Origin: Phycisphaerales bacterium PN19_bin_20
GTDB lineage: Bacteria; Planctomycetota; Phycisphaerae; Phycisphaerales; UBA1924
Assembly: GCA_021173225.1 (NCBI GenBank)
Contig: JAJOLK010000013.1
Coordinates: 47,212-111,211 of the forward strand
Reading direction: 5' to 3'
DNA: 64,000 nt
In this document: piece by piece, positions 1 to 64,000 of the stretch
Layout of the letters: every line of letters begins with the position of its first letter
How positions within the stretch are numbered: the stretch's first letter is position 1
Position numbers and translations under genes: made by a program
Notes under the pieces: generated by a model
What the model saw: the letters and a program-made list of their open reading frames with translations, nothing else
The model's database searches: none
What the model was told of the DNA's origin: nothing

Positions 1-1188
1 CTGCGGGAAGCTCGGGTTGATGAATCGCCCGTGCTTGTGGAAGAGCTCGCCGTCGGCCCGAATCTCGCCGCCGGGCGAGGCCACGCCGTTGGTGGTGCGT
101 TGGCGCAGCTCGCAGATCATGTCCCAGTGCAGGCCCGACTGGTTGTTGCTGCCGCTCTTTGGATAGCCCGCGCCGACGGCGGCGTGGAACGTGCCGCCAA
201 TCTTCTCATCAAACAAGATATTGCGTGAGAAGTCGGTGATGCCGTAGTTGGTCCCGATGGCGATCTCACCTAGGTTGCGGGCACCGGCGTCCTGATCGAG
301 CATCTTGTGCAAGAAGTCTTCGCCCTTGCTCGCGCTCGCGTCAACCACGCGACCACCTTTGAACGCCAGACGGATATTGTTGACCTCGTGGCCCATGTAG
401 ACCGCGGGGAACGCGTAGTTGACGTGCCCCTCAACGCCGAAGCCTGGGCTGTGGTTGTTGTCAGGCAGCGTTGGCCCGCAATAGACCTCACCGTCTGGGA
501 AGTTCGAGTGCCCGCAGCAGTTCTGCCACACGCCGCGCGAGATGTCTACGCGCAGGTCGGTGCCGTCGTGCCCGTTGTGTGCCGGCACGCTAAAGCGCAG
601 TTCTTTCTTGCCCTGCAAGTAGTCACAGACGCGCTGCTGGGTGACTTCTACTTGTTGCCACGCCGCGATCGGGTCCGGCAGATGTAGCAGGCCGGCGCGA
701 AAGACAAAGTCGGCCCAATGCGTCAGGCTCATCTCCGCGTCCATAGCCTGCGCGTGCGTGGGGAACTCGGTGCCGCACCAGCGCAGCTTCTTGTCGGCCT
801 CTTTCTGCATGAAGCGCGAGAGGTACGGCTTGCGGGCCTGCTGCAGCAGCGCGGCCTTGTCAGTCCCGTAGCGGCTCATCCACTTGGTGTTGCTCTCGGC
901 CCAATAGCTCAGCGTCACGTCAACGCGATCGATCATGTCCAGCATCAGCGGGTTGACGAACCCGACCTGCTCGGGCGTGCCCTCGGCCACCAGGCACTCT
1001 TGCAGGCCATCAACGCGAGCCCAGTAGAACGGGTTGCCGCCCGCACGAAGCACCGCGCGGAAGAGCGCCTCTGCCAGCGGCATGCCGACGGGGTCGCCAA
1101 TGACCGCGACCAGGTCGCCCTTCTTGACCTTGGTGGAGTAACGCACCAGCACGTCGGCGAGTTTTTCTAAGCGCGGGTCTTGAAGCAT
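1..1188 (-). CDS. M29-family aminopeptidase (AmpS/thermophilic metallo-aminopeptidase type), 3' end truncated by window edge
   Basis: Manual minus-strand translation from ATG at 1188: MLQDPRLEKLADVLVRYSTKVKKGDLVAVIGDP...; interior ...RVDISRGVWQNCCGHSNFPDGEVYCGP..., ...YPKSGSNNQSGLHWDMICELR... typical of M29. Plus-strand ORFs here are antisense. Confidence 0.85.
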   Translation of the reverse strand, partial: MLQDPRLEKLADVLVRYSTKVKKGDLVAVIGDPVGMPLAEALFRAVLRAGGNPFYWARVDGLQECLVAEGTPEQVGFVNPLMLDMIDRVDVTLSYWAESNTKWMSRYGTDKAALLQQARKPYLSRFMQKEADKKLRWCGTEFPTHAQAMDAEMSLTHWADFVFRAGLLHLPDPIAAWQQVEVTQQRVCDYLQGKKELRFSVPAHNGHDGTDLRVDISRGVWQNCCGHSNFPDGEVYCGPTLPDNNHSPGFGVEGHVNYAFPAVYMGHEVNNIRLAFKGGRVVDASASKGEDFLHKMLDQDAGARNLGEIAIGTNYGITDFSRNILFDEKIGGTFHAAVGAGYPKSGSNNQSGLHWDMICELRQRTTNGVASPGGEIRADGELFHKHGRFINPSFPQ

Positions 1189-1243
1189 TGGCGAGGGTAG
1201 CGGGGGCGACCACCGCTGCGCGCATCATGGCGCGCGGCAGCGC

Positions 1244-1672
1244 TCACCCCCCCAGCCTCCGCCCGAGCTCGGCCTGATACCGATGCATCGTCGCGCGAAC
1301 AACTGCAAAGTGGCAACACTTACCCTCTTTGCGGGCCGAGATCAGACCCGCGTTGCCGAGCTCTTTCAGGTGGTGGCTGATGGTTGCCTGCGTGATCGGG
1401 AACTCTGCCACCAGCGTCATGCACGCCACCTCGGGCGCTTGCGCGACGCGCTCAAGCAGCGCGAACCGCTGCGGATCGGCCAGCGCTTTGGCGATCCGCG
1501 AAAAACCCGCGGCGTCGAGCGCGCCGGAGCCCGCAATAGCCGCAGCGCCCGGCCCGGGCTCGTAGCCGTGCTGAGGTGCGGGCGCAGCTAGTTCGCCTTT
1601 GGCCTCATCGCTCGCCGCCCGCTGCGGGCGCGCGTTGGTGCCGATCGCCTTGGTCCGCACCGCTCGCGTCAC
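1244..1672 (-). CDS. ArsR-family winged-helix transcriptional regulator
   Basis: ALADPQRFALLERVAQ...EFPITQATISHHLKELGNAGLISARKEGKCCHFAV: ArsR-type wHTH. Confidence 0.85.
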   Translation of the reverse strand: MTRAVRTKAIGTNARPQRAASDEAKGELAAPAPQHGYEPGPGAAAIAGSGALDAAGFSRIAKALADPQRFALLERVAQAPEVACMTLVAEFPITQATISHHLKELGNAGLISARKEGKCCHFAVVRATMHRYQAELGRRLGG

Positions 1673-2988
1673 GGCTTGGCCTTTGGCTGAGGCTCTGCGG
1701 GCGGCTGGGGCTTCGCGGGGGGCTGGGGCTCGACCTGTGACGCGGGTGCGCCGACATTCAACACCGACGCGGGCGGCAACGGTATTGCTAAGAACCAGTT
1801 ACTTACCTCGCCGTTCTGGCGAACCATCTGCACGACTCCTCGCACGGTTGACGGTACCTCGGCCGCGGCAATCTGGCCAGCGCCGGGCTTGCCGGCGGCG
1901 CTCTTGGGGGCATCGAAGGTCAGCTTCAATTGTCCGCCCGCGGCCTGACCGGTTTTAAGCGGCTCACGCAAAATCAGCCCGTCCATGTCGGGGAAGAACG
2001 CCATCGCCAGCGTCTCACTCTGGGTTGAGGTCAGCAGCAGCGTCAGGCCATCCTCGGGCCGCCCGGATTTGAACGACCATCCCGCCGTCAGCGCCTTGCC
2101 CCAATTGTCAGGCCTCGCCTGCGCCTTCGCAGCTGTTGCGATCAGCGCCGCGTCGTCAGCAATGGGCGTCGGCGGCGAATCTAACGCAAGGACCGTGACC
2201 TCGGCCGAGACCTCCGCATTCCCCGGCAGGCACGCCTCTTGACAGACCAGGTACGCGACCTTCGCGCGCAGCGTGATGGAAGAGCCGGGCGTCGCGTTAC
2301 TGGGCACGTTCAGCCGCGCGGTAATGACCACAAAGCCCTCGTGGATGTAGTCCAGCAAGTCTCCGGGCGAAACGTGCCGCGCGGGCACGGGCGCTGTGAT
2401 CTGCGAGACCGTGACGCCCCTGGGCACGATCCACTCGATGCTCGTGGGCAAGCCGGTGTCGTTCTGCCCGTGCCAGTAGGTGTGCCAGCCCGGTGCGATG
2501 TCCATCACGAGCGCGACCGCGACGCTTTGACCCGGTGCCAAGCCGCGCGCCGCCTGCGCGAGCCGCACCGAGACGTGCTTTTCAGCCTGACCAGCAAAGC
2601 GATCCGGCTTGTCAGGCCTCGCCTGTGCGCCGCCAGTAGCAGTCGCGGGCTGTGGCCCTGCGAGCGCCGCCCGCCCGCTGATTAAACCCGTGAGCCCCAA
2701 GCTTGTAAGACTTGCGCTCGTGAGGCCTGCGGCACCTAGCGCCAGCGCGCCCAGCCGTCCGCCGATGGTCGCTATTGCCGCTTTCGCCGACTTCGCCACT
2801 TTCGAGTTGCCGCTTCGCATACCCGTTTGTACGCACGTAGACATGCGGGGGTGCGGCGCGGAAGCCCGCTGCATCACAAACCATGAAAGCGAGGGTCGGC
2901 GGGTGTTTGGGTGGAATTCGGAAGCTTGGGTTCGGTCGGTCGATGGAATGCCGCGCGCCCGTGGCCACCGAATGAAAGTTCTTGACAC
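1669..2988 (-). CDS. DsbD N-terminal (DsbD-alpha-like) domain exported protein; start uncertain (ATG at 2844 also plausible)
   Basis: PGWHTYWHGQNDTGLPTSIEW...AKVAYLVCQEACLPGNAEVSAEV; stop overlaps the ArsR start (ATGA). Confidence 0.7.
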   Translation of the reverse strand: MSRTFIRWPRARGIPSTDRTQASEFHPNTRRPSLSWFVMQRASAPHPRMSTCVQTGMRSGNSKVAKSAKAAIATIGGRLGALALGAAGLTSASLTSLGLTGLISGRAALAGPQPATATGGAQARPDKPDRFAGQAEKHVSVRLAQAARGLAPGQSVAVALVMDIAPGWHTYWHGQNDTGLPTSIEWIVPRGVTVSQITAPVPARHVSPGDLLDYIHEGFVVITARLNVPSNATPGSSITLRAKVAYLVCQEACLPGNAEVSAEVTVLALDSPPTPIADDAALIATAAKAQARPDNWGKALTAGWSFKSGRPEDGLTLLLTSTQSETLAMAFFPDMDGLILREPLKTGQAAGGQLKLTFDAPKSAAGKPGAGQIAAAEVPSTVRGVVQMVRQNGEVSNWFLAIPLPPASVLNVGAPASQVEPQPPAKPQPPAEPQPKAKP

Positions 2989-3117
2989 GTCGGGCGCAGC
3001 AAGTTAGTCTGACGACGCTGCAGCTCACGGATGGACATGTCGGCCCGAAGCGAGCTCGGTTTCACTTCAAGGGGACAATCATGAATCGCTCGTCGCTCGT
3101 AAGCGTGTGCGGCGCTC

Positions 3118-4176
3118 GTGAGCCTGTGCGGTGCGCTACTAATCTCATCAGCAGCCGTGGCCGCTCCCAAGGTCGCCAAGGTGTACTTCAATGATCCTGC
3201 TTGGCGGTACACGGCCGTGATTGTCGCGGGTGCCGGAGGGCCCCCGAAGGCGATTGCCATTGTCGCCATGCCGATGCAAGGGACTCTCGTGGGAAACAAC
3301 CTCGCCACGGTCGTCCTTCAGCCTGAAGCTGGCTCGCGGCATGGCTGGGTCGCCAAGGCCTACGCGAACGCCGAGAAGGCCGACGTCGTCAAGTCCCTCA
3401 TGGCCAATTTCAGCATCAGCGGGGCCGACGCGCTGGTCTGGACTAAGGACCTGGCACCGAACGCCATGGTTTCAGCCCAGCTTAAGGAGTCCAAGGACTA
3501 CGACAGCGGGCTCTTGATGACCGACCCGCTCCACGCGGTCGTCACGGCGAGCCCCGCTGGCCCTGAGCTCGTCGCGCTGCTCGCCAGCGTTGGCTACAAA
3601 GCTGCGGATGTGTTTATTGACAAGGCCACCGGTCAGTGCACGCGTGGGGCCAAGCTCAACGTGCTCGCCTTTGCGGTTGAGCAGTTTGAAGCGACGCCCA
3701 AGGTGACCGAGGCCGACTGGACAAACGCAACCGACCTGGCCTTCAACATCACGACACCGTGCGTGGCGCAGTCTGGCCAGCCTGCGGGAGGGACGGGTAG
3801 TGGGTGCGAGCCAAAGGTTGCGTGGACGACGGACGCCGACGGGGGGCCCTTTGTGATCAGCGGTTGGGTTCTCAGCGGAACGCGCGACAAGGTCGTTAGC
3901 AATGGCTACAACCACTACTGCGTCTACAAAAACTGCGCGACTTTCAGCCAGCATCGGCGTCGCATCACCACACTGGCGAACTGTGCCCAGGTGACCTGCA
4001 CGCAGATCCGCACCGTTCGTCGCTGTGTGGAGTTCGCCTGCCCGGCCGGATTTTTTCAGAACAGCAGTCTAGCTTTGCCGCCCGGGTGCCCGGCGATCAA
4101 CACCTGTAACCCGGGCAACCCATCGTTCGGTGCCGGCGATGAAGTGATCGCCGACTGGGGCCCGCTATGCCCGTGA
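3118..4176 (+). CDS. Cys-rich secreted hypothetical protein; annotated start is GTG, but a probable original start at 3081 is frameshifted
   Basis: MSLCGALLISSAAVAAPK signal-like start; Cys-rich C-terminus (CVYKNCATF...CAQVTCTQIRTVRRCVEFACPAGFF...CPAINTC). Confidence 0.65.
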   Translation: MSLCGALLISSAAVAAPKVAKVYFNDPAWRYTAVIVAGAGGPPKAIAIVAMPMQGTLVGNNLATVVLQPEAGSRHGWVAKAYANAEKADVVKSLMANFSISGADALVWTKDLAPNAMVSAQLKESKDYDSGLLMTDPLHAVVTASPAGPELVALLASVGYKAADVFIDKATGQCTRGAKLNVLAFAVEQFEATPKVTEADWTNATDLAFNITTPCVAQSGQPAGGTGSGCEPKVAWTTDADGGPFVISGWVLSGTRDKVVSNGYNHYCVYKNCATFSQHRRRITTLANCAQVTCTQIRTVRRCVEFACPAGFFQNSSLALPPGCPAINTCNPGNPSFGAGDEVIADWGPLCP

Positions 4177-5159
4177 GTTGGACGCAAAATGCTGCTCATT
4201 ACATGAGGCGTGCAGTCATCCGGGTTATCTGTCTAGGCGCGGTCTTGTTCGCTTTGGGATGTGCGATCGGCGTGGTTGTTGCACAACTTGCCAATCACCG
4301 AGTGCGCACGCACGTGACACAGATCGGCGATCGGACATCTCGACCGAGCTTCAGTGGTGGTCAAGTCGAAGCGGGTCTCAGCGGATTGGGCGGGCTCGTC
4401 CGCCCAGACAGGCTTCCCCGAGACAGCACAGCCTACGCACAGACATACTTCTGGAGTTGGCGACGCGAGTGGCTCGGCAAGGGCTTGCTCACAAGAGGCG
4501 TAGAGGTTGTCACGAGCCAGCGCGTGAGCTATTCCGAGGCCTTACGTTGGGCGCAGCCTCCGGACGCGACCGTGCTGCCAGCAAGCGTGCCGACGTGGTC
4601 TGTCGCTGCGGAAGTTGATCCAGAGTTTGGTCCCGTTGACCTCTGGAGCGAGGTTCGATATGGCTGGCCGTGGCCCATCATCTCATCGCGAACAATGTTT
4701 ACAGAAGCAACCAGCGAGGAGGCCAAACGCCTGACAACCAAGTATGGCGGCGTCAGCGCCACCGGAGGCGGACTGGCGGAAGGTGCGTTGCACCGCATCC
4801 AGCTCTACGGCGGGTTCTACTCGGATTGGTACCAGCGATGGTTTGGACATCCTGAGGGTAAAGTTGGCTTTCTGTCGGGCCGCGTCCTGCTCGGCAACCT
4901 CCTCAAATCCGGCGCGTTCTACGCCGTGTTGCTCTACCTGCTTTATCGCGCGGTCGCGATCGTGCCCTGGGCCTGGCGAGCGCCCCGCAAGCTGCGATCG
5001 TGGCACCGCCTTGGTCGCGGTCTTTGCGGCGCGTGCGCCTATAACCGCCGCGGGCTCACGCCCGACGCCCCCTGCCCCGAGTGCAACGCCGCCCCGCCGG
5101 GCGGACGCTCAGCCCGTGAATACCAGACAACCCTTCGTTCGGAGCCGGAGGCGAGGTGA
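4167..5159 (+). CDS. membrane protein with C-terminal zinc-ribbon-like motif (paralogue A)
   Basis: TM segments VICLGAVLFALGCAIGVVVAQ and FYAVLLYLLYRAVAIV; CGACAYNRRGLTPDAPCPECN; ATG overlaps upstream TGA by 10 nt. Confidence 0.7.
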   Translation: MPVSWTQNAAHYMRRAVIRVICLGAVLFALGCAIGVVVAQLANHRVRTHVTQIGDRTSRPSFSGGQVEAGLSGLGGLVRPDRLPRDSTAYAQTYFWSWRREWLGKGLLTRGVEVVTSQRVSYSEALRWAQPPDATVLPASVPTWSVAAEVDPEFGPVDLWSEVRYGWPWPIISSRTMFTEATSEEAKRLTTKYGGVSATGGGLAEGALHRIQLYGGFYSDWYQRWFGHPEGKVGFLSGRVLLGNLLKSGAFYAVLLYLLYRAVAIVPWAWRAPRKLRSWHRLGRGLCGACAYNRRGLTPDAPCPECNAAPPGGRSAREYQTTLRSEPEAR

Positions 5160-5178
5160 TCGCCGATTGGGGTCCGCT

Positions 5179-6111
5179 ATGCCCGTGAGAACATCGCGCC
5201 TCGCAGATTCGCCCCGGCTCATCGCGATCGTCGTCAGCCGCTGCGCAAGCTTCTTGTGTGTCGCCTGCGCGTTCTTGGTCGTCGGCTGCGCGGTTGCCTA
5301 CGCCATCGGGCTCGTCGGTTACTATCTGGCGGGGCCCAACCGCCCTGCCCGCGGCTCATTCGCGGAGCGACTCGTGCCCGGCCGGTTTGGAATAACAGGC
5401 TTCAGGGGCGGTATGAAGACCGCCACTCAGGAGCACGGCTGGCACTGGACGCTCAAAGAAGGGCTGCTCGCCAGCCGCGTAATCTCTACGCCTATGACGC
5501 AGGCTCAATTTAATATCGCCACGGCCAACCTCAAGCCCACGGGGCCGCTCAAGCCCGACGTCTCTTACCGCGGTGATGTTCGTATCGTATTATGGCCTCC
5601 ACCTGCGTGGTCCATCGCCGCCGTCTCCTGTGCAGATGTTCGCGACATCCAAGGCTGGCAGTGGACCAACGAAGTCTTCGGCTGGCCCTGGCCGGTGCTT
5701 GGCCGATCACATCTTTTGTGGCCCGCACCTATCGCCGAGCGCCAAAGACGCGAGTTTCTTGAGGCTGAGACAGAGGTAGTAACTCCTACGCTGGAACCCG
5801 GCATGGCTCCGTTGAGTGGTATGTTCATCGCGATACACGGAACGCCGAACTGGTACCACCGCCTGTTTGGTTCGCCCAACCGGCCCTTTCCAGGTCGCGT
5901 CTTCCTGGGCAACCTGCTCCGCTCTGGCGCGGCTTTGGGCGCGATACTCGCGGCGTTGTGGTACGCGCCGCGCGTAGTTCGCCGATCCGTCCTCACCGTG
6001 CGTGGCACTCTGCGGGCCCGCCGCGGGCTCTGCCCCGCCTGCGCCTACTGCCGCAAGGGGCTCGCTGCAGAGGCCCCCTGCCCCGAGTGTGGCAAGCTCG
6101 CCCGCGCATGA
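5179..6111 (+). CDS. membrane protein with C-terminal zinc-ribbon-like motif (paralogue B)
   Basis: Shares GWPWP, NWYHRLFGSP, GRVFLGNLLRSGA and RRGLCPACAYCRKGLAAEAPCPECG with paralogue A. Confidence 0.7.
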   Translation: MPVRTSRLADSPRLIAIVVSRCASFLCVACAFLVVGCAVAYAIGLVGYYLAGPNRPARGSFAERLVPGRFGITGFRGGMKTATQEHGWHWTLKEGLLASRVISTPMTQAQFNIATANLKPTGPLKPDVSYRGDVRIVLWPPPAWSIAAVSCADVRDIQGWQWTNEVFGWPWPVLGRSHLLWPAPIAERQRREFLEAETEVVTPTLEPGMAPLSGMFIAIHGTPNWYHRLFGSPNRPFPGRVFLGNLLRSGAALGAILAALWYAPRVVRRSVLTVRGTLRARRGLCPACAYCRKGLAAEAPCPECGKLARA

Positions 6112-6210
6112 GAGCCAACTGATGCGGATGCGGCGCTGGGATCGCAACAACACTTGCGATCTCCAATCGCCGTCTGCGTGCTGTCCGCCCGCGCCTTCTT
6201 CGCGCGGGCC

Positions 6211-7674
6211 CTATCGCCCAGGTGCTGGCTTCGCCGGTGCCTTGACATTGACATCGGCCCCCGTCAGGCCAAGCACTGTGGCCAGGAACGTGCGATCATC
6301 GAACCCGCGGCCTTCGCTGCTCGCCTCAGCAAACCGCACCACCACCATGTCAAACTGCGGCAGCACGTAAAGCCGCTGCTTGCCCAGCCCCGCCGCCATA
6401 TAGAGCTTGACGGGCTTGCCGTCGGGCCCGTTGATTGCGCCCATTTGCGCCTCTTGATTCCGTTCGCGCAGCCGGGCCATCAGGCGCTCGCGCGCGGTCT
6501 CGCGCTCTTTACTACTGCGCACGTTGCCCGCTTCGTCCTTCGCGGGTTGAGCGCCTCTGCCCCCGCCACCGCCACCGGTATCGGCGAGGCCTGCACCATC
6601 ACCGCCGCCTGCGCCATCACCTGCGCCATCACCTGCGCCATCACCTGCGCTGTTGCGCAGCCACCATGTCAGCCCGTACGAGGCGTTGGTCTTGCTTGGC
6701 ACGAAGCACTCGGCCAGCAGCTCTGGTCGCAGCAACTGGCGCTTGACGCCGTCGGCGTCGGTCACGCTCCCGCCGTCAAGCACAAACTGCCCAAACTTGA
6801 CCCACTCGCGGGCCGTGAGCATGCATCCGCCTGGCAGGTTGGGGTTGCCGGCGCGGTCCTTGCCGATCCGCGCTACGCCGATGCCGATGTCCTTGAAGAC
6901 CCGCTGCTCCAGGTACGCCCCGGTGGTGGTGATCGCGCCGCCCTTGGCCGCCAGCTTGCGGTTCAGCAGCTCGCAGAACACGTAAAAGTGGCTCGGCCCG
7001 TACCGAAACTTTGTCCCCGGCTCAGTCACGCAGCTCAGCCCAAGCGCCGCCTTCGCCAGGTCCGCTGGCTGGTCTACCTTGGTGCGCCCTTCGATGCCCA
7101 GCCGCCGCTCACGGTCGCGCGCGCCAACACCCAACAGCCGCGAGCCGCCGCCGCTGCTCAGCACGCCGTCGCCAGACTCCAGGCCAGAGCTCAGGCTCAG
7201 CAGCTCGCGCACCGTGACCCTGCTCTTGCGCGGGTCGCTCTTCCACTCCGTCAGCGTCTCGCAGACGCGCTCATCAAGCGTCAGCAGCCCATCTTGCACG
7301 GCCATCATCGCCATCACGCCCGTAAAGCTCTTGGTCCCGCTCGCCAACGGGTGCGGCCGCGCCTCGCTCCAACCGTTGTCGTAGCGATCAAAGAGCCTCT
7401 TGCCCCCGCGCTGCACGAGTACGGCACGCCCGCCGTACTTGCTCGAATAGTCCGCCGCCGCGTCAAAGCGGGCCCGCTCAACCTCGGGCGTAATGCCCCC
7501 TTCGGACTGGCGGTTTGCGGGCTGGCTTGCCGCAGGCTGAACCTGCTGGTGCTGGGCTTGCTTGGGCTGGGCTTGCTTGGGCTTAGCGCTACCGACTGCC
7601 GTGGGCGCGAGGGCTAGCAGCGACGAGACCATCACCAAGCATGCCAGAACCAGTGGCGCGTAGATCGTGCGCAT
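6211..7674 (-). CDS. serine hydrolase / class C beta-lactamase-like protein, exported
   Basis: SGTKSFTGVMAMMAVQDGLLTLDERV...VTVRELLSLSSGLESG (SxxK region); signal peptide MRTIYAPLVLACLVMVSSLLALAPTAVG from ATG 7674. Confidence 0.8.
   Translation of the reverse strand: MRTIYAPLVLACLVMVSSLLALAPTAVGSAKPKQAQPKQAQHQQVQPAASQPANRQSEGGITPEVERARFDAAADYSSKYGGRAVLVQRGGKRLFDRYDNGWSEARPHPLASGTKSFTGVMAMMAVQDGLLTLDERVCETLTEWKSDPRKSRVTVRELLSLSSGLESGDGVLSSGGGSRLLGVGARDRERRLGIEGRTKVDQPADLAKAALGLSCVTEPGTKFRYGPSHFYVFCELLNRKLAAKGGAITTTGAYLEQRVFKDIGIGVARIGKDRAGNPNLPGGCMLTAREWVKFGQFVLDGGSVTDADGVKRQLLRPELLAECFVPSKTNASYGLTWWLRNSAGDGAGDGAGDGAGGGDGAGLADTGGGGGGRGAQPAKDEAGNVRSSKERETARERLMARLRERNQEAQMGAINGPDGKPVKLYMAAGLGKQRLYVLPQFDMVVVRFAEASSEGRGFDDRTFLATVLGLTGADVNVKAPAKPAPGR
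6611..6650 (+). repeat. 12-bp in-frame tandem repeat (gcgccatcacct x3 + partial)
   Basis: Encodes GDGAGDGAGDGAGGGDGAG linker on the minus strand. Confidence 0.85.
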
Positions 7675-7913
7675 CGAGAAGCTCCCGTTCCGCAAGCGAG
7701 ATCGCTTTGTGCGATGACACTCCCGGCCGCCACTAAACGCTCTCGTTGCCGGCTCATTGCCAGGCCCAGGTTTCGTATTAGGCTCAGAAGCTTGCCAGCA
7801 CCGGTTTAACTTCCGCGGACCGCGCAGAACCAAACCTGCCAAGTGCCGTGGCATCAGGTGGATGTGCGAAGGCCCGCGCTCGAAGTGTTCGACCGCATCT
7901 CTTGCGGGTCGCC

Positions 7914-8390
7914 TTACGGGCAGCCAGCGGTGAACCGGCTAATAAAGACGATGATGTCGTCGGCGGTGAACTCGCCGTCGTTGCCGGGCACCTGTCCGCT
8001 GCCAGCGATGTCGGCACGCGGATCGTTGGTCACGAACCAGCCGATGAAAACGATGATGTCGTCGGCCGTCAGCTCGCCATCGGGCCCGACCTGCTGCCCG
8101 GCACCTGCGACGTCTGATGAGCCGCACTGGCGGAGCGCAAACGCGGGCCAGAAGCCGCCAGTCAGGGTGAAGCCGCCGCCAATGGAGGGCCCGCTAGCGT
8201 CGGCCTGCCCGATCGTGCCTGAGAGCGTAAAGCTTCCGCCGGTGGACGTCCCGCCGCCGCTGTCGATGGTGAACCAGTTGATGGCGAGCTGCGCCTGGGC
8301 CGCGCCAGCGGTCGCTCCGGCGACGACGGCAGCGATCAGCAGCGTGCGCGCAGAGACCAAAGAGCTGATTCGTGCGTTCGTCTGGGCCAT
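7914..8390 (-). CDS. small exported protein with C-terminal GC-type dockerin
   Basis: SSDVAGAGQQVGPDGELTADDIIVFIGWFVTNDPRADIAGSGQVPGNDGEFTADDIIVFISRFTAGCP; N-terminal signal peptide. Confidence 0.8.
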   Translation of the reverse strand: MAQTNARISSLVSARTLLIAAVVAGATAGAAQAQLAINWFTIDSGGGTSTGGSFTLSGTIGQADASGPSIGGGFTLTGGFWPAFALRQCGSSDVAGAGQQVGPDGELTADDIIVFIGWFVTNDPRADIAGSGQVPGNDGEFTADDIIVFISRFTAGCP

Positions 8391-8618
8391 GGGTCACACC
8401 TCGCCAACAGTCTAATGGCTTAGACGCGCGACCGCAAGCGAAATTCTGGCAAGTTTTCCGGGCCCCCCCGAGGCGAGCCCGTACATGGACCAAAAGCTCG
8501 GTTCTCGGCCCTCAGCCGGCACCCAGCCCGGCACCCAGCCCGGCGCCCACGTCACCCACGGCCCCCGTAGCGAAGCACCAGCCCCCGCCGCCGGTTGCCC
8601 GCATAAACTCCGCCCGCC

Positions 8619-8705
8619 GGTGAGGTGGCTGAGCGGTTGAAAGCAGCAGACTTGAAATCTGCCATGGGCCTCGGTCCATCGGGAGTTCGAATCTCCCCCT
8701 CACCG
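8619..8705 (+). tRNA. tRNA-Ser (anticodon TGA)
   Basis: ggtgagg...cctcacc acceptor, anticodon arm cagaCTTGAAAtctg, long variable arm, T-arm gggagTTCGAATctccc; no encoded CCA. Confidence 0.93.
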
Positions 8706-8841
8706 CTTGGCCTTGAACAGCCCGTGCGTCCGCACGACACGCCTCGCGCGTGCACACACGCCCCGCGCGTATTCTCGCGTGCTCACACGCCCCGCGTGCT
8801 CTCAAGCGCGGTCAAGGGTGGGCACCCATACTCCCGCGCGC

Positions 8842-10311
8842 TCAAGGGTGGGCATCGCCCGTTTGCACAAGCTTGATCTTCTTCCACGCCCCGCGCCAGA
8901 AGCGGTACCCGGCCCAGAGCCCAAACACGATGATGTACACCGCCGCCGCGATCCACGGGCCCACGGCCCCAAGCCCCGGCAGCGCGTGCACCATCACCAG
9001 CCCCAGCCCGATGATCAGAGTCCAAGCCAAGATCATCGTCACCACCCCGGGCACCACCGTGTCACCCGCCCCGCGCAGCGCCCCGACCAGTGAGATTCCC
9101 AGCGCGTCAAAGAGCTGGAAGCACGCCGCCACCACCATGATCCACGACCCGATCCGCACGATCTCCGCCGTCGTCGCCGGGTCGGTCCGCTCATCGATCA
9201 ACAGCCCCACCAGCGGCTCGCGGAAGACGGCCATCACCAGCGCGCAGCACGCCATGTAGCCCATCGCCAGCTTCACGCCCAGCCACGCCCGCCGCGCCGC
9301 CAGCTCAGGGTCGCCAGCGCCCATCGCCTTCCCCACCATCGCCGTGATCGCAAAGCTGATCCCCACCGCCGGCATAAAGCTCATGTGCATGTACCGCAGC
9401 ACAATCCAGCTCGCGGCGTTGTGGTTGATCCCAAAGCTGCCCACCAGTCCCGACATAAATAGCGCCCAGCAGATCATCTCGTTGCCGTGCATCAGCGCCG
9501 GCGCCCACCCCGCCTTGAACAGCTCTTTCAATCGCACCACGCTGGGGCGCCACGCGCCGCGCGTGCCAAGCTCAGCGTTCAGCCGCGGGCCCAAGAAAAG
9601 GCACAGCGGGATCACCAGCTCGACCGCCGTCCCGATGACCGTCGCGATCGCCGCACCCTGCACGCCCAGCTTTGGCACTCCCAGCGGCTCGCTGCCGTAG
9701 ATCAGCAGGTAGTTTGCGACCAGGTTAGTCAGGTTCCCCGCGATCGCTGCCACCAGCACGACCCGCGGGCGGTGCAGCCCGTAGAAGAACTGCGACAGCG
9801 TCCGCGCGCACATCGTGATCACCGCGCCGTACAGCAGTACCTGCCCGTAGTCCGCTGCCAGCGCGATCATCCGCCCATCGACCGGACTGACCGCCCCGTC
9901 AGCCCCGCGCGTTGACAGCAGCGCCGACTGGAACCGCAAGAACGGCTCATACCACACCGCCAGCGGCACCAGTATCAGCGCCCACAACCCCGACAGCCAC
10001 AGCGCGTTCCACGCGTACGCCGGTGCCTTTTGCGCCTGGCCCGCGCCAAGATGCTGGCTCACAAACGTGTTGACCATCCCCGTAACGCCCATCGCAATCG
10101 ACAGCGCCGTCCATGCCCACACCCCGCCGTTGCCCGCCGCCGCCACGTACACCGGGTCCGCCGGCGTGATCCTCGAAACCATCAACGTGTCCACGAACTG
10201 CATGACCGTGTAGCTGGTCATCGTCGCAATCGACGGCGCCGCGATCGCCAGCAGGTCTCGCAGCGGGCGCTCGACCGCCGCCCCGACTGGTTTGACCGCT
10301 GGCACACTCAT
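8842..10311 (-). CDS. MATE family efflux transporter
   Basis: Multi-TM protein: LAIAAPSIATMTSYTVMQFVDTLMVSR..., VNTFVSQHLGAG..., GDTVVPGVVTMILAWTLIIGLG; start at 10311 preferred. Confidence 0.85.
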   Translation of the reverse strand: MSVPAVKPVGAAVERPLRDLLAIAAPSIATMTSYTVMQFVDTLMVSRITPADPVYVAAAGNGGVWAWTALSIAMGVTGMVNTFVSQHLGAGQAQKAPAYAWNALWLSGLWALILVPLAVWYEPFLRFQSALLSTRGADGAVSPVDGRMIALAADYGQVLLYGAVITMCARTLSQFFYGLHRPRVVLVAAIAGNLTNLVANYLLIYGSEPLGVPKLGVQGAAIATVIGTAVELVIPLCLFLGPRLNAELGTRGAWRPSVVRLKELFKAGWAPALMHGNEMICWALFMSGLVGSFGINHNAASWIVLRYMHMSFMPAVGISFAITAMVGKAMGAGDPELAARRAWLGVKLAMGYMACCALVMAVFREPLVGLLIDERTDPATTAEIVRIGSWIMVVAACFQLFDALGISLVGALRGAGDTVVPGVVTMILAWTLIIGLGLVMVHALPGLGAVGPWIAAAVYIIVFGLWAGYRFWRGAWKKIKLVQTGDAHP

Positions 10312-10442
10312 CCAACACCCCTTGCCCACGCCCGCACACCAGCCACGCCCGCACACCAGCCACGCCGCGCCGCGCTTTCACGCGAGCCCAGATGCTACGC
10401 ACCGAGCCCCGCGCGTCCTAGCCCTAGGCGCTCGCTGCGCGC

Positions 10443-10480
10443 AACAAACAGGCCCGCCCCCACGCCGGGAGCGGGCCCTT
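10443..10480 (-). terminator. probable intrinsic terminator for mscL
   Basis: Hairpin ggcccgctccc/gggggcgggcc followed on the minus strand by TGTTTGTT. Confidence 0.5.
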
Positions 10481-10535
10481 GTTTGGTAAACCAGCAAAGC
10501 ACAAACCTCGCGAGCCAAGCTAGGCAGGCCGAGCC

Positions 10536-10973
10536 TTACCGGCTCCTGAGCAGGTCGCGGATCTCCGCCAGCAGCACCTGGTCCTTCGTCGGCGGGGGCG
10601 GGAGGGCCGGCGCCGCCACGGGCGCGGCCTCAAACCGCCTCTTCGCCTCGTTGAACGCCTTGATCACCAGGAACAGCACGAACGCCAGGATCAAGAAGTT
10701 GATCGAGACGGTTACGAAGTTGCCCCACGCCAGCACGGCGCCGGCCTTGCGCGCGTCCTCAAGCCCAAGCCCGCTCTTGACCGCGTCGCTCAGCGGGAAG
10801 TACAGGTTCTTGAAGTCCACGTCACCTACCACCTTGCCCACAACGGGCATGATGATGTCACTGATCATCGAATCGACGATCTTCCCAAATGCACCGCCGA
10901 TGATCACGCCAACGGCCATGTCAAGCACGTTGCCCTTGAGCGCGAACGCCTTGAACTCAGCGACAAACCCCAT
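10536..10973 (-). CDS. mscL: large-conductance mechanosensitive channel MscL
   Basis: MGFVAEFKAFALKGNVLDMAVGVIIGGAFGKIVDSMISDIIMPVVG. Confidence 0.95.
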   Translation of the reverse strand: MGFVAEFKAFALKGNVLDMAVGVIIGGAFGKIVDSMISDIIMPVVGKVVGDVDFKNLYFPLSDAVKSGLGLEDARKAGAVLAWGNFVTVSINFLILAFVLFLVIKAFNEAKRRFEAAPVAAPALPPPPTKDQVLLAEIRDLLRSR

Positions 10974-11030
10974 ATCCAGCTCCTTTGCAGTGCGCGACGC
11001 CCCGAGGCCCGCCGCACGAGGTGAGAACAA

Positions 11031-11888
11031 TCAGAACGTGAACGCGATGGTCACGAAGTAGTCAAGGTCGTTCTTGTTCGCAGGCTTCTGCGTCGTGTGG
11101 TCGTAGCGGTTGGTCGCGCCCAGCTTCAGCAGCATGTTCAGCTCAGGATCAACCACCACCTCCAGCCCCCCGCTCGTTACGTGCCGGTACTCGGGCCAGT
11201 CCTTCAGCGAGGGGTACAGGTCAAAGGTGATGAACCCGCTGGTCCGCTGCGAGAACTTGTGCTTGAGGTCAAAGCCAAGGTCCAGCTCGGTGTTCCACTC
11301 TTCCTTCGCCAGCTTGCCGGTCTCGTACGAGCCGCCCAAGCCCACACGCAGCTTGAACATCGTCGTCTCGCTCTCGATCACCGTGTACGACGGGCCAGCG
11401 AACGCCGACCACCGCCACTGCCAGGGCTGAAACTCGTCGTACTCGGCCTTGACGATCCCGAAAAACCCCCATGGCTTGGTCAGAACCCAGTCGTTCCGCA
11501 GGCTCGCCTCGCCGCGGCTCTTGGTTGTCTTGTCCTCGCTCCGCCCCAGCGAGTACGAAGCGCTCGCCACCGTCGTCATGTCCGCGGCCTCGCGCGTGGT
11601 CCCCAGCGCGGCACGCGCGTTGAGGCTCTGGCTGTTGCCCTCAGACCCGTTCAAACCCAGCTCTACCGAACGCTTCCAGCCGCGCCAGAAGTTAGCCGTG
11701 TCCGTGCTCTGGATCTTCGCCGGAGGTGCTGCCGCCGGCCTATTCTGCAAAGAAGCCGCCATCGCGACCGCCTCGGCCGTGTTGAGCGCCAGCGTCCCAG
11801 CGCCGACCTCTGCCCGGGCCGCATCGGCCAGGCCTATCAACGCCAGCAGTCCTGTCGTCCCGATCTTCGCCGCCGTCGAGTTGCTCAT
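11031..11888 (-). CDS. DUF481 (YdiY-like) outer-membrane/secreted protein
   Basis: SVELGLNGSEGNSQSLNARAALG...TWLDLGFDLKHKFSQRTSG-type beta-strand pattern typical of DUF481. Confidence 0.75.
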   Translation of the reverse strand: MSNSTAAKIGTTGLLALIGLADAARAEVGAGTLALNTAEAVAMAASLQNRPAAAPPAKIQSTDTANFWRGWKRSVELGLNGSEGNSQSLNARAALGTTREAADMTTVASASYSLGRSEDKTTKSRGEASLRNDWVLTKPWGFFGIVKAEYDEFQPWQWRWSAFAGPSYTVIESETTMFKLRVGLGGSYETGKLAKEEWNTELDLGFDLKHKFSQRTSGFITFDLYPSLKDWPEYRHVTSGGLEVVVDPELNMLLKLGATNRYDHTTQKPANKNDLDYFVTIAFTF

Positions 11889-12016
11889 CGATCGTTCGCT
11901 TTCTTCAGAGTGGTTGTTCGGTCTGTGGTGAGATAGCCGCGAGTATAACCGCGCGATAGCCCACTCGCCTGGGTGTCGGGCAAGAAGGAAAACTTCCGGC
12001 TTTTACTATCTTAAGT

Positions 12017-12556
12017 TCAGGGCCTGCGGACGCGTACGTTCCGCCGCCCTTGGCCGTCATCAACGGGGTCTGAGCCCACGTTTGAAGCCCACGCTGAGCC
12101 CGCGCGAACCTGTGCCGAACGAGGCGCTCTTGTGCCGCCACGCCCAAGCGCCCTTGCCAACATCACCGGCAACCCGAGGGTCACCAGCAGCACCACCCGG
12201 AACAGTAGGTACACCACCAGCAGCGCGATTGCCACCGGCACCGCCACCGCGATCACCGCCACCAGCATTACGAAGATCGCCAGCCCCGCCAGCCGCCGCA
12301 AAACCAGACTGCCACCACCACCACCACCACCTCTGCCGCCACGTCCACCACCAGGGCCACCGCCAACAGCGCGGCGAGCACCACCCGGGCCGTCACCGGT
12401 CCAGCCTTCATCCGCACGACCTGTCATTACGCTCGGCAACATCACGCTGCGCCCAACCACACCCCACGCCCCACGATCGACGGCCAGGACACCGATGGCC
12501 CGGCAACGTCGCTTATGGCTGCTGCGGTCAGGCTCTGACCAGGTTCGCGGCTCCAC
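12017..12556 (-). CDS. Gly-rich small membrane protein
   Basis: GGGPGGGRGGRGGGGGGGSLVLRRLAGLAIFVMLVAVIAVAVPVAIALLVVYLLFRVVLLV; hypothetical. Confidence 0.4.
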   Translation of the reverse strand: MEPRTWSEPDRSSHKRRCRAIGVLAVDRGAWGVVGRSVMLPSVMTGRADEGWTGDGPGGARRAVGGGPGGGRGGRGGGGGGGSLVLRRLAGLAIFVMLVAVIAVAVPVAIALLVVYLLFRVVLLVTLGLPVMLARALGRGGTRAPRSAQVRAGSAWASNVGSDPVDDGQGRRNVRVRRP

Positions 12557-12619
12557 CGTTCACCAGGCCCGGCCGTCGATCACAGGGCGTGAGCCGTCAT
12601 TCTAGCGCCAGCCCCCGGC

Positions 12620-14458
12620 CTACGCCCGCACCCGCATCACCACCAGCGTGATGTCATCGGTGTTCATCCGCACCCCGGCAAACTGGCGGATCGACCACAT
12701 CACGTGCTCGATCAGATTCCCGGCCGTGATCTCAGGATCGTCGCGCAGCTTGTCACGCACCAGCTCGACCGCCCGCTGGCGTGTGAAGCGCTGACCGGCA
12801 AAGTCTGTCGCATCCGTCAGGCCGTCGGTGTAGACCACCAGCACATCGTCGGTCCGCAGCTTCTCACGCCCGACGCCGTAGACCTGCTCGCCATCAAGCC
12901 CCAGCGCCATGTCGTAGGTGCTCAGCTCGAGCAGCTCGTGGGCCATTCCCCCGCCATGCTCGGGGCCCGCGCGCCTGAACAGCAGCGCCGGGTCGTGCCC
13001 CGCGGCGGTGTACGTCAGCGTCAGCGTATCGGGGCAGACCAGCGCGCTCCACAGCGTGATGAACTCGCTCTCGAGCGTGTCGCGCATCGCCGCGTGGTTG
13101 ACCCGCCTGATGACCTCGTTCAGCGGCAGCCCAAGCCCGGCGTACGCGCGCAAGCTGGCCCGCACCGCCGACATGATCAGCGCCGCCGGCACGCCCTTGC
13201 CTACCACGTCACCGGCCGCCACCGCCAGCTTGCCGGCGCAGTCAAACAGGTCGTAGAAGTCGCCCCCGAGCTGGAAGCTGGGCACGTAGCGCGCCGCCAG
13301 GTCAAAGCGCTGAAACTTGGGCAGAAAGCGTGGCAGCATCCGCTGCTGCACGTCCGCCGCCAGCTTCAGCTGCCGCCGCATCGCCTCGTCCTGCTGCCGC
13401 AGGTGCCGCAAGCGCGAGTGGGCCAGCGCCATCGCGGCGTGGTCAGCAATCGACCGCAGCAGGTGCCGCTGATTCTCCGTAAATTCTCTCGCGCGCCGCC
13501 CGTACAGCCGCATTAGCCCCGCGCTGCGACCGGCGAAGATCAGCCCCGTACTCAGCAGGCTTCCCACGCCCTCGGCCTGGGCGCGGCTCTTGTCGGCGAT
13601 CCGCGCGTCAGTCGCCACGTCCGCCACGCTCACCACCTCGCCCCCCAGCGCGCGGGCCCGAAGCTGGCCGTCGATCGAGAGCGGGTTGTCATCACTGAGC
13701 CACCGCGCCGAGAGGTTCCGCACAGCCCGGTGCTTCAGCTCGCCCGCGCCGGCGCCCGTCGCGCCACCGACTTGGTCCTCAATCACGCTGATCGACCCCG
13801 CGTCCATCCCCAGCACGTCCAGCGCCAGATCAAGCGCGGCCTGCAGCAGGCGGTCGGGGTCGTCTACCTTCACAAGCAGGCTTGAGAGCCGGTATAGCGC
13901 GTCGAGCGCATCGATCCGCTGCCGCAGAGTCAGCGCGCCCTCGACGTACTCAACCGCTGTCGACGCCAGGATCGTCACCGCGCGCTCAAGCGCTCGGCGC
14001 TGCGCGGGGTCGTCATCACCCCAGCCCGCTGGCAGCACGATGCTCCCTACGTCACCGGCGCTTGATCGCAGCGGCACCACGAACAGCTCGACCCCCGCGG
14101 GCACGCTCGCGCCAACCAGCCCGTACGCCCGCACCATCCCTGCCTGCGCCTCCAGCACGCCCCACCGCGCCTCGCCCTCACCCGGGACGATCACCTGGCC
14201 ATCGGCGTTGCGCAGCCACACCGGCACGCCGGTCAGGCGCGAGAGCTCGTCGCACATTCGCGCCACTGACCCGTCAGTCAGAAACTCGCGCAGCGACAGA
14301 GACGCACCCTCGGGAGGGCCATCACCACTCAAGATCCGCGGCTCACCGCTCTGCACGCGCACAGGTCTCCGTGGCACCAGTCCAAGGGCGGCCGCGGCAC
14401 CACCAACAGCTCCACGGGCCCCACCCGTCGTATCGGCTTGATCTACGCCGCCCGCCAT
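12620..14458 (-). CDS. GAF domain plus PP2C/SpoIIE (RsbU-like) phosphatase
   Basis: DVQQRMLPRFLPKFQRFDLAARYVPSFQLGGDFYDLFDCAGKLAVAAGDVVGKGVPAALIMS...TDDVLVVYTDGLTDA. Confidence 0.9.
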   Translation of the reverse strand: MAGGVDQADTTGGARGAVGGAAAALGLVPRRPVRVQSGEPRILSGDGPPEGASLSLREFLTDGSVARMCDELSRLTGVPVWLRNADGQVIVPGEGEARWGVLEAQAGMVRAYGLVGASVPAGVELFVVPLRSSAGDVGSIVLPAGWGDDDPAQRRALERAVTILASTAVEYVEGALTLRQRIDALDALYRLSSLLVKVDDPDRLLQAALDLALDVLGMDAGSISVIEDQVGGATGAGAGELKHRAVRNLSARWLSDDNPLSIDGQLRARALGGEVVSVADVATDARIADKSRAQAEGVGSLLSTGLIFAGRSAGLMRLYGRRAREFTENQRHLLRSIADHAAMALAHSRLRHLRQQDEAMRRQLKLAADVQQRMLPRFLPKFQRFDLAARYVPSFQLGGDFYDLFDCAGKLAVAAGDVVGKGVPAALIMSAVRASLRAYAGLGLPLNEVIRRVNHAAMRDTLESEFITLWSALVCPDTLTLTYTAAGHDPALLFRRAGPEHGGGMAHELLELSTYDMALGLDGEQVYGVGREKLRTDDVLVVYTDGLTDATDFAGQRFTRQRAVELVRDKLRDDPEITAGNLIEHVMWSIRQFAGVRMNTDDITLVVMRVRA

Positions 14459-14762
14459 CGCTTCTAAACCCCTCCGGCCAGCCCGGGATTACCCAAAGCC
14501 CCAAACTCATCACCAAGACGCGTCTGGCAGTCCATCGACTACCCCGCCCAGACTGCTCGAGTTCGTTGCCGGATGGTAAACAGATTCCAAACCGATCAGA
14601 CCTAGAGCCTCACCTGACAGGATCACTGCCGTGTTGGAGTAAGGCCCTGGTCTCCACACATTGTCCACAGGATATCCATACTTTTGACCATGATCGGACC
14701 ATGATCGGCACAGTTGACTGGCCACCGAATCAGCACGTCCGACTTTGACCCTTCGCCCCACC

Positions 14763-17246
14763 TCAGCCCGAGGTGCCGACCTTTGCCGGCATCAGCGGCA
14801 GCGGGGCAACGGGTGACTGCACGCCAGTGCGCGGCTCGGGGCCTTGCGGGTAGGCGACGCGTCCGTGGTGGATGCTGGCCAGCGCCTTGGCCACGGTCAC
14901 GACGATCGTGTTCAGCTCGCGCATCGTCAGCTCGCACTGGTCAAACTGCCCGTCGTGCAGGCGTTTGTCGGCGATGGCGCGGACCATCTGCTCGATCTTG
15001 ATGGCACTGGGCTCGGCCATTGCGCGTGCCGCACCTTCGGCGGCGTCGCAGATCATCACCACCGCGACCTCTTTGGTGCGCGGCTTGGGGCCCGGGTAGC
15101 GGTACTGCCGTTCATCGGGTCGCCCCGGCCCGGCCCCGCCTAGGCGGCTGTTCTCGTCGTGCAGCTTGCAGGCGCGGTGGTAGAAGTACTCGACGACGGT
15201 GCTGCCGTGGTGGGCCTCGATAAAGTGCCACAGCGGGCGCGGGACGTGGTGCTCTCGCGCGAGCTCTAGCCCGTCGGCGACGTGGCTGACGATCATCAGC
15301 AGGCTCACCGACGGCGCGAGCTTGTCGTGGCGGTTGATGCCGGCCTGGTTCTCAACGAACATCTCCGGGCGGTTCATCTTGCCCACATCGTGGTACAGCG
15401 CGCCGACGTAGGCCTGGAGCCCGTCGGCCCCGATGGCCAGGCTGGCCTGCTCGGCCAGGCTCGCGACGTTCATGCTGTGGGCCCATGTGCCCGGGGCGCG
15501 CTGCTGAAGCTGGCGGAGCAGCGGGCGGGCCGGGTCGCGCAGCTCGATCAGGCTCAGCGGCGTGAGGACCCCGAAGGCCCGTTCAATGCTCGGCAGCAGC
15601 CCCAGCACCAAAAAGCATGACAGCAGCACGCCGGCGCCGGTGCTCAGCGCGTCAAGGGTGATCTGCGCGATGCTCGCCTGCGTCATCGGCAGACGGAGCT
15701 GGTCGACCACGATCGCCACGCACGTAAGCAAGAGGCCCGCGATCAGGCCCGCGCGGATCAGCGAGGCACGGTGCCGAAGGTCGCGCATCTGCCAGACCAC
15801 CAAGCCCACGCCCGCGAGCGGGACGAGCACGGCGATCGCGGGCAAGCGCAGCACGAGGCTGGCGGTGATGCCAACCAAGCTCGCCACCGCGAGGGCCGTC
15901 CGGCGTTCATAGGCGACCACCAGCACCGCCGCGACCATCACGGCAGGGACGGCGGCGGCGGCCAGCAAGGCCCGCGGCTCAATCAGCGCGATGGCGCACG
16001 AGAGCCCGATGGCCCCGCACACCAGCACGCAGAGGCTTGCCACGCGGCGCGGGCGGGCCATTGTCGCCGGGGCATACGTCGCCAGGTAAGCACCAAGGCC
16101 CATCGCCGTCAGCACGCCCAGCACCAGCCAACTGGCCATCTCAGTAAGGCGTTGGTGCGGCGGGCCGTTGCGCCAGAAGGCCTGCGCCTCGGCCCGGGCC
16201 AGCTCGAGGCGTCCAGAATCTATGACCTCGCCGCGCGTATAGATGACCTCGCCTGCATCAATCTTGGCCAGCGTGGGCGTGACGGCGTTCGCGGCGTCTT
16301 CAGCCCGCTGCGCGGTGGCCAGGCGGTCAAGGCGGAACGTTGGCTTTGCGCCTGAGGTGACGCGGGCCACGACGGCCTCAAGCTCTTCACCAGCAAAGCC
16401 CGCGCTAACGGCCAGCACGCGGACCTGCGCGTCGAAGCGCCGTCCGGCGGCGTTGATCAGCTCGGCCCCACGCAGCGCGACACTGGGGGTCCCTTCGATG
16501 ACCAGCTCGAGCCGGTCACTGCCGCTGAGGGTCTGCTGCTGGAAGCTCTCGCTGTCGAGGATCGGGGTCATACGCAGCATCTCGGCCAGGCGCTCGCTGC
16601 GACGGCGCCACGAGGGGCTGATCTGCCCGCCCTCGGCCTGGCGGCGGATGACCGCGAAGCTCTCAGGCGTAAGCGCGAAGCGCTCACGAACCTTGGCGTC
16701 CACATCGCCGAGCGTCGGTGTGTCGGCCAGAGCGATGGGCAAGTTGCGCACGCTTTTGGCCAGTTCATCAAGCTGGGCGCCATCGCCCACGAGCACTTTG
16801 GGCGAGCCCTGGCGGGCCTGCTGACGCTGGGCCTCGGTGGTGATCGGGTCGGCCACCTGGACCCGCACGCGGGCGACGTGCGTGTGGTCCATCACTTGGC
16901 CCACGCCCAGCAGCGGGGTGCGGGCCATCGCGAGCATGACTACGCCAAGGACCGCGCCGGTGACCAGCAGCGCGATAATCGCCCAGGCGGTCGCGGGTGA
17001 GCCGACGATCCAGCCGACCAAACTGTTGCCGGTGCGGTTGCCGGTGCGGTTGCCCGAGCCGTTGCCCGCGCCGTTGCCATCGCGGTTGCTCGCGCGGCTG
17101 CCAGCGGGCTGGTCAAAGCGAGAGCCACTGGCCTGCGCGCTGAGGCCTGCGGGGCTTGAGCCGTGGGATTGGTCGGAGTAATCAGGTTGGAACGGCGCGG
17201 GGCTCATAGAGGCCAAAGAGGTCATCAAACCCGAGGGATCATGCAC
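14763..17246 (-). CDS. 7TM-HD family phosphohydrolase (PgpH/YqfF-like)
   Basis: 7TM region then NVASLAEQASLAIGADGLQAYVGALYHDVGKMNRPEMFVENQAG...IEAHHGSTVVEYFY. Confidence 0.92.
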   Translation of the reverse strand: MHDPSGLMTSLASMSPAPFQPDYSDQSHGSSPAGLSAQASGSRFDQPAGSRASNRDGNGAGNGSGNRTGNRTGNSLVGWIVGSPATAWAIIALLVTGAVLGVVMLAMARTPLLGVGQVMDHTHVARVRVQVADPITTEAQRQQARQGSPKVLVGDGAQLDELAKSVRNLPIALADTPTLGDVDAKVRERFALTPESFAVIRRQAEGGQISPSWRRRSERLAEMLRMTPILDSESFQQQTLSGSDRLELVIEGTPSVALRGAELINAAGRRFDAQVRVLAVSAGFAGEELEAVVARVTSGAKPTFRLDRLATAQRAEDAANAVTPTLAKIDAGEVIYTRGEVIDSGRLELARAEAQAFWRNGPPHQRLTEMASWLVLGVLTAMGLGAYLATYAPATMARPRRVASLCVLVCGAIGLSCAIALIEPRALLAAAAVPAVMVAAVLVVAYERRTALAVASLVGITASLVLRLPAIAVLVPLAGVGLVVWQMRDLRHRASLIRAGLIAGLLLTCVAIVVDQLRLPMTQASIAQITLDALSTGAGVLLSCFLVLGLLPSIERAFGVLTPLSLIELRDPARPLLRQLQQRAPGTWAHSMNVASLAEQASLAIGADGLQAYVGALYHDVGKMNRPEMFVENQAGINRHDKLAPSVSLLMIVSHVADGLELAREHHVPRPLWHFIEAHHGSTVVEYFYHRACKLHDENSRLGGAGPGRPDERQYRYPGPKPRTKEVAVVMICDAAEGAARAMAEPSAIKIEQMVRAIADKRLHDGQFDQCELTMRELNTIVVTVAKALASIHHGRVAYPQGPEPRTGVQSPVAPLPLMPAKVGTSG

Positions 17247-18399
17247 TGGTCATCGGGCCCTTTGAGTCCGGGCTTTGGGGCAAAGTTCTCGGACGGGCCG
17301 GACGGGACTTTGGGGTCGCGCTAGATCTTGCGCCGGCCGCTGAGGCGGTTTCTGCGGCGGCCTCTGCCCTGCCGTAAGCCTCGACGATCTTCTGGACAAT
17401 CGGGTTGCGGACGATGTCTGACTCATCGAAGGCGCACATCGCCACGCCCTCGACGCGGCGCAGGACGCCGATGGCGTGCTTGAGGCCTGAACCCTCGGTC
17501 TCGGGCAGGTCGGTCTGGGTCGGGTCGCCGGTGACGATGACCTTGCTGCCCGCGCCCATGCGGGTCAGGAACATCTTCATCTGCGTGCGGGTGGTGTTCT
17601 GGGCCTCGTCAAGGATGATGACCGAGCGGTTGAGCGTCCGCCCGCGCATGAACGCGAGCGGGACGATCTCGATCACATCGCTGGCGACGAACCGGCTCAG
17701 CGTCCCGTAGTCGATCATGTCGCTGAGGGCATCCAGCAGCGGTCGCAGGTACGGATTAACCTTCGCTTGCAGGTCACCGGGGAGGAACCCGAGCTTCTCG
17801 CCGGCCTCGACCGCCGGGCGGCACAGGATCAGCTTCTTGGCGTGCCCGCTCTTGAGCATGTGGACGGCGGCGGCGACCGCGAGGTACGTTTTGCCCGTGC
17901 CCGCAGGCCCGATGCCGAAGATCACGTCGCTGTCGCGGATCGCGTCGAGGTAGACCTGCTGGTTGATGGTCTTGGCCCGCAGCGGCTGCCCGGCGGCGTA
18001 GACGTTGAGCTGGTCGGTCCACAGCGGGCCGCTGGGGGCAGTAAACGCCCCGAGCCCAGCGAGCCCGACAACCGCGTCGCGCCCGTCTGCCGCTGCGAGT
18101 GCTTGGCCGATCAGCTCATGAACTTGGTTGCGTGAGAGGCTCTGGCCCTGCTGGGCGGCCTGAACCATCTGGGCGATCACGTCTCGCCCGGCGAGCACGG
18201 CAGGCCGCTCGCCAAGCAGGCGGATCTCGCCGTCACGCGTGACGGTGCGAACACCCAGGGCCTCTCGGACCAGCTTGAGGTTACGATCACCGGGGCCAAA
18301 GGCCGTCGCCCGCTCAGCCCCTTGGGGAACATGTATGGACACTTCCAAAGCACAGGCACCTGTCTCACCGAGGGTTTCGCAGGCACACGGCCCGCACAC
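17239..18399 (-). CDS. PhoH-family ATPase
   Basis: VIFGIGPAGTGKTYLAVAAAVHML...LILCRPAVEAGEKLGFLPGDLQAKVNPYLRPLLDAL...SVIILDEAQNTTRTQMKMFLTRMG; overlaps start of the 7TM-HD gene. Confidence 0.95.
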   Translation of the reverse strand: MCGPCACETLGETGACALEVSIHVPQGAERATAFGPGDRNLKLVREALGVRTVTRDGEIRLLGERPAVLAGRDVIAQMVQAAQQGQSLSRNQVHELIGQALAAADGRDAVVGLAGLGAFTAPSGPLWTDQLNVYAAGQPLRAKTINQQVYLDAIRDSDVIFGIGPAGTGKTYLAVAAAVHMLKSGHAKKLILCRPAVEAGEKLGFLPGDLQAKVNPYLRPLLDALSDMIDYGTLSRFVASDVIEIVPLAFMRGRTLNRSVIILDEAQNTTRTQMKMFLTRMGAGSKVIVTGDPTQTDLPETEGSGLKHAIGVLRRVEGVAMCAFDESDIVRNPIVQKIVEAYGRAEAAAETASAAGARSSATPKSRPARPRTLPQSPDSKGPMTSA

Positions 18400-18553
18400 C
18401 CAAGGCTCAGTCGCTGAACTCCGGGCTGATTCTAATCACCTGGCGGGCGCGGCGCGGGCCGAGAGGGCCGAAGCGGTGGGAGGTGTTTGTACCCATGTGG
18501 GGGATGGGCGATTTTGCGGTCGGTCGGTCGCGATTGGTGTTTGTAAGTGGCCT

Positions 18554-19021
18554 TTGGGGCCCAGAAATGCGGTCAAGAGCGTGGTGGCGGGCGTGCTGAC
18601 GGTGCTGTTGGCGGCTGTGTTGTTGCCGGCGGGGTGTGGCGGTGCGGGCGGCACGCGCGTGCCCGCGCGAGTGTTGGCGCTGGCGGCTGGATCGGTGATC
18701 GAGGCGCGGGTCGCTGGCGACTGGGATGATGTAGACGCCGCGCTTGAGCCCGGGCTCGAGCGGGCCGAGCTTGCAACGCTGACCACTGAGCGCAGCGACG
18801 ACCGGCGCGCGTGGGAGCTTGTGAACATCGCGGGTGTGTCTGGCCGTCTAATGGTCATGCGCGATGTGGGTGGCGGGCGTGATGCGCGCGGGTGCGAGCA
18901 GTTTACGCTGACCGCGAGTATGCCAGGGCCCGAGGGCAACGAGCAGGCGTACCGGCTGGTGACGCGGATGGCCGAGCGCTTGGAGCAGCTTGCGGGCGTT
19001 GAGTGGGCACCGATGAGGTGA
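18554..19021 (+). CDS. putative lipoprotein (TTG start tentative)
   Basis: SVVAGVLTVLLAAVLLPAGCGG lipobox in the 18239-19021 frame. Confidence 0.5.
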   Translation: MGPRNAVKSVVAGVLTVLLAAVLLPAGCGGAGGTRVPARVLALAAGSVIEARVAGDWDDVDAALEPGLERAELATLTTERSDDRRAWELVNIAGVSGRLMVMRDVGGGRDARGCEQFTLTASMPGPEGNEQAYRLVTRMAERLEQLAGVEWAPMR

Positions 19022-19637
19022 TCACGCGAGCGTGAACTGCTTTAGCGGGCCGTTGACTGTGAGCGTTAAGTGCTGCAGCAGGCTTGTAAAAGCCGGTGTT
19101 CATGAGGGCCGTTAGGCGCGACTCGGGCACTGGAAGTTGAACGGCGCGGAGAAGCTCAGCGCGGTCCTTCGTTGGTCGGACGACCAATGAGACCAGCATC
19201 AGGCCTGACTCGTGATCTGGTCCCCTCACGCCGCGTCGCGCCCCCGCTGACAGAGGCTTGGCGCGAAGGGCAAGAGATGTGCGGCCCGTTGGATCGCGAA
19301 GCGTCCTTCGAGGCCGGCGTGCCGGGTGCCCGTGGGCACGGCGACCCCCTCACCATCGAACGTCCCGCCTTGCTTGACGCTGTCCCCGTCTTGCACGTTT
19401 AGCACCAAAGTCCTTGCCGATCTTCGGCTTGGAGAGCCCAACTCGCACGTCGTCGCCAAGTGCTCCGGCATCATCACCCTTGATCTCCACCTTGCGTAAG
19501 GCGAGAGCAGAACTTTCAGCTTGTGGAGGGCGTTTGGCCACTAGCTTCCCGCCATTGTTGGCGGCCGAAACGACTATGCGCCGCCGGGGCCGGGTGGATC
19601 GACCGCGCATGCCCTACACGTACTAAGCTCTCCCCCA

Positions 19638-20447
19638 ATGGGAGCGAATCCGCAGGCCGTTCGAGTCGTTGAGTCGCCGCGTTTCACCGCGCTGGTGGTC
19701 GGCGTGATCCTGCTCAACGCCGCCCTGATCGGCGCGAGCACGTACAGCTCCGCTTCGTGGATCGTCGTGGGCGAGTGGACCTGCATCGCCTTCTTCGTCG
19801 TCGAGATCGCGGTCCGCTTCGCCGCCGCTACCAGCACCCGCGCGTACTTCAAGGATGGCTGGAACGTCTTTGACCTTGTGCTGGTCATCTCGGCATTCAT
19901 CCCCGCCAGCGGGATGCTGCTGCCGATGCTGCGAGTGCTGCGCGTCTTCCGGGTCCTGCGGCTTGTCAAGGCCGTGCCCGAGCTGCGGCTGATTGTCAGC
20001 GTGCTGACGCGCAGCGTCGCGAGCATGAAGCACATCGGGCTGCTCGCGGGCGTGCTCTTCTACACCTACGCCGTCATCGGCGTCAAGCTCTTCGGGCAAG
20101 AGGGCAGCCCGCTGCGGGCCGAGTACGGCACCATTCACGAGGCGCTCTTCACGCTCTTTCGCGTCCTTACCGGCGACAACTGGTCTGACCTGCGCTACAA
20201 GGCCAGCAGCGCCGAGGCGCTCGCCGCAGGGCAGGCACTGGGCCCGGGCATCACCGCCTTCCACGTCACGTGGATCATCTTCAGCACCTTCATCCTCATC
20301 AACCTGATCGTCGGCGCGATCGTCAACAACTACCAGCAGGTCCAGGACATCGAGCAGGCCAAGAGCGTGGACATCTCCGATCAGCGGCTCGAAGTGCTGG
20401 TCAAAGAACTGCAACAGCTGCTCGAGGCACGCAAGCACCGCGGCTGA
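19638..20447 (+). CDS. single-domain voltage-gated ion channel (NaChBac/bacterial Nav-Cav superfamily)
   Basis: S4-like MLRVLRVFRVLRLVKAVPELRLIVSVL; pore FRVLTGDNWSDLRY; S6 ILINLIVGAIVNNY; C-terminal helix. Confidence 0.88.
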   Translation: MGANPQAVRVVESPRFTALVVGVILLNAALIGASTYSSASWIVVGEWTCIAFFVVEIAVRFAAATSTRAYFKDGWNVFDLVLVISAFIPASGMLLPMLRVLRVFRVLRLVKAVPELRLIVSVLTRSVASMKHIGLLAGVLFYTYAVIGVKLFGQEGSPLRAEYGTIHEALFTLFRVLTGDNWSDLRYKASSAEALAAGQALGPGITAFHVTWIIFSTFILINLIVGAIVNNYQQVQDIEQAKSVDISDQRLEVLVKELQQLLEARKHRG

Positions 20448-20487
20448 TCGCGGCCCAACGCGAGTTCAGCGCGAGCGTAGTGCGAGT

Positions 20488-21345
20488 TCAGCGCGATACG
20501 GCACCTTGCACCGCGCCGTCGGCAAACGGCGCAACTGGCTCTTGACTCAGCGCCGACTCAATCAGCCGCACCAAACGCCGCTGCGTGGTCGCGTCGGTAC
20601 GAATCGCAACGCGGTATCCCCCGGCGATGCCCTGGCGGTCGAGCGTCGGGTCGGTCGCTGGCGCGAGCAAGCGGACGCCGTCGGGGCTCAGCCGTCGCGT
20701 CGGGCGTGTGACGCGCTCGACGACCGCGACCACGCGCAGTGTGAAGGGGCCGTCCGAGCGCGTGAGATCAAAGCTCGTATCGTCGGCGGCGAACGCGGCC
20801 TCGGGCGCACCGGCGGGGCGAAGCATGACCGTGACCAGCCGGCGCTGATTCTGGATCACGTCTTCCACCAGCCCGTCGGTCCTCGGCGCCCACGGCCGCG
20901 CGAGCCCCTCGGTCGCCCGTGGGAAGGTCGTCAGCACGCCCAGCGGCGCGTCGATGCGGTCGAGCGTGAAGCCCTCTTCGCGCAGCACCTCGCGTGCGGC
21001 CTGAAACGCCAGCACGCCGCGGCCTGCGAGGATCGACAGCTCTGCAAAGCGAGCGCTGTCCTCGCCCTCGCCTGGGGTCATTGATGCAATCTGCGTCTCG
21101 CCACTCTCTCTACGGTCTCCAGTGCCGCCAGTGCCGCCAGTGCCGCCAGTGCCGCCAGTGCCGCCAGTGCCGCATGCCCAGAGGATCACGCACAGCGGCA
21201 GGCCCGCCAGCAGCGTGAGCGCAGTTCGGTTCGCGCAGCGGCACGAGGCGAGCAGGGCCCACAGACGGGCATGGTGGGAGGCGTGTTTGGTGGCGTCACG
21301 CGGCATGTGCAACGCTAGCGGGTCCAGAGCGACGGCGTGCTTCAC
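20488..21345 (-). CDS. lipoprotein of unknown function with GTG repeat linker (start uncertain)
   Basis: GLPLCVILWACGTGGTGGTGGTGGTGGTGD lipobox + linker. Confidence 0.6.
   Translation of the reverse strand: MKHAVALDPLALHMPRDATKHASHHARLWALLASCRCANRTALTLLAGLPLCVILWACGTGGTGGTGGTGGTGGTGDRRESGETQIASMTPGEGEDSARFAELSILAGRGVLAFQAAREVLREEGFTLDRIDAPLGVLTTFPRATEGLARPWAPRTDGLVEDVIQNQRRLVTVMLRPAGAPEAAFAADDTSFDLTRSDGPFTLRVVAVVERVTRPTRRLSPDGVRLLAPATDPTLDRQGIAGGYRVAIRTDATTQRRLVRLIESALSQEPVAPFADGAVQGAVSR
21121..21173 (+). repeat. 9-bp tandem repeat agtgccgcc x5 + partial
   Basis: Direct reading; in-frame linker of the lipoprotein. Confidence 0.95.
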
Positions 21346-21353
21346 CGCGCGCG

Positions 21354-23009
21354 TCAGGCACCCATGATCGCCGCCACCCGGGCGATCTCATCGCACGCCG
21401 CGCGAACGTGAAGCTCACTGGCAAGCGTGCTGCCCACGCACAAGCGCAGAACAAACGCGCCCGGACGGCGCGGGTCGGCCCTCGGCAGCGTCGTGTGTGA
21501 GAGCAGCATCCGCCCGCTGGCGTTGAGCGACTCCAGCAATGCGCGCGACCGCGCGTCGGCCTGCACAGGCGTCTCGCCCGCGCGCGGGGCCATCGCAAAG
21601 ACCACCAGCGGGCTTGATGGATCGCGCGGCGCACAAACCTCAAGCCAGGGGCACGCGCCGATGAGCTCTTGCGCGAGGCCCGCCAGGCGCAGGTGCTCGC
21701 GGATGTAGCCGCGCAGCCCACTGAGCCCGTAGTGCCGCAGCACGAGCCAGAGTTTGAGCGCCCTGAACCTTCGCCCCAGCGGGACGCCCCAGTCGCGGTA
21801 GTCGATGACCTCGCCGGCGCTCTGCCCGGTCCGCAGATACTCGGGCGTGACCGACAGCGCACCGATGAGCGCGGCCTTGTCACTGGTCCACAGCACGTCG
21901 CAGTCAAAGTTGACCAGCAGCCACTTGTGCGGGTTGAAGCACAGGCTGTCGGCGCGCGCAACGCCCGCGCAGCGTGCCCGCAGCTCGGGGCAGATCCACG
22001 CCGCCCCGGCGAGCGCCGCGTCAACGTGCAGCCAAGGCCGCGGTGTGCCGTCGGCGGCGTCCAGCACGCTGGCGATGCGCGTCAGGTCGTCAAAGGCCAT
22101 CGTGCCGGTGCTGCCAAGGGTCGCGCAGCAGAACATCGGCGTGCGCCCTTCGCGAACATCTTGCGCCACCAGCCGCGCCAGCGCGCCCGTGTCGAGGGCG
22201 TGGTCCGGGCCCGCGGGCACCAGTCGCAGGTGCGTGCGGTCGTCGGCACTCTCAGCCAAGCCCGCGATCATCGCGGCCTTGAGCACGCTGGAGTGCGCCT
22301 GCTCGCTGGTGTAAAGGGTCGGGACGCCCGGTTTGCCCGCCGCACGCCAGCGCTGCCGCGCCGCCAGAAGCGCGCACAGCGTCGCCTCACTGGCGGTACC
22401 TTGGATGACCCCGCCGCCGGTCGCGATGCCAGCGACAAGCCCGGCGCCAATCCCAGCGCCACCGCCAGCGGCAAAATTAGCACGCGAGTCGAACGCCTCT
22501 GGCAGATCCAGCGCCTCGCGCAGCCAATCCAGCACCCGCGTCTCCAGCTCGGTGGCGGCGGGGCTGGTCGCCCAGAGCATTCCGTTGACGCCCAGCCCGG
22601 CACTTAGCAGCTCGCCGAGCACCGCCGGGGCGCTGGCGTTGGCAGGGAAGTACGCGTAAAAGTCGGGCGACTGCCAGTGCGTCAGCGCCGGCACGAGCAT
22701 CCGCTGCACATCATTGAGCACATCGGCCCAGGGCTCGGGTACCTCGGGGGCGTGCGCCGGCAGTGCGGCCAGCAGCTCGCCGGGCCGCACGCGCGAACGC
22801 ACGGGCAAACGCGTGGCCAGACGTTCGGGCGCACCTCTACTGGTCGATTGTGCGTTTGCACCAGCGGGCGCGTCGAGCTGACCCGCCCGCGCACCAAGCC
22901 CCTGCCAATACCCCACCAGCATCGCCAGCACGTCGCGCCCGGCGGCGTCAAAGGCCTCCGCGCTCATGTGCGGCACGCCCGACTCATCACCCGGAAGCTT
23001 GATCGGCAT
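21354..23009 (-). CDS. group II pyridoxal-dependent decarboxylase (aromatic amino acid decarboxylase-like)
   Basis: WLHVDAALAGAAWICPELR...ADSLCFNPHKWLLVNFDCDVLWTSD. Confidence 0.92.
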   Translation of the reverse strand: MPIKLPGDESGVPHMSAEAFDAAGRDVLAMLVGYWQGLGARAGQLDAPAGANAQSTSRGAPERLATRLPVRSRVRPGELLAALPAHAPEVPEPWADVLNDVQRMLVPALTHWQSPDFYAYFPANASAPAVLGELLSAGLGVNGMLWATSPAATELETRVLDWLREALDLPEAFDSRANFAAGGGAGIGAGLVAGIATGGGVIQGTASEATLCALLAARQRWRAAGKPGVPTLYTSEQAHSSVLKAAMIAGLAESADDRTHLRLVPAGPDHALDTGALARLVAQDVREGRTPMFCCATLGSTGTMAFDDLTRIASVLDAADGTPRPWLHVDAALAGAAWICPELRARCAGVARADSLCFNPHKWLLVNFDCDVLWTSDKAALIGALSVTPEYLRTGQSAGEVIDYRDWGVPLGRRFRALKLWLVLRHYGLSGLRGYIREHLRLAGLAQELIGACPWLEVCAPRDPSSPLVVFAMAPRAGETPVQADARSRALLESLNASGRMLLSHTTLPRADPRRPGAFVLRLCVGSTLASELHVRAACDEIARVAAIMGA

Positions 23010-23140
23010 GGCCGATCGTTGGCCGCGTCCGCGCGCTTAGAAGAGCTTGACCGGCGCTCGCCCCTGCTGGCCCCTGCTCTACCGGCGCTCGCCTCGCTGG
23101 TCCTTGCTTCATCGACGCGGGGCACGCGTCGGCCGCGCAT

Positions 23141-23169
23141 GAAAACGCCCCGCACGTGCGCAGGGCGTT
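23141..23169 (-). terminator. probable intrinsic terminator
   Basis: minus strand AACGCCCTGCGCACGTGCGGGGCGTTTTC. Confidence 0.55.
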
Positions 23170-23201
23170 GTGTGAGGTGAAGTGAAGTGTCCGGAAGGAC
23201 C

Positions 23202-24665
23202 TTACTCGTCACGGGCGATACGGCGGAGGGTCTTGTACATCTCGACGAACCACTCGTCAGTGATCCCGTCCTCGCCAACGCCCGGGAACTGGAGCATGAA
23301 GCGGAAGTTGGGGTTGACCTTGACCTGCTTCTGGAGCTCTTCGAGGGCCCGGCGGGCGATACCAACCTCGCGGTTGCGCTCGGTGCGATTCTGCTCACCA
23401 CGGAGCGACTGGGCCGCCTGGAACGACAGCCGGAAGCGCTCACCCAACGACCCGACCGACTTCTCGATCTGGTGCATCTTGCGCATCCCGTTGTCAATAA
23501 AGTCGCTGGCCTTCTGCCCGACCAGCTCGTACTCGTTGATGTCCATGACACTCATCAGCTCGGGAAAGCTCGCCGCCACGCCACGGGCAAACTTGACGCG
23601 TACGGCGTCGACGGCGTTGAGGGTCAGGATCTGCCCGGGCGGGTTAAGCTTGATGCTCCCGCTGGTGTAATCCTGGAAGAACTCGACGTTGCCGAACTCG
23701 TCAACGTTGGCGCTCAGCGGCTCCTGGATCTGCATCGACCGCATGACGCGGTAGTCGCGCCCGCCGGCGCGCGAGGCCCGCTCCATCTGTGCCAGCACGC
23801 GCTCAAGCCCGACGCCCTTCATGGCCACCAGATTCCCGCTCCAACCGGTGCACGCGCCGATGTTGCCCTCGGGGGTCATGTAGAACTCGTTGAGCGTCCA
23901 AGGGCTCATCGCCGCACAAGAGATCGCCGAGGTGACCCAGCCGACGGTCCGGAACTCCTTCTCGTACTCGTTGTCGAACAGGTCCTGGAAGGGCTGCATC
24001 TCCGCCAAGAGGCCGCCGCCGCTGTTAATCTTGATGACCACCACATCGACCTTGTCTTCCTTGAGCATCGGGATCGCGGCCTTGAACGCGGAGGCCGAAA
24101 TCGTCAGGCCCACCATGTCGCCGACCAGACCCTTCCAGTCTGGTGGGGGGCCAAAGTGCAGCATCGCCACACGCGTCGCGCGGCCCGTGATGGCACGCTT
24201 GGCCAAGTCGTCCTTCTTCTCGTCCTTCTTCCCGTCCGTGCTTGCCTCGGCCTTGACCGCGTCGGCGGGCTTGGCCTCGACGGGCTTAGTTGCCTCTGCG
24301 GGCTTGGCCTCGTCCTTCTTCGCCTCGGGCTTGGCCTCAGGCTTGGCCGCATCGGCGGGCTTGCTGCGGACGAGCTTGGCGACGTCTTCAGCCGAGAAGA
24401 CCTCTGCGGCGGACTTGCCGTCGATCTTAAAGTAGACGAACCCCGACTCTTGCCGGACAAGCTCGCCCTTGAGCACACGCCCGTCCTTCAAGTGCAGCTC
24501 GTCGCCAATCGCCACGCCGGCCAGCGCCATCAGCGCAAGCCCCGCGACCATGCCCACCAGCCTGCCAGCGGGACGCCCGGCGGTACGGGCATCTTTCCGA
24601 GGCGGGGTTGAAGCACCATGGCCCAAGTTGCCCAGCCCCATCTTGCCGACGCTTGCCTTTGTCAT
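23202..24665 (-). CDS. ClpP/SppA-fold serine-protease-like protein
   Basis: VDVVVIKINSGGGLLAEMQPFQDLF...VGWVTSAISCAAMSPWTLNEFYMTPEGNIGACTGW; N-terminal HLKDGRVLKGELV domain and Lys/Glu-rich linker. Confidence 0.75.
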   Translation of the reverse strand: MTKASVGKMGLGNLGHGASTPPRKDARTAGRPAGRLVGMVAGLALMALAGVAIGDELHLKDGRVLKGELVRQESGFVYFKIDGKSAAEVFSAEDVAKLVRSKPADAAKPEAKPEAKKDEAKPAEATKPVEAKPADAVKAEASTDGKKDEKKDDLAKRAITGRATRVAMLHFGPPPDWKGLVGDMVGLTISASAFKAAIPMLKEDKVDVVVIKINSGGGLLAEMQPFQDLFDNEYEKEFRTVGWVTSAISCAAMSPWTLNEFYMTPEGNIGACTGWSGNLVAMKGVGLERVLAQMERASRAGGRDYRVMRSMQIQEPLSANVDEFGNVEFFQDYTSGSIKLNPPGQILTLNAVDAVRVKFARGVAASFPELMSVMDINEYELVGQKASDFIDNGMRKMHQIEKSVGSLGERFRLSFQAAQSLRGEQNRTERNREVGIARRALEELQKQVKVNPNFRFMLQFPGVGEDGITDEWFVEMYKTLRRIARDE

Positions 24666-24849
24666 CTTGTTGCTCCGTGCTGGCCACCACTAAGGGGCCG
24701 AGCGTTCCAGTGTGATTTACTCTTACATGCTTTGCCCGGCAGGACGCTTCGGTGCCGGGTCATGTGACTAATTCTGCCGTCCGCGGACTGTTGCACGCCG
24801 CCCGGGCGCCTTGCAGGGCTGAACGGGTCGGAGCGGGTTGAGCTCTCGA

Positions 24850-26433
24850 TCATCGCCGGGGGCGGTCCATGCGGATCTCCAGGTCGATCTGCGCCAGCCG
24901 CGCACGCTGGGCGTCAATGAAGTCATCCGGGTCGCCCACGATGTCGCCAGCGACCTCCTTGTACTTCTGCACGATCCCGATCATCTGGTTGATGATCGAC
25001 TTCTGGCGCGCGCGAGCCCGGTTGCGATCCTCGGGCGTCTCACCCACGACCCGCGTGTCCCGCAGCTTGTCTTGGAGGTCGCGCAGCTCGGGCAGCACAC
25101 GCCCGATCTCGCGGCTCCAGTCCGCCGTGATCCGGTCGCCACGCAACCCGAAGGTTTTGTACGCCCGAGAGACGCCCAGCTCGAACATCAGGTCGTCGAA
25201 GGTGCCCGCGACCCCGTCGATGAATCCAATCCGCTGCCCGGTCTCGGCGTTAAGGTTCAGCACGTCGTTGCCCTTGCCACGCACCGAGTCTTCCATCGTG
25301 TCGCCGCGCCCGGCCTCGGCGTTCCCGTCGTCGGTCAGGATCGTGTCGCCCGTAAGGTCTTCGTGGAACTCGGGCTTCCCGCCGACCATCGTGTATGACA
25401 GGGTGTAATCGAAGCGGGCCATCGCCCGCAGAACGCGAAAGTCATGCCCGCCCTTGACCGCCAGGCCCTCGGCCCGACCCATGCGCAGCGAGATCTGCTT
25501 CTCACGAACGACATAGTCGCCACGGCCTTGGAAGAGGAAGTCGATATAGCCCATCCCGCCGTGGGTTGCGTCCGGAGCGTAATAGATGCGGTTGGCCACG
25601 AACGGAATGAAAGCCGCCGGCCCATACGCGTTCTTGACCCAGGCGACGATCTCGGGCTTCTTGCCCCACTTGGGGTTGTCGCGAACTTCGTCGATGAGGA
25701 TCTCGCTGATCTCGGTCACGCGGTCGACCTTGTCGAACGCCGCGGCCTCTTGCAGCGGGCTACGGGCGTTGTTCTGGTACCAGTCCCAGCGTGAGTCGAT
25801 GTACAGCAGAAGGATGTCGGGCTGGTGCTTGCTGGCGTCGGCCACGATCTTTCGCAGCGGGGTGGCAGAGACGGCCTCGCCAACGTCGCCACGGATGTTG
25901 ATCCGGTAGATCACCTTCGCCGACGGGTCGTCGGGGTTGTTGCTCAGCTTGGACTCGAACTGGTCGAGCTTGTTGACCGAGCCGCCTGAAGCCGCGCCGG
26001 CGATCGTGGCCGAATTCGTGTCGTCCTTCTTAACCTCGTCCTTCTTAGGCTCGTCCTTCTTGCCCTCGTCGCTCTTGGGTTCAGTGCCCGGCGCGGGGGT
26101 GCTCACGAGCTTCTCGACCGACTCGATCTCGCTCAAGAAGTACTTGGTCTCAACATTGCCGATTGCCGACTTCACCCGCACGCGAACAAACTCGCGCGTC
26201 TCCTCCAGCAGCACGCCCTCGATGTTCCGCCCGTCCTTAAGCTTGATCTTGATGCGCTGCTCGGCGGTCTTTGCCGGCTCGCGCAGCGACGCCGCCGACG
26301 CGGGCACCAGGCTTGAGCCGATCGGTGCGAGCGTCAGCACGCCCGCCGCGGCGACCAGCGACGCGATCAGCACGCGCACGCCCGATGACGCACGGCGTGA
26401 CCCCGAGAACAAAGAACGATGGATGGTGTTCAT
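24850..26433 (-). CDS. paralogue of the 23202-24665 protein; ClpP-fold without evident nucleophile
   Basis: IKLKDGRNIEGVLLEE N-domain; IVAWVKNAYGPAAFIPFVANRIYYAPDATHGGMG aligned to the paralogue lacks the serine and the GG loop. Confidence 0.7.
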   Translation of the reverse strand: MNTIHRSLFSGSRRASSGVRVLIASLVAAAGVLTLAPIGSSLVPASAASLREPAKTAEQRIKIKLKDGRNIEGVLLEETREFVRVRVKSAIGNVETKYFLSEIESVEKLVSTPAPGTEPKSDEGKKDEPKKDEVKKDDTNSATIAGAASGGSVNKLDQFESKLSNNPDDPSAKVIYRINIRGDVGEAVSATPLRKIVADASKHQPDILLLYIDSRWDWYQNNARSPLQEAAAFDKVDRVTEISEILIDEVRDNPKWGKKPEIVAWVKNAYGPAAFIPFVANRIYYAPDATHGGMGYIDFLFQGRGDYVVREKQISLRMGRAEGLAVKGGHDFRVLRAMARFDYTLSYTMVGGKPEFHEDLTGDTILTDDGNAEAGRGDTMEDSVRGKGNDVLNLNAETGQRIGFIDGVAGTFDDLMFELGVSRAYKTFGLRGDRITADWSREIGRVLPELRDLQDKLRDTRVVGETPEDRNRARARQKSIINQMIGIVQKYKEVAGDIVGDPDDFIDAQRARLAQIDLEIRMDRPRR

Positions 26434-26456
26434 GGCGTTGCTCAGCGAAAGAGAGT

Positions 26457-26510
26457 GAAACTTGCGACTCTCGAGACTTGTGACTCTTGGAACTTGCGAC
26501 TCTTTGAACG
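26457..26510 (+). repeat. three imperfect 16-17 bp direct repeats (graacttgygactcty)
   Basis: gaaacttgcgactctc / gagacttgtgactctt / ggaacttgcgactcttt, just upstream of the minus-strand gene starting at 26433. Confidence 0.8.
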
Positions 26511-26690
26511 TTACGGCACCCGTCGATCAGGCCGAGGATTCCCGGCCCGTCGCGCCCCCTGGCGTCTCCTGACCAGTGAGCTAAGGCTCTTGGTCATCTA
26601 CGAGTTCGAGGGCCTGAAGAATCAGACGCACCAACGATCGGGCGGTTCTGACTTGGTGCTAGATCTTACCGGTACGGCTTATTTGGACCC

Positions 26691-28136
26691 CTAAGTGAGC
26701 CCGTAACCACCATTTGCCAGAAGCGTGCGGGCCAAGGTTAAGGCCGTCGCCTTCGGATCCGGCACGTCCGAGAAGTCTTCGGCCAGTTGTCGATCAAAGA
26801 CTGCGTCAAGCACGATCTTGAACATAGGCCCAGATTGGGCACCCAATCGAAGCAGATCGCCACCATTGACCAGTGGTTCCGGTGCGATGCCTGAAGCTGA
26901 CGCTCGGCGCAGCCCCACTTGATTGAGTACCCGATCGGCCAGAATCGGGTCTGTCGCGCGCCGTAACCAGAGCGCCTCAGAAAAGCCCGCCCGGGCAATT
27001 GACCGCTTTTGCTCGTGCGACGGACGATCCAACCACTCGGGCGTCAGGTCGCGAAAGGCGCTGAGCACCCGCTGAAGGGTCGCGGCCTCGTCATTAGAGA
27101 GGCACAGGGCCCGGCGCAGCCGGCGCGTGGTAGATTCGGGGTTGGGCTCAAAGCCTGCGGCGTGGTTGCGATCCGCGGCCCACGCGGCGAGGGCGACGCC
27201 GGGGTAGAGCTCCTCTGGCGCTGGGCACTCGCCGGGGAACTGGCCGCGCCCATCGGGCAGTCCGGTGAGCCCGGGCTCGGGCAAGGCCAAAAGCCTTGGC
27301 AGCGCGGCGCGGGTCGGGGCCTCGTCAAGCGCGGGCGCATCGAGTGCGTGCTGCTGTAGAAGGTCGGCGGCGACTGCGCGTGAGCGGTGCATGAGCATTC
27401 GGCGAAGCTCGGCACCGACGCGCTCGCGCGACACGCCGCGGAGGCTGCCGGCATCGCGCGTCAGGGCGGCACTGGTCGCCGGTTCAATCGTGAAGCCCAG
27501 GCGCGCGGCAAACCGCACGGCACGCAGGGCGCGCAGATGGTCCTCAGCCAGGCGCTGGACCGGATCACCCACGGCACGCAGGATGTTGGCCATCAGGTCA
27601 GCCAGCCCGCCGACCAGGTCGAGCACGCGTCCGCCCAGGGGTGAGGCAGTGTGCTGCGGGCTCGGGGCGGTTTCAAGCGGGTCAAGAAACAGGGCGTTGA
27701 TCGTGAAGTCGCGTCTCTGGGCGTCGGCGTGCTTATCAGCGAAGGTGACGTGGTCGGGGCGGCGCGCGTCGGCGTACGTGCCATCGGAGCGGAAGGTGGC
27801 GACCTCGATGGCGCAGCGCGCGGCGCGGAGGTTGACGGGGACGAGCACGACGCCAAAGCTGGCCCCGACCTGGATGGTGCCATGGAACAGGGCGGTAACG
27901 CGCGCGGGCGTGGCGTCGGTGGCGACGTCGTAATCGGTGGGGTGCAGGCCGAGCAGCTCGTCACGGACGCACCCGCCGGCGAAGTAAGCCTCGTGCCCCG
28001 CGTCGCGCAGCGTGCGCACGACCTGCGTGGCGGCGTCGCGGGCGAGCTGTGGGTCTTGCGCGCGGGCCATGGCGGAGCCAGCATAGAGCCCGCTACTCTG
28101 GCCCGTGATGGGCAAGGGGCGTGACAATCTTGACAC
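26691..28136 (-). CDS. cca: CCA-adding enzyme / poly(A) polymerase family nucleotidyltransferase (start near 28070 likely)
   Basis: YFAGGCVRDELLGLHPTDYDVATDATPARVTALF...HAVRDAQRRDFTINALFLDP-type region; RAVGDPVQRLAEDHLRALRAVRFAARLGF. Confidence 0.9.
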   Translation of the reverse strand: MSRLSRPLPITGQSSGLYAGSAMARAQDPQLARDAATQVVRTLRDAGHEAYFAGGCVRDELLGLHPTDYDVATDATPARVTALFHGTIQVGASFGVVLVPVNLRAARCAIEVATFRSDGTYADARRPDHVTFADKHADAQRRDFTINALFLDPLETAPSPQHTASPLGGRVLDLVGGLADLMANILRAVGDPVQRLAEDHLRALRAVRFAARLGFTIEPATSAALTRDAGSLRGVSRERVGAELRRMLMHRSRAVAADLLQQHALDAPALDEAPTRAALPRLLALPEPGLTGLPDGRGQFPGECPAPEELYPGVALAAWAADRNHAAGFEPNPESTTRRLRRALCLSNDEAATLQRVLSAFRDLTPEWLDRPSHEQKRSIARAGFSEALWLRRATDPILADRVLNQVGLRRASASGIAPEPLVNGGDLLRLGAQSGPMFKIVLDAVFDRQLAEDFSDVPDPKATALTLARTLLANGGYGLT

Positions 28137-28527
28137 GGCGCCGGCGTTCGCAGGGACGCGCGCGGCCCATCGGGCTGAGCGGGCCGAGGATTACGTCGAG
28201 GCGATAGCGCTGCTCTCGGTCAAACGCGGCGCGGCGCGCGTCACCGATCTGGCACGGCACATGGGCGTCAGCCACGTCACCGTCTCGCGCACGCTGCGGA
28301 GGATTGCCGGCGAGGGGCTGGTGATGTTCACCCCGCGGTCGCCGATTGAGCTGACGGCGGCGGGCGTGCGGCTGGCGCGGCGCAGCGCGGCGCGGCACGA
28401 GGTGGTCGTGGCCTTCTTGCTGCACCTGGGCGTTCCGCTGCGGGTCGCGCTGGTCGATAGCGAAGGGCTTGAGCACCATGTGTCAGAGGCTACTATCAGG
28501 GCGATGCGCCGGGCGATTAAGCGCTGA
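28105..28527 (+). CDS. DtxR/MntR-family metalloregulator
   Basis: RAEDYVEAIALLSVKRGAARVTDLARHMGVSHVTVSRTLRRIAGEGLVMFTPRSPIELTAAG...FLLHLGVPLRVALVDSEGLEHHVSE. Confidence 0.88.
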   Translation: MMGKGRDNLDTAPAFAGTRAAHRAERAEDYVEAIALLSVKRGAARVTDLARHMGVSHVTVSRTLRRIAGEGLVMFTPRSPIELTAAGVRLARRSAARHEVVVAFLLHLGVPLRVALVDSEGLEHHVSEATIRAMRRAIKR

Positions 28528-28726
28528 CGTCGAGTGCGCCGGAGCCCTTGGCGAGCTGCGAGATCTGGGCTTGTGCTTGAGCCGTGGCGGCCTTGAGAAG
28601 GTCGACGGCCTGCTGGCCCTGATCTTTTTGCGTGTCCATCAGCACCTTGGTGGCCTTGAGGGCCGCCTGCTGACTGACCTGAGCCTGTTTGAAGGCGACC
28701 ACGCTGCCGACGCTTGAAAGGTCCAT
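28517..28726 (-). CDS. YjfB-like putative motility protein (69 aa)
   Basis: MDLSSVGSVVAFKQAQVSQQAALKATKVLMDTQKDQGQQAVDLLKAA. Confidence 0.6.
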   Translation of the reverse strand: MDLSSVGSVVAFKQAQVSQQAALKATKVLMDTQKDQGQQAVDLLKAATAQAQAQISQLAKGSGALDVSA

Positions 28727-29057
28727 ACTGGGAGCATCGGTCGGCCTGGCGATCGCCGTGAGGTCAAACTCTGAATCGAGAGACTGTTTGTAGTTTGATT
28801 GGGTAGGCCGGCCCACAGTTCGGCGGCTCGGTTGGCGGAACCCTGTGGGCGGCGGCGGCGAATGGGCCCGGCGGCCCGCTGTGAGCATTAGGGGGCGTCG
28901 GTCGGCGGATTGGGTTTGATCTTTGCGGTCAGGGCCGCTACAAAACCTTCTCCAAGCCCGACGGCAACAGGTAGATCGTTGGGCGGCGGGGCGGTGGTGG
29001 TGGGTGTTCGGTGAGCTTTTTGCGCTCCCGCTGGTGGGTGCGCAGCAGGAGTCTTCC

Positions 29058-29345
29058 ATGCGTCGCTCGGCCCGCCAGATCGTTTCTTCGTGCTCCGTTG
29101 CCTCTATTGCCGTCCTCGGCATTACGGCCGTGGCGCTGACCGCCGGCGGATGCCAGAGCACGCAGCTCGAAGGGATCCGCGCCGATCCCTCGCCGGTGGA
29201 GGTCTCCGAGACTGAGCGCTGGGACGACATCAAGAACCAGATGACTGTCACGAGTGACACGAATCTGCGGCTGATGTGGAGCGACATGGGGCGGTTGTGG
29301 CTCTTTGACCGCCCCAGCCGCCTGGCCCCCGCGCCGATGCGGTAA
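29058..29345 (+). CDS. small lipoprotein, hypothetical (95 aa)
   Basis: MRRSARQIVSSCSVASIAVLGITAVALTAGGCQS lipobox. Confidence 0.6.
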   Translation: MRRSARQIVSSCSVASIAVLGITAVALTAGGCQSTQLEGIRADPSPVEVSETERWDDIKNQMTVTSDTNLRLMWSDMGRLWLFDRPSRLAPAPMR

Positions 29346-29523
29346 GTGACGAGGCCGAGGGCCACGGGAACAAGGGAACAGGGGATCAAGGGAAGGGGTA
29401 GGGCCCGCTTCCCGACTTGTCATTGCGCGGGATGGATTGAAGTCCTACCGTCGCGAGGCCCACAAGGCGGGTTGGAAAGCCCGCGCTACGGAATGCAAGG
29501 TCAAAGGCAAAGGCCACGTCCGT

Positions 29524-29634
29524 GCAGCATCCGGTGGTGAAGCGGTTGATGGACACTTTCAGGTCATCGGCGGTGAACTCACCGTCGGGGCCGATGGTCC
29601 CGCCGGGCCCGGCAATGTCGGCTCGTGGCTGACA
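29524..29634 (-). pseudogene. orphan GC-type dockerin half-domain relic
   Basis: Minus-strand reading PRADIAGPGGTIGPDGEFTADDLKVSINRFTTGCC, without a credible upstream gene. Confidence 0.65.
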
Positions 29635-30037
29635 CGCACAAGCACACTTGCAACGGTGTCCTAGGCGGCGGGCTTCGAACGGCGAAGGAGTCGCTTTAAG
29701 GTCGTGTTGTCAAGCCTCGGCACAAAGCCTGCTGCCGCGCTTAATCCTTCGTCGACGCGCGACGGTGGCCCGGGGGCGCACTCGCGTCTTCGGGCTTCCA
29801 CCTCAACCATAGCAAAGTGATCGCGGCGGCTTGTCAAGTCTAAATCACCGCAACCGGCATAGGGATCTATGTTGATCAACGCGAGCGGTCTTCGTATGGA
29901 TCGCGGTCGGTAGAGATGTAGCGAGACGATGGTGCAACCGAGCCCGCTGCGGTGATCCTGAAAAGGTCACCGGCGGTCGGTCCACGGTCACGTGGTCCCG
30001 ACCACACTCGGGTTTTTCATCGAGTACCATCGGCCCT

Positions 30038-31174
30038 ATGCGCGTACTGGTCACCGGTCAGATTGGGATGGACAAGAAGCCCTACCTGCAGAAGGTCGTT
30101 GAGTTTGCCGGCCAGCAGGGCGAGCAGATCGACGTCTACCACATCGGCGACCTGATGTACGCCGAGGCCAGGGACGTCCGCCCCGGCACGATCCTGAACC
30201 TGCCGATCAGCCGCCTCGACAGCCTGCGCCGCGCGGCGTTCAAGGACGTCATCACCCACAGCCGCGACACCAAGAACGTCATCCTCAACACGCACGCGAC
30301 CTTCCGCTGGCGTCACGGGCTGTTCGCGGCGTTCGACTGGGACCAGATTGCCGCGTTCAGGCCCGACGTCTGCGTCTGCCTGGTCGACAACATCGAGGTC
30401 GTCCACCACCGCGTGCACAAGGACTACGAGATCGACGCGACGCTCAAGGACTGCATGGTCTGGCGCGAGGAAGAGATCCTGGCCACTGAGCTGCTGGCCA
30501 AAAGCATTCCCGGGTGTCAGTTCTACATCCTCAGCCGTGGTCGGCACGTGAGCACGACGGGGACGATGTTCCGCCTGGCATGCCGCCCGCAGATGCGCAA
30601 GGTGTACCCGAGCTTCCCGATGAGCCACGTTGTGGACATGCCCGAGGTGCTGGCGGAGATCGACGCGTTCAGGGCCAAGCTCGCCGAGCACTTCATCGCG
30701 TTTGACCCCGGTGATGTGGACGAGAAGCTGCTGCTTGAGCGGGCGATCGCCGCGGCCCGCGAGGGCAAGGAGTTTTTGGATGTCAGCCCGCACAGCTTCG
30801 GGGGCAGCAAGGCCGCGAGCGGCGCGATTCGCGTGCGCGTGCGCGAGGTGCTGGATATCGCCGGCGACATCGACGGGCAGATTTACATGCGCGACTTCAA
30901 GCTGATCGACCAGAGCGACATGATCGTCAGCCTGGTGCCCGAGCTACCCGGCGTTGGCGGCAAGGACATCCCCGGGCTCTCCAGCGGCGTCGAGCGTGAG
31001 CTGCAGCACGCCTGGGAGCACACCAAAGAGGTCTATGTGGTGTGGAAGCCCAAGAAGCACCCCAGCCCGTTCATCACCGAGACGGCGACCAAGGTCTTCA
31101 AGAGCGTCGAGGAGAGCCTCGCCTACTTCGAGGCCAAGGGCATGTTCCCGGCCAAGAACCTCTTTGGCCATTAA
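30038..31174 (+). CDS. archaeal adenylate-kinase-like NTPase domain with C-terminal deoxyribosyltransferase-like region
   Basis: MRVLVTGQIGMDKKPYLQKV (degenerate P-loop), VILNTHATFRWRHG, C-terminal QSDMIVSLVPELPG...SSGVERELQHAWEHTKEVYVVW. Confidence 0.6.
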   Translation: MRVLVTGQIGMDKKPYLQKVVEFAGQQGEQIDVYHIGDLMYAEARDVRPGTILNLPISRLDSLRRAAFKDVITHSRDTKNVILNTHATFRWRHGLFAAFDWDQIAAFRPDVCVCLVDNIEVVHHRVHKDYEIDATLKDCMVWREEEILATELLAKSIPGCQFYILSRGRHVSTTGTMFRLACRPQMRKVYPSFPMSHVVDMPEVLAEIDAFRAKLAEHFIAFDPGDVDEKLLLERAIAAAREGKEFLDVSPHSFGGSKAASGAIRVRVREVLDIAGDIDGQIYMRDFKLIDQSDMIVSLVPELPGVGGKDIPGLSSGVERELQHAWEHTKEVYVVWKPKKHPSPFITETATKVFKSVEESLAYFEAKGMFPAKNLFGH

Positions 31175-31516
31175 TCCGGCTGATCGGATGATTGACCGGT
31201 ATAATTACGTACACATTTGGCCTGCACACCCCGCGCTTTCGCGTTTTGTTCGCATTTCGTTTGTGAAGAACGCGCAAAACTTGGCATCAACCTGAGGCAG
31301 ACTAGCTGGGCTGACCGTAGATCGTGCTGTACCCTAAGGGCGGGCCAGGATGGCCTGCGGCGGTCGGGCAGTTGAGAAGTTTGAGCCCGGTGCTGGAGGA
31401 GGTCTTTGGTCGTCTGCTTGGCACTTTCAAGCGTTGGCATGCGGCTTTGTTGATGAGTCGGGCCCGTGCCAGCGCGGCAGGGGCATGGCGATCGGTGCGG
31501 GTGGGGTCGTTGGCGC

Positions 31517-31558
31517 TGGTGGGTGGTGGTTGGTGGGTGGTGGTTGGTGGGTGATGGT
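31517..31558 (+). repeat. 14-bp G/T tandem repeat x3 (tggtgggtggtggt)
   Basis: Two perfect units plus one with a single mismatch, upstream of the 31651 CDS. Confidence 0.9.
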
Positions 31559-31650
31559 GGTGTTGGGCGGGGTGCGTCTGACGGCGCGCTGGCCGCGGGG
31601 GATGGATCGGCGGAGTTCCTTTGGATCGCATTCACACGGAGATGAAGATC

Positions 31651-34485
31651 ATGAAGCGTTCAGCATTCGCGTTTGTCACGGCGGCGGCCCTGCTGGCTTC
31701 GGCCGGTCAGGCTCAGGTGGTGATCAGCCAGCTTTACGGCGGCGGCGGCGGCTCGGGCCCGTACATTGAGGACTTCGCGGTCCTGTTCAACCGTGGCAAC
31801 GCCCCGGTGACGCTGAACAACGCCGGCTTGTTCTACGCCAGCGCAACGGGCCAGTTCACTCCGGCGGCGAACCAGCGGGTCCGACTTCCGGTCAGCCTGA
31901 CGATCCCGGCGGGCGCTTCGTACCTGGTGATCCTGAACAACACGGGAGGCGAAAGCCCCAGCATTACGTCCACCGACATTTTCCCCGGCACGCCGCTAGC
32001 GGCTGACTTCACCGGCCCGGGCAGCACGGTGGCGGGTGCGCCCGCTGGCGTGATCTCCGCGAGCCAAACCACCGGCAAGTTCGCGCTGATCGACGGGTTT
32101 AACTGGGCCATCACGGTGCCTCTCACGGCGTTCCCGACGACAAACTCGCCCACGCCCGCGGTCGGCACCGTGGTTGACTTCGTCGGCTATGGCGGGGCGA
32201 ACAACAGCGAGGGCCTCTCGCCCGCGCCGGCGACGACGAACACGACGTTCTTGGTCCGCAACAACCTCGGCTGTGACGACACCAACGTCAACAGCAGCGA
32301 CTTTGCCGCGGTGCCTGTGGGCCTGACCAACAACGTCAACCCGATCCGGAGCAGCCAGATCGGCCTGAACCTCTGCGGTGTGCCCGTGGCGGACTTGACC
32401 ACGACGATCATCGGCCCGAACTGCGGGACCCTCAGCACAGGCAGCCCGGCGGCCCTGACTGTGACGGTGACCAACAACGGCTTGCTGACGGCAGCGGGCA
32501 CGCAGGCCACGGTGGTCCTGCCCAGCAACCTGACGTTCGTCAACGCCACCGGCGGCACGACCAGCTACGACAATGGCACCCGCACGTTGAGCTGGACGGT
32601 TGGCAGCCTTCCGGGTGCTGGTGGCGCGAGCGCCCTGACGGTCAACGCGACCGTTGCGGGTGGCGGCACCACGCTGGTGAGCAGCAACGCGAGCACAACG
32701 ACGATTGAGCCGAACGTCGCGAACAACCCGGGCCGATACCGGAACTTCGTGGCCTTCAGCGGCACGGGCTATACCACCGCGGTGACCCCGCTGCTGGTGG
32801 CGGTGCCCCTCGCGTTCGAGACGGCGACTGGGTTTAACGCCGGTGCGCTGGGCGAGGTGACCGACTCGCTCAATACCACGCTGCGGATCCGCACGATCCC
32901 CGGGCGTCCGCAGGCCTCGGCCGACGGCACCCGGTTCGCGTTCTGGGCTGATACCTCGGCGGGTGACTCGGGCGGCCCCGCGCTGAACTTTGACGGGTTC
33001 CTGTACGCCGGCGAGATCACCGGCGGCGGCGTGACCAAGACGTTCATCACCGGCGAGAGCCTGGGGCTTGACGGGCAGTTTGTGCGTGACGGTGTGACCT
33101 TCGCCTCACAGACAACTGTGCCGGCGATCAACAACGCGGGTGACTTCGCGTTCGCGACGCAAAGGAGCACGAGCAACATGACCGGCGAGGTCATCTCGGG
33201 CGTGGTGGTCAAGGGCAACGTGGCGACCCCCGCTGCGCTGACGGTCGTCGCCCGCCAGGGTGATCCGGTTGCGGGCATCGCGGGTATCGCCACGGGCGTG
33301 AACTGGGCCGGGTTCTTCGGGAGCACGAGCGTCTCGACCGCCGGCGACGTGGCCTTCACGGGCCAGTTGAGCGGGACGGGCGTGACGGCGAACGGGACGG
33401 GCGCCAGCACGGTGCTGGGCAACGACTTTGTTGCCGTTCGCGGCACCACGCTGGTGGCCCGCAAGAACACGAACCCGGGCTTTGTGCCCACGGGCAGCCA
33501 AGGCACCGTTGCGGGCCTGGGCTATGCGTTGCTGAGTGACAACCTGCGTGACGGGCTGGGCTTCCAGGTTGATGCCAGCGGCACCAACACGCTGGTCTTT
33601 GGCGCGCTGGGCAGCGCCCGGACGCCCACCGGCGGGATCAACCCCGTCGACGCGACGGTGCTGGTGGTCAACGGCGAGGTGAAGCTGCAGGAGAACTTTA
33701 CGATCGCTGGCAGCGGGCTGGCCGGCACGCTGGACGTTGGCTCACCGATCGAGTTCGCGGCTCTCACGCCCGACGGCAACTGGCTGGCCTTCGGTGACTT
33801 TGAGGCGGCGCCCGTGACGGGCAACGGGCAGGACTGGGCCGTGCGTAACGGCACGGTTGTGGCCCGCAGCGGTGACGCGATTGTGCCGAGCTCTAGTGAG
33901 ACATGGAGCGATGTGGCGCTGAGCCGCACGTTTACTTCGATGGCGGGGCTGGGCAATGACTTTGTGGTCATGGGCCTGAGCAGCAACGCGGATCGGGCGA
34001 CCGACGGCGTGGCGGTCTGGGGCAACGGCAACTTGCGTCAAGTGCTGGTGCGTGAGGGGCAGCCCATCACGGTCAACGGGACGCAGTTCGCCATCGGGTT
34101 CATCCCGAACTTCCGCGGGCAGGCGTGGCTGACCAGCGATCGCCGGATGGTCATGTACGTGAGCCTCTACCAGGGCACCAACGTGTGCGCCGACAGCTTC
34201 ACCGGCGTGCCCTCGGCGCTGATCAGCATGCCGCTGCCCAGCGTTGGGCCGGTCGCTTGCGGCCCGTCTGACATCGCTGGCCCCGGCCCCGTCGGCGGCT
34301 TCGACGGCGAGCTGACGGCCGACGACATCATCTTCTTCATCACCAACTTCACCAGCAACGACCTGGCGGTGGCTGACGTGGCCAGCCCGGGCCCGACGCC
34401 CGGCGGCGACGGCGAGCTGACGGCCGACGACATCATCCTGTTCATCAACCGCTTCACGCAGTTCTCTACCAGCGGGTGCCCGTGA
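31651..34485 (+). CDS. large secreted protein: lamin-tail-like N-domain, DUF11-like repeat, C-terminal GC-type dockerin
   Basis: QVVISQLYGGGGGSGPYIEDFAVLFNRGNAPVTLNN...; DLTTTIIGPNCGTLSTGSPAALTVTVTNNG...; C-terminus DGELTADDIIFFITNF...GELTADDIILFINRFTQFSTSGCP. Confidence 0.8.
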   Translation: MKRSAFAFVTAAALLASAGQAQVVISQLYGGGGGSGPYIEDFAVLFNRGNAPVTLNNAGLFYASATGQFTPAANQRVRLPVSLTIPAGASYLVILNNTGGESPSITSTDIFPGTPLAADFTGPGSTVAGAPAGVISASQTTGKFALIDGFNWAITVPLTAFPTTNSPTPAVGTVVDFVGYGGANNSEGLSPAPATTNTTFLVRNNLGCDDTNVNSSDFAAVPVGLTNNVNPIRSSQIGLNLCGVPVADLTTTIIGPNCGTLSTGSPAALTVTVTNNGLLTAAGTQATVVLPSNLTFVNATGGTTSYDNGTRTLSWTVGSLPGAGGASALTVNATVAGGGTTLVSSNASTTTIEPNVANNPGRYRNFVAFSGTGYTTAVTPLLVAVPLAFETATGFNAGALGEVTDSLNTTLRIRTIPGRPQASADGTRFAFWADTSAGDSGGPALNFDGFLYAGEITGGGVTKTFITGESLGLDGQFVRDGVTFASQTTVPAINNAGDFAFATQRSTSNMTGEVISGVVVKGNVATPAALTVVARQGDPVAGIAGIATGVNWAGFFGSTSVSTAGDVAFTGQLSGTGVTANGTGASTVLGNDFVAVRGTTLVARKNTNPGFVPTGSQGTVAGLGYALLSDNLRDGLGFQVDASGTNTLVFGALGSARTPTGGINPVDATVLVVNGEVKLQENFTIAGSGLAGTLDVGSPIEFAALTPDGNWLAFGDFEAAPVTGNGQDWAVRNGTVVARSGDAIVPSSSETWSDVALSRTFTSMAGLGNDFVVMGLSSNADRATDGVAVWGNGNLRQVLVREGQPITVNGTQFAIGFIPNFRGQAWLTSDRRMVMYVSLYQGTNVCADSFTGVPSALISMPLPSVGPVACGPSDIAGPGPVGGFDGELTADDIIFFITNFTSNDLAVADVASPGPTPGGDGELTADDIILFINRFTQFSTSGCP

Positions 34486-34571
34486 TGCCTGACGGACGCC
34501 GAGGGTGGCCCGGAGGGTTGCTGTGTTGCGGGGCGGCGTCTGTGTGAGCAAGTGATTGACTGAAACTTTCG

Positions 34572-34611
34572 AGGCCCCTGCACGCGTGTGCGGGGGCCTG
34601 TTTGTTTTTGC
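34572..34611 (+). terminator. intrinsic terminator after the dockerin protein
   Basis: aggcccctgcac-gcgt-gtgcgggggcct followed by gtttgttttt. Confidence 0.85.
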
Positions 34612-34860
34612 GCGATAGTATGATAATGCGTGAGGCGTGCCCAGAGAGTGGCAACGCGCAGGCCGCAGCAGAGGTTCGGCGGCTTTGCGGGAACTCGCTC
34701 AGGGACTCATCACGGCCGGGGACGATCGCCTTCGGCGGGGATAAGAGGCGGCCAGCGGAAGACCTAATAATAAAGCAAGCTGCGAGGTTGTGATTGTGCA
34801 CCTGCGTGTATTGCGTCTGCAAGCGTGTTGCGTGTGTGTGTGGCCGCGTGTGAAGAGCGC

Positions 34861-36408
34861 TTAGACCAGGTGCGCTGGCGGGGGTGTATCGTCAGCGATG
34901 CGTTGGCGTGTGGGTGGTTCTTCGGGCTTCTGGCAGGTCAGCAGGGTCATCTCGTCGCGGTAGAGGGCCTGGAGGTGGACGGGGCGGCCCCAGATGGTGC
35001 GGAGGTTTGAGAGCACGCGTGCCGCGCGGTCGGCGTCGAGCTCAAGGTTGGCCGCGGGCGTGCCGGCGGGGCTGTGAGTGAGGTAAAGCTCGCCGCGGTT
35101 GAGGTAGTTGGCGTCAGCGACGTAGATGAACGGCTCGCCGCGGTTGGTCAGGTGGTGCAGGAGGGTGGCCTTCACCTTGGCGAAGTCGCGCGAGGTCAGG
35201 CGCTGGTGGCCCTGGTCATCGGCGCGGACGGTAAAGAAGCGGTGCGCGTCGCAGAACTCTTCGGTGAAGAAATCGTCGATGAAGGTGACGTCGTTGTAGA
35301 CGGCGCGGACCTGGAAGATTTTGTCGCGGCCCTGGGCGGAGCGGTCGTCGTGGCGGTCTTTGGCGCCCAGGGTGTCGAGGGCGTCGTAGGCGGCGCCGTG
35401 CTGGCCGGTGTTCCAGCGGCGTTCGACGTCGCGGAAGAGCTCGATGCCGACTTTGTAGGGGTTGAAGTTGCCCTGCGGCATGTGCATGACGCCGGCGTGC
35501 TGGTCGCAGTAGCAGACGATCTCGCTGGCGTCGGCGAAGTGGTGGGTCATCAGGTGGCTGTGCCAGTAGCTGGCCCAGCCCTCGTTCATGACCTTGGTCA
35601 TGGCCTGGGGCACGAAGTAGAGGGCCTCGTCACGCACGATGGTCAGCAGGTCTTGCTGCCAGGGCTCGAGTGGGGCGTGGCGCAGCAGGAAGGCCAGCAC
35701 GTCGCGCGATGGGCGCTCAGGCGAGCGGGCCTTGGCGGCGGCCTGCGCGGCGGCGTGGGCCTGGCGCTGGCGGTCCATCTCGTGGCGTGGGTTGATGAAC
35801 GGGTCGAGGTAGTCTTTGCTGGGCAGGCGGTCGGGCTCAAAGTGCTGCGGGGGCTGCGCGGGCGGAGCGAGGGTGTGCGGGGGCTGAAGGGCCGCGAAGG
35901 GGTCGATGAGCCACTCGAGGCTCAGGCAAGCGTCGAGAAAGCGTTCGACGGCCTCGTGCCCGTGCTGGTCGGCGTGGCGGCGGACGCGCGTGGCGTGGTT
36001 GGCCATCTCATCGAGCATCTTGCGGTTGGTGGCGCGGAACCAGGCGTTGTTCTTGAAGAAGTCGGCGTGCCCGTAGACGTGGGCCATCACGAGCTTCTGA
36101 TCGGTCAGGCTGTTGGACTCTTGGAGGTAGGCGTAGACGGGGTTAGTGTTGATGACCATCTCGTAGATGCGGCCCAGGCCGTAGGCGTCACGTTTGGAGA
36201 GCTTTTCGTACTCCATGCCCCACCGCCAGTGCGGGTAGCGGACGGGGAAGCCCCCGTAGGCGGCGACCTGATTCATGACGTCAAAGGGGATGAGCTGGAA
36301 GAGGACCTCGTAGAAGTTCAGGCCCTCTTCGATGGCCTGCGCGCGGATGCGCTGCATCTGCTCGTGCAGCGCGGGGGGCAGCTCGGGGGTGGAAGGGCGC
36401 TGGGCCAT
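34861..36408 (-). CDS. SpoVR family protein
   Basis: EGLNFYEVLFQLIPFDVMNQVAAYGGFPVRYPHWRWGMEYEKLSK...YSQE-type CDQHAGVMHMPQGNFNPYKVGIELFRDVERRWN. Confidence 0.95.
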   Translation of the reverse strand: MAQRPSTPELPPALHEQMQRIRAQAIEEGLNFYEVLFQLIPFDVMNQVAAYGGFPVRYPHWRWGMEYEKLSKRDAYGLGRIYEMVINTNPVYAYLQESNSLTDQKLVMAHVYGHADFFKNNAWFRATNRKMLDEMANHATRVRRHADQHGHEAVERFLDACLSLEWLIDPFAALQPPHTLAPPAQPPQHFEPDRLPSKDYLDPFINPRHEMDRQRQAHAAAQAAAKARSPERPSRDVLAFLLRHAPLEPWQQDLLTIVRDEALYFVPQAMTKVMNEGWASYWHSHLMTHHFADASEIVCYCDQHAGVMHMPQGNFNPYKVGIELFRDVERRWNTGQHGAAYDALDTLGAKDRHDDRSAQGRDKIFQVRAVYNDVTFIDDFFTEEFCDAHRFFTVRADDQGHQRLTSRDFAKVKATLLHHLTNRGEPFIYVADANYLNRGELYLTHSPAGTPAANLELDADRAARVLSNLRTIWGRPVHLQALYRDEMTLLTCQKPEEPPTRQRIADDTPPPAHLV

Positions 36409-36556
36409 GTATGGTCTATCGGCGGGGCGAGGGGTGGGCGATTGGAGATGCCCGCTGCCAACAGACTGGTACCATCGCCGGGTGGTTCGGGTTCGGGTCT
36501 GCGGAGCCTTCGGACCGGGCCGCGGTGGGCGGGCCTAGACAGCCGGGAGTTGAACG

Positions 36557-37663
36557 ATGGATCGCGACGTGATGGCGAACGTTTCAAGGCGGGCGATGGT
36601 CGGTGGGCTCGTCGGCTCGGCGGCGACGCTGGCGTTGGGGGGCCAAGCACTGGCAAATGGTGCGCTGGCCCGCGCGCGCGTCGACAAAGCATCGGGGGGT
36701 GGGGCCAAGCCTCACCCTGACGCCAAGCCCGGCGCGACCAAACCTGCGGCGACCAAGCCTGCGGCGACCGGCACAACGCTGCCCAACGGCAGCGGGTTCT
36801 ACCGCGTGATGGTCGGCAACGCAGAGGTGGTCTGCATCGCGGATGGGTCGGGCGAGATGGCGGGCTCGCCATTCCCGATGTGGGGCGCCAACGGGACCAA
36901 GGCTGAGGTGGACGCGGCGCTGGACGCGGAGTTCTTGCCGCGGGAGGGCAGCAGCTTCTACTTCAACTGTGCGCTGGTCCGCAGCGGGACCGACGTAGTG
37001 CTGATGGACCTTGGCAATGGCACCGGTGGCGGGCCGGGCGCGGGCAAGCTGTTGCCGCACCTGGCAAACCTGGGCGTCAAGCCCAGCGACGTGACGTGCG
37101 TGGTCTTTAGCCACCTGCACCCGGACCACTTCGGCGGGCTGACCGACGACAACGGCGAGCTGGTGTTTGACAAAGCGCGGTACTTCATCAGCCGCGACGA
37201 GAGCGACTTTTGGAGCCGGGCGGGCGTGGCGGACATCAAGGGCCAGATCCCCGATGAGTTCAAGAAGGGGATGGTCGCGGGTGCCGCCGGCGTGCTGGCC
37301 AAGCTCAAGGGCAAGCTGGAAATGGCGGACGCGACGACCAAGCTGAGCGAGGGGTTGCGCCTGGTGTCAGCGCCGGGGCACACCGCTGGACACCAGATGC
37401 TGATGGTCGAATCCGGGGCCAAGCGTTTGGCGGTGGTGGCCGACCTGGTGCACCACGTAGCGATCAGTCTGCGAAGACCTGACCTGCACATTCAGTTTGA
37501 TGCCGATCCGGCGGCAGGCGCGGCGACGCGGCAGCGTGTGCTCGCGCAACTTGCGAGCGACAAGACCGAGGTGCTGGCGTACCACATGCCGTTCCCGGGC
37601 TTTGGGCATGTGCGGCCCGAGGGCAAGGGCTACCAGTGGGTGCCCTCGCTGTGGCAGTGGTGA
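36557..37663 (+). CDS. MBL-fold metallo-hydrolase with possible Tat signal
   Basis: VSRRAMVGGLVGSAATLALGG; VVFSHLHPDHFGGL; SAPGHTAGHQ. Confidence 0.88.
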   Translation: MDRDVMANVSRRAMVGGLVGSAATLALGGQALANGALARARVDKASGGGAKPHPDAKPGATKPAATKPAATGTTLPNGSGFYRVMVGNAEVVCIADGSGEMAGSPFPMWGANGTKAEVDAALDAEFLPREGSSFYFNCALVRSGTDVVLMDLGNGTGGGPGAGKLLPHLANLGVKPSDVTCVVFSHLHPDHFGGLTDDNGELVFDKARYFISRDESDFWSRAGVADIKGQIPDEFKKGMVAGAAGVLAKLKGKLEMADATTKLSEGLRLVSAPGHTAGHQMLMVESGAKRLAVVADLVHHVAISLRRPDLHIQFDADPAAGAATRQRVLAQLASDKTEVLAYHMPFPGFGHVRPEGKGYQWVPSLWQW

Positions 37664-37730
37664 GTGCGCAGATGCGCGAGTGGGGGCGCGAGTGCGGGCG
37701 CGGTGTGAAGGGCTCCGCGGGCTTGCGGAG

Positions 37731-38855
37731 CTAGTCGGCCTTGCCGCCCATGCGGGCCTTGCCCGGGGTGCCGCCGACCTTTGCCGGTGGCACGCGCCAG
37801 ACGGCGGGCTGGCCTTTGCCCTCAGCCAGGTACCAGCGGACCATGCGGTCAATGCCCTGCTTGAGCGCGATCGGCGAGACAAAGCCCGCGCGGCGGAGCT
37901 TGTCGGCCTCGAACTTGGTCTCCATCGAGAAGAGCTTCCTGATGCGCATCGAGCTGACGGGCAGGTTCTTGCCTGTGACCTTGATGATCACGTCAAAGGG
38001 CACGGCCATCGCCAGCGCGGCCCACAGCGGTACGGCGAACGGCAGCGGGCGTTTGCCCAGCGACTGGTAGATCTGCCCGGCGATATCGGCGCTGGCCAGA
38101 TCGGGCTTCTCAACAAAGTTGAACGCGTCGATGGGCGCGCGGCCGAGCGCGGGGTCTGTGCAACCAGCGATGACCGGCTTGGCCCACAGGAAGAGCGTGG
38201 CGCGGACGATGTTCTCGACGTACGAGAGGCTCTTGACGTTCTCGCCCTTGCCCACGCGTGCGAACTTGCCCGAGTCGATCTGGCGGATCAGCGAGTACAT
38301 GTTGGCGAAGTTGCGCGGGCCGAAGGTGATCGTCGGGCGGATGACCAGGCACGACCGCCCGCCCCCGGAGGCGACCCATTGCTGAAAGACCTTCTCGGCG
38401 GCGTACTTGCTCGCGCCGTAAGGGTGCTTCTGCAGCGAGGGTGTGGTCTCGGTGATCGGGGGCGTTGCGTCGCCGTAGATCGCGACGGAGGAGTAGAAGC
38501 AGCAGTCGGTGATGCCAGCGGCGTCCATCTCTTGGCACAGGACCTTCGCGCCGTTCTCGTTGACGTCAAAGTAGGTGTTGTAATCGATGCCGAAGTCGTG
38601 GTGCGCGGCGGCCAGGTGCAGCACGCGCGTGCACCCGGCGAGGGCGGCGCGGACGGCGGCGGGGTCACGCACGTCACCGACGTAGCACGGCACACCCTTG
38701 ATATCCCAGCTCGGCTTGACCAGATCGAGGATGGCGAAGTCAACGCCTTGCTCGGTGAGCAGCTCGAAGTAGTAGCGACCGATGAAGCCGGCACCGCCGG
38801 TGATGAGCAGGCGGCCCTTGGCGGGGTTCTGGTTGGCGGTCGTTGGGTCGGTCAC
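37731..38855 (-). CDS. NAD-dependent epimerase/dehydratase (extended SDR)
   Basis: LLITGGAGFIGRYYFELL...CYVGDVRDPAAVRAALAGCTRVLHLAA...YGASKYAAEKV. Confidence 0.9.
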   Translation of the reverse strand: MTDPTTANQNPAKGRLLITGGAGFIGRYYFELLTEQGVDFAILDLVKPSWDIKGVPCYVGDVRDPAAVRAALAGCTRVLHLAAAHHDFGIDYNTYFDVNENGAKVLCQEMDAAGITDCCFYSSVAIYGDATPPITETTPSLQKHPYGASKYAAEKVFQQWVASGGGRSCLVIRPTITFGPRNFANMYSLIRQIDSGKFARVGKGENVKSLSYVENIVRATLFLWAKPVIAGCTDPALGRAPIDAFNFVEKPDLASADIAGQIYQSLGKRPLPFAVPLWAALAMAVPFDVIIKVTGKNLPVSSMRIRKLFSMETKFEADKLRRAGFVSPIALKQGIDRMVRWYLAEGKGQPAVWRVPPAKVGGTPGKARMGGKAD

Positions 38856-38916
38856 AGTGGTGGGCCTTGGTGGTCGGCGGCGCGGGTTACGGGGCCAGCG
38901 CCGGGTGTGGTTGAGA

Positions 38917-40893
38917 TCAGGTCAGTTGCAGTGAGGTAGCGTGATGCGGGACGGCGGCGTTGCGGGCCGCGGCACTCATCCCGCGCGACCACATCTCAAG
39001 GGTCAGGCACTTGAAGAAGACGTTGTTCCAGGCCGCCAGGCGGCTGGTCTGCTGGGTCATGGCCTGGGCGGCCTCGCGGCGGATGACGCCGGTCTGAACC
39101 AGGTACCCATCGATAAGGTCGTTGGCGTAGCGCTTGCGCAGGCTGTTGGCCCACTGTGTCACGGGCGGGTTGAACCCGCGTTTGGGGCGTGTAAAGATCT
39201 CGGGCGGCACGATGTCTTGGACGGCCATGCGGAGCCAGGCCTTGGTGCCAAGCTCGTGGTCGCCCGGGCGAGTCTTGCGAAGGCCTACGACGGTCTCGAT
39301 GAGCTTGTAATCGACCAGCGGCAGACGCAGCTCGACGGAGTTGGCCATCGAGAGGCGGTCGCCTTGGTTGATGCCGTTCTCGAGCAGATAGCCCTCGCAC
39401 TGCAGCTTGGTGAGCAAGACCTCTAACGAGGGCCTCGGCTCGCGGAAGGTGAAGCTCTCGGCGGGGTCGTAGCCGTCAACGCGCTGATTGAACTCGGGCG
39501 TGTACACGCGTGAGCGTGCCCAGCGGCCGATCTGGAAGGCCTCGTTGAGGTCCTCAAAGACCAGGCGGTTGGTATCGGTGTTGGGGGTGAGCCCGAGGGG
39601 GCGCCAGCCATGCACGGCACCGCCGAGGCGGAAGGCGAGCTCAACGAGCCCCCCGCGTGAGAGGTCGCGCGGGAGCAGCGACTCTCGCAGGCTGGTGCGG
39701 CGCGTCCTGCCATGGGCGGCTTTGTAGAGTGACTCTCGCAGTGCGCGGCGAGCCCAGGGATAGCCCCAGAACAGCTCGTCGCCGCCCTGGCCCTGGAGGA
39801 GGACCGGGCAGCCGTGCTCACGCGCGAGCTTGTTGAGCACGTAGTAGGCGTACCCGGTGATGTCGGCGATCGGGTCGTCCATGAGGACGGCGAGCTGCGG
39901 GAAGAACGCCGTCGCCTCGGACGGGTGGATCTCGACCTCGTGGATGGGCATCCCGAGCTTGCGTGCGAGCGAGCGTGCGCTGGCGCGCTCGTCGTTGGCG
40001 GGCTTGTCGGTCCACCCGATGCTGAAGGCCCGCATGATGCCGGGGTACTTGGCGGCGGCTAGGCACGCGATGGTCGATGAGTCGATGCCGCCCGAGAGCG
40101 CCACGCCGACGGGGACCTCCGAGCGGATGATCAGCTCGGCGACGCGCTCGAGCTCGGTGCGGATGGTCGGGCCGGGGTCGGCGTCGATGGGCGGTGCGTC
40201 TTCGAGGCGCCAGTAGCGTTTCTCACTGACGCGCCAGTGGTCCACGTCAATAGTCATGATCGTCGCGGGCGGAAGCTTGCGGACGCCCTTGACGGCGGTC
40301 TGCGGGTCGTGGACCCACTGGAAGTGCATGAAGTCGTCAACGCTGGCGGGGTTGAGCTCAAACCTGACCAGGCCCGAGGCCATCAGGGCCCGCATCTCGC
40401 TGGCGAAGAAGATGGCCTTGCCGCCGCCGGGCAGGTTGTGCTCGTAGAGGAACAAAGGCTTCTCGCCCACGCGGTCACGCACCAGTGTGAGGCGCTGACG
40501 GGGCTTGTCCCACAGCGCGATGGCGTACATCCCGCGCAGGTCGTGCACGAAGGCGTCACCCTTCTCTTCGTAGAGGTGGGCGGGCAGCTCGCAGTCGCTC
40601 TTGGTGTGGAAGCGGTGCCCGCGCGCGGCCAGCTCGGCACGCAGCTCGACAAAGTTGTAGACCTCGCCGTTGGCGATCAGGGCGATGGACTTGTCCTCGT
40701 TGTACAGCGGCTGCCACCCGCCGGCGAGGTCGATGATCGACAGGCGGCGCATGGCCAGCATGACGTGGGTATCTTCGTAGGTCCCTTCGCCGTCGGGCCC
40801 GCGGCGGAACATGGCGGCGTTCATGGCGCGTACGGCGGCTCTCTCGGCGGGGCCGAGTGGAACCGAACTGACGACGCCGCAGATGCCGCACAT
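38917..40893 (-). CDS. asnB: asparagine synthase (glutamine-hydrolysing)
   Basis: MCGICGVVSS N-terminal Ntn start; VALSGGIDSSTIACLAA; LLQGQGGDELFWGYPW. Confidence 0.93.
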   Translation of the reverse strand: MCGICGVVSSVPLGPAERAAVRAMNAAMFRRGPDGEGTYEDTHVMLAMRRLSIIDLAGGWQPLYNEDKSIALIANGEVYNFVELRAELAARGHRFHTKSDCELPAHLYEEKGDAFVHDLRGMYAIALWDKPRQRLTLVRDRVGEKPLFLYEHNLPGGGKAIFFASEMRALMASGLVRFELNPASVDDFMHFQWVHDPQTAVKGVRKLPPATIMTIDVDHWRVSEKRYWRLEDAPPIDADPGPTIRTELERVAELIIRSEVPVGVALSGGIDSSTIACLAAAKYPGIMRAFSIGWTDKPANDERASARSLARKLGMPIHEVEIHPSEATAFFPQLAVLMDDPIADITGYAYYVLNKLAREHGCPVLLQGQGGDELFWGYPWARRALRESLYKAAHGRTRRTSLRESLLPRDLSRGGLVELAFRLGGAVHGWRPLGLTPNTDTNRLVFEDLNEAFQIGRWARSRVYTPEFNQRVDGYDPAESFTFREPRPSLEVLLTKLQCEGYLLENGINQGDRLSMANSVELRLPLVDYKLIETVVGLRKTRPGDHELGTKAWLRMAVQDIVPPEIFTRPKRGFNPPVTQWANSLRKRYANDLIDGYLVQTGVIRREAAQAMTQQTSRLAAWNNVFFKCLTLEMWSRGMSAAARNAAVPHHATSLQLT

Positions 40894-41480
40894 GGTGGAA
40901 GGGGTCCGTTGAGTCTGATCCTGACAGGGCTCGGGCGTTGTTCGCGGGTGGTTTGCCGGAGGATGCCGATTTTCGAAGGCCCGGATGGTATCGACCGTGC
41001 GCGAGCGAGGCCCAAGGCGCGTGCGTGAAGAGATCGCAATCGGGGCGGAGTGCCCGCGCCGTCGCACGCGGGGTCTGTTCGGCTGCGCACGCGGTGCAAT
41101 GGTGGCTGGGGCCAATGGGAGGCCTTTGGGGGCCGTGGGGGCCGTGCGGGGCAGTGGGGGGCAGTGGAGGGCAGGGTGGCGGTCGGGGCGGCGGTCGGGG
41201 CGGCCCGATAAGCGCCGGTGGCGGACGCCGGGCGCAATTGAGGGCCCTTTGCGTGAGCGGGGCGGGTGGCAAGGCGCGTCTGGTGGGCTGGTGCGTCTGA
41301 TGAGTTGGCGCGTCTGGAGGGTTTGTGGGGCGGGGCGGCGCGCGGGTGCCGCTAGAGTTCATCAAACTGCCTGGCCGCAGGGACATTGGCTTTGCAGAGT
41401 GTTCACGCCCTGGCCCGCAACTGCAAAGGGCCGGCGGCGTACGAATGCTGGCAACTTAGAGCAGACAGGAGACTCTCGTG

Positions 41481-41933
41481 ATGAGCGCGAACAAGCTGGG
41501 GCGGAACACGTTGGTCGGGCGTTCGCGGACGCGCGGGCGGGGCGGCTTCTCGCTGCTTGAGATGATGCTGGTGGTGCTGATCATCGGCATCTTGATGGGC
41601 GTGGTGGTCATCTCGATGAGTGGGCAGACCGACGCCGTCCGCCAGACCGCCACGACCGCGAAGATGAAGCAGATCAAGACGGCCCTGGAGGGGTACCTTG
41701 GCCAGTACGGGACGTACCCGCCGACCGAGATGAGCCTGACCCCGCTGGCCACGGGCGTGAGCAAGCAGCTTGACCGCGTCCCGCTGGACGAGTGGAAGAG
41801 CGCGTTCTTCTACGCCTTTCCGGGCACGAGCGGGAACGCGGAGCGGCCGTACGACCTTAAGAGCCCCGGGCGTGACCGGCTGCTGAACTCTTTGGACGAC
41901 ATTGACATCTGGACGGTTGACCAGGGCAAGTAA
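41481..41933 (+). CDS. gspG: type II secretion major pseudopilin GspG-like
   Basis: GGFSLLEMMLVVLIIGILMGVVVISMSG...IKTALEGYLGQYGTYPPTE. Confidence 0.85.
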   Translation: MSANKLGRNTLVGRSRTRGRGGFSLLEMMLVVLIIGILMGVVVISMSGQTDAVRQTATTAKMKQIKTALEGYLGQYGTYPPTEMSLTPLATGVSKQLDRVPLDEWKSAFFYAFPGTSGNAERPYDLKSPGRDRLLNSLDDIDIWTVDQGK

Positions 41934-41988
41934 GCCGCTGGCGCGGCCATCGGCGGGCGAGCAGGACTGAGCAGGGTTAAGAAGAACG

Positions 41989-42672
41989 TTGACAAGGCCA
42001 CGGACCATCACGCGCTTGCGCCGGGGCACCACGCTCATCGAGGTGGTGCTGGCGGCGCTGCTGCTGTCGATCGTGGTGACGATGATCGTCTCGACGGTCT
42101 CGAACGTGACGCTGGCGGACATGCGCGGACGTCAACGGCTAGAGGCGCTGGAGCTGGCCAACCGCCTGCTGCTGCAGTTCCTTGACGACAAAGAGAAGAT
42201 GCCCGCCTCCAGCGCGCACATCATGCAGGGCATGGGCGCGTACCGCTGGGCCCTGCGCGAGACCCCGGTACGGATGGACTTCCCCGACGCCAGCGTTTTC
42301 ACTGTGCGTGAAGGGGCAACCTCAACGCGCGTGCTGGAGCAGACGGTGCTGCTGAGTGTCACGGTCTGGACCGGCGTGCCCGACGGGCTGGGCGGGTATG
42401 CCCAAGGTGAGGAGCTGGCGACGCTGGCGCGGGTCCACAACCCGATGAGCGCCATCACGCGCAACCCCGACGTGCTGCTACGTGCAACGAGCAACCCGGA
42501 CCAGCTTTTGAAGCTGCTGCTGCAGATGGTTGAGCAGGGCCGCGGGAGCGTGGGATCTGGTTCCGGTTCAGGCTCCGGTGCTGGTTCAAAGGGCGGCGGG
42601 AGTGGCTCGCGGAGCCAACCCTTCTCGGGCACGCGGCGAAGCGGGTCATCAGGTTCCAGGAGCGACAGGTGA
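41989..42672 (+). CDS. minor pseudopilin, GspI-like (TTG start)
   Basis: RRGTTLIEVVLAALLLSIVVTMIVSTV prepilin motif; Gly/Ser-rich tail. Confidence 0.65.
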   Translation: MTRPRTITRLRRGTTLIEVVLAALLLSIVVTMIVSTVSNVTLADMRGRQRLEALELANRLLLQFLDDKEKMPASSAHIMQGMGAYRWALRETPVRMDFPDASVFTVREGATSTRVLEQTVLLSVTVWTGVPDGLGGYAQGEELATLARVHNPMSAITRNPDVLLRATSNPDQLLKLLLQMVEQGRGSVGSGSGSGSGAGSKGGGSGSRSQPFSGTRRSGSSGSRSDR

Positions 42673-43781
42673 GCGTGCAATGCAGCGATCAGCGTGTGAT
42701 GCTTGGCGGTCAGGGCCCCGCGATCGCGCATGTCCGTGCGCATGTCCGTGCGCATGGCCGTGCAATTGGCCGGCGTGGTTTCACGCTGGTTGAGCTGGTG
42801 CTGGCCGCGGCGCTCTCGGCGATCATCGCGGCGGCGTGCGTGGGGCTGTACACGACTATTGCGCGGGCCGATGACATCAGCCGTCAGCGGACCGAGGCGA
42901 TCGTTGATATGTCGCGCGTGCACCGGGCGCTGCAGCGCGCGGTTCGCACGATGCTGCTGGACGACACCCCCCCTAAGCGTGACGAAACCCGCCAGGCCCG
43001 CATCGCGCTGATGGAAGCGGCCCACGGCCCGCGCTTTGAGCTGACGCTCATGCGCCCGCCTGTGCTGGGGCTGATCGCCGGGAAACCGATGGACCCGACC
43101 AGCCGTCACACGCCGATGGCCGGGGCCTTTGAGCTGCGACAGGCGCCGGCCCGCACGCGCGGCGGGCGCGCAGTTGACGACGGGCTTGAGCTGTGGTGGA
43201 CGCCCTACCCCCCGGGCACACGCGCGGCGCGGACCGGGGCCGACGGGACGGCCGAGGGCATGCTGGTCTCAGGCGGGCTGCGAAGCCTGGATATCGCGTT
43301 TGCCAAGACCGGCGAGAACAAGCAGCTTGACCGCTTCAAGACCGGCGAGATCACTGACTGGAACAACATCCCCGCGTTTGTCGAGGTCAACGTCGAGATG
43401 CTCGACGGGCAGAGGGCCTCATGGATGCTCGAAGTCGCGGCTCAGGGCGGCAGGATGCCCGGGACCGCCGGCGCTGGTGACAGCGATATTCCCATAGCAC
43501 TACTCGACAGGCTCAGGGCCGAGTCGGGCCCGAACGGGCCGGAGGGCACGGGTGCGGCCGAACCACGCACCGATAGCAGCGGCAAACCTCGCGACCCGCG
43601 CGGGTCCGACAGCGGGGCCGGCGGCGGCGGCCCGAGCGGCAGCAACGGCCCCGGGGGCGACGGGCGTCCACCGCGCGACCCCGCAGACGAAGCACGCCGA
43701 CTTGCCGAGGCCTTCGAGATGCTCAACCGTCTGCTGCAGCAGCTCGCTGGCGGTGGTGGCGGCGGCGGGGGTGACGAGTGA
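42669..43781 (+). CDS. minor pseudopilin, GspJ-like
   Basis: GRRGFTLVELVLAAALSAIIAAACVGLYTTIARADD; overlaps upstream stop. Confidence 0.7.
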   Translation: MSVQCSDQRVMLGGQGPAIAHVRAHVRAHGRAIGRRGFTLVELVLAAALSAIIAAACVGLYTTIARADDISRQRTEAIVDMSRVHRALQRAVRTMLLDDTPPKRDETRQARIALMEAAHGPRFELTLMRPPVLGLIAGKPMDPTSRHTPMAGAFELRQAPARTRGGRAVDDGLELWWTPYPPGTRAARTGADGTAEGMLVSGGLRSLDIAFAKTGENKQLDRFKTGEITDWNNIPAFVEVNVEMLDGQRASWMLEVAAQGGRMPGTAGAGDSDIPIALLDRLRAESGPNGPEGTGAAEPRTDSSGKPRDPRGSDSGAGGGGPSGSNGPGGDGRPPRDPADEARRLAEAFEMLNRLLQQLAGGGGGGGGDE

Positions 43782-44623
43782 GGGTGGCCCGCGGCTACGC
43801 GCTGGTGCTGGTGCTGATGCTGGCGCTGTTCGCCGCGGCGCTGGTCACGATCTTGCTGACGCGACGCGGGACTTCAACGGTGGCGGTTCGCGAGCAGTCC
43901 GACGCGTACGTGAGCCACCACATCCAGGCCGGGCTGCGCGAGTTCATCCCGATCTTTTTGCAGACCAGCCAGCGCAGCGATAAAGCGACGCTCGCTGGCG
44001 GGGTCATCGGCTTTGACCTTGAGTTTGACCAGGACTTGAAGATGGAGGTCCGCCTGAAAGACCTGGGCGGCGCGGTGCTGATGAGCCCCGACGCCGTCAC
44101 CAGCGTGCGTCTGGGCGTTATGGCCCGTGCGGGGCTTGACCTGCAGGGGCAGGGCCTGGCGAGCCTGGACCATTTGCGCGTCTTTGGCCCGCCGCGCGTC
44201 AGCCTGCACGGTGCGCCCGCGGCGGTGCTGGCGGCGGTGGCGCGCGGGGTTGATGAGAACGCCGACGGAGCGGCCTTCGCCCGAGCCGTGATCGACGCGC
44301 GCTCGGAGAAGAACATCGGCCAGGCCGACGTGCGGACGCTGGCGAGCAAGGCCAAGGTCGCCGGTGCGCGCCTTGAGCTGCTCGAGGCGGTCGTCGCCGC
44401 GGAGCCGAGTTATTGGTGGATCGAGGCGCGGGTGCTCAGCGGCCAGGGCAAAGAGATCATGCGTCAGGGCGGGTTCGCCAGCGGCGCGCTGTCGCCTGGG
44501 TTTGGCGTCTCCAGCGGGGCGTGGGTGATTGAGTTCTGGACCGACCTGCCGCGCGGGCGCCCGTTCGCCTCTGCGCTTGAGTCCAACGCCCAGCGGGCGT
44601 CGCGGCCGCCGGCGGCCAACTGA
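43778..44623 (+). CDS. GspK-like minor pseudopilin
   Basis: RGYALVLVLMLALFAAALVTILLTRRG; position in operon. Confidence 0.65.
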   Translation: MRVARGYALVLVLMLALFAAALVTILLTRRGTSTVAVREQSDAYVSHHIQAGLREFIPIFLQTSQRSDKATLAGGVIGFDLEFDQDLKMEVRLKDLGGAVLMSPDAVTSVRLGVMARAGLDLQGQGLASLDHLRVFGPPRVSLHGAPAAVLAAVARGVDENADGAAFARAVIDARSEKNIGQADVRTLASKAKVAGARLELLEAVVAAEPSYWWIEARVLSGQGKEIMRQGGFASGALSPGFGVSSGAWVIEFWTDLPRGRPFASALESNAQRASRPPAAN

Positions 44624-44849
44624 ATCCGGCTTGCGGCGGCGCGGGGCACGCAGCGGGGCCGGCCCGTCCCGGTACATGCTCTGCCGGGACGATTGACGCG
44701 ACTCGCGGGCTCAAGCGGCGAACAATGCCAGCACAGGGCGTACGCTGCGCGTGCGGGCGCCGTTGATTCGAGTCTTGATCGCAGTCTTGATCGCGGTGTT
44801 GAGCGCAGGGGCTTTGAGTGTTGGGCTGTTTAAGCGCGGAGTGTGTCAA

Positions 44850-45707
44850 ATGCACCGAGACCAAGCCAAACGATTGATCCTCCGGGTGCAGGCCGTCGCC
44901 GGCGTGATCGGTATCGGCGCCGTCGCCGCGGCGGTGGTGCCCGTGGCGGCACCGGGCTTTGAGCCCGCGCGCGTGCCCGAGCCGAAGGTCAAGGCCGCGG
45001 TCGAGCGTGCCGCGAGCGTGGAGCTAGACGTTTCGCGTCTGGGTGGCGTGCTGGAATCGATCGCCCCGCCGGTGACGGTGGTGGTGAAGAAGGATGAGCC
45101 GAAGATCGATGTGCCGCCGCCCCCGCCGCCGCCGCCGGTGTGGAAGTATCTCGGCGGGCTGTTCATGCCCGAGCGATCGCTGGCGATCGTGGTGGTCAAC
45201 GACAAGCAGCGGATGCTGCGCGTGGGCGACAAGGTCGATCAGACCGAGCTGCTGGCCATCAGTGAGAAGCAGATCACGATCCGCGAGGGCGACAGCGAGA
45301 AACGCATCGACCTTGCGCCGCGGCAGTCCGGCGCGCTGCGGATTGTCACCGGCGCGTCATCGAGTGCGGCGGGCGTGAGCCCGCAGATGCAGGCCGAGAT
45401 GGCCGCGCAGATGGCGACGCAGGCGGCCAACCAGCGGGCCATGCAGGGTCGTGGGGGCCTGACGCCCGAGCAGGCCGCGGCGCGTCTAAAGCACTTCAAC
45501 CGCTCGCCCGAGGAGTCGGGGAGGTCTGATGACAAGATGGCCCGCATCGAGCGCGTGGACATGATGCTCAAGAACGGGCGGGTCAACGACGATCAGGCCG
45601 CCAAGATGCGCGACATGATCGAGAGCGGTGCGGGCCAGGGCGAGGTCGAGGGCGTCATTGGCCCCGACGGCGCCAAGGGCCTCCAGCAGGAGGACCAGCC
45701 CAAGTGA
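44850..45707 (+). CDS. GspC/PilP-like periplasmic protein
   Basis: single TM, poly-Pro linker, YLGGLFMPERSLAIVVVNDKQRMLRVGDKVDQTELLAISEKQITIREG. Confidence 0.55.
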   Translation: MHRDQAKRLILRVQAVAGVIGIGAVAAAVVPVAAPGFEPARVPEPKVKAAVERAASVELDVSRLGGVLESIAPPVTVVVKKDEPKIDVPPPPPPPPVWKYLGGLFMPERSLAIVVVNDKQRMLRVGDKVDQTELLAISEKQITIREGDSEKRIDLAPRQSGALRIVTGASSSAAGVSPQMQAEMAAQMATQAANQRAMQGRGGLTPEQAAARLKHFNRSPEESGRSDDKMARIERVDMMLKNGRVNDDQAAKMRDMIESGAGQGEVEGVIGPDGAKGLQQEDQPK

Positions 45708-47689
45708 CCGTCGCGGCCTGCTTCATCCAGCGCGACGCCGGCGGCGCGGCGCTGCGCGCGGCGCGGTTTGTTGATCTGCGCGGCGAGCGCACGTGGGACG
45801 CGCCGAGCCTGGCGCGGACCCTTGATCAGCCCCGCGAAGTCATCGTTGCTCTGGCGCGCTGGATCAGCGAGCGCGTGAGCGCCTCACCGGGCAAGCCCGA
45901 TGTGCTGATGGTGCTCGACGCCGACGGGTCTGCCTGCGGGTGGCTGAGCACTGACAGCAGCGAGCAGCGCGTGGTGCGGGCCGCCGTGCGCGACGCGCTG
46001 AGCACCGACGAAGACGACTCGGCATCGAGCCTGGGCTGGATGAGCGGGCTGACCCCCGGCAGCGATACCAGCGTGCAAGCGCTGGTTGACGTGGCACAGC
46101 CCGCCCGGGGCGTGCGCGACGATCCGTCAGCGGGCAAACGCCAGCGCCTGGGGCTGCTGGCAGTAAGTGATCTGACCGTCCGCCTGCTGCTGGATGAGCT
46201 CGACGGTTTGGGCGTGCAGGTGCGGCGTGTGACCAGCGTTTGGCACGCGATGGCGGCGGTCAACGCGCCGGCATCAGCGGGCGACCGCGCTGAGGGTGCA
46301 GGCGTGGTGGCTGAGGACACGGTGCCCGCCAGCGCCAGTGTGATGCTCTTGGAACCGCAGGGCCGTCTGCTGTGGGCCTGGGCCAGCGGGCCAGGGCTGC
46401 TGTGCGCCGGGTCTATTCAGCTGCGGGAGTCGATCGATCAGGGCGGTGCCGAAGAGCGCGAGGCCGCGGCCAGCGCGCGCGGGCTGCGACTCTCTGGCGC
46501 GCCCGACGGCGACCCCGACAGGTCGGAGGATGGTCATGACGGCGGCGGTCGTGCCAGCTCTGGCCATGATGGCGGTCGTGACGGCAATCGCGCGGCAGCG
46601 CCATCCAGCGTGCTCGAGGTGACCCGCAGTGATGTGGGCCGCCTGGTCGCTGACTGGATGGGCTGGTCAATGCAGCTGGGCGTCAGCCCGCAGCGCATCA
46701 GTGTCGTCGGCACGCCGACCGTCACGTGCAGCGGGCTTGAGTTTGATCTGCCCGAGATGGCGGGGGTCGCGGCGGTGGCCGCTGGGCTGGGCAAGGCCTG
46801 GCCCGGCGCGTCGGTGCAGGCCGGCCTGAGCGCTGACCCGCTCGGTGACATGCTGCGCGTGCTGGTGAGCGCCGAGACCGAGGCCGAGCGTCTACCCGGG
46901 GCGGCGATGGCCGTCGACCCGCGCCTGAGCGTGGTAGATCTTTCAGCCCGGCCCGGGCGGTCTTCTCGTGCGCTGCACCTTTGGGGCGGGCTGGCACTGC
47001 TGGCGGCGGCCGTAGGCGTGGGCGTGCTGGGCTGGCGCATCGGTCGCAGCGGCGGTGATCTTCGCTTGGGCCTGAAGCTGGCGGGCGAGAACCGCGTAGA
47101 TCTGATGAGCAAGGCCGGCGCGCTGGGGGCCAAGGTCCCGGCTGATAGCCCGGACCCGGTGGCGGTGATCACCAGCCGGATCATCGCGATCCAGAACGAG
47201 CGCAAGGAGATGCGCGAGGAAGACCCGCTGCTGGCCGAGGCCGTGCGGTTCCTCAAGGCCGCTGAGGGTGTGCCGGACGTTCAGCTTCGCTCATTGAGCC
47301 TGAGCAGCCAGAACCTGGCGACCGCCGAGCTCATGGTCCCCGGCGGCGGCGACCAGGGGCCGACGATCCTTGACCGCCTGCGCGCATCTAGCACCGGGCT
47401 GGCCCGTCAAGCAAGGTGGGACGGGCGGACGCTGCGCGTTGAAGGGACACGCCGACAGTTCAATGTCATGGGCAAGTTTGAAGACGCGACGCCGGCGCAG
47501 CGCAAGGTGTTGGAGGTCGCGCCGCTGACCACGCCGGCTGGGCCTTCTGGCCTTGGGCCCGCAGGTGATCCGTCCGCTGGCTCCGCGACAGGTGTGCCGT
47601 CGGGTCCGTCGCCCAGCGCCCCAACCGACGCCCCAAATGGCACCTCGACTGGCACGCCGACGTCGCCGACCCCGGAGCCCCGGCCATGA
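45704..47689 (+). CDS. GspL-like (PilM/PilN-type) protein
   Basis: Operon position, long cytoplasmic part then single TM LWGGLALLAAAVGVGVLGW; overlaps upstream stop. Confidence 0.55.
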   Translation: MTVAACFIQRDAGGAALRAARFVDLRGERTWDAPSLARTLDQPREVIVALARWISERVSASPGKPDVLMVLDADGSACGWLSTDSSEQRVVRAAVRDALSTDEDDSASSLGWMSGLTPGSDTSVQALVDVAQPARGVRDDPSAGKRQRLGLLAVSDLTVRLLLDELDGLGVQVRRVTSVWHAMAAVNAPASAGDRAEGAGVVAEDTVPASASVMLLEPQGRLLWAWASGPGLLCAGSIQLRESIDQGGAEEREAAASARGLRLSGAPDGDPDRSEDGHDGGGRASSGHDGGRDGNRAAAPSSVLEVTRSDVGRLVADWMGWSMQLGVSPQRISVVGTPTVTCSGLEFDLPEMAGVAAVAAGLGKAWPGASVQAGLSADPLGDMLRVLVSAETEAERLPGAAMAVDPRLSVVDLSARPGRSSRALHLWGGLALLAAAVGVGVLGWRIGRSGGDLRLGLKLAGENRVDLMSKAGALGAKVPADSPDPVAVITSRIIAIQNERKEMREEDPLLAEAVRFLKAAEGVPDVQLRSLSLSSQNLATAELMVPGGGDQGPTILDRLRASSTGLARQARWDGRTLRVEGTRRQFNVMGKFEDATPAQRKVLEVAPLTTPAGPSGLGPAGDPSAGSATGVPSGPSPSAPTDAPNGTSTGTPTSPTPEPRP

Positions 47690-48273
47690 TCGAGCGACCG
47701 CCGATGCTTGGCGACGACGTGCGTGAGGAGCTGGTTGCGTCGGCGGCCTCGGCACAGCGGGCCAACCGCCCGCGCTACTTGGTGTACGCCGGGGCGTTAA
47801 CGCTGGTGCTCGCCTCGGGCTTCGCGCTGGCGCGGCTGTGGGAGCGGAGCGTGCTCGCTGGCGAGCTTGACACGACGATGGCCCTCAACACGCAGCTGGC
47901 GGCAAAGGTCGGCGAGCTTGGCGAGGCGCAGTCGATTGAGGCGATGCTCGGCGGTGCTGAGCGTCTCGCCCCCGACCCGCGCTTGCTTGGCAAGCTCAGC
48001 CAGTTGGCCAAAGACGCGGGCCTGACAGTGAACCAAGAGGCCGAGAGCGACGACTCGCGCCCGAGCCCCAAGGGCGTGGGCCGCAAGACGTACACCTTCA
48101 TGCTGGCCAACCAGCCGGCGGAAAGTGTGCTGGGCTGGCTCAAGAAGGTCGGCGCAGAGCACCCGGGCGTGCAGGTTCGCAGGTTTGAGATGCGACCCGA
48201 CCAGGGCACGCCCGAGGGCAAGCCCGCGTGGAAGGTCGATGTGGTGTTTACTCGATGGGAGCGCAAGGTATGA
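47686..48273 (+). CDS. GspM/PilO-like protein
   Basis: YLVYAGALTLVLASGFALARLW TM then small periplasmic domain; translational overlap. Confidence 0.5.
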   Translation: MIERPPMLGDDVREELVASAASAQRANRPRYLVYAGALTLVLASGFALARLWERSVLAGELDTTMALNTQLAAKVGELGEAQSIEAMLGGAERLAPDPRLLGKLSQLAKDAGLTVNQEAESDDSRPSPKGVGRKTYTFMLANQPAESVLGWLKKVGAEHPGVQVRRFEMRPDQGTPEGKPAWKVDVVFTRWERKV

Positions 48274-48887
48274 CGCACGCCAGAGTTTCAGCGGCGGTTG
48301 TCGGTGCCCTGATCGCCCTCGCGGGCTCCACGCTGGGGGGCCTTAGCGCGTGCGCCGGCCCGCCCGCGCGCGGTGAGGACGCGTCCGCGCGGCTGATGCG
48401 CGGGCTCGAGGTCGGCGCCAAGGCGCAGGAGCTGGCCCGCAAGGGCCGCACTGACGAAGCGATCGCCGCGTATCAGGAGTCAATTACGGCCTATGACCAG
48501 TACGCGCCGACGTGGTACAACATGGGCCTGCTGCTGATGAAGCAGGGTCGCAACGCCGAGGCCGCCACCGCCCTCGCGACCGCCGCGGAGCTTGACCTGA
48601 CCGACCCGCGCGCGCACACGGCCCTGGGCCTGCTTGCCCAGGACCTGCTGCACTACGCCGAGGCGGGCGACTACTACCGCATGGCGCTGGACCGCAAGCA
48701 GACGTACCTGCCCGCGCTGCGCAAGAGCGTGGAGGTTGACCAGCTTCTGGACCGCTACAGCGACACAACGCTGCAGAACATCCGCCGGGCGCTGTACGCC
48801 GAGACTGACCCGCAGTGGAAGGACTTTCTGCTGCGTCAGAAGCTCAAGGCCGAGGAACGCCTGGCCCGCGCCAGCGGCTCACGGTGA
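48270..48887 (+). CDS. TPR lipoprotein (pilotin-like position)
   Basis: LSACAGPP lipobox; AIAAYQESITAYDQYAPTWYNMGLLLMKQGRNAEAATALATAAELDLTDPRAHTALGLL. Confidence 0.75.
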   Translation: MTHARVSAAVVGALIALAGSTLGGLSACAGPPARGEDASARLMRGLEVGAKAQELARKGRTDEAIAAYQESITAYDQYAPTWYNMGLLLMKQGRNAEAATALATAAELDLTDPRAHTALGLLAQDLLHYAEAGDYYRMALDRKQTYLPALRKSVEVDQLLDRYSDTTLQNIRRALYAETDPQWKDFLLRQKLKAEERLARASGSR

Positions 48888-49039
48888 GCACGACCAATGC
48901 CCGGCGAAAAGCGCAGATCTGTGGCTGGCAGTAAGAACGCCCGGAAGAGCGTTCTAAACTCGCGTGAGCTTCGTGCGAGCACGCACGCTCGCCAGCTCAG
49001 CGGGCGGATATCAACGCTGGTTTCAACTTCTTAGGGCGG

Positions 49040-50305
49040 TTAGCGCCGCTCAATGACTACCGGGACGCCAACGCGCGGGCCCCAGGTTGCCACGGGCTGC
49101 TCCCACCACAGCACGCTCATCAGGTCTGCTGGTGCGGGCACCGTCACCGGGCCGTCGGCCTCGACCAGCTCGAGCTTGACCCCGTCGATCGCCAAACGCC
49201 GCTTGATGATCTCGATCCAATCACCCTCGCTGGGTACGGCGACAATCAGCACCTCACGCGAGGTCGGCTCGCCCACCGCGCCAGCACTTGGCAAAGCTGA
49301 GCCGATCGTCGGCATGACGCCCTTGGGCTGCGCTGTCGAAGGGGTGCCCGAGGCGTCCGCCGCGCCGTGCTGGGTGCTTGAGCGCTGTTGAGAGCCGTGC
49401 GTGCCAGAGCCCCCGCGGGCCATGGCTGAACCTGGGATGGGTGCGCGGGCCACATCCAGCGCGTGCACCGCCGCCAGCGCGGTGCGGACCTGCGTAAGCA
49501 CGCCCTCGCGGGCCGCGTCGGCGTCGGCAAAGGGCATGATCCCGGGCCGTGGGGCGACGCCTGCGTTGGCGTCAACACGCAGCGCCACCAACGAGCCGTT
49601 CTGCCCGTCGAAACGCTCGAGGGCCGCCAAAATTCGCTCGGTCGGAAGAGAGGTCGTCACCCGAATGACGGTTCGGGCTCGGCGCTGCGCGCGGGTCACG
49701 CCCGCGGCGTCTGCCAGATCCCCACGCATTGTGCCAGAGTTGCCCGCTACGCCCGCAGCGCCGCTCGCCGCGCCCTGCTGCGCGGGCATGACCAGCACCC
49801 CGCCTACGCGCCCGTCACCTTCAGCCAGCATCGGCGGAACGGTCGTGCGGGCAAGCTGCAACGCGACGATCGTCCCGCCCATGGCGAAGGCCACGCCCGC
49901 GGCAATCGACGCGAACCGGAACCATGGGCTTGCGAGCACGCCCGGCTTGCGCCCCGGACGCTCGTAGGTCCGCAATTCATCAGCGGTTGGTGCGCCGGCG
50001 GGCACCAGGCCCAGCAGTGCTTCACGCTCAACCTGCGCCTCAACGCGCTCAAGCAAGTCAGCCGGTGCGCGGAGGCTCGCGTCAGCGCTACCAAGGCTCT
50101 GCAAACCCTTGCGGTCGTCGGTCAGAATCTCAACCCACATGCGAAGCCGCGCGTCGTTGGCCAGCGCCGTGGCGACAATCTGAGCCCGCTCCGGGGCCAG
50201 GGCCTCTCCTTCGACCAGCGCCAACAGCTCGTCAGCGGTCGGCGGCCCACCCGCATGCGTCTCGCGGCGGTGGGCGTGATTCGGATTGGTCGGGCCATCG
50301 GGCAT
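49040..50305 (-). CDS. anti-sigma-factor-like membrane protein
   Basis: DELLALVEGEALAPERAQIVATALANDARLRMWVEIL...; single TM; adjacent to ECF sigma. Confidence 0.65.
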   Translation of the reverse strand: MPDGPTNPNHAHRRETHAGGPPTADELLALVEGEALAPERAQIVATALANDARLRMWVEILTDDRKGLQSLGSADASLRAPADLLERVEAQVEREALLGLVPAGAPTADELRTYERPGRKPGVLASPWFRFASIAAGVAFAMGGTIVALQLARTTVPPMLAEGDGRVGGVLVMPAQQGAASGAAGVAGNSGTMRGDLADAAGVTRAQRRARTVIRVTTSLPTERILAALERFDGQNGSLVALRVDANAGVAPRPGIMPFADADAAREGVLTQVRTALAAVHALDVARAPIPGSAMARGGSGTHGSQQRSSTQHGAADASGTPSTAQPKGVMPTIGSALPSAGAVGEPTSREVLIVAVPSEGDWIEIIKRRLAIDGVKLELVEADGPVTVPAPADLMSVLWWEQPVATWGPRVGVPVVIERR

Positions 50306-50343
50306 GTTCGTGTACAGCTTCGGGTCGTCGAGATCTTGTGACT

Positions 50344-51069
50344 TCAGGGCTTGTTCGCTGGAGGCTTGGTGAGATCGGGCTTGGTCGTGCTGGGCTTGGT
50401 CGTGCTGGGCTTGGTCAGATTCTCAAAGGCCTCGCGCAGGTTGATGCGGGCGCGGAACAGGCGGCTCTTGATCGTGCCCACCGGCACGCCCACCACGTGG
50501 GCGATCTGGGCGTAATCCAGGCCTCGGACGTCCCTCAACACCAGCAGGGCCCGTTGCTCGGGCTCGACCTGCGACAAGGCCTCGGCGACCGTGGCCCGAA
50601 GCTCCAGTGATTGGACGCGGCGGTCAGCCGTTGGTTCCCGATCTGGCAACAGTTCGGCGTGTGATCGGGTCTCAGAACCGCTTCCGGGCCCACCGCCGGC
50701 CCCGCCGGGATGTCCAGCGACGGGCGCGTCGAGCGAAGCGTGTTGGCGCAGGCGCTGACCGCGCTGCCAGCTCAGCACCACGTTCATGGTCACGCGGATC
50801 ATCCAGGTGCTGACCTTGGCCTGCCCGTCAAAGGTGTGCAGCCCTTGGATGATCTTGACAAACGCGTCCTGGGCTAAATCCGTCGCCAGCTCGCGCCCGC
50901 GCGGGGTCGGCCCAACCATCCGGACGCAGACGCCATAGAGCCTGTCCTGATGCCGGGCCAGCAGCTCTTGCCAGGCCCCCGCCTCGCCGGCGCGCGTGCG
51001 GGCCACGAGCCGCTGATCGATCAGATCATCCGGGCCGCCGCCGCCATGGTTCTCGCCCGTCAGGCTCAT
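50344..51069 (-). CDS. ECF-type RNA polymerase sigma factor with Thr/Lys/Pro repeat tail
   Basis: LYGVCVRMVGPTPRGRELATDLAQDAFVKIIQGLHTFDGQAKVSTWMIRVTMNVVLSW...YAQIAHVVGVPVGTIKSRLFRARINLREAF; KPSTTKPSTTKPDLTKP tail. Confidence 0.93.
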   Translation of the reverse strand: MSLTGENHGGGGPDDLIDQRLVARTRAGEAGAWQELLARHQDRLYGVCVRMVGPTPRGRELATDLAQDAFVKIIQGLHTFDGQAKVSTWMIRVTMNVVLSWQRGQRLRQHASLDAPVAGHPGGAGGGPGSGSETRSHAELLPDREPTADRRVQSLELRATVAEALSQVEPEQRALLVLRDVRGLDYAQIAHVVGVPVGTIKSRLFRARINLREAFENLTKPSTTKPSTTKPDLTKPPANKP

Positions 51070-51117
51070 GCGGACGCATCTTACCAAGCGGGCAGCCGCC
51101 GCGCGTGGGGCCGGCCT

Positions 51118-51135
51118 TTGTAGCCTGTGCTACAA
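51118..51135 (+). promoter_or_regulatory. perfect 7-bp-arm palindrome upstream of metal ABC operon (candidate operator)
   Basis: TTGTAGC-ctgt-GCTACAA. Confidence 0.45.
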
Positions 51136-51183
51136 GCGGCCTATGCTGATCGGTCCTTCAACACCCGCCAGGAGCCAGCCACG

Positions 51184-52392
51184 ATGCACCCGTCAGGGCC
51201 CACCACCGTTACCGACCTAGGCGTGCGCCGCCGGTTTCTCGCTGGCGTTGTGCTGCTGCTGTTTGCGTGCTTGCCGATCTTCGCGTGCGAGCGCGCGGCA
51301 CCAAACTCGTCACGCGGGCCGAGCGCTGCGCGCGCTAGCGGTACTGGCGGCACTGGCAACACTGGCGGCACTGGCGGCCCACTGAAAATCGTCGCGACCA
51401 CCGCGCACATGGGTGAGCTGGTGCGCCATGCCGCCGGGGCGCTGATGGACGCGCCGCACGCCAGCGCAGGCCCGCGCCTTGAGCTGCGCGTGCTGATGGG
51501 TGAGGGCGTCGATCCGCACGGGTACAAGCTGACCCGCTCCGACGCCGTGCTGCTTGACAACGCCGACTTGATCCTGGTCTCAGGCCTGCGGCTAGAGGGC
51601 AAGCTCGCCGAGTCTCTCGCGCAGCTCCGCGCGTCGGGCAAGAACGTGCTGCAAGTCGGCGATGAGCTCCCGCGAGACAGGGTCATCATCGTCAGCGACG
51701 CTGGCGCAACCGAAGAGGGCGCGCCGAAAGTGGGTACTCCCGGAGAGGACGCCGCCGGCGCGGCCCAGCACCTCGCCGCGGCTGGTGAGCTTGAGGCCGA
51801 CCCGCATTTTTGGATGGATCCAGAGCTCTTCGCCCTTGCCGCGGTGCGCGTCGGAGGCTGGCTCGCGGACGCCGATTCGAAGAACGCCGACGCCTACGAC
51901 AGCAACGCCGCGGCTTATGCGCAAGAGATCAAGAATCTCGACGCTTACGCGCGTGGCGTGCTCGCCAGCGTGCCCGAGCAGCGCCGCGTGCTGGTGACCT
52001 CACACGACGCTTTCGGCTACCTCTCGCGGCGATTCGGCATAACCGTCAGGTCGGTCCAAGGCCTTAGCACCGAGAGCGAGGCCGGCGTCCGTGATGTGCA
52101 AGACCTGGTTGAGCTCATCGCCTCGCGCGGGGTCCCGGCGGTCTTTGTTGAGACCAGCGTCAGCCCACGGACCATCGAGGCCGTCGTCGCTGGCGTCCGC
52201 GCTAAAGGCAAGGCCGTGATCGTCGGCGGCGCGCTGTTCTCTGACGCGCTGGGCGCGCCCGGCACGTACGAGGGCACTTACCTGGGGATGATGGACCACA
52301 ACGTCACGACCATCGCCATCGCGCTGGGTGGGCAGGCCCCGCCGCGCGGCATGGCCGGCAAGCTCACTCAGAAGCCGGAGCGCGTGCGATGA
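51184..52392 (+). CDS. metal (Mn/Zn) ABC transporter substrate-binding lipoprotein
   Basis: LFACLPIFACE lipobox; MGEGVDPHGYKLTRSDAVLLDNADLILVSGLRLEGKL; DPHFWMDPELF; SHDAFGYLSRRFG. Confidence 0.9.
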   Translation: MHPSGPTTVTDLGVRRRFLAGVVLLLFACLPIFACERAAPNSSRGPSAARASGTGGTGNTGGTGGPLKIVATTAHMGELVRHAAGALMDAPHASAGPRLELRVLMGEGVDPHGYKLTRSDAVLLDNADLILVSGLRLEGKLAESLAQLRASGKNVLQVGDELPRDRVIIVSDAGATEEGAPKVGTPGEDAAGAAQHLAAAGELEADPHFWMDPELFALAAVRVGGWLADADSKNADAYDSNAAAYAQEIKNLDAYARGVLASVPEQRRVLVTSHDAFGYLSRRFGITVRSVQGLSTESEAGVRDVQDLVELIASRGVPAVFVETSVSPRTIEAVVAGVRAKGKAVIVGGALFSDALGAPGTYEGTYLGMMDHNVTTIAIALGGQAPPRGMAGKLTQKPERVR

Positions 52393-53345
52393 TGACGCCC
52401 ACGCCCAACACCACCTCCAAGACCACGCCCAACACCACGCCCAACACCACCGCCAATCTCAACCCCGGCCCGAGCGCGGCCCCGCCACTGAGTGTGCGTG
52501 ACGTCACCGTCGCCTACCAGCGCCGCCCCGTGCTGTGGGACGTGGATTACGACGCGCCCAGCAGCAGCACCGGCAAGGGCAGCCTCGTGGCGATCGTCGG
52601 GCCCAACGGCGCGGGCAAGAGCACACTGATCAAGGCCTGCCTGGGCCTGGTGCCGCTGGCGACGGGGCGCGTGGAGTTCTTCGGGCGTCCGCTCAAGGCC
52701 GCGCGGCGATTGATCGGTTACGTTCCGCAGCGTGAGAGCGTGGACTGGGAGTTCCCCGTGAGCGCCGCCGATGTGGTGGCGATGGGGCGCTACGGACGCC
52801 TTGGCTGGTTTACGCCCGTTGGCCGGGCCGACAAGCTCGCGGCGTTGGCCTGTCTTGAGAAGGTCGGGATCGCCGACCTTGCCGACCGGCAGATCGGCCA
52901 GCTCTCAGGCGGGCAGCAGCAGCGAGTGTTCATCGCCCGCGCGCTGGCGCAAGAGGCGCGGCTGTACTTCATGGACGAGCCATTCGCGGGCGTTGACGCC
53001 GCCACCGAGGCCACGATCGTCGCGGTGCTGCGGTCGCTGGCTGATGCGGGCGTCACCGTCATGTGCGTGCATCACGACCTGCAGAGCGTCCCGCGCTGGT
53101 TTGACCATGTGGTGCTGCTGAACACGCGTGTGATCGCCGCCGGGCCCGTCGCGCAGGTCTTCACGCCAGAGAACTTGCATTTGACCTACGGCCCGCGCCT
53201 GACGCTGCTGGAGCAGGCGGGCAGTGCGCTGGCGGGCGTTGAGGGCGCTGGCGTGAGCGTCGGCCTGCGCTCCGCGCCTGCGCCAACTACTGGCCACCCA
53301 ACTCGCTCGGGCGAACCCACGCGCACGCGGGAGCCGACGCCTTGA
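52389..53345 (+). CDS. metal ABC transporter ATP-binding protein
   Basis: AIVGPNGAGKSTLIKACLGLV; GYVPQRESVDWEFPVSAADVVAMGRYG; QLSGGQQQRVFIARALAQEARLYFMDEPFAGVDAAT. Confidence 0.95.
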   Translation: MMTPTPNTTSKTTPNTTPNTTANLNPGPSAAPPLSVRDVTVAYQRRPVLWDVDYDAPSSSTGKGSLVAIVGPNGAGKSTLIKACLGLVPLATGRVEFFGRPLKAARRLIGYVPQRESVDWEFPVSAADVVAMGRYGRLGWFTPVGRADKLAALACLEKVGIADLADRQIGQLSGGQQQRVFIARALAQEARLYFMDEPFAGVDAATEATIVAVLRSLADAGVTVMCVHHDLQSVPRWFDHVVLLNTRVIAAGPVAQVFTPENLHLTYGPRLTLLEQAGSALAGVEGAGVSVGLRSAPAPTTGHPTRSGEPTRTREPTP

Positions 53346-54706
53346 CCCTCCAGCAAAGCGCGGCTCAGCTACTGGACGTTTGGCTGCTGCGCGGCGGGCA
53401 CACCGCCACCGCCGTCAGCCTCGGCTCAGCTCTGCTTGGCGCTTCCGCCGGCGCAATCGGTGCCTTCGCGTTGCTGCGCCGAAGGGCACTGATCGCTGAT
53501 GCGATCGCCCATGCCACACTCCCGGGCGTTGCCGCGGCGTTCATCGTCGCCGCGTGGCTGGGTGCTGACGGTCGCAGCCTGCCCGTGCTGCTTACTGGCG
53601 CGCTGATCGCCGGCGTGCTCGGTGGGATCACCGTCCAGGCCCTCAGCCGCGTCAGGCTACTGAGTGAAGATGGCGCGATGGCCAGCGTGCTGGCGGTCTT
53701 CTTCGGTGCCGGCGTGGTGCTGATGAGCGTGGTGCAGACGCTGCCCGGGGGCGGGCAGGCGGGGCTCAAGAACTTCATCTTTGGGCAGGCCGCGGCCATT
53801 AGCACCGGCGAGGTCATGCTCGCGGGGGCCTGCGCGATCACGGTGCTGTTGGGTATCGCGCTGCTGTTCAAAGAGCTGGGCCTGGTCTGCTTTGATCCCG
53901 GCTTTGCGCGGGCCGCGGGCCGTCCTGCCCTGCTGGCCGACGGCGCGATCGTCGCAATGCTGCTGCTCGTGAGCGTGGTGGGCCTGCAGATGGTCGGGCT
54001 GGTGATGATCGTCGCGCTGCAGATCATCCCCGCCGCCGCCGCGCGGTTCTGGACCGACCGGCTCTGGCTCACAGTCGTGATCTCAGCCGTGATCGGCGCG
54101 GCGTCGTGCTACGTGGGCGCGGGCATCAGCGCCGTGCTCCCTCGCACGCCCACGGGGGCGACAATCGTCCTCTGCGCGGGGGCCGTGCTCGCGCTGAGCC
54201 TGCTGGCCGCGCCGCGCTACGGCGTGCTGGCGATGGGCGTCCGCCGCGCGCTTTGGGGCCTGCGTGTCGCCCGCTCTCACGCGCTGCGCCGCGTCGCTGA
54301 GTGTGCCGAGGGCCTTGGTGCTGACGCCCAGAGCCCCGAGGCCTTCGCCGCCGCCGGGTTGACGCGCCCGCACCGCCTGGTGCTGCGCCTGTTCGGTGAT
54401 ATCCGCCTGACGCCCAGCGCCTTGCCCGTGCTGCGCCGCGTCGCCGCACGCCGAGCGTTGGCCCTGACCCGCGCGCACCGCTGGTGGGAGCAGTACCTTG
54501 TCAGCCACGCCCGGCATGACCCGGCCCACGCAGACCTGATCGCCGATGTGCTCGAGCACGCGGACAATGAAGAGTTCATGGAGCAGTTGCAGGCTGAGCT
54601 GGGTTTGCAAGGGGCGGGGCCGATGCCCGCCAGCCCGCACCCGCTGGGTGTAGTAGCCCCGAAGTTCAACGCCGTTGCCGAGGCCGCGCGGGCCGATCGC
54701 ACCTAG
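53342..54706 (+). CDS. metal ABC transporter permease with DtxR/MntR-like C-terminal extension
   Basis: LIADAIAHATLPGVAAAF...; C-terminal RAHRWWEQYLVSHARHDPAHADLIADVLEHADNEEFMEQLQAELG...SPHPLG. Confidence 0.85.
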   Translation: MTLQQSAAQLLDVWLLRGGHTATAVSLGSALLGASAGAIGAFALLRRRALIADAIAHATLPGVAAAFIVAAWLGADGRSLPVLLTGALIAGVLGGITVQALSRVRLLSEDGAMASVLAVFFGAGVVLMSVVQTLPGGGQAGLKNFIFGQAAAISTGEVMLAGACAITVLLGIALLFKELGLVCFDPGFARAAGRPALLADGAIVAMLLLVSVVGLQMVGLVMIVALQIIPAAAARFWTDRLWLTVVISAVIGAASCYVGAGISAVLPRTPTGATIVLCAGAVLALSLLAAPRYGVLAMGVRRALWGLRVARSHALRRVAECAEGLGADAQSPEAFAAAGLTRPHRLVLRLFGDIRLTPSALPVLRRVAARRALALTRAHRWWEQYLVSHARHDPAHADLIADVLEHADNEEFMEQLQAELGLQGAGPMPASPHPLGVVAPKFNAVAEAARADRT

Positions 54707-55221
54707 CTGCGCAGCGACTGAAAGAACGCCCTGAGCTGCGCCGAACATTCATCACCCAGCACACCCGTGATGGGCGTGACGCGGTGGTTCAGCCGCGCGT
54801 CCTCGGTCAATCGCAGCAGTGACCCGCACGCCCCGGCCTTGGGGTCTTGCGCGCCAAAGACCACCCGTGGCAAGCGCGCCAGCACGATCGCCCCCGCGCA
54901 CATCGCGCACGGCTCCAGCGTTACGCACAGGCACAACCCCTCCAGCCGCCAGCTTCCTATCGCGCGGGCCGCGCCGCGAATGGCCAGCAACTCGGCGTGA
55001 CCGGTCGGGTCGTGATCCAGCTCGCGTCGGTTGTGGGCCTCAAACACGACCCGCCCCGTCGCGTCGTAGACCACCGCAGCGATCGGGACCTCGCCTAACC
55101 GCTGCGCGTGCGCGGCAAGCGCCAGCGCGCGGGCCATCATCGCGCGGTCTAGCTCAGGCGTGAACGTGCCGTTGCTGTTGATTGGTGAAGCGTTGGAAGT
55201 GGGCCCCGAAGCGCCGGTCAT
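54703..55221 (-). CDS. tadA: tRNA adenosine deaminase TadA-like
   Basis: DPTGHAELLAIRGAARAIGSWRLEGLCLCVTLEPCAMCAGAIVLARLPRVVFGAQDPKAGACGS. Confidence 0.9.
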   Translation of the reverse strand: MTGASGPTSNASPINSNGTFTPELDRAMMARALALAAHAQRLGEVPIAAVVYDATGRVVFEAHNRRELDHDPTGHAELLAIRGAARAIGSWRLEGLCLCVTLEPCAMCAGAIVLARLPRVVFGAQDPKAGACGSLLRLTEDARLNHRVTPITGVLGDECSAQLRAFFQSLRS

Positions 55222-56534
55222 CGCGCTTCCGCCAGCGTCGGGTCATTCGCCAATAGACGCTTAATAATCAGGATGAACACGCCGGTGAGCATCAGGTTGA
55301 GCGCCAGGCTCAGCATCGCCACTACCAGGATCGGCCCGCCGATCCCGTAGCCGATCGAGACCGCCAGAACGCCTGCGCCAACCTCGCCGCGTGGCCACAT
55401 CCCAATGGCCACCGCCAGGCGCTGCCGCCAGCTCGCCTCACGCCGGTAGCAAAACGCCGGGAACATTTTGCCCAGGTTTGAGAGCACCGTGATCGCCAGC
55501 ACATGCAGCGCGATCTCGCCCCAGCCCATCGGTGGCGTGAGGGCCTTGAGGTACTGCCCGATCTCCAGCTTTGATACGTCTACCGCCGCCGCTGCGGCGG
55601 CCGCACCACCACTCGCGGCACCGCCGACCTGATTGATGAACATCGGCATCGAGAGCCCGACCATGACCATGAAGAACGCCGACATGGTCGTGCCCGCCTT
55701 CTTCTCCGCCGGCGTCTCCAGGATGTCATCGTGGTGCTCGGCACTAGTCTGCGTGCCTTGGTCGTTGGCCGTGTCGCCCGCTTTCACGTAGGCCCCGCTG
55801 GCCCGCTGCCGCGCAATCATGCACCCGAGCACAAACGCCGGTAGGAGCACCTCAATGTGCACCGGCACCTTCGGGTCAATGCCCTTGCTGAGGTGGTAGA
55901 TGATCTCGGCCCCACCGGCGATCACCCCCGAGTACAACAGCACCCACCCCCAGCTCACCGGGATGCGGACACGGTGCAGGTAGTGCCACGCCAGCCAGAG
56001 CTGGGCCGCCATGAGCAGCACGATGACCCCCAGCTGCCACTTGAGCCCGACCATTGCCATCTTCAGCGGGATCATCAGCAGCACGGTGTCCAAGTCGTCA
56101 AAGATCGCCAGGATCCGCGCCTTTTTGAAGACCCACGTGCTCGCCAGCCCGGCCGCCGCCAACATGCTAAAGAGCACGCCCGCGCTGGTTGGCGCGGTAA
56201 AGCGCGAGGCCAGCAGGCTCTCCTTCCACACGCCCGCCAACGACCATCCGCTGCTGGGCATTAGCACAAAGACGAAGTAGAGGCAGCAGAGGATCCAAGG
56301 AAAGGTCGCCGCCGTCGCCGCGACCAGGTAGTCCCACCCGTACTTCCGCACATTGGACTTATCGATGTCGAACTCGTACCCCACGTGGACCATGATGTAC
56401 GAGAGGCCCAGCATCACCAAGACCCGCACGATCGTCCCGTACGCCTCGGCCTGGCCGCTCCACATGCCGGGCAGCACCTGTGACAGCACCAGCCCCGCGA
56501 GCAGCAATCCTGAGTACAGAGCGACCTTCTTCAT
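55218..56534 (-). CDS. cation:proton antiporter-like membrane protein
   Basis: Multi-TM; VHVGYEFDID..., ILAIFDDLDTVLLMIPLKMA, MWPRGEVGAGVLAVSIGYG. Confidence 0.75.
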   Translation of the reverse strand: MKKVALYSGLLLAGLVLSQVLPGMWSGQAEAYGTIVRVLVMLGLSYIMVHVGYEFDIDKSNVRKYGWDYLVAATAATFPWILCCLYFVFVLMPSSGWSLAGVWKESLLASRFTAPTSAGVLFSMLAAAGLASTWVFKKARILAIFDDLDTVLLMIPLKMAMVGLKWQLGVIVLLMAAQLWLAWHYLHRVRIPVSWGWVLLYSGVIAGGAEIIYHLSKGIDPKVPVHIEVLLPAFVLGCMIARQRASGAYVKAGDTANDQGTQTSAEHHDDILETPAEKKAGTTMSAFFMVMVGLSMPMFINQVGGAASGGAAAAAAAVDVSKLEIGQYLKALTPPMGWGEIALHVLAITVLSNLGKMFPAFCYRREASWRQRLAVAIGMWPRGEVGAGVLAVSIGYGIGGPILVVAMLSLALNLMLTGVFILIIKRLLANDPTLAEAR

Positions 56535-56613
56535 GCCGTCAGCATAAGCCCTCTTTGGCCCCACGCCCAGATTCCGCACCGGCCCCGCGCCCGGGCGGGC
56601 TAAGAATGACCCG

Positions 56614-57990
56614 ATGAAGACCATCATCGAGCCGTTCCGGATCAAGGTCGTCGAGCCCATCAAGATGACCACCGCCGCCCAGCGCGACGCGCTGCTGCGC
56701 CGCGCACACTTCAACACCTTCCTGCTGGCCGCCCAGGACGTGCTGATCGACCTGCTGACCGACAGCGGCACCGGCGCGATGAGCGCCGAGCAGTGGGCCG
56801 GGATCATGCGCGCTGACGAGAGCTACGCCGGCGCCGTCAGCTTCTTCCGCTTCCGTGACAGCGTCAAGGACATCACCGGCTTCGCCAACCCCCTTCCCAC
56901 GCACCAGGGCCGCGCCAGTGAGCGCATCCTCTTTGAGCTTGTCGGCGGGACCGGCAAGGTCGTCCCCGCCAACGCCCACTTTGATACCACCCGCGCCAAC
57001 TGCGAGCACAGCGGCGCGCAGGCCGTCAACCTGCCCATCCCCGAGGCACGCGACCCACGCTCACGCCATCCCTTCAAGGGCAACCTCGATATCGCCGCCC
57101 TCGAAGCGCTGCTCGCCGAGGTCGGCCCAGAGAACGTCCCGCTGGTGATTGTGACCGTTACCAACAACACCGGCGGCGGGCAGCCGGTGAGCCTGGAAAA
57201 TATCCGCGCCGTCCGCGCCGTCTGCGACCGCTACAAGCTCCCGCTCTTCCTTGACGCCTGCCGCTTTGCCGAGAACGCCTGGTTCATCAAGCAGCGCGAG
57301 CCCGGGATGAGCAACCGCTCCGTCCGGTCCATCGTCCGCGAGATGTTCGACCTCGCCGACGGCGCGACCATCTCTGCCAAAAAAGACGGCATGGTCAACA
57401 TCGGGGGCGTGCTGCTCCTGCGAGACCCCACACTCCTCCAGCGCGCCAGCGAGCTGCTCATCCTTACCGAGGGCTACGTGACCTACGGCGGGCTCGCCGG
57501 GCGCGACCTTGAAGCCATGGCCCAAGGCTTCCAAGAAGTCGTCGAAGAAGACTACCTCGAATATCGCGTTCGTACCGCTGAGTACCTTGGCGAACGCCTC
57601 CTCCAAGCCGGCATCCAGATCATCGAGCCGCCCGGTGGGCACGCGATCTACATCGACGCCCGTCACCTTTGCCCACACATCCCGCCCCACCAGTTCCCGG
57701 GCCAGGCCGTCGTCGCCGCCCTCTACCGCTCCGGCGGCATCCGCTCGTGCGAGATCGGCAGCGTGATGTTCGGCGGCACCACGCCCGACGGCTCGCCGCG
57801 CCCCGCCCCCGCGATGGAGCTCGTACGCCTGGCCTTCCCGCGCCGCGTCTACACCCAGAGCCACTTTGACTACGTGATCGAGGCCGCGCAAGAGGTCTTC
57901 GCCATTCGCCACGGCCTCAAAGGCCTGCGCATTGTCGAGGCACCCCCGGTCCTGCGGCACTTCACCGCGCAGTTCGAAGAACTCGCGTAA
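56614..57990 (+). CDS. tnaA: tryptophanase / tyrosine phenol-lyase family (PLP beta-eliminating lyase)
   Basis: MKTIIEPFRIKVVEPIKMTTAAQRDALLRRAHFNTFLL...LTDSGTGAMS...ANAHFDTTRANCEHSGAQAV...DACRFAENAWFIKQREPG...SAKKDGMVNIGG. Confidence 0.92.
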   Translation: MKTIIEPFRIKVVEPIKMTTAAQRDALLRRAHFNTFLLAAQDVLIDLLTDSGTGAMSAEQWAGIMRADESYAGAVSFFRFRDSVKDITGFANPLPTHQGRASERILFELVGGTGKVVPANAHFDTTRANCEHSGAQAVNLPIPEARDPRSRHPFKGNLDIAALEALLAEVGPENVPLVIVTVTNNTGGGQPVSLENIRAVRAVCDRYKLPLFLDACRFAENAWFIKQREPGMSNRSVRSIVREMFDLADGATISAKKDGMVNIGGVLLLRDPTLLQRASELLILTEGYVTYGGLAGRDLEAMAQGFQEVVEEDYLEYRVRTAEYLGERLLQAGIQIIEPPGGHAIYIDARHLCPHIPPHQFPGQAVVAALYRSGGIRSCEIGSVMFGGTTPDGSPRPAPAMELVRLAFPRRVYTQSHFDYVIEAAQEVFAIRHGLKGLRIVEAPPVLRHFTAQFEELA

Positions 57991-58096
57991 CCGCCCACAA
58001 TACATATAATAATTTCCGCTGTTTACGTGCGCCCACCGTCCTGTTATGTCCGCTGTTCACCTGCGTCTGCAGTCCAGCTGAATCCACCGTCCTGCT

Positions 58097-59161
58097 ATGT
58101 CCACCGTCCTGCTTAATGGCGAGTTCCTCGACCTCTCCAGCGCACGCGTCAGCGCGCTGGACGCCTCCGTGCAGCACGCCGTGGGCCTCTTTGAGACCAT
58201 GCTCGCCGGCGTTGATCCCGCAACCCTCGCGTCAGACGGTCCCCGCCCAAACGGGCCCGACGCAGACCGGCAGCCCTGGGTCATCGACCTTGACCAGCAC
58301 ATCGAGCGTCTGTGCACCTCCGCCGCAGAGCTAGGACTCTCTACTGACCTGCGCCCGCTGGCCTTGCAAGAGGCCGTGCTCGCCACCGTCGCTCGCAGCG
58401 CCCTGCCGCGCGCCCGCGTTCGTCTGACGATCACCGGCGGCGACCTCAACATGCTCTCGCAGGCTCGCGCCGTCGCACGTGATCCCAACCGCGCCGGCCA
58501 GCCCGCCGTCCCGCTCGCGCACCCCACCGTCCTGTGCGTTGCTCAGCCCGCGACGGTCTACCCGCAGCCGATGCTCGACCACGGCGTCATGGTCACACTG
58601 GCCGACGCCAAGGCCAACCCCTTTGATCCCACCGCCGCGCACAAGACGCTCAATTACTGGTGGCGCCTGCGCGAGCTGCAGGCCGCCGGCGCCAAGGCCG
58701 CCGCGGAAGCCCTCGTCTTTGACGTCACCAACCACCTCGCTGGCGGGTGCGTCAGCAACGCCATCATCATCAAGGGCAACGCGCTGCTCACGCCCTTCGC
58801 TCGCGGCGAAGAAGGCTTCGGCCCGTCAGGCCCCGAAGCCGATCAAGACGCCGCCCCGCGCCGCGCCGCCGGGCACTACCTGCCCAGCGCGGTGCTGCCC
58901 GGTGTGACCCGCGCCCGCGTGCTGGCCTGGGCCGAGCTCGGCAGCGCCGTCCACCCCGCACTCGCAGGCCTCCGCGTTCAGCGCCGCATGCTGACTATCA
59001 ACGACGTGCTGACCGCCGATGAGCTGCTGCTGACCAACAGCAGTTGGGGCGTGCTGCCCGTCACGCGCGTCGAGGGCCGCACAATCGCCGCAGGCATCCC
59101 CGGCCCGATCTCACACGCGCTCGTTGAACTCTGGGCCCGCTGGTCCAATCCGCAAGACTGA
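58097..59161 (+). CDS. class IV aminotransferase (BCAT/ADC lyase family)
   Basis: HAVGLFETMLAG; AHKTLNYWWRLRELQAAGAKAAAEALVFDVTNHLAGGCVSNAIIIKG; LLLTNSSWGVLPVTRV. Confidence 0.85.
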   Translation: MSTVLLNGEFLDLSSARVSALDASVQHAVGLFETMLAGVDPATLASDGPRPNGPDADRQPWVIDLDQHIERLCTSAAELGLSTDLRPLALQEAVLATVARSALPRARVRLTITGGDLNMLSQARAVARDPNRAGQPAVPLAHPTVLCVAQPATVYPQPMLDHGVMVTLADAKANPFDPTAAHKTLNYWWRLRELQAAGAKAAAEALVFDVTNHLAGGCVSNAIIIKGNALLTPFARGEEGFGPSGPEADQDAAPRRAAGHYLPSAVLPGVTRARVLAWAELGSAVHPALAGLRVQRRMLTINDVLTADELLLTNSSWGVLPVTRVEGRTIAAGIPGPISHALVELWARWSNPQD

Positions 59162-59166
59162 AGCGC

Positions 59167-59522
59167 TCAGCCGCCATTCAGCCAGCGCAGCGCGGCCTGC
59201 GCCACGCGCTCGACAAGCAGCTCCGCTGTCCGCAGGTCACCGGGCGAGGGCTGCGTCGAGCCGTGTGACGACTGCGCCATCGCCCCGGTATATCCGCCCA
59301 GGCGGTGATGACCTCGGGCGTCTAACCGACGGCCATCTGCCCCAGACTGACCCAAATCATTAAGTGCTGCGCCGCGAACGCCATCAGATAGCTCAGCGTC
59401 ATCTGCCTGTTGCCCGAGAGCCCGCCGCTGTTGGTAAACCCCGCCGCGCCCTTAAGCACGTGCTCCGCCTGCACCTTGGTGTGCCCGAACCCCGAGTGAT
59501 AAACGACAATTATGCTGGCCAT
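59167..59522 (-). pseudogene. WrbA/flavodoxin-like gene, internally deleted and frameshifted
   Basis: MASIIVVYHSGFGHTKVQAEHVLKGAA|GFTNSGGLSGNRQMTLSYLMAFAAQHLMIWVSLGQMAVG*, continuing in another frame as DARGHHRLGGYTGAMAQSSHGSTQPSPGDLRTAELLVERVAQAALRW. Confidence 0.85.
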
Positions 59523-59559
59523 GCTCCGCTCCTGACGGGCTCTGGCCTTGCCCGCAAGC

Positions 59560-60008
59560 ACACGTCTGTGCGGGCACAACGCCCGGCACAACACTATCGC
59601 CACACCGCGCCACGCGCGTCGCGACGCCACCCAAGATCAGCTCACCCCGCGCGAACACCTCGCCGCGATCAAACGCCAGCATCAAGACCTGACTGGTTCT
59701 TGGAAACCCCGGCAGCGGCTTCCACGGCGTGCCCGTCCAGCGCGCCACATCCATCACCCCACCAGCCACGTCGGCACGCCGATGACCTGCGTGAAGTTCC
59801 CGCCGATGACCAGGCGTCGCTTGATGGTCACGATACGCGCATTAGCAGTGCCCTTTGCCGCCCTCGCCAGCGGCAGCAACGCCAACAGAGTCAGGGTCAA
59901 CGCGCCAGTGACGCCGCACGCCAGCGTGCGCCCCGCGCCCGCTATCGCAGACCGCTCAAAGCGTGCGCACAACCACCGCCGCGCGGGCTGAAGAAGTATT
60001 GAGCTCAT
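59560..60008 (-). pseudogene. decayed WD/Kelch-like repeat protein fragment with frameshift
   Basis: Frame A ...VTIKRRLVIGGNFTQVIGVPTWLVG*; frame B VMDVARWTGTPWKPLPGFPRTSQVLMLAFDRGEVFARGELILGGVATRVARCGDS, matching a '(L)xxGGxF...VARWdGt.W.pLg' propeller repeat. Confidence 0.65.
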
Positions 60009-60105
60009 GCCAAGTACCCCGTCGGTGCAGAGTTGCACGCAACGCAAGACTTCTTGCAAACCACCTGTGGCCGCAAGCCAATCGTTGTGACACTTTACAG
60101 CGAGC

Positions 60106-60969
60106 CTACACCACCCGTGCGGGCACGCCCACCACCATTGCGCCCTCACGCACCGCCTCAAGCACCACCGCCCCCGCGCCCACCGTTGCGCCAGCGCCGA
60201 TGCTGACCCCCGGCAGAAGCCGTGAGCCCAGGCCCACCAGCGCGTCGGCCCCGACGTGGCACCCGCCGCCCAGCACCGCACCGGGCGCCACGTGCGCGTT
60301 CTCATCGATCGTGCAGTCGTGCTCAACAATCGCCCCGCTGTTAACCGTCGCGTGCGCGCCAACCTTGGCTCGCGCGTGCACGATCGCGCCGGGCCCGATG
60401 AACGCGCCGGGCCCGATGCTCGCCGAGGGTGAGACAATCGCCGTCGGGTGGATCACGCTCCGCGCGCGGGCCAGCAGCGCGCCCGCGCCCGCGCTCTCAC
60501 GCGCCGAACGCAACAGCCCGCGCCGCGTCCGCAGATCGCCCAGCGCCAAAACCCACGGCACCGCGCCCAACATCACCAGCCCCGCCAGCGGTCCAAGATG
60601 CGCCGGCGTCTCAAACGGCCGCGGAACATCGATCAATATCGCCGCCAAAGGTGGGGCCGGGTGATCGTCCAGAAACCCGGCGATGACGACCCCCGCCAGC
60701 AGCGCGGCCTCGGCAACCACCACCGCGTGCCCGCCACCGCCGAGCAGGACCAACCCGCCCAAAGGCGCGACGTCTGACAAACTCGATGGTTTCGCAATGC
60801 TTGGCATGACCTCGCGCGGCATCCCCGCCCGCGCGAACACAGAAGATCGGCCCTTCCGACCGCCTTCCAGCAGTCGAGCAAACGAAGCGATAGGTAAAAC
60901 CCCTTGAATCGAGCCGCTGACAGGCGAGCTTGTGTCAGGTACCGTAAAAACACCTAATGTCACGATCAT
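60106..60969 (-). CDS. NeuD/PglD-like hexapeptide acyltransferase (start uncertain, possibly near 60808)
   Basis: LVLLGGGGHAVVVAEAALLAGVVIAGFLDD...; hexapeptide repeats IGPGAFIGPGAIVHARAKVGAHATVNSGAIVEHDCTIDENAHVAPGA. Confidence 0.82.
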   Translation of the reverse strand: MIVTLGVFTVPDTSSPVSGSIQGVLPIASFARLLEGGRKGRSSVFARAGMPREVMPSIAKPSSLSDVAPLGGLVLLGGGGHAVVVAEAALLAGVVIAGFLDDHPAPPLAAILIDVPRPFETPAHLGPLAGLVMLGAVPWVLALGDLRTRRGLLRSARESAGAGALLARARSVIHPTAIVSPSASIGPGAFIGPGAIVHARAKVGAHATVNSGAIVEHDCTIDENAHVAPGAVLGGGCHVGADALVGLGSRLLPGVSIGAGATVGAGAVVLEAVREGAMVVGVPARVV

Positions 60970-61207
60970 TGTTCAAACAAAGTCTGCGAATACGGAGGCC
61001 TTTGTGCAAAGCCCCCAATCTGGCAGAAATCTCGGTCAAAGGACGCTCGGGGCGGGCCGGGAGTCGTCACGGACTGGAACCGTGGAGCGTGTGGGGACGG
61101 ACGGGTTTCCGGACCGGTCGAGTTGACGCAAGCGCCTGGATCTGCGACACTTGCGGACCCATCCAAGGCGTCGGGCGCCATGGCCGGGACGAAAGGACGC
61201 TTTCCTT

Positions 61208-62569
61208 ATGGCCAGTCGCGGCGGCTCCGGTGTTGTCGTTCTGTCGGTGGTGCTCGGGATCCTCGCGCTTGCGGGGTTCGTTTTGAGCATCGTCTTCTAC
61301 GGTCAGGCGACCAGCGCGCGCGAGCAGCTCGACGCGTACAAGCGCGATGCGCAGGGCTTTATCCGCGACGGGGAGCGCAACAGCGACCAGTTCCGCGAGA
61401 TGCTGCTGGAGGCCAACGGGTCCAACAGCTCGCTGGCGGGGTTCCTGACCGGTCAGTTCCGCGAGCTCTCCAGCAAAGTCAGCGGGGTCGACCGCGAGAC
61501 GCCCAAGAGCCTGACTAGCAAGATCAATGCGGCGCTTGAGCCGCTGGGCAAGGGCAACTTGCTGCAGGGCGTTCAAGAGCTTGGCGGGCAGGTGCTCAAG
61601 CTGCAGCAGGACTTGAAGGAGTCAGACGCTGTCCGGCAGAACGCCGTTGATAGTCTGAGCGTTGCGCAGGACCGCGTCAAGGCGCTCGACGAAAGCCACC
61701 AGGAGACGGTCAAGACGCTGGGCACGACGATCGACACGTACAAGGGCCAGGTCGATACGTACCGGACGGACTTGACCAAGAGCGCCGAGGACATGCGCGG
61801 CGCGGTTGACAAGATCAAGCGTGACGCGGGCGACGAGACGTCGCGGCTGAACGACCGGATCTCGCGGATGACCGACGAGCTGCTGGTAGCGCAGGGCAAG
61901 ATCCGCTCGCTGCAGGCCGCCCGCGGCAAGGACAGCCTCAAGCCCGGCGACGAGGCGACGCTGGTTGATGGCGAGGTCGTGGCGCTGGTGGACGCGGACA
62001 ACACTGTTTTCATCAACCGCGGCAAGAACCAGCGGATGGTGCTGGGGATGAGCTTTGAGGTCTACACCGACGCGCCGGCGATCAAGCTGCAGGCCGACGG
62101 GGGCTACGCGCGGGGCAAGTCGAGCATCGAGGTCATCCGGGTTGACGACAACTCTTCGACCGCGCGGATCGTGCGTAGCACGCGGGGCAACCCGATTGCT
62201 CGGGGCGATGTGATCGTGAACCCCGTGTACGACCCGAGCAAGAAGTACACGTTCCAGGTCTACGGGAACTTCGACACCGACGGGGACGGCCGCGTGACCC
62301 CGGCCGAGGGCGAGGACATCCGGGCGATGGTGGCGGGTTGGGGCGGCAAGCTGACCGAGTCGCTGACCGGTGATGTCGACTTTGTGGTGCTGGGCGAGCG
62401 CCCGGTGGTGCCGCCGGCCCCGCCAAGCGATGCGGCGGTAGAGTTTGTGGACCGGTTCATCCGGGATCGTCGGGCGGCTGAGCAGTACGACCGGCTGCTG
62501 GAGCAAGCGTCGAGCACGTCGATCCCGCTTCTGAACCAGAACCGGCTGATGACGCTGATCGGCCGATAA
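61208..62569 (+). CDS. membrane-anchored coiled-coil protein with C-terminal BRCT-like region containing an EF-hand loop
   Basis: MASRGGSGVVVLSVVLGILALAGFVLSIVFYG TM; coiled coil; KYTFQVYGNFDTDGDGRVTPAEGEDIRAMVAGWGGKLTESLTGDVDFVVLGERP. Confidence 0.7.
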   Translation: MASRGGSGVVVLSVVLGILALAGFVLSIVFYGQATSAREQLDAYKRDAQGFIRDGERNSDQFREMLLEANGSNSSLAGFLTGQFRELSSKVSGVDRETPKSLTSKINAALEPLGKGNLLQGVQELGGQVLKLQQDLKESDAVRQNAVDSLSVAQDRVKALDESHQETVKTLGTTIDTYKGQVDTYRTDLTKSAEDMRGAVDKIKRDAGDETSRLNDRISRMTDELLVAQGKIRSLQAARGKDSLKPGDEATLVDGEVVALVDADNTVFINRGKNQRMVLGMSFEVYTDAPAIKLQADGGYARGKSSIEVIRVDDNSSTARIVRSTRGNPIARGDVIVNPVYDPSKKYTFQVYGNFDTDGDGRVTPAEGEDIRAMVAGWGGKLTESLTGDVDFVVLGERPVVPPAPPSDAAVEFVDRFIRDRRAAEQYDRLLEQASSTSIPLLNQNRLMTLIGR

Positions 62570-62597
62570 CGCTGAGCGACAAGTTGAGCGATCTTCC

Positions 62598-62630
62598 AAG
62601 GGGTGGGCCCGTGCCCACCCTTGTTTATTG
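62598..62630 (+). terminator. probable intrinsic terminator
   Basis: aaggggtgggc-ccgt-gcccacccttg followed by tttatt. Confidence 0.55.
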
Positions 62631-62955
62631 GTAGGTGGAAGAGGCCAGGGCGAAGGGGCGATAGGCAATGGAAGGTGGACGGGGGGGATTGGGCAGTGGG
62701 CGCGGGGGAGTAAGCGGTGGCGAAGGCTCGGCGGAGGGTGGGCCGTGGCGACTTCCGGGGGCGACGGAGAGCAACTGGCGGGTTGTGCCACTGTGGATGT
62801 GCCGAGGTGGTGCATAGGTCCATCGTGCGACATCCAGTTTGGTACACACTCGACCAAGGGGCTGGAGATGGACGTGCGGGACGCGCGCTCGGTTCGGTAT
62901 CTGTGATCTTCTCGGTCGTGCGGCGGTAAGCGCGGCGATGTTGTTGGCGTAAGGC

Positions 62956-62971
62956 TGGCACGGGGATTGTA
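62956..62971 (+). promoter_or_regulatory. sigma-54-type promoter, near consensus (TGGCACG-ggga-TTGTA)
   Basis: -24/-12 spacing correct; -12 GC is GT; lies 44 nt upstream of the 63015 start codon. Confidence 0.5.
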
Positions 62972-63014
62972 ATGAGTGAGGCGAGAGGCTAACGCCCCGC
63001 TGGAGGAGAGAGAG

Positions 63015-63431
63015 ATGATTGGTGTTGCAGCGCGGACCGCGATCGCGGTTGCGCAGACAGAGAGGTCGCTGGCATCAGGCGTGGCGCGAGCCGCGATGAG
63101 GTGCCGTTGGCCGATCTACACACAAAGTGAGCCTGGCATGGTGCGGACGGTGCTGCTGGGTGGCACGCGGGTGCTGATTGTGCAGCTTGATGAGGGCCCT
63201 GGGATGGCGCTGGGGCTGATTTCCAGGCTCAGGGGGCATATTTCGCCGGTTCTGTGTGTGGCGGTGGACCAGGTCGGTGGCGTGCAGCGCGAGATTTCCG
63301 CGCGTCAGGCCGGGGCGGCGGCCTACATTGATGGCGTTGGAGAGTCGGAGGAGATCGAGAGGATCGCCAAAAGCTTGGAGGAGGCCTGCGCCGCACGCGA
63401 GGCTGTTCGTGTCGGCACGCGGGTTGCCTAG
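63015..63431 (+). CDS. small pseudo-receiver-like protein (138 aa), hypothetical
   Basis: ggaggagag SD; TRVLIVQLDEGPGMALGLISRLRGHISPVLCVAVDQVGGVQREISARQAGAAAYIDGVGESEEIERIAKSLEEA. Confidence 0.6.
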   Translation: MIGVAARTAIAVAQTERSLASGVARAAMRCRWPIYTQSEPGMVRTVLLGGTRVLIVQLDEGPGMALGLISRLRGHISPVLCVAVDQVGGVQREISARQAGAAAYIDGVGESEEIERIAKSLEEACAAREAVRVGTRVA

Positions 63432-63463
63432 TTGGTTCTGGTCGGGATGATGGGCCGAAAGCT

Positions 63464-63506
63464 TCGGGACGGGACGACGGGACGACGGGACGACCCGAAA
63501 CGAAGC
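63464..63506 (+). repeat. gggacgac tandem octamers inside an inverted repeat (gcttcggg...cccgaaacgaagc)
   Basis: Direct reading, about 30 nt after the 63431 stop. Confidence 0.7.
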
Positions 63507-63522
63507 TGGCACGACGGTTGCA
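63507..63522 (+). promoter_or_regulatory. sigma-54-type promoter, full consensus (TGGCACG-acgg-TTGCA)
   Basis: Matches YTGGCACGN4TTGCW exactly. Confidence 0.65.
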
Positions 63523-63533
63523 AGGTGAGTATC

Positions 63534-63558
63534 AGAGAAGAGAAGAGAAGAGAAGAGA
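63534..63558 (+). repeat. pentanucleotide microsatellite (agaga/agaag x about 5)
   Basis: agagaagagaagagaagagaagaga, at the predicted transcription start of the adjacent sigma-54-type promoter. Confidence 0.9.
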
Positions 63559-64000
63559 CGGCCTGCGAGTGTGAGTGACCGAGACGATTAAAGAAAATGA
63601 ATGCGGGCTGGATAGATGACGGAACGGTTTGCCTGACAATCAAAGAGCACTCGACCTCACTCGGCGGCCGGCATGGTCACGAATCTGGAGGAGAGCAGGA
63701 ACATCACGACGCGACAACTCCTTCCCCCCTGCTTTTCATCGGAGGAGAGAGGACTGTGTCGGCCGTCGAGTGAATTCGAGTGCTTGATGATGGATGGGTT
63801 GATCGGAGCGAGGTGCTCCGCTGGCAAGTGCAGAGCGGTGTTTGGAAGAGTTGGGCAGTGCAACAGGTCCTTCCTGATCGACGGCTCGCTTCCGCTTCCG
63901 GCGCACACGTGCCGGGCCGGATACGTCACACACACACACCTTCCTCCCTGGGGACTCCTGAACAACCGCCCCGATACACGGCGAGCAGTGAGATGACGGC

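Follow-up and report, generated by a model that had tools for sequence, protein, structure and literature searches.

The right-hand end of the window, by which we mean the whole stretch of 64,000 nucleotides analysed here, carries on its forward strand a small gene for a receiver-like protein preceded by a sigma-54-like motif, a second sigma-54 motif behind this gene, a long hairpin, the 5' half of a further hairpin, and the terminus of a repeat element that coincides with the exact end of contig C41 (111,211 bases). The positions of these features are collected in Table 1. The source genome is denoted G000, and the named relatives are MAGs labelled Phycisphaeraceae or Phycisphaerales.

Table 1. 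Features at the right-hand end of the window (positions are those of the window)
Feature	Position	Strand	Sequence and evidence
Candidate activator-binding (UAS) site	62836..62847	+	AGTTTGGTACAC; 120 bp 5' of the promoter of the small gene; putative UAS role
Sigma-54-like promoter of the small gene	62956..62971	+	TGGCACGGGGATTGTA; single mismatch (-12 GC); ATG 43 nt downstream
Leader segment	62993..63016	+	CGCCCCGCTGGAGGAGAGAGAGAT; 24-nt perfect antisense of the CU-rich candidate sRNA (G000:C26:14484-14507)
Small gene, 138 aa, receiver-like (pseudo-receiver) fold	63015..63431	+	Homologs in 7 relatives, AlphaFold, Foldseek
Consensus sigma-54 promoter (probable) of the hairpin RNA	63507..63522	+	TGGCACGACGGTTGCA; equivalent motifs before hairpins in G003
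(AGAGA)5 run	63534..63558	+	At the predicted transcript start; the repeat as such is not conserved
Long hairpin RNA (predicted)	63640..63790 (CM core 63658-63772)	+	Fold, CM matches, G002 homolog
Apical loop with anti-Shine-Dalgarno-like segment	63700..63727	+	AACATCACGACGCGACAACTCCTTCCCC, containing CTCCTTCC; identical in G002
Purine motif	63741..63751	+	GGAGGAGAGAG; in the hairpin's 3' arm / internal loop
5' half of the second array hairpin, interrupted	63875..63950	+	Truncated CM match; alignment to G003 hairpin 4
Repeat-element terminal 50 bp	63951..64000	+	GGGACTCCTGAACAACCGCC...; identical 50 bp at both C30 ends

The product of the small gene had no Pfam match and no significant sequence match in the PDB. 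Its homologs were identified by homology in G002, G003, G051, G068, G080 and G116, and via the hairpin search in G054, and in each of these genomes the gene is followed by hairpins. AlphaFold modelling of the small protein (eight sequences) gave a confident alternating alpha/beta fold (pLDDT 86.5), and a Foldseek search with this CheY-like fold returned NtrX as the best match, the receiver domain of NtrX matching too, as well as other receiver domains. In the alignment, the phospho-acceptor aspartate is not conserved, the proteins having D, D, E or other residues after strand 3, and we therefore regard the small protein as a pseudo-receiver. A sigma-54-like motif of the TGGCAC type is located 37-55 nt before the start of the small gene in all eight genomes, the copy in the source genome deviating at the critical -12 GC (TTGTA).

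The consensus sigma-54 motif upstream of the hairpin, CTGGCACGACGGTTGCAA, had been placed at 63506-63523 by the initial annotation, and it is present there, with an exact match to the -24 GG / -12 GC element TGGCAC-N5-TTGCW over the core 63507-63522. The exact pattern TGGCACN5TTGCA was found once in the 64-kb window, where 0.05 occurrences are expected, and TGGCACGN4TTGCW has a single exact match in the 3.1-Mb source genome; since the reversed control pattern also matches once, the motif does not exceed chance genome-wide and is in itself no proof of a promoter. Both RpoN (sigma-54) and an activator ATPase are encoded in the source genome, and the position of the sigma-54 motif is conserved in the relatives, together with upstream candidate activator sites. 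In the 3.4-Mb genome of G003, the pattern TGGCACN5TYGCA occurs four times, every time inside the 1.3-kb array locus, with one occurrence before the small gene and three at 50-57 nt before hairpins 1, 2 and 5; the distance from the motif to the hairpin core in the source genome is 136 nt. The equivalent hairpin promoter of G002 has a degenerate -12 element (TTGAT) that deviates at the critical GC, and no good sigma-54 motif was found directly before the hairpins in G080, G116, G068, G051 and G054, so that read-through from the small gene would be needed in these five genomes. Given the related genomes, the motif at 63507-63522 is very probably a working promoter, and control of the array locus by sigma-54 can be proposed with considerable confidence.

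The pentamer run begins about where transcription would be expected to start, as had been pointed out before. The accompanying idea of a contingency promoter tuned by the pentamer is disfavoured by the location of the run downstream of the expected start site and by its lack of conservation: at the equivalent position G002 has only an imperfect purine tract, and G003 has none. Immediately 5' of the sigma-54 motif, a tandem repeat, (GACGGGAC)3.4, at 63468-63494 lies within an inverted repeat (63460-63476 / 63491-63507). Elsewhere in the source genome, an intergenic sigma-54-like motif, TGGCACGCCGCTCGCA, at L076:1544-1559 (G000:C37:36043-36058) precedes the start of a 95-aa ORF by about 120 bp, and is possibly a second sigma-54 target.

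Downstream of the promoter motif, the segment 63640-63790 is predicted to fold into a hairpin of about 150 nt (-82 kcal/mol, z -8.13), and it contains a large inverted repeat (63639-63678 / 63752-63791) overlooked in the initial annotation. The inverted repeat described there instead, ggagc-gaggt-gctcc, does exist at about 63805-63819, but its region does not fold better than shuffled sequences (z +0.49), and it was not seen in G002. Comparison of the DNA with 41 genomes yielded one matching block, in G002 of the same genus, which is 84% identical over 63658-63772; the homologous hairpin of G002 folds at about -91 kcal/mol, and some 40 nt round the apex are identical in the two genomes. The source-genome hairpin was scored at 67.4 and 58.5 bits by covariance models R1 and R2, respectively. 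Its apical loop has CTCCTT in common with the 3' end of 16S rRNA (GGATCACCTCCTTTCT); loops of the ACGACACTCCTTC type are present in most other hairpin copies, and the loop core CUCCUUCC (CTCCTTC) is conserved among the hairpins. The resemblance of this core to the 16S rRNA 3' end suggests pairing with Shine-Dalgarno sequences. The purine motif GGAGGAGAGAG has only two exact occurrences in the window, one in the leader of the small gene and the other in the hairpin, and most other array copies contain GAGAGAGAG or a close variant at the equivalent place. The stem ends GATCGACGGC...GCCGTCGATC are conserved among the tandem hairpins.

The earlier impression that no convincing ORF follows the sigma-54 motif was borne out, as the ORFs tested in 63432-64000 had no Pfam match; a protein-coding reading of this segment was rejected on these grounds and because no matching frame was seen in G002. 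Rfam searches of the window at gathering score were negative, and those of 62500-64000 at E<=5 returned chance matches to other families only. No rho-independent terminator was identified and no T-runs were seen after the stems. Among the readings offered originally for this DNA, that of a sigma-54-dependent small RNA is strongly supported by comparison with related genomes, and that of a long 5' leader belonging to a gene beyond the window finds no counterpart in the relatives, where more hairpins follow and then unrelated genes, such as the convergent UbiX-like gene (assigned by eye) after the hairpins of G002.

The hairpins form a family of narrow distribution. The covariance model built from 16 hairpins of the array loci found two more in G054, a genome that it had not seen, directly behind the small-gene homolog, and its matches totalled 18 hairpins in 8 of the 163 genomes of the family; no further hairpin-containing genome was found among 400 sampled from the order, and both of these large searches were run with stricter filters. 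There is one hairpin locus per genome, and in all eight genomes it is an array of one to five tandem hairpins directly downstream of the small gene. Most array hairpins have loops of the AAYACGACACTCCTTCYTCCC type and GAGAGAGAG in the 3' arm. In the model-fitted alignment, 92.8% of cells pair, and the number of two-sided changes reached 57, whereas shuffles gave 17.9 and slid controls no more than 15; the corresponding numbers for a plain MAFFT alignment were 35 and 11.5. Among the modelled pairs, G·U is found 39 times and A·C three times, which points to selection on the RNA of the array strand, not on DNA and not on the opposite strand. We thus assign the hairpins, with high confidence on these comparative grounds, to a structured RNA family of the array strand.

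Hairpins 3 and 4 of G003 (L046:4597-4723 and 4837-4963) are almost identical in sequence and so point to a recent duplication inside the array. Weak model matches in G016 (E 0.0016) and G120 (E 0.005) are devoid of the loop and were treated as chance. In the latter (L061; G120:C106:94338-94449), a flanking stem also has the ends CGATCGACGGCC...GGCCGTCGATCG round an SRP-RNA-like sequence, as judged by eye, and these ends may form a closing helix shared by structured RNAs of the family. Matches to the loop pattern outside Phycisphaerales (L079, L081, L082 and L083) had no hairpin, and viral contigs contained no copy of the exact pattern.

Behind the first hairpin of the source genome, the segment 63875-63950 can be aligned to the first (5') half of G003 hairpin 4, with GATCGACGGCTCG followed by the CCTTCCTCCC loop, and its covariance model score is weak. 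This second hairpin is cut at 63951 by the repeat element. The terminal 50 bp of the element are found at three contig ends, that of C41 and both ends of C30 (L008:1-50 and 12564-12613), and the window therefore stops at a repeat-element border. The 50 bp are probably the end of an insertion sequence; one of the C30 copies interrupts an ADH_N-domain gene (alcohol/formaldehyde dehydrogenase-like), and the element had no match in viral contigs or plasmids. A leader of an rRNA operon at the contig end was considered and rejected, the 16S gene being on C34 and the 50 bp being common only to the C30 and C41 ends.

The candidate regulator of the locus is an AAA+ activator with Sigma54_activat and HTH_8 domains and no recognised receiver, which is encoded directly upstream in G002, G003 and G068. 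Each of the eight genomes has one orthologous activator (62-70% identity versus 41-52% for other activators); its gene adjoins the small gene in five genomes (G002, G003, G068, G051 and G116), and in the source genome it is on the same contig as the window, about 4.5 kb to the left. Sites of the form TGG[ATC]ACA[GC] were found upstream of the small-gene promoter in G000, G002, G003, G080 and G054, with a background of 0.17 per kb on both strands, and the TGGTACA-type sites of G002 and G003 come in pairs spaced by 18 bp.

At the level of sequence comparison, the locus thus unites a structured RNA of the array strand, a conserved linkage with the receiver-like gene, sigma-54 motifs whose spacing is conserved and one activator ortholog per genome. 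The explanation that we favour, and consider moderately probable, is that sigma-54 RNA polymerase transcribes an array of non-coding hairpin RNAs, siblings arranged in tandem, of which the window contains one complete member, the first, and half of the next. That these siblings have a regulatory role, exerted by base pairing of their loops, is a plausible extension, for which the balance of arguments is about even. In the proposed scheme, the activator, having no receiver domain of its own, would bind the upstream TGGTACA sites and turn on the small receiver-like protein and the hairpin RNAs jointly. Each RNA would have a long stable stem displaying a single-stranded loop of about 25 nt with the anti-Shine-Dalgarno-like core, and the loops would pair with ribosome-binding sites of target mRNAs, leading to repression, and the several copies together would provide a strong dose; a feedback of the small protein on the receiver-less activator is possible. 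Pairing of the apical loop with the leader of the small gene itself was in general no better than in shuffles, so that either the targets are elsewhere or the model is wrong.

A different function for the array is suggested by a candidate sRNA of about 55 nt, GATCTCTCTCTCCTCCAGCGGGGCGCTGTCTAACGATGGCGCCCTGCTTT (L024:2485-2545, plus strand; G000:C26, approximately 14484-14507), which consists of a CU-rich 5' end and a terminator hairpin, is conserved in most family genomes compared and has no Rfam match. The purine motif that occurs in both the hairpins and the small-gene leader (GGAGGAGAGAG / GAGAGAGAG) could serve as an RNA sponge that captures this CU-rich anti-Shine-Dalgarno sRNA (GAUCUCUCUCUCCUCCAGC plus terminator) and relieves its targets, the small gene included. 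Such a role would account for the perfect 24-nt complementarity between the sRNA and the leader, whose duplex has an energy of -56 kcal/mol in the source genome, versus a best value of -36.8 in 300 shuffles. Three species of the genus have duplex energies between -56 and -61 kcal/mol, and G054 reaches -45. A sponge would also fit the restriction of the exact 11-mer in the window to leader and hairpin, and the occurrence of GAGAGAGAG in array loci almost only on the array strand. However, the purine motif is of low complexity and Shine-Dalgarno-like, the leaders of G080, G116, G068 and G051 pair with the CU-rich RNA no better than shuffles (the G000 sRNA sequence being used for these four genomes and for G054), and the conserved apical loop is left unexplained; we consider a sponge unlikely. 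A composite of both functions appears more doubtful still: the array would be two-faced, with the apical anti-Shine-Dalgarno loop repressing mRNAs and the purine internal loop sponging the family-wide CU-rich sRNA, and a split sigma-54 activator would switch both; its pseudo-receiver subunit, a separate protein encoded at the head of the array, would in turn be targeted by the CU-rich sRNA.

The invariable position of the hairpins behind the small gene, together with the lack of good promoters of their own in five genomes, would also be expected of a structured 3' UTR that merely protects or ends the small-gene mRNA and has no regulatory role in trans. The separate sigma-54 promoter motifs before hairpins in G000 and G003, the conservation of the loop sequence beyond the structure, the presence of several copies and the absence of visible T-runs after the stems make this decidedly improbable. 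Long tandem inverted repeats with conserved stem ends might also be DNA elements, such as a recombination site, a MITE-like repeat or a palindromic binding site; but the prevalence of G·U over A·C fits an RNA of the array strand and not a cruciform, and the single locus per genome is tied to sigma-54 motifs, and so little credence can be given to this reading. As little can be given to titration of an RNA-binding protein (CsrA-like or RNase III-type), which multi-copy structured RNAs with GGA-containing segments could bring about, as the copies have no consistent A(N)GGA loop motif and their conserved loop is pyrimidine-rich.

The best reading of these comparisons is that the sibling hairpin RNAs are a new family of sigma-54-dependent small RNAs and that their array is a new regulatory-RNA locus in Phycisphaeraceae-type planctomycetes. 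Our literature search turned up no planctomycete array of this kind, the phrase 'small RNA' is absent from a sigma-54 regulon survey covering Planctomycetota (PMC12316311), and a 2022 survey counted only eight annotated small RNAs in the PVC group (Planctomycetes, Verrucomicrobia, Chlamydiae) (PMC9029176). If this reading is correct, the conserved sigma-54-controlled array, which has an activator and a receiver-like protein of its own, would open a new way to study RNA regulation in the PVC group, and its Qrr-like logic of sigma-54 combined with several siblings would have arisen outside Proteobacteria. The split arrangement of activator and receiver suggested by the array locus is directly testable.

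With regard to known systems, the small protein resembles NtrC/NtrX in being modelled as a receiver fold beside an AAA+/HTH_8 activator without a receiver domain, and differs from them in standing alone, in having no Pfam receiver match and in the lack of a conserved phospho-acceptor aspartate. Among sibling RNAs, SisA-D of the alphaR8 group in Alphaproteobacteria share a 10-mer (PMC12559287), and CcsR1-4 of Rhodobacter are sibling sRNAs (PMC7074977). Like the array, alphaR8/SisA-D, AbcR and CcsR consist of multiple homologous RNAs that share a single conserved pairing sequence. The CcsR1-4 RNAs reportedly have CU-rich loops, and their genes are said to follow a small protein gene. The array RNAs have no sequence or Rfam relation to any of these groups, and are distinguished by their predicted sigma-54 control and by hairpins of about 110-150 nt. 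In Vibrio, the four to five Qrr RNAs are quorum-sensing siblings that repress post-transcriptionally (PMC4211561, PMC8043402); they are under LuxO and sigma-54, according to a reference cited in PMC12559287, and are mostly encoded at distant loci (PMC4211561). The array shares with Qrr the sibling small RNAs, the sigma-54 motifs, an NtrC-type activator and, putatively, repression, and by kind its predicted sigma-54 promoters and its candidate activator would correspond to the sigma-54 promoter and LuxO-type activator of Qrr. In contrast to Qrr, its RNAs have no Rfam match to that family, lie in tandem behind a receiver-like gene and form one very long hairpin per copy. The array is therefore comparable to Vibrio Qrr in logic, but is unrelated to it and not a member of that family.
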